From: Fimbriimonas sp.
GTDB lineage: Bacteria; Armatimonadota; Fimbriimonadia; Fimbriimonadales; Fimbriimonadaceae
Assembly: GCA_030447945.1 (NCBI GenBank)
Contig: JAUJNV010000061.1
Location: 1-13,595 of the forward strand
DNA: 13,595 nucleotides
Direction of reading: 5' to 3'
This document shows positions 1 through 13,595 of the stretch, piece after piece. Below the pieces are notes generated by a model. It was not told where the DNA came from, searched no databases, and saw nothing but the letters and a program-made list of their open reading frames with translations. The translations under genes were made by a program, and so were the position numbers. The number at the start of each line of letters is the position of its first letter. Position 1 is the first letter of the stretch.

Positions 1-1
1 C

Positions 2-280
2 GGCGGCCCACAGGAAGCCTAGCGGACCCAGGATCTTGCCCGCGAGGCCGACGTAGACGAACGGGCCGAAGCGCGGGGGGTCGACTGCGATCAGCCAGTA
101 GCCGAGCCCGTAGACGCCGACGATCATGCCGATGCACTGCATGAGCGCGGGGTAGTTCGGCGGGGGCATGCCGAGGGAGGTGAAGATCAGATTCGGGAAG
201 AGCCCGATCACGGTCCCCCAGGCGAAGTTGTAGACGGCGGCGGCATAGAACCACTTCCGGTAGCCTTGGAGGTCGATCAT
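2..280 (-). CDS. Partial multi-pass membrane protein, unknown family
   Basis: The minus strand is open from the ATG at 280 to the left edge (93 codons visible, C-terminus missing). The product starts MIDLQGYRKWFYAAAVYNF and has three hydrophobic stretches within about 93 residues: roughly residues 9-28, 43-66 and 72-93. It therefore looks like a small multi-pass inner-membrane protein. I do not recognise the family. It is transcribed away from the DUF4166 gene, and the two start codons share bases (CATG at 278-281), so no separate promoter region lies between them. An AGGA sits about nine bases before its ATG. No enzyme motif is visible. A start further inside the frame cannot be excluded, but would remove part of the first hydrophobic segment. 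Confidence 0.6.
   Translation of the reverse strand, partial: MIDLQGYRKWFYAAAVYNFAWGTVIGLFPNLIFTSLGMPPPNYPALMQCIGMIVGVYGLGYWLIAVDPPRFGPFVYVGLAGKILGPLGFLWAA
268..273 (+). promoter_or_regulatory. Ribosome binding site GGAGGT for the DUF4166 gene
   Basis: A full GGAGGT lies five bases before the ATG at 279. It decides the start of the rightward gene, and it also sits inside codons 3-5 of the leftward gene. Confidence 0.75.
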
Positions 281-803
281 GGCCCGATCCTACCGGGACT
301 GCTTCCGCGAGTCTTGGGACGACTTGCCGCCCGGGGTGCGTCTCTCCCTCACCGCGCCTCTCCACGCCGAGGGCAACCTGGAGATATCCACCGCGTCGCG
401 GGGGATGGCGGGGCTGATCGCGAAGGCGATCCAACTGCCGCCGAGCGGCGAGGCGGTGCCGTCGGCTCTGGATTTGGCCGAAGTGCCGGGCGGGATCGAG
501 TGGACGCGGCGGTTCGGCACGATGAGGGCGGTGAGCCGCCAGTGGATGCGCGGGGACCGATTCGTCGAAGCCGCCCCGCCCTTCGAGATCGAGCTGGACA
601 TGATCGCGGAAGGGCCGACCGTCGTCATGCGCCAAACCGGCCTCCGGCTGTTCGGCCTGCCGATGCCCTCGTTGATGGGGCCGCGCGTCTCCGGCGTCCT
701 CTCGGCCGGTCCGGACGAGCGGAGCTGGGACGTGACGGTCACCATCGGCCATGTTTGGTTTGGAACGATCACGAGCTATAGAGGTGTGATGAGGGCGGAA
801 TGA
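279..803 (+). CDS. DUF4166 domain-containing protein
   Basis: A 174-residue soluble protein with the pattern I associate with DUF4166: an N-terminal stretch ending in GMAGLIAKAIQLP, a W-x-R-x-F motif (WTRRF), a hydrophobic strand with LRLFGLPMPSLMGPRV, and a terminal segment ending in a tyrosine-arginine-glycine (SYRGVM). The function of DUF4166 is not known. In other genomes it is often found with small membrane proteins or NAD-dependent epimerase-like proteins (from memory). The start is fixed by the strong ribosome binding site at 268-273. The stop (TGA 801-803) overlaps the ATG of the next gene (800), so the two are very likely translationally coupled and cotranscribed. The frame is intact. 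Confidence 0.8.
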   Translation: MARSYRDCFRESWDDLPPGVRLSLTAPLHAEGNLEISTASRGMAGLIAKAIQLPPSGEAVPSALDLAEVPGGIEWTRRFGTMRAVSRQWMRGDRFVEAAPPFEIELDMIAEGPTVVMRQTGLRLFGLPMPSLMGPRVSGVLSAGPDERSWDVTVTIGHVWFGTITSYRGVMRAE

Positions 804-1288
804 ACGTCGCGATTTGGATTCTGATGGTGCAGGCGTGCCTGGGGGCGTTCGACACGCTGTACTACCACGAGTACAAGCTCAAGCTGACCCACGACGCGGA
901 CAACGCCTTCGAGCTGCGGCTCCACGCCCTGCGCGACTTTCTCTACACGGCGATCATCGGCTCGCTCGGGTGGGTCACTTGGCACGGAGTCTGGGCCTAT
1001 CTCCTTTTGGCGTGCCTCGCCGCTGAGATCGTCATCACGCTGTTCGACTTCGTCGAGGAAGACCGCGTCCGCAAGCTCCCGCCCGGCGAACGGGTGATGC
1101 ACTCCGTGATGGGGATCGTCTACGGCGCGTTCCTCGCCTACGTCGTGCCCGAGATCTGGCGATGGCGGGAGCTGCCCTCCGGCTTCGGAACCGCCTACCA
1201 CGGCTTCCCGGGCTGGGTCCTCAGCGTGATCGCCATCGGGGTCTTCCTCAGCGGCGTCCGCGACTTCATGGCGAGCTTGCGCAAGTAG
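800..1288 (+). CDS. Polar-residue-rich integral membrane protein, partner of DUF4166 gene
   Basis: A 162-residue membrane protein with four probable helices (about residues 3-20, 47-63, 64-82 and 100-116) and a fifth near 138-155. Acidic and histidine residues sit in or next to the helices: H23-E24, H42, D46, H62, E76, D83, E86-D88, E97 and H101, including the stretch FDFVEEDRVRKLPPGERVMH. Such placement could bind metal, but this is inference. I recall similar proteins beside DUF4166 genes, without a known function. It starts at the ATG overlapping the preceding stop, with GAGGGCGGA just upstream, and forms a two-gene operon with the DUF4166 gene. The frame is intact. Confidence 0.75.
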   Translation: MNVAIWILMVQACLGAFDTLYYHEYKLKLTHDADNAFELRLHALRDFLYTAIIGSLGWVTWHGVWAYLLLACLAAEIVITLFDFVEEDRVRKLPPGERVMHSVMGIVYGAFLAYVVPEIWRWRELPSGFGTAYHGFPGWVLSVIAIGVFLSGVRDFMASLRK

Positions 1289-1319
1289 CGCGACCGGTCG
1301 TGGCCGTTCGTCAACCCTT

Positions 1320-1485
1320 TGGAGTGCGGTGCTGATGGTCGTTGACTAAAAAGTCTGTATTTAGAGCCTCTAGCCGAACGCTCCGAGGAGTCCTCGCCCC
1401 GGAGGGGTGAGACCTGGCTCCTCGCCTTTACCGGGAGGGTCGAAGGATAGATTAAATAGTCAACGACCCTAAGCACCGCATCCCA
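1320..1485. repeat. Long imperfect inverted repeat / structured element before csbD
   Basis: The outer arms are TGCGGTGCT (1325-1333) plus GGTCGTTGACTA (1337-1348), against TAGTCAACGACC (1457-1468) plus AGCACCGCA (1472-1480). This gives 21 perfect pairs around one 3x3 internal loop. Pairing extends outward through TGG (1320-1322) and CCA (1483-1485). Inside, CGAGGAG (1384-1390) pairs with CTCCTCG (1418-1424), and it encloses an 8-pair hairpin: 1393-1400 with 1404-1411 around a GGA loop. It could be a miniature inverted-repeat transposable element, a leader structure for csbD, or a terminator region for the operon before it. No clear target-site duplication flanks it and no coding frame stands out. 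Confidence 0.65.
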
Positions 1486-1527
1486 GCGAATGAACCGCGT
1501 TAGCCGATAGCGAGTCTAAAGACTGAT

Positions 1528-1534
1528 AGGAGGT
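1528..1534 (+). promoter_or_regulatory. Ribosome binding site AGGAGGT for csbD-like gene
   Basis: A near-perfect anti-16S match five bases before the ATG at 1540. It fixes the start and suggests high translation of the small stress-type protein. Confidence 0.8.
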
Positions 1535-1539
1535 TTCAG

Positions 1540-1746
1540 ATGAACTGGGACATTATCAAGGGCAACTGGGCGCAGTTGAAAGGAAAGGTCCGCGAGGAGT
1601 GGGGCGATCTGACGGACGACGATCACACCGAGATCGCGGGTCAGAAGGACCAGCTCGTGGGACGCCTGCAGGAGCGCTACGGATGGACCCGCGAGGAGGC
1701 CGAACGGAAGGCCGACGACTTCGCCGGCCGCCATTCCAGCGTGTAG
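1540..1746 (+). CDS. csbD: CsbD family stress-response protein
   Basis: A 68-residue, highly charged protein that matches the CsbD family along its whole length: MNWDIIKGNWAQLKGKVRE at the start, then WGDLTDDD, a G-x-K-D-Q-L-V-G-R-L-Q motif, YGWTREEAE and a terminal aspartate/phenylalanine segment. CsbD proteins are small, abundant general-stress proteins (SigB-controlled in Bacillus subtilis), of unknown molecular function and soluble. Length is normal for the family. The gene is isolated: 251 bases from the preceding operon and 61 bases before the CvfB-like gene. The structured inverted repeat at 1320-1485 lies in its upstream region and could influence its expression (inference). Confidence 0.92.
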   Translation: MNWDIIKGNWAQLKGKVREEWGDLTDDDHTEIAGQKDQLVGRLQERYGWTREEAERKADDFAGRHSSV

Positions 1747-1807
1747 AGGCTGGCCATCCTCGTCTGGGCGAGATCCCGATCGGCGGTCGCTCGAATAAAC
1801 TGATCCG

Positions 1808-2632
1808 ATGCGCATCGGCGAAGCACAGGACCTGAGGGTGGCCCGGGAGACGGACCACGGACTTTATCTCGCCGATGCGGAGGACGAGGTGCTTCTTCCG
1901 CGTGGACAAGTGCCGCGCGGCACCGGGATCGGAGACACCCTGCGCGTGTTCGTCTACACGGACTCGGAGGACCGCCCCGTCGCGACGACGAAGAAGCCGT
2001 ACGCGGCGGTAGGCGAGTTCGCGAGGTTGCGCGTCGTCTCGGTGACCGAGGCGGGCGCGTTTCTCGACTGGGGGTTGGACAAGGACCTCTTCTGCCCCCT
2101 GCGCGAGCAGCAGCCCCGAATGCGCGAAGGCTACGAGTATCTTGTGCGGATCTACCTCGACGAGGCCTCCCGGCGGGTGGTCTGCACGGGCAAGCTCGCC
2201 CGATTCCTCCGGTCCAACGGGGAGGGACTAAGGCCGGGCCAGCCCGTGAAGATCATGGTGATGGACCGCAATCCCGAGCTGATCAGCGTCATCGTCGACA
2301 ACTACATCAAGGGCTCGCTGTTCCCGGACGAGTGGCACGAGCGCCTGGAGGTGGGGGACGTGCGGGACGCCTTCGTCAAGAGCGTCCGCCCCGAGGATCA
2401 CAAGGTGGCGGTGTCGCTCCGGCCCCAGGGGTACCAGGCGGTGATGGGCGAGCGCGAACGGCTCCTGGGGGCGCTGAGGGCGGCCGGCGGCACGCTGCTG
2501 GTGTCCGACAAGTCCTCGCCCGACGAAATCCAGCGCCGCTTCGGCCTGAGCAAGGGCGCGTTCAAGAAGCCCTGCTCGGCGCGCTCTATCGAGAAGGCCA
2601 GATCGAACTCGAAGCGCACCGCATCCGTTTGA
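1808..2632 (+). CDS. cvfB: CvfB-like S1 domain RNA-binding protein, frameshifted near the C-terminus
   Basis: The 274-residue frame shows the CvfB layout. There is an N-terminal S1-like barrel (about 1-65, with HGLYLADAEDEVLLPRGQV), a canonical S1 domain (about 66-135, with GAFLDWGLDKDLFCPLREQ), a third S1-like part (about 150-210) and a C-terminal winged helix (from about 220, SPDEIQRRFGLSKGAFKK). CvfB proteins bind RNA and affect virulence and gene expression in Firmicutes. After FKK the frame goes wrong (PCSARS...), while the next frame continues as expected (ALLGALYREGQIELEAHRIRLK). One G is probably missing near 2569. A second indel near 2600-2630 is likely, because the restored frame has no nearby stop. 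The Shine-Dalgarno is weak. The dus gene follows at once. Confidence 0.82.
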   Translation: MRIGEAQDLRVARETDHGLYLADAEDEVLLPRGQVPRGTGIGDTLRVFVYTDSEDRPVATTKKPYAAVGEFARLRVVSVTEAGAFLDWGLDKDLFCPLREQQPRMREGYEYLVRIYLDEASRRVVCTGKLARFLRSNGEGLRPGQPVKIMVMDRNPELISVIVDNYIKGSLFPDEWHERLEVGDVRDAFVKSVRPEDHKVAVSLRPQGYQAVMGERERLLGALRAAGGTLLVSDKSSPDEIQRRFGLSKGAFKKPCSARSIEKARSNSKRTASV

Positions 2633-2650
2633 AACGCCCAACCGCCGACC

Positions 2651-3635
2651 ATGCTCAAACCCGACGCCCCGGCCTTGGTCCTCGCACCGATGGACGGCAT
2701 CACCGACGCGCCCATGCGCGCCCTCCAGGGCGCCTCCGGCGCGTTCACCTACGCGGTCTCGGAGTTTCTCCGGGTCGGCATCGAGCCCTTGCCCGCCAAG
2801 GTGTTCCGCCGCGAAGTGCCCGAGCTGGGCCACGGATCGCTCACGCCGACAGGGCTGCCGGTCCAGGTGCAGATCCTGGGAGGCGACCCGGGGGCGGATG
2901 GCGAAGTCCGCCCCTTGTCGCCTGCGGGGCGGGCGCTCAAGCGATCGACATCAACTTCGGCTGCCCGGCGCCGACGGTGAACCGGCACGACGGGGCGCAT
3001 CGCTGCCCCGCATCCCGAGAGGATTCGCGAGATCGTGGCGGCCGTGCGCGCGGCGGTGCCCGAGGAGGTTCCTGTCTCGGCGAAGCTAAGACTGAGTTGG
3101 GACTCCATCGACCAGATCTCTCTCAACGCGGAGATGGCCGCCGAAGGGGAGCGTCTTGGCTGACGATCCACGCCCGTACGCGCGTGCAGGGCTACTCGCC
3201 GCCCGTCTTTTGAAGCCCATCATCGAAGGTTCGCGAAGCGCTCGGCCTGCCCGTCGTCGCGAACGGCGATATCTGGACCCTCGAAGACTTTCGCCGGTGC
3301 GAGGAGGAGACGGGTTGTCGCCACTTCATGATCGGCCGCAGCGCCCTCGCCAATCCGGCTCTGCCTTACCATGTCGCCCGCGAGCTCGGCATCGGAAAGG
3401 GCAAGATCGCCGGGGAGACGAACTGGATCGCCCTTCTGCAGAGCCTCGTCGCGTACACCGAACTCTACGCGGACCGCGTCACGCCGCGTCCGCTGATGCG
3501 AATTAAACAATGGCTGAAGATCGCCGGCACCTTCGGCGACTTTGCCCACTTCGACCGGTGAAGCACGCGCAGACGGCGGAGGAAGTTTTCGCCCTTCTCG
3601 CCGAAGCCGACCGAACTTCCCGAGCTGCTGCGTAA
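2651..3635 (+). pseudogene. dus: tRNA-dihydrouridine synthase, broken by eight single-base indels
   Basis: Spliced across frames, the product is a complete Dus enzyme of about 328 residues. Dus is an FMN- and NADPH-dependent reductase of uridine in the tRNA D-loop. Motifs in order: LAPMDGITDAPMRAL (FMN site), VQILGGDP, AIDINFGCPAPTVNRHDG with the catalytic-type Cys, WLTIHARTRVQGY, PVVANGDIW, and HFMIGRSALANP (phosphate binding). The NFGCPAPTVN form resembles DusC from memory. Frame breaks: extra base near 2891-2895 and 2911-2914; missing base near 2991, 3009, 3148 and 3211; extra base near 3228; missing base near 3560. Net change is -2: 985 bases become 987, which is 329 codons ending at TAA 3633-3635. 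All motifs survive, so sequence errors are more likely than a dead gene. It starts 18 bases after the cvfB stop, probably in an operon with it. Confidence 0.85.
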
Positions 3636-3712
3636 CGTCCCTTGCGGTTGCCGGGGTTTGGCCTGTCGCGCCCGTCTCCCCTCTCAGCGGCGCTCCGGCT
3701 CCAGGAATTTGC

Positions 3713-4219
3713 ATGATGAAACAGACCTTCCGCCTCACTCTCGTCCTCGCGGCGGCCCTCGCCACGCTTCCTCTCGCCATCGCCCAGGCTCCCCGAGGGC
3801 AGCCTAAGGCAGGCCAGCGCCAGGGCGGCGTTCAGGTCACGCCCCACTTCCGCCAGGCCATGGAGGCATGGCGGAAGTGGAACGCCTCCACCCGAACATC
3901 CGCGCCGTCCAGCGCATGCTCGGGGGGCTCCACATGCTCGAGCGCGATCCCAAGCTGAAGCTCACGAAGCCCCAGGCCAAGAGCGTGCTCGCCGTCCTGA
4001 ACGCGTGGCGCGCCAAGCCCGTGATGACCAACGCCCAAGCGGGCGCCGTGAACAAGCAGCTCACCGCCTCGCTCACGCAGGCGCAGAGGCCAGGATCGCC
4101 TGCCGGCCGCCGAGGACAGGCGGCGCCGGCAGGCTGGAGGGGCGAGAGGCCAAGGCGGCATGGGCCGACCCGGAGGGGGGAGGCCAGGCGGCCCCGGAGG
4201 AGCCGGGCGCCGGGAGTAA
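3713..4219 (+). CDS. Secreted protein of unknown function with Gly/Arg/Pro-rich tail, two frame breaks
   Basis: AGGA at 3703-3706 precedes tandem ATGs (3713, 3716). The product starts with a Sec signal peptide (MMKQTFRLTLVLAAALATLP, cleaved near AIAQA). A helical region follows in another frame after a missing base near 3867 (MAEVERLHPNIRAVQRMLGG, then LKLTKPQAKSVLAVLNAWRA and MTNAQAGAVNKQLTASLTQAQ). After an extra base near 4088, the third frame gives a basic, low-complexity tail (GMGRPGGGRPGGPGGAGRRE) ending at TAA 4217-4219. The indels cancel: 507 bases, 168 residues. I do not recognise a family. The repeated LTK/MTNAQA helices loosely resemble periplasmic Spy/CpxP-like helical proteins, which is weak inference. 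It converges on the M3 peptidase gene. Confidence 0.6.
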
Positions 4220-4343
4220 TCCCGACTCCGCGCGAGTACAACCCCTGAACCCAAACACCCTGCCCTTCGAGAGGGGCGCGCGCCCGAGCGAAGACGCGGA
4301 TGAACGAGCTCGTAGCCAAGCTAAAGGCGCGGGCGGCGAGGCG

Positions 4344-4420
4344 GGGAGACAGGGGACAGAGAACCGGGAGCTTGTGGGTTGAGGTACAAGCCCTTCCCCG
4401 TCTCCCATCCCCTGTTTCCC
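4344..4420. terminator. Long hairpin between convergent genes (possible bidirectional terminator)
   Basis: GGGAGACAGGGG (4344-4355) pairs with CCCCTGTTTCCC (4409-4420), eleven Watson-Crick pairs and one G-T. An inner GCTTGT (4370-4375) pairs with ACAAGC (4386-4391) around a 10-base loop. It lies between the stop of the secreted-protein gene (4219, plus) and the stop of the M3 peptidase gene (4434, minus). No clear T-run follows on either strand, so a factor-independent terminator is not proven. It may be a genomic hairpin repeat. Confidence 0.45.
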
Positions 4421-4433
4421 GTCTCCCGTCCCC

Positions 4434-6227
4434 TTAGCCCACCGCCTTCTCGAAGCTCTCGATGTCCTTTTCGATGACCCGCAGGCTCGCGCGCCAGAAG
4501 TCCGGGGTGCGGATGTCGATGCCGAAGCGCTCGCCGAGGGTGGCGGCGTCGGCGAGGCCGGTGGAGGAGAGGAGGTCGTCGTAGCGGTTCTGGAAGTCCT
4601 CGGCGCCCGCCTCGTACTGGGCGTAGAGGCCGAGGCCGAAGAGGAGGCCGAACATGTACGGGAAGTTGTAGAAGGAGCGAGACGCGTAGTAGTGGCCCTT
4701 GGCGGCCCACATGTACGGGTGGAGGAGGTCGGGGTCGAGGCCGTCGCCGTAGGTCTGCCGCTGCGCATCCAGCATCCGCTCGCAAAGCTCGGCCGGCGAT
4801 AGGCTGCGCGCGGCGCGACCCTCGAACACGGACTGCTCGAACAGATACCGGCTCGTGATGTCGACCACGACCTGGTTGAACCCCTGCAACGAGCCCTCGA
4901 GGATCGCCAGGCGTTCGGAGGCGTCGCCTACCTGAAGGGCCGCGCGCTTCGCGATCGTCTCGCAGAAGATGCTCGCGGTTTCCGCGAGGGTCATCGGCGT
5001 CTGGCGCTGGAGCGGCGTCCGCCCGTTCAGGCAGAGGTTGTGGTAGCCGTGCCCCAGCTCATGGGCGAGGGTGCTCACGGTGTTGAAGGAGGGCCTCCAG
5101 TTCATCAGAATGCGCGACTCGTCTCGCCGCAGCGAGGCGCAGTACGCACCGTCCACTTTGCCGGCCGTGGCGGGCCAGTCGATCCAGTTCTCGCGGTAGC
5201 TTCGCAGGGCGAACTCACGCATCTTCTCGCTGTAGGCCCCGAAGTGCTCCGCGACGAAATCGCACGCCTCGTCGAGAGTCCACTGGCGAGGCGAGTCGCC
5301 GAGGGGCGCGAAGATGTCGAACCACGCCAGCCGCTCGACGCCGAGCGCCTTCGCCTTCGCCCGGAGGTAGCGGCGGAAGGCGGGGAAAGACTCGCGCGCG
5401 GCGAGGAGCATCGCCTCCAGCGCCTCCCGGTCGATGTTCGCCCCGAAGAGCGCCTCATCCAGCGGTGAGCCCCAGCCGCGGCGCTTGGCCAGCGTGCCGA
5501 CCTCGCCCTTAATGCTATTCAGGGCCGTGGCCAGCGGCACCTCGACCGACTGCCAAGCCGCCAGCTCCGCCTCGTAGGCCGCCCGCCGCGTCTCGCGGTC
5601 CGGTTCGGAGGCCATCCCCCGCACGGCGCTCATCGGAAGCGCCCTCTCCTCCCCGTCCTGCCGCACGCGCACCTCGAGCTGGGAGCTCACGTCGCTGTGC
5701 AGTTGCGACCAGGCTGTTGTCCCGGTGAGGCTCAGGTCGGCGGCGAGCGCCTCTTCGGAAGGGGCCATGAGGCGCCCCGCCTGGATCTGGGCTTTACGTA
5801 GGGCGTATTCGTGCTCGCGGGCGATGGCCGAGCGGCCGAGCAGCGCGTCGACGTCCAGCGAGCCGATCCAGGCGATGAAGCGCGTCTGAAGCTTGCGCAG
5901 CTCCGTCGTCTGCAGGTTGAGCTCGCTGTTGCGGGCTTGGGCCAGGGCGTCGCGGGTGTTCGTGGTCAGGGCGCAGCGCGTGTAGACTCCGAGCGTCTGG
6001 AATGTCTCCAGCAGCCGGTTCAGCGCGCCGAGCGCCTCTTCGAAGGCTCCCGTGGGGTCTTCCGGCGGCGTTCCGCCCCCCTCGATCCGGTGGCGCTCGA
6101 AGAGCCCTTTGAGGGATTCGATGCCGGCGACGGCGTCGCCGAAGGTGTTCTGGTACGGCGGCGAATCGAGGCTGGGAAACACGATCTCCATGTCCCAGCG
6201 CGGAAGGTTCGGGGCGGCGGTGCTCAC
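4434..6227 (-). CDS. pepF: M3 family oligoendopeptidase (PepF-type)
   Basis: An intact 597-residue frame of normal length for M3B oligoendopeptidases, which are cytoplasmic zinc enzymes that cut short peptides. The zinc site is HELGH at residues 389-393 within TVSTLAHELGHGYHNL, with the third ligand probably E416 in MTLAETASIFCE. The substrate-binding His/Tyr region is HPYMWAAKGHYYASRSFYN (from H503). The N-terminal half is the usual helical M3 domain (for example LNLQTTELRKLQTRFIAWIG and MASEPDRETRRAAYEAELA). The start is GTG (complement of CAC 6225-6227); AAGGTG lies about 13 bases upstream, rather far. An internal ATG at residue 13 is the alternative. It diverges from the small gene at 6297. 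There is no signal peptide and no frame break in 1.8 kb. Confidence 0.93.
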   Translation of the reverse strand: MSTAAPNLPRWDMEIVFPSLDSPPYQNTFGDAVAGIESLKGLFERHRIEGGGTPPEDPTGAFEEALGALNRLLETFQTLGVYTRCALTTNTRDALAQARNSELNLQTTELRKLQTRFIAWIGSLDVDALLGRSAIAREHEYALRKAQIQAGRLMAPSEEALAADLSLTGTTAWSQLHSDVSSQLEVRVRQDGEERALPMSAVRGMASEPDRETRRAAYEAELAAWQSVEVPLATALNSIKGEVGTLAKRRGWGSPLDEALFGANIDREALEAMLLAARESFPAFRRYLRAKAKALGVERLAWFDIFAPLGDSPRQWTLDEACDFVAEHFGAYSEKMREFALRSYRENWIDWPATAGKVDGAYCASLRRDESRILMNWRPSFNTVSTLAHELGHGYHNLCLNGRTPLQRQTPMTLAETASIFCETIAKRAALQVGDASERLAILEGSLQGFNQVVVDITSRYLFEQSVFEGRAARSLSPAELCERMLDAQRQTYGDGLDPDLLHPYMWAAKGHYYASRSFYNFPYMFGLLFGLGLYAQYEAGAEDFQNRYDDLLSSTGLADAATLGERFGIDIRTPDFWRASLRVIEKDIESFEKAVG

Positions 6228-6296
6228 TGTGTGATTCTGGCACCTTCGCCGTCTTCCTCTTCATCCGTCGTCGCTTCGAGCGGCGTAGGATCACCT

Positions 6297-6707
6297 ATGC
6301 CTTCCGGCCCTTCCCCGGCGGTTCGGCGGTCGGAAGCGCCGCCGTCCGCTCCGCCTATCGAGCCCAGCCAGCTTCGGGGCCTGCTCGCGGGATCGGGGGT
6401 GGCGCTGGCGGTCACGCTTGCTTGGGGTTTTAGCTACCGGTCCGACCGCAACGCCAATGCTCTCCGGCGGCAAGAGGGGCGGCACGAGGTTCGTCAAGCG
6501 GAGAAGCGCGCGCACGAAGAGCGAGAGGCGCAGGTAGCGGCTCGGCAGCGGCAGGCTTCACGGATGGCGCACGGGCAGCTCCTGCAGAACGCGGCGACCC
6601 TCCGGCGTCAGTCGAGGCCGAAGGACCGGGAACCGCTGCTGCCGGACTCCGTGCGGGATGAGGGCTACTTTCGAAGCGACGAAGAGCCATGGCCGCATGA
6701 CGACTGA
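6297..6707 (+). CDS. Small single-span membrane protein with charged C-terminal region
   Basis: A 136-residue protein starting at ATG 6297, with AGGA about six bases upstream. Residues 1-25 are Pro/Ser-rich. A single transmembrane segment follows (about residues 27-47, LRGLLAGSGVALAVTLAWGF). The rest is strongly charged (Arg, Glu, Gln), with a likely helical or coiled stretch (EKRAHEEREAQVAARQRQA) and an acidic end (FRSDEEPWPHDD). The layout suggests an inner-membrane anchor with a soluble helix. I do not recognise a family. It diverges from the M3 peptidase gene, with only 69 bases between the starts, so the two share a promoter region. Coding status rests on the ribosome binding site, intact frame and sensible topology. 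Confidence 0.55.
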   Translation: MPSGPSPAVRRSEAPPSAPPIEPSQLRGLLAGSGVALAVTLAWGFSYRSDRNANALRRQEGRHEVRQAEKRAHEEREAQVAARQRQASRMAHGQLLQNAATLRRQSRPKDREPLLPDSVRDEGYFRSDEEPWPHDD

Positions 6708-6719
6708 GGGGATGGGGCA

Positions 6720-6766
6720 AGGGTTGAGGGTTGCGCCCGGAGCCTTCTCCCTCAACCCTCAACCCT
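6720..6766. terminator. Hairpin with 14-bp perfect arms after the small membrane protein gene
   Basis: AGGGTTGAGGGTTG (6720-6733) is perfectly complementary to CAACCCTCAACCCT (6753-6766), with a 19-base loop that itself can form GGAG/CTCC. It starts 12 bases after the stop at 6707 and lies before the next rightward gene. It could end transcription, but no T-run follows. The arm is built from a repeated GGGTTGA word that also appears in the 4376-4385 loop (GGGTTGAGGT), so it may instead be a repeat family. Confidence 0.45.
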
Positions 6767-6790
6767 AAACTCTCGCGCCGCGCGGCGCCC

Positions 6791-6806
6791 GCCGGATGAA
6801 TCCGGC
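6791..6806. promoter_or_regulatory. Palindrome upstream of the 6830 gene
   Basis: GCCGGATGAATCCGGC is a perfect 7-bp inverted repeat with a 2-base centre, 24 bases before the ATG at 6830. It could be an operator or a small leader hairpin (GCCGGA/TCCGGC with a TGAA loop). No regulator gene is nearby. Confidence 0.3.
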
Positions 6807-6829
6807 TCCCAAACGGTTAAACTGGATCT

Positions 6830-7417
6830 ATGCGGACCTTGACCCTCGGCTACGTCTTCCTCGGTGCTGCGCTGTGCACCCCCGCCCTCGCCCAACGCGT
6901 CGCGCAGTCGAACCGGGCCGCCCTGGACCGTGCCGTGGCCGCCACCATCGCCGCCATCCGGTCGGACAACTGGAGAGCCCTCGGGGCGATGGCCGATACG
7001 CGGAAGGGACTCACGATCTACTACCTCTATCCCGACAACCGCCATCCGTTCACCCCCGCCGCCTGGCGCAGCGCGCTGGCCTCCCGCAAGAGCATCACCT
7101 GGGTGAAGGCCATGCCGGGCGACGGCGGCATGCGCCCGGCGATCCGAATGACGCTTCCGGAATTCCTGCAGGGGATCGCGCGCGTCGACTGGCGCCGCCC
7201 GACGAAGCGGTCGTACGACCGGGGCGAAGAGGTGGTCTACCGCACGCTGGTCCCCCAGGGCCTCAAGCGCCGTCACCCCGGCGTCCGTTTCGTCGACCTC
7301 ATGAAGATGAGCCCAGAGAACGAGTTCCAGAACGCCCTCATCCTCGGATTCTCCCGTATCGGGGGAAGAGGCGGTTACCGCCTCTCGGTCATCGGCGTCG
7401 ACCAGTGGAAGGATTAG
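6830..7417 (+). CDS. Secreted protein of unknown function
   Basis: A 195-residue protein with a clear Sec signal peptide (MRTLTLGYVFLGAALCTPALA, cleavage probably after ALA, before QRVAQ). The mature part begins with a helix (RAALDRAVAATIAAIRSDNWRALGAMAD), then a strand-rich segment (LTIYYLYPDNRHPFTPAAW), a conserved-looking FVDLMKMSPENEFQNALILG and a terminal strand (YRLSVIGVDQWKD). A helix followed by curved strands could be an NTF2-like or SnoaL-like fold, but I see no diagnostic motif and do not claim it. The product is probably periplasmic or extracellular. The ribosome binding site is weak (TGGA). The frame is intact. A repeat hairpin (7441-7477) lies 24 bases past its stop and may act as its terminator. 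Confidence 0.7.
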   Translation: MRTLTLGYVFLGAALCTPALAQRVAQSNRAALDRAVAATIAAIRSDNWRALGAMADTRKGLTIYYLYPDNRHPFTPAAWRSALASRKSITWVKAMPGDGGMRPAIRMTLPEFLQGIARVDWRRPTKRSYDRGEEVVYRTLVPQGLKRRHPGVRFVDLMKMSPENEFQNALILGFSRIGGRGGYRLSVIGVDQWKD

Positions 7418-7440
7418 GCCTCGTCCGAATCCCTTCTGGT

Positions 7441-7477
7441 GTACAAAGCCTCTCGGCGCAAGCTGGGGGCTTTGTAC
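7441..7477. repeat. Repeat hairpin copy 1 (GNRA-loop stem)
   Basis: GTACAAAGCC (7441-7450) pairs perfectly with GGCTTTGTAC (7468-7477). After one bulged T the stem continues (CT with GG, then CGGC with GCTG) to a GCAA tetraloop, giving 16 pairs in 37 nt. It is located just after the stop of the 6830 gene. Related copies lie at 9115 and 10480. Confidence 0.8.
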
Positions 7478-7609
7478 TTTATGATGACCCGGCACTCATG
7501 GGCTTATTCCCCCACGTTGTCTCGCTTGGAGCCACTACCAGTGGCAACCTGCTGAGCGCCGTTCCCGTAAATGATTCGTGCGACTCAACATGACCTCGGG
7601 GCGACGGCC

Positions 7610-7967
7610 ATGAAGTCGTTCGCAATGCTCCTCGTGCATCGGTTGGTTTCTGCTCGCCACGGGGATTCTGGGACTCGTGAGAGCACCGAGAGAAGTACGG
7701 TCTGTTGAGGAGAAAGCGAAGAGGGCACTTGCAATCGGCTCCGACGTAACGGCCAACCCGAAGGCCCACAACCCCAACTTGGTGCGGATCCTAGAGGTGA
7801 GTGACCAGGCTTTGTACGGTCTCGAGCGTGGCGCGCCATACATCATATATGGCAGTGCCATCGGCTCCACCATCGGCGGACTCCTTCTACTCGTCCTCGG
7901 ACGTACGGTCACGCGGTGGGGCCGCCGCACAGTAGTTCGTGAGCAAGCTTCCCCAGCGGACGTATGA
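7610..7967 (+). CDS. Small two-TM membrane protein, one frame break
   Basis: The 96-residue frame that starts at GTG 7677 lacks its natural beginning. From ATG 7610 another frame reads MKSFAMLLV. If one extra C near 7634-7638 is removed, it joins IGWFLLATGILGLVRAP, a clean N-terminal transmembrane segment, and then the long frame. 358 bases minus one gives 119 codons, 118 residues. The middle is charged (REVRSVEEKAKRALAIGSD) and probably extracytoplasmic. A second transmembrane segment follows (YIIYGSAIGSTIGGLLLLVLG), with a basic tail (RTVTRWGRRTVVRE) that is probably cytoplasmic. No family recognised. It stands alone, 132 bases after repeat hairpin copy 1. GC appears lower than in the flanking genes. 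GTG 7677 remains a possible start if the indel is not real. Confidence 0.55.
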
Positions 7968-8188
7968 ACTAGAGCTTGTTCAACTAGCGGACCACGGTTG
8001 GGTCTGCATAAGTAACCCCCCGCCTTGAAGGGAATAGCTTGTCCTGGCGAGACAGAGAGACGCGAGGCACGCGGGACTCCATAGGCGGCTGCCAGGCTCT
8101 CTCGGCCTTCTGAGTGCTCAATCGGCGCGATGGCAATTCTATCCTCGTCCAACCGGGTGGACTCTTCCCCGTCGGCTACTATCAGGTC

Positions 8189-8973
8189 ATGGGAGTAGCT
8201 CCTAGGGATGCCCCACGTCATCGGTTAGTCGATGTTGCCCTGTTCGCCGGGCTGATCGGCTTAGGAGTCCTTTTACCGGCCACGTACTCCTGGGTAGCAG
8301 CGAAGCCGATTTCAGTCAGCATGGGGGTTGGCCCCCTTTTGGTGTTCGCGGGATTCTTCGTGCTATCTGTTCTGTCGAAGTCGCGGGACACGCAGCCACA
8401 GGCCCTACCGGAACCGGCGGCCACGCTACTGAACGACACGCTGACAGCCGAAGGGCTCACACGTGCACGGCTTCTTTTCGGAGCGTCGGGGCCGACCGCT
8501 AGTTTCCCGCGGCCCATTTGCTTTGGCATACACGTGGTCGTGCCGAGGAAGGTGCTGGACGAGTTCACCAGGGATGCGCTTCTTTGGAGTGTAAAGACGG
8601 ACGCGGCTGCTTCGATCAAATTCGGCCGGAGTGGGGCCGCCAGCGTTGGTCCTTATGATTTGGGCTTGCTTGCTCCTGTTGGGTCTCCTTGAACGTTGGA
8701 AGCTGCCGTCTGTTTACTTCGGCATTCCGATATTGCTGCTGGTGGCGTCGTTCGTCGGGTTCTCCCTCCTCGGCTTCGCTTTTCAAGTTCAGGCCGACAA
8801 GCGGTTCACCCTGACGGACGCCGATCGCCGCGCCGCGAGGAGGCCTAAGCTATCCTTACTTCGACCAGGCGGATCGGGCACCCTCGCAAAAATGGATGTT
8901 TTTCCGGGCGGAGCTTCGGGGGCGAGTAAAACGCCTCGGAATCGCGTTGGAGCGGGACTATCGAGCTTCATAA
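8189..8973 (+). pseudogene. M48-like membrane metallopeptidase homologue with replaced catalytic motif; two frame breaks
   Basis: Three frames join into one plausible protein of about 260 residues. Part 1 (ATG 8189; an in-frame GTG exists at 8114) has two transmembrane segments (VDVALFAGLIGLGVLLPATY and MGVGPLLVFAGFFVLSVLSK), then VVVPRKVLDEFTRDALLWSVKTDAAASIKFGR. After an extra base near 8631, part 2 has two more segments (LVLMIWACLLLLGLLERW and FGIPILLLVASFVGFSLLGF) and QVQADKRFTLTDADRRAA. After an extra base near 8840, part 3 reads YFDQADRAPSQKWMFFRAEL then RGRVKRLGIALERDYRAS and stops at 8971-8973. This order is that of M48 (HtpX/Ste24) peptidases, but HExxH is replaced by T137-D-A-A-A and the third-ligand position by Gln. 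Family assignment is inference. The start has no good ribosome binding site. Confidence 0.5.
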
Positions 8974-9309
8974 TCGGTAGGCAAGCATCATTGGGTCCTG
9001 TTCGGCATCCGCATATACCTGTGTTACGAGCCCCTAATGCGCCGCGACACCTCACGTGTCAGCCGTGCCCGCTCAACGCGCTGCCGCCGCAGTTCTGACG
9101 GCATCCAGCCAGGTGTACAAAGCCTCTCGGCGCAAGCTGGGGGTTTTTATCAGTCTGGGGGTCGGCGACTGTCGCGCAGCACTGGTGCGCAGTTCTGTCT
9201 TTGATGCCTAGCGCCAGCGTCCGCACCGCAGGAATCGCCAAGTGCTCTCTACCGTCAGCCCCTCTCTTCGATTTGGGCGAAGAAACCCCCTCTTTCAGCA
9301 TCCGATTCT
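8974..9309. other. Gene-free stretch between convergent genes
   Basis: No convincing gene on either strand. It contains the block shared with copy 3 (from 9092), repeat hairpin copy 2 (9115-9150) and a weak inverted repeat GCGCA/TGCGC near 9175-9193. It separates the M48-like gene (ending 8973, plus) from the lipoprotein gene (ending 9310, minus), so it must hold both 3' ends. Confidence 0.5.
9092..9150. repeat. Repeat hairpin copy 2, with degenerate right arm
   Basis: The block from GTTCTGAC (9092) through CCAGCCAGGTGTAC is shared with copy 3. From GTACAAAGCC (9115-9124) through CTCTCGGCGCAAGCTGGGGG it is identical to copy 1. The right arm has lost GGCTTTGTAC and reads GGGGGTTTTTATC instead, giving a T-run like a factor-independent terminator. 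It lies between two convergent genes. Confidence 0.75.
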
Positions 9310-9652
9310 CTACCAGAGGTCGCGGAATTCGATGCGCACGAAACCTCGCCGGATCGGTGCGACAGTCCCAAATGATCTTGAGAATGTGACCAGGCGCGAG
9401 CTGATAGCTCATGGGAAAGGACTCCGGCGGGGCCGCTGCCTCCGATTCTGTTCCCATAGACGCTTTCCCTCAGCCCAAGCGTCTGCCACACCTCGGGCTC
9501 GGTCATCCCCGGGCGCAAGTTCTTGGCGCGCCCCTTGATCTCTGAACGACGTCCGGTGGGAGGTTTTGAGGCCCGTAGCAGCCCGCGAGACCGAGACAGA
9601 CGATGGCACCGAAGGCGAGGACCGACCTGGCGGCGGTAGCGTGGTGCTTCAT
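9310..9652 (-). pseudogene. BamE/SmpA-like small lipoprotein, three frame breaks
   Basis: On the minus strand ATG 9652 has GGAG seven bases upstream and encodes a lipoprotein signal peptide (MKHHATAARSVLAFGAIVCL, then the lipobox LAGC with the Cys at residue 25). The mature start is CYGPQNLPPDVVQ. A missing base near 9535 leads into IKGRAKNLRPGMTEPEVWQ then TLGLRESVYGNRIGGSGP, where GMTEPEVWQTLG is the typical opening helix of BamE/SmpA-like folds. An extra base near 9433 leads to PESFPMSYQLAPGHILKIIW. Another near 9352 leads to RGFVRIEFRDLW and TAG (9312-9310). Net +1: 343 bases become 342, 113 residues. Being lipid-anchored, it probably sits in the periplasm facing the outer or inner membrane. 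A role in outer-membrane assembly is not shown, since this fold has many uses. Confidence 0.6.
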
Positions 9653-9772
9653 CGATCGTCTCCGCTACTTACGCCCATAAGAGGTCTCAGGCTGGGCAAA
9701 AGGTTCTTCCGACATCCTCCCGGGGAAGTGGCTGCGCAGCCTGACAGCAGCGCGAGCGCAGTTCGAACTTCG

Positions 9773-9826
9773 GTCAGCCAGGCTGACTGCCACTTTTTAC
9801 ATCCGCTAGTCGGGTCCCGACCGGAT
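9773..9826. repeat. Two adjacent palindromes between dinB-like and lipoprotein genes
   Basis: GTCAGCCAGGCTGAC (9773-9787) is a perfect 7-bp palindrome around one base, followed six bases later by TTTTT (9794-9798). ATCCG (9801-9805) and CGGAT (9822-9826) flank GTCGGGTCCCGAC (9809-9821), another perfect palindrome. They lie downstream of the dinB-like gene and upstream of the lipoprotein gene, so they may be terminators or operator sites. Confidence 0.45.
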
Positions 9827-9891
9827 GGGATTCGAATTCTTCGGCTGAACTGTGTCTTGAACGACCTTTCTTCCCCAGCCCCATCAGCCCG

Positions 9892-10374
9892 TCAGAAATG
9901 CACTTCCTGGTCGTCCCAGCAGGTCTGGAGGTAGTCGATCTGCGCGCCGTGAGAGAGGGCGTGAACGGCAGGCAGATTCATCAACCAAGTCATGGGCACC
10001 GACCAACCGCGGCCGGAATCCAGGGTGGTGGCAATCTCGTCGGGCGTCAGAGTGTCCAATGCCGCTATGACATCGTCGGTCCCCTTCCGGAACACGCTTT
10101 CTACCTCCGCGCGGCTCGTTATTGCGATTTCTTCTGAGTTCACTTGTGCCAGCCACTCCGACAAGTTGTCACTTCGCGGGAGCTTTCTGGTCTCGATCAT
10201 GCGAGCGAATCTTCCAGCGTATAGGGCGGTGTGAGCGGCAATCCGGATGGCGGACTTCGCCGTCGGGGTCGGCGTCCAGGTCAATTTATCGTCCGGGACG
10301 AGCGAGAGTTTCCTTAGGAATCGCTCCATTTCATCGACGGCATTCTCTTTGCAGATTTCGACTAAGCCTTCCAT
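9892..10374 (-). CDS. DinB-fold protein (DinB_2/DUF664-like)
   Basis: An intact 160-residue protein with the four-helix-bundle DinB pattern and its metal-binding histidines: H48 in RIAAHTALYAGRF, then H138 and H142 in AVHALSHGAQIDYLQTCWDD. Members of this superfamily include thiol-dependent transferases (bacillithiol or mycothiol type) and many proteins of unknown function. The substrate here cannot be deduced. It is probably cytoplasmic, as no signal peptide is seen. The start at ATG 10374 is backed by AGGA about eight bases upstream. The gene stands alone and diverges from the glycosidase-like gene. No indels are seen, unlike the lipoprotein gene downstream of it. Confidence 0.85.
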   Translation of the reverse strand: MEGLVEICKENAVDEMERFLRKLSLVPDDKLTWTPTPTAKSAIRIAAHTALYAGRFARMIETRKLPRSDNLSEWLAQVNSEEIAITSRAEVESVFRKGTDDVIAALDTLTPDEIATTLDSGRGWSVPMTWLMNLPAVHALSHGAQIDYLQTCWDDQEVHF

Positions 10375-10456
10375 TCCACGGGTCCTTCAGAGTCTTCCAA
10401 TTCTGACTTAGCTCGGCGATGCGAAGTGATTTCGGCTACCGGTATCCGACACGAGA

Positions 10457-10517
10457 GTTCTGACCGTGTCCAGCCAGGTGTACCAAGCCTCTCGGCCAAA
10501 GCTAGAGGGCTTGGTAC
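10457..10517. repeat. Repeat hairpin copy 3, with compensating base changes
   Basis: It shares GTTCTGAC, TCCAGCCAGGTGTAC and AAGCCTCTCGGC with copy 2. The stem is GTACCAAGCC (10480-10489) with GGCTTGGTAC (10508-10517). The A-T pair of copy 1 is changed to C-G on both arms. In the middle CTCT can pair with AGAG. It lies in a divergent intergenic region, upstream of both neighbours, so it cannot be a terminator for either of them. Confidence 0.8.
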
Positions 10518-10640
10518 TGTTTGAGACCCACGGGGCTCGCTGCGCGGCTGCCCTATTCTTTTTTAGATACCTGGCGCCATAGTGACCGCCGTCGCAAGCA
10601 ACATCCGCGATGAGGGGTTTCGTCGCCCTGCCGGTGCATC

Positions 10641-13007
10641 ATGTGCTTCATGAAAATGCGGTGGTGCTTTCTCGTTTGCCTCGGAGCGGGGTTCATCGCG
10701 CTTGGAGTTGCGCCGTCCTTCGGACAGACGGCAGTGCAAGCGCCTAATAAAACGCCCCCTTCCGTTCCGCCACCACCGCCTGTGCCCGCCGACTTCCCCA
10801 CTTTCCACGTGCCCGGCTTCACAAGGGAGCTGGAGGCGGTGCGCAATCTGTTCTGGCTCCATTACCCGCCCGCGGCGCGCGGCCTGACGCCGACGTTGTA
10901 CGACGATTGGCTGGCCGGCGGCGCTCTGTGGCCCGCTGCCCTCCAAGATGCCGTGGCGCCGCCTCCTCCCGGCCCCAACCTGCTGAACGTGCCGAACACG
11001 GCGGGCCTGACCGGCATTGCGGCGACGCGCCTGCGCTGGAAGCAGATGCTGAGCACCCGCATCATGGACGGGGCGGGATACGTCGCGACGCACCAGCATT
11101 TTTCGATGGCCTACCCCCTCGGCTGGCCGCTGCCGCCCGGGCACTGGGGGTCAGGCGGCGCGCAGTGGCACTTCTCCTTCCAAGATACGATCGGCCCGCC
11201 CTACCGCCATAACGCGCTCTCCACACCGAAGGGTTGGACGCTCCGCGGCGTCGGCAACCACCGCGTGGAAAAAGATGGCTGGCATCTCCGATTGGAGGCG
11301 CCGGGAGCTTCGGTCACCTCGCCCATGCAGGAGATGAAGGCGTTCCAGATGCCGTTCTTGCTGGTCCTCTGGCACTCCTACGGATTGCGAGGCGCGCGAC
11401 CTTACATCGAGTGGACGACGCCGCGCCAGCCGAACTGGAGCGACCGGCGACGGGTCTACTTTCCGACGGCGGAGACCGGAGAGGTGCGGCTGCACCATCA
11501 CGGCACGCGGGCACGGCTCGAGGCCCTCGAAGAAGGCGCCATCGCGTATCAGTCCGTCCCCATGTGGAAGCACCGGGAATGGAGCGGCGACATCAGTCGG
11601 CTGCGCATCGGTTTCGGTAATCGCCGGGCCGGCGCCCGCGTCGCTTTGCAGGCGCTGGTTTCCTCCTACGACACGCGCCACAACGTCAACAACCAAGCGT
11701 TCATCATGGGCTGCGCCACCTACTTGGGCTGGACCGGCGACATCGAGTTCCTGCGCGACAACGCGGTGCGGATGCGCCGGGCCCTCCGCTTCATGCAGAA
11801 CGAGTACGGGACGCTGCGAAACGGTTACGTCACGACCCCATGGGTCGGGCACGAGGGGGGAAGCGGATTGGAACGAACGGGCGAAGGTCCGGCCAAAGCG
11901 CTCGCCGGACGCGGCGTGGGCAGCAACTACTGGGACTTGCTGCCCTTCGGCGGCAAGGACGCGTACGCCACGATCTTGTATTACGGCGCAGTCAAGCGCA
12001 TGATCGACGTCGAGCGCCAAATCCTCCATCATCCCGAATGGAGAATCCCCCGAGAGGGACGCTTCTCGGTCCGTGACCTGGAGAAGCACGCGGCCCACGT
12101 CAAGCGCGTCGCCAACCGGCTGTTTTGGAATCCACAGACGGGCCGCTTCGTCGCGAATATCGACGACCGGGGAAACGCCTACGACTACGGCTTCACCTTC
12201 GTCAATCTGGAAGCGATCCACTACGGCCTGGCGAGCGAAGATCGCGCCCGGCAGATCCTAAATTGGCTGAACGGCAAGCGCACCGTCGCGGGCGACACCT
12301 CGCAGGGGAAAGACATCTATCACTGGCGCTTTGGGCCTCGCTCCACCACCCGACGCAACCTCGACTACTACACGTTCTGGTGGAACAAGCCCGAGAACAC
12401 GCCCTGGGGCCATCAGGTGCAAGACGGCGGAGCGGTCTTGGCGTTTTCCTATCACGACTTGATGGCGCGCCTAAGGACGGCCGGCCCCGACGACGCCTGG
12501 GCGCGCCTGGAGGAAGTCGCGAAATGGTTTAACGAGGTAACGGCGGCGGGCGGTTACCGCGCTTTCTACGCGACCAACCCCGGGGGCGCGACCCTGCAAG
12601 GCGGGGGTCCCCCGGGCGGCCTGGGGATGGACCACGAGTTCAAGGAAAGCGTCTTGGTGCCCCAAGTGATGCTCGACGGCTTCATGGGCTTCGTGCCTCG
12701 CGGCGACGGATTCGCGCTCGACCCACGCCTGCCGCGCGACTGGCCCGAGCTCTCCATCGACCGTATCGCTTGGCACGACCAGGTGTTGCGCGTACACGCC
12801 GGTTCCGGGTTCATCGAGATTACGGCGCAACCCATGCCGGGAGCGAAAGGCACGAACGAGATCTGCTGGATCTCTCTGGCCCCTGGAAAGTGGCGCGTCG
12901 CGACGCCAGGTTTGAAACCGCGAAAGCGCGCCGACGGGGCGATCGGCGTGCGTTGGCATGGACTTAGTCACCTACGCCTGGAGCGCACGCGGATGAGTGC
13001 GGACTGA
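10641..13007 (+). CDS. Secreted six-hairpin (alpha/alpha)6 glycosidase-like protein
   Basis: An intact 788-residue frame. The real start may be the in-frame ATG at 10650 or 10656, giving a signal peptide (MKMRWCFLVCLGAGFIALG, cleaved near SFGQ), followed by a proline-rich linker. No strong ribosome binding site is visible. The N-terminal part is probably a beta-sandwich. The middle has the Trp/Tyr-rich repeats of an (alpha/alpha)6 barrel: GVGSNYWDLLPFGGKDAY (425-442), AYDYGFTFVNLEAIHYGLAS, and TPWGHQVQDGGAVLAF (H591, D595). A DHEFKES segment lies at 664-670, and the C-terminus is a strand-rich domain (LDPRLPRDWPELSIDRIAWH) as in GH78/GH63-type enzymes. I cannot name the GH family or the catalytic acids with certainty. 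The product is probably exported and acts on a polysaccharide. It stands alone, with repeat copy 3 upstream. Confidence 0.7.
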   Translation: MCFMKMRWCFLVCLGAGFIALGVAPSFGQTAVQAPNKTPPSVPPPPPVPADFPTFHVPGFTRELEAVRNLFWLHYPPAARGLTPTLYDDWLAGGALWPAALQDAVAPPPPGPNLLNVPNTAGLTGIAATRLRWKQMLSTRIMDGAGYVATHQHFSMAYPLGWPLPPGHWGSGGAQWHFSFQDTIGPPYRHNALSTPKGWTLRGVGNHRVEKDGWHLRLEAPGASVTSPMQEMKAFQMPFLLVLWHSYGLRGARPYIEWTTPRQPNWSDRRRVYFPTAETGEVRLHHHGTRARLEALEEGAIAYQSVPMWKHREWSGDISRLRIGFGNRRAGARVALQALVSSYDTRHNVNNQAFIMGCATYLGWTGDIEFLRDNAVRMRRALRFMQNEYGTLRNGYVTTPWVGHEGGSGLERTGEGPAKALAGRGVGSNYWDLLPFGGKDAYATILYYGAVKRMIDVERQILHHPEWRIPREGRFSVRDLEKHAAHVKRVANRLFWNPQTGRFVANIDDRGNAYDYGFTFVNLEAIHYGLASEDRARQILNWLNGKRTVAGDTSQGKDIYHWRFGPRSTTRRNLDYYTFWWNKPENTPWGHQVQDGGAVLAFSYHDLMARLRTAGPDDAWARLEEVAKWFNEVTAAGGYRAFYATNPGGATLQGGGPPGGLGMDHEFKESVLVPQVMLDGFMGFVPRGDGFALDPRLPRDWPELSIDRIAWHDQVLRVHAGSGFIEITAQPMPGAKGTNEICWISLAPGKWRVATPGLKPRKRADGAIGVRWHGLSHLRLERTRMSAD

Positions 13008-13200
13008 ATGAGATCGAACGGCCGTTCCCCAGCAATCGCTGTCCGCTCTGCCGTCACACCGCCTCGTCATTCGACCCGTCTGCTCCGAACTGGGTGGGGT
13101 GCTTTCGAAGACTTCGCGCGATGCTACCGATCCCTCGCGCTGGCCGAAGCAGGGCGTCTCATAAGTGGACGGTCGGTGACACCATGCGAAGAGGGCGAAG

Positions 13201-13595
13201 GTGAAAGAAACGGTGCCTCTCGATGGATCCTGCGACATTGGTCAGGGCGTCCATGTATTCTTGGTCACCGCGGATTCGCTGCGGCTGGTGGCCGATCGCC
13301 TCGGACGCCTTGCTCCAGGGGATTCCGTCGAGTTCCAGGTGCCTGAGGGCTCGATCTGCGTGACCAATAGCTACCGCCACCGAGGCGTCCGGCTCGAGGA
13401 TCCAAGAAAAGTTCACATCGTAGCCGGCTCCGGAGTCGTTCGGCAGCTTGCTTCGCGCCTGCGTCCCATCGCGGATCCGTCCTACCCCATCGACCACCTG
13501 CATTTCGAGAACTTGCTCGAGCCGTGGGAGGATGGCCTCATCGACATCGTCATGGAGAGAGATGGCCCAGACGAGGAGTTCGAACCAGAAGGTGA
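13201..13595 (+). CDS. Partial protein of unknown function, C-terminus beyond window
   Basis: The frame is open from GTG 13201 to the right edge (about 131 residues seen) after a stop at 13177-13179. GAGGG lies five bases before the GTG, a good ribosome binding site. The product reads VKETVPLDGSCDIGQGVHVF, then a segment LRLVADRLGRLAPGDSVEFQ, CVTNSYRHRGVRL, VAGSGVVRQLASRLRPIAD, HLHFENLLEPWEDGLIDIVM and an acidic ERDGPDEEFEPEG. There is no signal peptide or membrane segment, so it is probably cytoplasmic. I do not recognise a family. The opposite strand is also open here (13503-13159), but its product is less protein-like. The space 13008-13200 holds no convincing gene. Confidence 0.55.
   Translation, partial: MKETVPLDGSCDIGQGVHVFLVTADSLRLVADRLGRLAPGDSVEFQVPEGSICVTNSYRHRGVRLEDPRKVHIVAGSGVVRQLASRLRPIADPSYPIDHLHFENLLEPWEDGLIDIVMERDGPDEEFEPEG

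Follow-up and report, generated by a model that had tools for sequence, protein, structure and literature searches.

A three-copy, terminator-shaped palindromic repeat in a Fimbriimonas sp. contig

Three copies of a short hairpin, all on the plus strand, were found within ~3 kb of the window, by which we mean the whole stretch of Fimbriimonas sp. DNA analyzed here (a contig of 13,595 nt):

7441-7477, plus strand: hairpin copy 1, with a perfect 10-bp outer stem, an inner stem containing one bulged T and a GCAA loop
9115-9151, plus strand: hairpin copy 2, with the left arm, inner stem and GCAA loop of copy 1, the right outer arm TTTTTATC and a T5 tail
10480-10517, plus strand: hairpin copy 3, with a compensating A-T to C-G change in the outer stem, a CAAA loop and one extra base, located between divergent genes

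This hairpin repeat is of an ordinary kind, namely a short terminator-shaped palindromic repeat, and the best reading is that of a palindrome that acts as, or descends from, a 3'-end or terminator hairpin. We consider it about an even call whether the copies represent a small family of dispersed palindromic repeats that is restricted to one lineage and has the shape of a bidirectional intrinsic terminator (AAGCC-stem-loop-stem-GGCTT).

The repeat described in the original prediction is real at all three places. R1, a covariance model built from the three copies themselves (copy 3 was entered with one base omitted, both in the model and in the pair counts given below), scores copies 1, 2 and 3 at 68.5, 62.4 and 57.5 bits, respectively, and the best other site in the window at 12.2 bits. 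An exact 32-nt core is common to copies 1 and 2 (the chance expectation for such an exact repeat pair in 13.6 kb is ~1.5e-10), and copy 3 is a diverged relative; together, the copies form a 53-nt family with 77-85% identity. Judging from this core and this level of identity, the copies are homologous, not convergent. No further copies were found elsewhere in the 13,595-nt contig, either with R1 or when each copy was aligned, with gaps allowed, against the remainder of the window, where no score exceeded the shuffle maximum. A 26-nt stretch at 9757-9782, which is 73% like the left flank and stops short of the hairpin, was not counted.

Examination of terminator-like features revealed that the copies have the GC-rich hairpin of an intrinsic terminator. 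The outer 10-bp stem is perfect in copies 1 and 3, while some stem of at least 10 bp is present in 4 of 20 first-order shuffles of the window. RNA folds as good as those observed were obtained in 0 (copy 1), 8 (copy 2) and 4 (copy 3) of 200 shuffles. Four positions distinguish copy 2 from copy 1, each of them in the right arm: three of its 16 pairs are lost, one becomes G-U, three of the four outermost pairs are broken, and a shorter hairpin remains, followed by TTTTTAT. The DNA fold of this copy was equalled by 61 of 200 shuffles. A run of five T residues follows the stem in copy 2, and the longest T run in copies 1 and 3 is three; the best 8 nt contain five, six and five T residues in copies 1, 2 and 3, respectively. 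A terminator scan, which yielded 15 sites in the window versus 9.1 expected from shuffles, picked copies 1 and 2, not copy 3. In plus-strand RNA, the hairpin would be expected to cap or terminate the upstream transcript. Copy 2 would probably serve well for termination, and copies 1 and 3 would be poorer because their T tracts are broken.

The gene context of the copies is given by the following features:

6830-7417, plus strand: reading frame ending just before copy 1, with a third-position GC of 0.87 in 6901-7500
7478-10479, unstranded: stretch between copies 1 and 3, with a GC of 0.58-0.62 and little codon periodicity
9892-10374, minus strand: DinB-like gene (PF12867, E 1.8e-10), starting 105 nt to the left of copy 3
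10641-13007, plus strand: gene for a protein with a GH65 C-terminal domain, starting 123 nt to the right of copy 3

Two of the three copies lie within 23 nt downstream of a reading frame, one of these frames being doubtful. The stop of frame 6830-7417, for which no homologue was found, precedes copy 1 by 23 nt, and that of frame 8631-9098 precedes copy 2 by 16 nt. Since the latter frame shows little coding signal, a gene 3' end is fairly secure for copy 1 only. Indels are suspected in the contig, which bears on its reading frames. Copy 3 does lie between divergent genes, as had been described, and is upstream of both. The original prediction argued from this setting that a simple terminator role could not explain the repeat; the argument is weak, as copies 1 and 2 follow frames and copy 2 has its T5. 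Copy 3 may be a spread copy without a terminator job, or it may exert a weak effect on the leader of the 10641-13007 gene.

Outside the stretch between copies 1 and 3, GC is mostly 0.63-0.71. The low GC and weak periodicity of this stretch need not imply foreign DNA, because weak codon periodicity is also seen in segments outside it (e.g., 3001-4200) and the gap at 1201-1800 has a GC of 0.61. No homologues of frame 8114-8692 were found. With regard to the wider affinities of the window, its M3 peptidase shows no more than 61% identity to those of the 79 loci found. A tree of 31 of these 79 loci, with genome G026 and the window added, placed it with two Armatimonadota rows (L003 and L004; support 94/89, not starred), and by path the rows closest to it are from Chloroflexota. 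The M3 peptidase of G026 is 51% identical to that of the window and is not placed beside it. The protein with the GH65 C-terminal domain is 79% identical to a protein of G026, one of the genomes covered by the phylum search described below, and 79-83% identical to metagenome proteins. These affinities probably point to an uncultured member of Armatimonadota. Comparison of 115 loci, plus three G026 loci, revealed no other window proteins beside the M3 or GH relatives.

Relatives of the repeat were sought with the sequence pattern GTACNAAGCCTCTCGGC and with R1. Across 291 genomes from the phylum to which G002 belongs (the M3 peptidase of G002 groups with that of the window), the pattern had no exact match and 22 one-mismatch places, compared to 28 for the reversed control. 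At 20 of these 22 places the right arm agrees at no more than 7 of 10 positions; it agrees at 8 in L091 and at 9 in L103, and random places in the same loci gave 0.51 of 22 reaching 8 and 0.05 of 22 reaching 9. The right arm of L103 exceeds the average chance match. L103 was rejected as a member, with no R1 match up to E 1 and a position among other GC-rich inverted repeats, and so was L091, for which R1 gives only 12.8 bits. With up to three mismatches, the pattern was found at 169 places in G002 versus 227 in the control. One exact match in IMG/VR was rejected for want of a right arm, and a search of 80 loci yielded nothing beyond it. A two-arm pattern detected two stem-loops in IMG/VR, both unrelated. 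Only one of 400 sampled Chloroflexota genomes had a one-mismatch match, rejected with the right arm absent, and six single genomes gave no match. Searches of plasmids (query 7417-7500) and phages (query 7400-10640) were likewise without a match.

A covariance-model search of relatives, which the original prediction had proposed, was run on the 291 genomes with stricter filters. It resulted in 18 genomes with E ≤0.1, the best hit (5.7e-5, in G011) being terminator-shaped with T5. Among the 20 matches listed, 13 have a T run of at least five and 19 have at least five T residues in the best 8 nt, so far as terminator shape is judged by T content. When the search was repeated on 13 genomes with more candidates scored, it gave no better hit (best E 0.0051), and G026 alone gave 0.24. 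The search thus returned mostly terminator-shaped matches and no family member. No members were detected in the 291 phylum genomes, the 400 sampled Chloroflexota genomes or IMG/VR, and the repeat appears to be confined to its lineage within the range of these searches. Palindromes of other sequences do occur dispersed in the phylum. Sampling of 400 kb of G026 gave 372 repeated-20-mer segments with a copy elsewhere in the sample, some of them being long multicopy stretches; the same amount of G002, which is almost without dispersed repeats in the sample, gave two. A limited literature search on palindromic repeats in Armatimonadetes returned, by title and start of abstract, no paper on such repeats.

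Several observations favor a repeat family. The copies are homologous, two of the three closely follow a reading frame, the terminator scan takes copies 1 and 2, and the R1 matches are mostly terminator-shaped. Dispersed palindromes of other sequence are known in the phylum (G026), and tagged REPs, according to PMC3733652, are found chiefly downstream of genes and in some cases between divergent ones. Against it stand the T runs of at most three in copies 1 and 3, the position of copy 3 upstream of both neighbors, the slight coding signal of the frame before copy 2, the few dispersed repeats in G002 and the confinement of all copies to one 3-kb stretch, a distribution atypical of genome-wide repeats.

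This confinement also bears on another explanation, in which the copies are plain terminators: local rearrangement would have made two further copies of one gene's terminator, followed by decay, with no repeat family involved. That all copies are on the same strand within 3 kb and none is elsewhere in the contig agrees with such a history, as do the standard terminator in copy 2, the mostly terminator-shaped matches in other genomes and a further 21 nt of left flank common to copies 2 and 3. However, the similarity between the places ends at ~55 nt, so that the duplicated piece would be only repeat-sized, and no T run in copies 1 and 3 exceeds three; we regard local duplication as possible, though somewhat unlikely. 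The flanks concerned are as follows:

7478-7490, plus strand: right flank of copy 1, with a weak likeness to copy 3 (TTTATGATGACCC / TGTTTGAGACCC)
9091-9111, plus strand: left flank of copy 2, outside the core, common to copy 3 (18 of 21 nt identical)
10456-10476, plus strand: left flank of copy 3, outside the core, common to copy 2
10518-10529, plus strand: right flank of copy 3, with a weak likeness to copy 1

The left-flank extension between copies 2 and 3 scores 27, and none of nearly 4000 random pairs is as good; the right-flank extension between copies 1 and 3 (~12 nt) scores 8 (p 0.008, or ~0.05 after six tests); copies 1 and 2 have the core only, with extension scores of 0 and 0. Such mosaic flanks would fit exchange at the core, but also partial copies of one longer repeat. 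The repeat would matter more only if they proved to be exchange junctions. In that explanation, the core would be the crossover used when a DNA circle (the segment from copy 1 to copy 2, or two cassette-like segments) entered, and copies 1 and 2 would be the two hybrid junctions. Although the mosaic and the lower GC and weak codon periodicity of the inter-copy stretch are in line with exchange, none of 14 inter-copy frames (out of 16 with at least 80 aa) carries a recombinase or transposase domain, paired attC boxes are absent, no empty site was seen among the M3/GH relatives examined, beside which no other window protein was found, the right-flank match is marginal, and non-coding DNA is itself expected to be lower in GC (0.61 at 1201-1800). 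We therefore consider exchange improbable. It is more improbable still that the core is the recombination site of a cassette-like system, in which circles carrying left flank, core and right flank would integrate at terminator-like hairpins and leave mosaic junctions. We know of no hairpin-targeted cassette exchange outside integrons.

A structured regulatory RNA with a conserved fold, one of the possibilities raised in the original prediction, would draw on pairing. The A-T to C-G compensation that this prediction noted between copies 1 and 3 is present, and the GCAA loop it saw in copy 1 is also found in copy 2. The test of covariation that it suggested yielded this one pair changed on both sides in the three-copy alignment and two pairs varying on one side only, and counts as high were reached in 164 of 500 shuffles (three rows only). 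From copy 1 to copy 3, a U-G pair becomes U-A. When one left-arm change and two right-arm changes were placed at random in a simulation, a compensating pair arose in 5.4% and all 16 pairs were standard in 1.0%. These values hint that pairing has been retained between copies 1 and 3, and copy 2 points the opposite way. Template-switch correction can repair palindromes without any RNA function. The matched change in copy 3 could thus reflect selection on the hairpin or, equally, template-switch correction of a palindrome, and an RNA function does not follow from it. With one pair in three copies, shuffles that do as well and a broken stem in copy 2, the claim that structure and not sequence is kept is not confirmed, and a conserved RNA structure is not supported as an inference from three copies. 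Copies 1 and 3 do fold strongly. Nevertheless, the feature is a simple hairpin whose outer stem is broken in copy 2, no homologues were detected by covariance model among the 291 genomes, and no Rfam 15 family reaches its gathering cut-off anywhere in the window; a lax Rfam scan of 7300-10640 gave one weak, sub-threshold match, BjrC68 over copy 1 (16.5 bits, with a cut-off of 39; E 0.7). We accordingly find a structured RNA family very doubtful, even more so than a cassette-like recombination site. The least probable explanation is an uptake-sequence-like motif, GTACnAAGCC, occurring singly and in inverted pairs that would also serve as terminators. According to PMC2267715, terminator hairpins made of uptake sequences exist elsewhere, and the window has seven sites with at most one mismatch versus 1.94 expected (1 of 200 shuffles reaches seven), including an exact lone arm at 7808-7817. 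But five of the seven are parts of the three hairpins, and the lone copies amount to one exact and one with a mismatch.

The preferred reading, a terminator-like palindromic repeat, can be compared to several known systems. Integron attC sites are likewise hairpin sites in one orientation, with copies here spaced 1.4-1.7 kb apart. The attC boxes have the consensus sequences RYYYAAC and GTTRRRY. In contrast to attC, none of the three copies has RYYYAAC and GTTRRRY in order within 60 nt on either side, and there is no integrase among the window frames scanned. A lone RYYYAAC is present near copy 2. Tagged REPs (GTAG, CGTC), as described in PMC3733652, are intergenic palindromes of 20-40 bp, located mostly downstream of genes near their 3' ends and sometimes between divergent genes. 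The copies are similar as intergenic palindromes of this size, and their placement agrees in part. Copy 1 has the usual placement of a tagged REP, copy 2 has it only if frame 8631-9098 is real, and copy 3 does not have it. Unlike tagged REPs, none of the three copies carries a GTAG or CGTC tag on either strand (searched from 12 nt outside to 6 nt inside each end), and no transposase is present among the window frames scanned. The original label of REP-like is thus apt in the loose sense of a short intergenic palindromic repeat, and not in the sense of the tagged super-families. Bacterial stem-loop repeat families, including the uptake-sequence terminators (PMC2267715), are also short, repeated, intergenic and possibly terminators; by comparison, the repeat described here has three copies and is known from one 13.6-kb contig. 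Two features set the copies apart from intrinsic terminators: a clean T tract is missing from copies 1 and 3, and the three sequences are nearly identical, a likeness not required of independent terminators. However, the copies have in common with intrinsic terminators a GC-rich hairpin preceded by A's and followed by T's (T5 in copy 2), and their stem style resembles that of the terminator-shaped matches in the phylum. As a spread terminator-like palindrome, the repeat would add one more small family of a well-known kind, from a poorly sampled phylum.

Besides the three-copy hairpin (plus strand, 7441-7477, 9115-9151 and 10480-10517), the following features were recorded in the window:

1320-1485, inverted repeat of 51 nt, 75% complementary, in a gap between genes
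6720-6766, perfect stem of 14 bp, AGGGTTGAGGGTTG, in a gap between genes
6830-7417, reading frame of 195 codons before copy 1, with strong third-position GC
7808-7817, minus strand, the hairpin's stem arm GTACAAAGCC standing alone as an exact copy, in the segment that separates copy 1 from copy 2

For the reading frame at 6830-7417, no homologue was found among the proteins searched. At 9757-9789, a stretch of 26 nt (9757-9782) shows 73% similarity to the left flank shared by copies 2 and 3 (9091-9111 and 10456-10476), and leads into a small hairpin unlike the three-copy repeat, followed by T5.

At 2500-3213, a CvfB-like protein is split across two frames near its end: the profile match stops at position 38 of 58, and the rest, as judged by eye, lies in a different frame. 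A dihydrouridine synthase in this region is likewise spread across two frames. These splits suggest either indel errors in the contig or gene decay.

Dispersed repeats were also compared between two genomes of the phylum, with 400 kb sampled from each. They are dense in G026 (loci L152-L171), where 432 repeated 20-mer segments were detected, 372 of them with another copy within the sample, and many of the 60 segments listed are nested-palindrome arms. In contrast, the G002 sample contained only 13 such segments, two of which recur elsewhere in it. Perfect stems of at least 13 bp numbered 82 in the G026 sample and 10 in that of G002.
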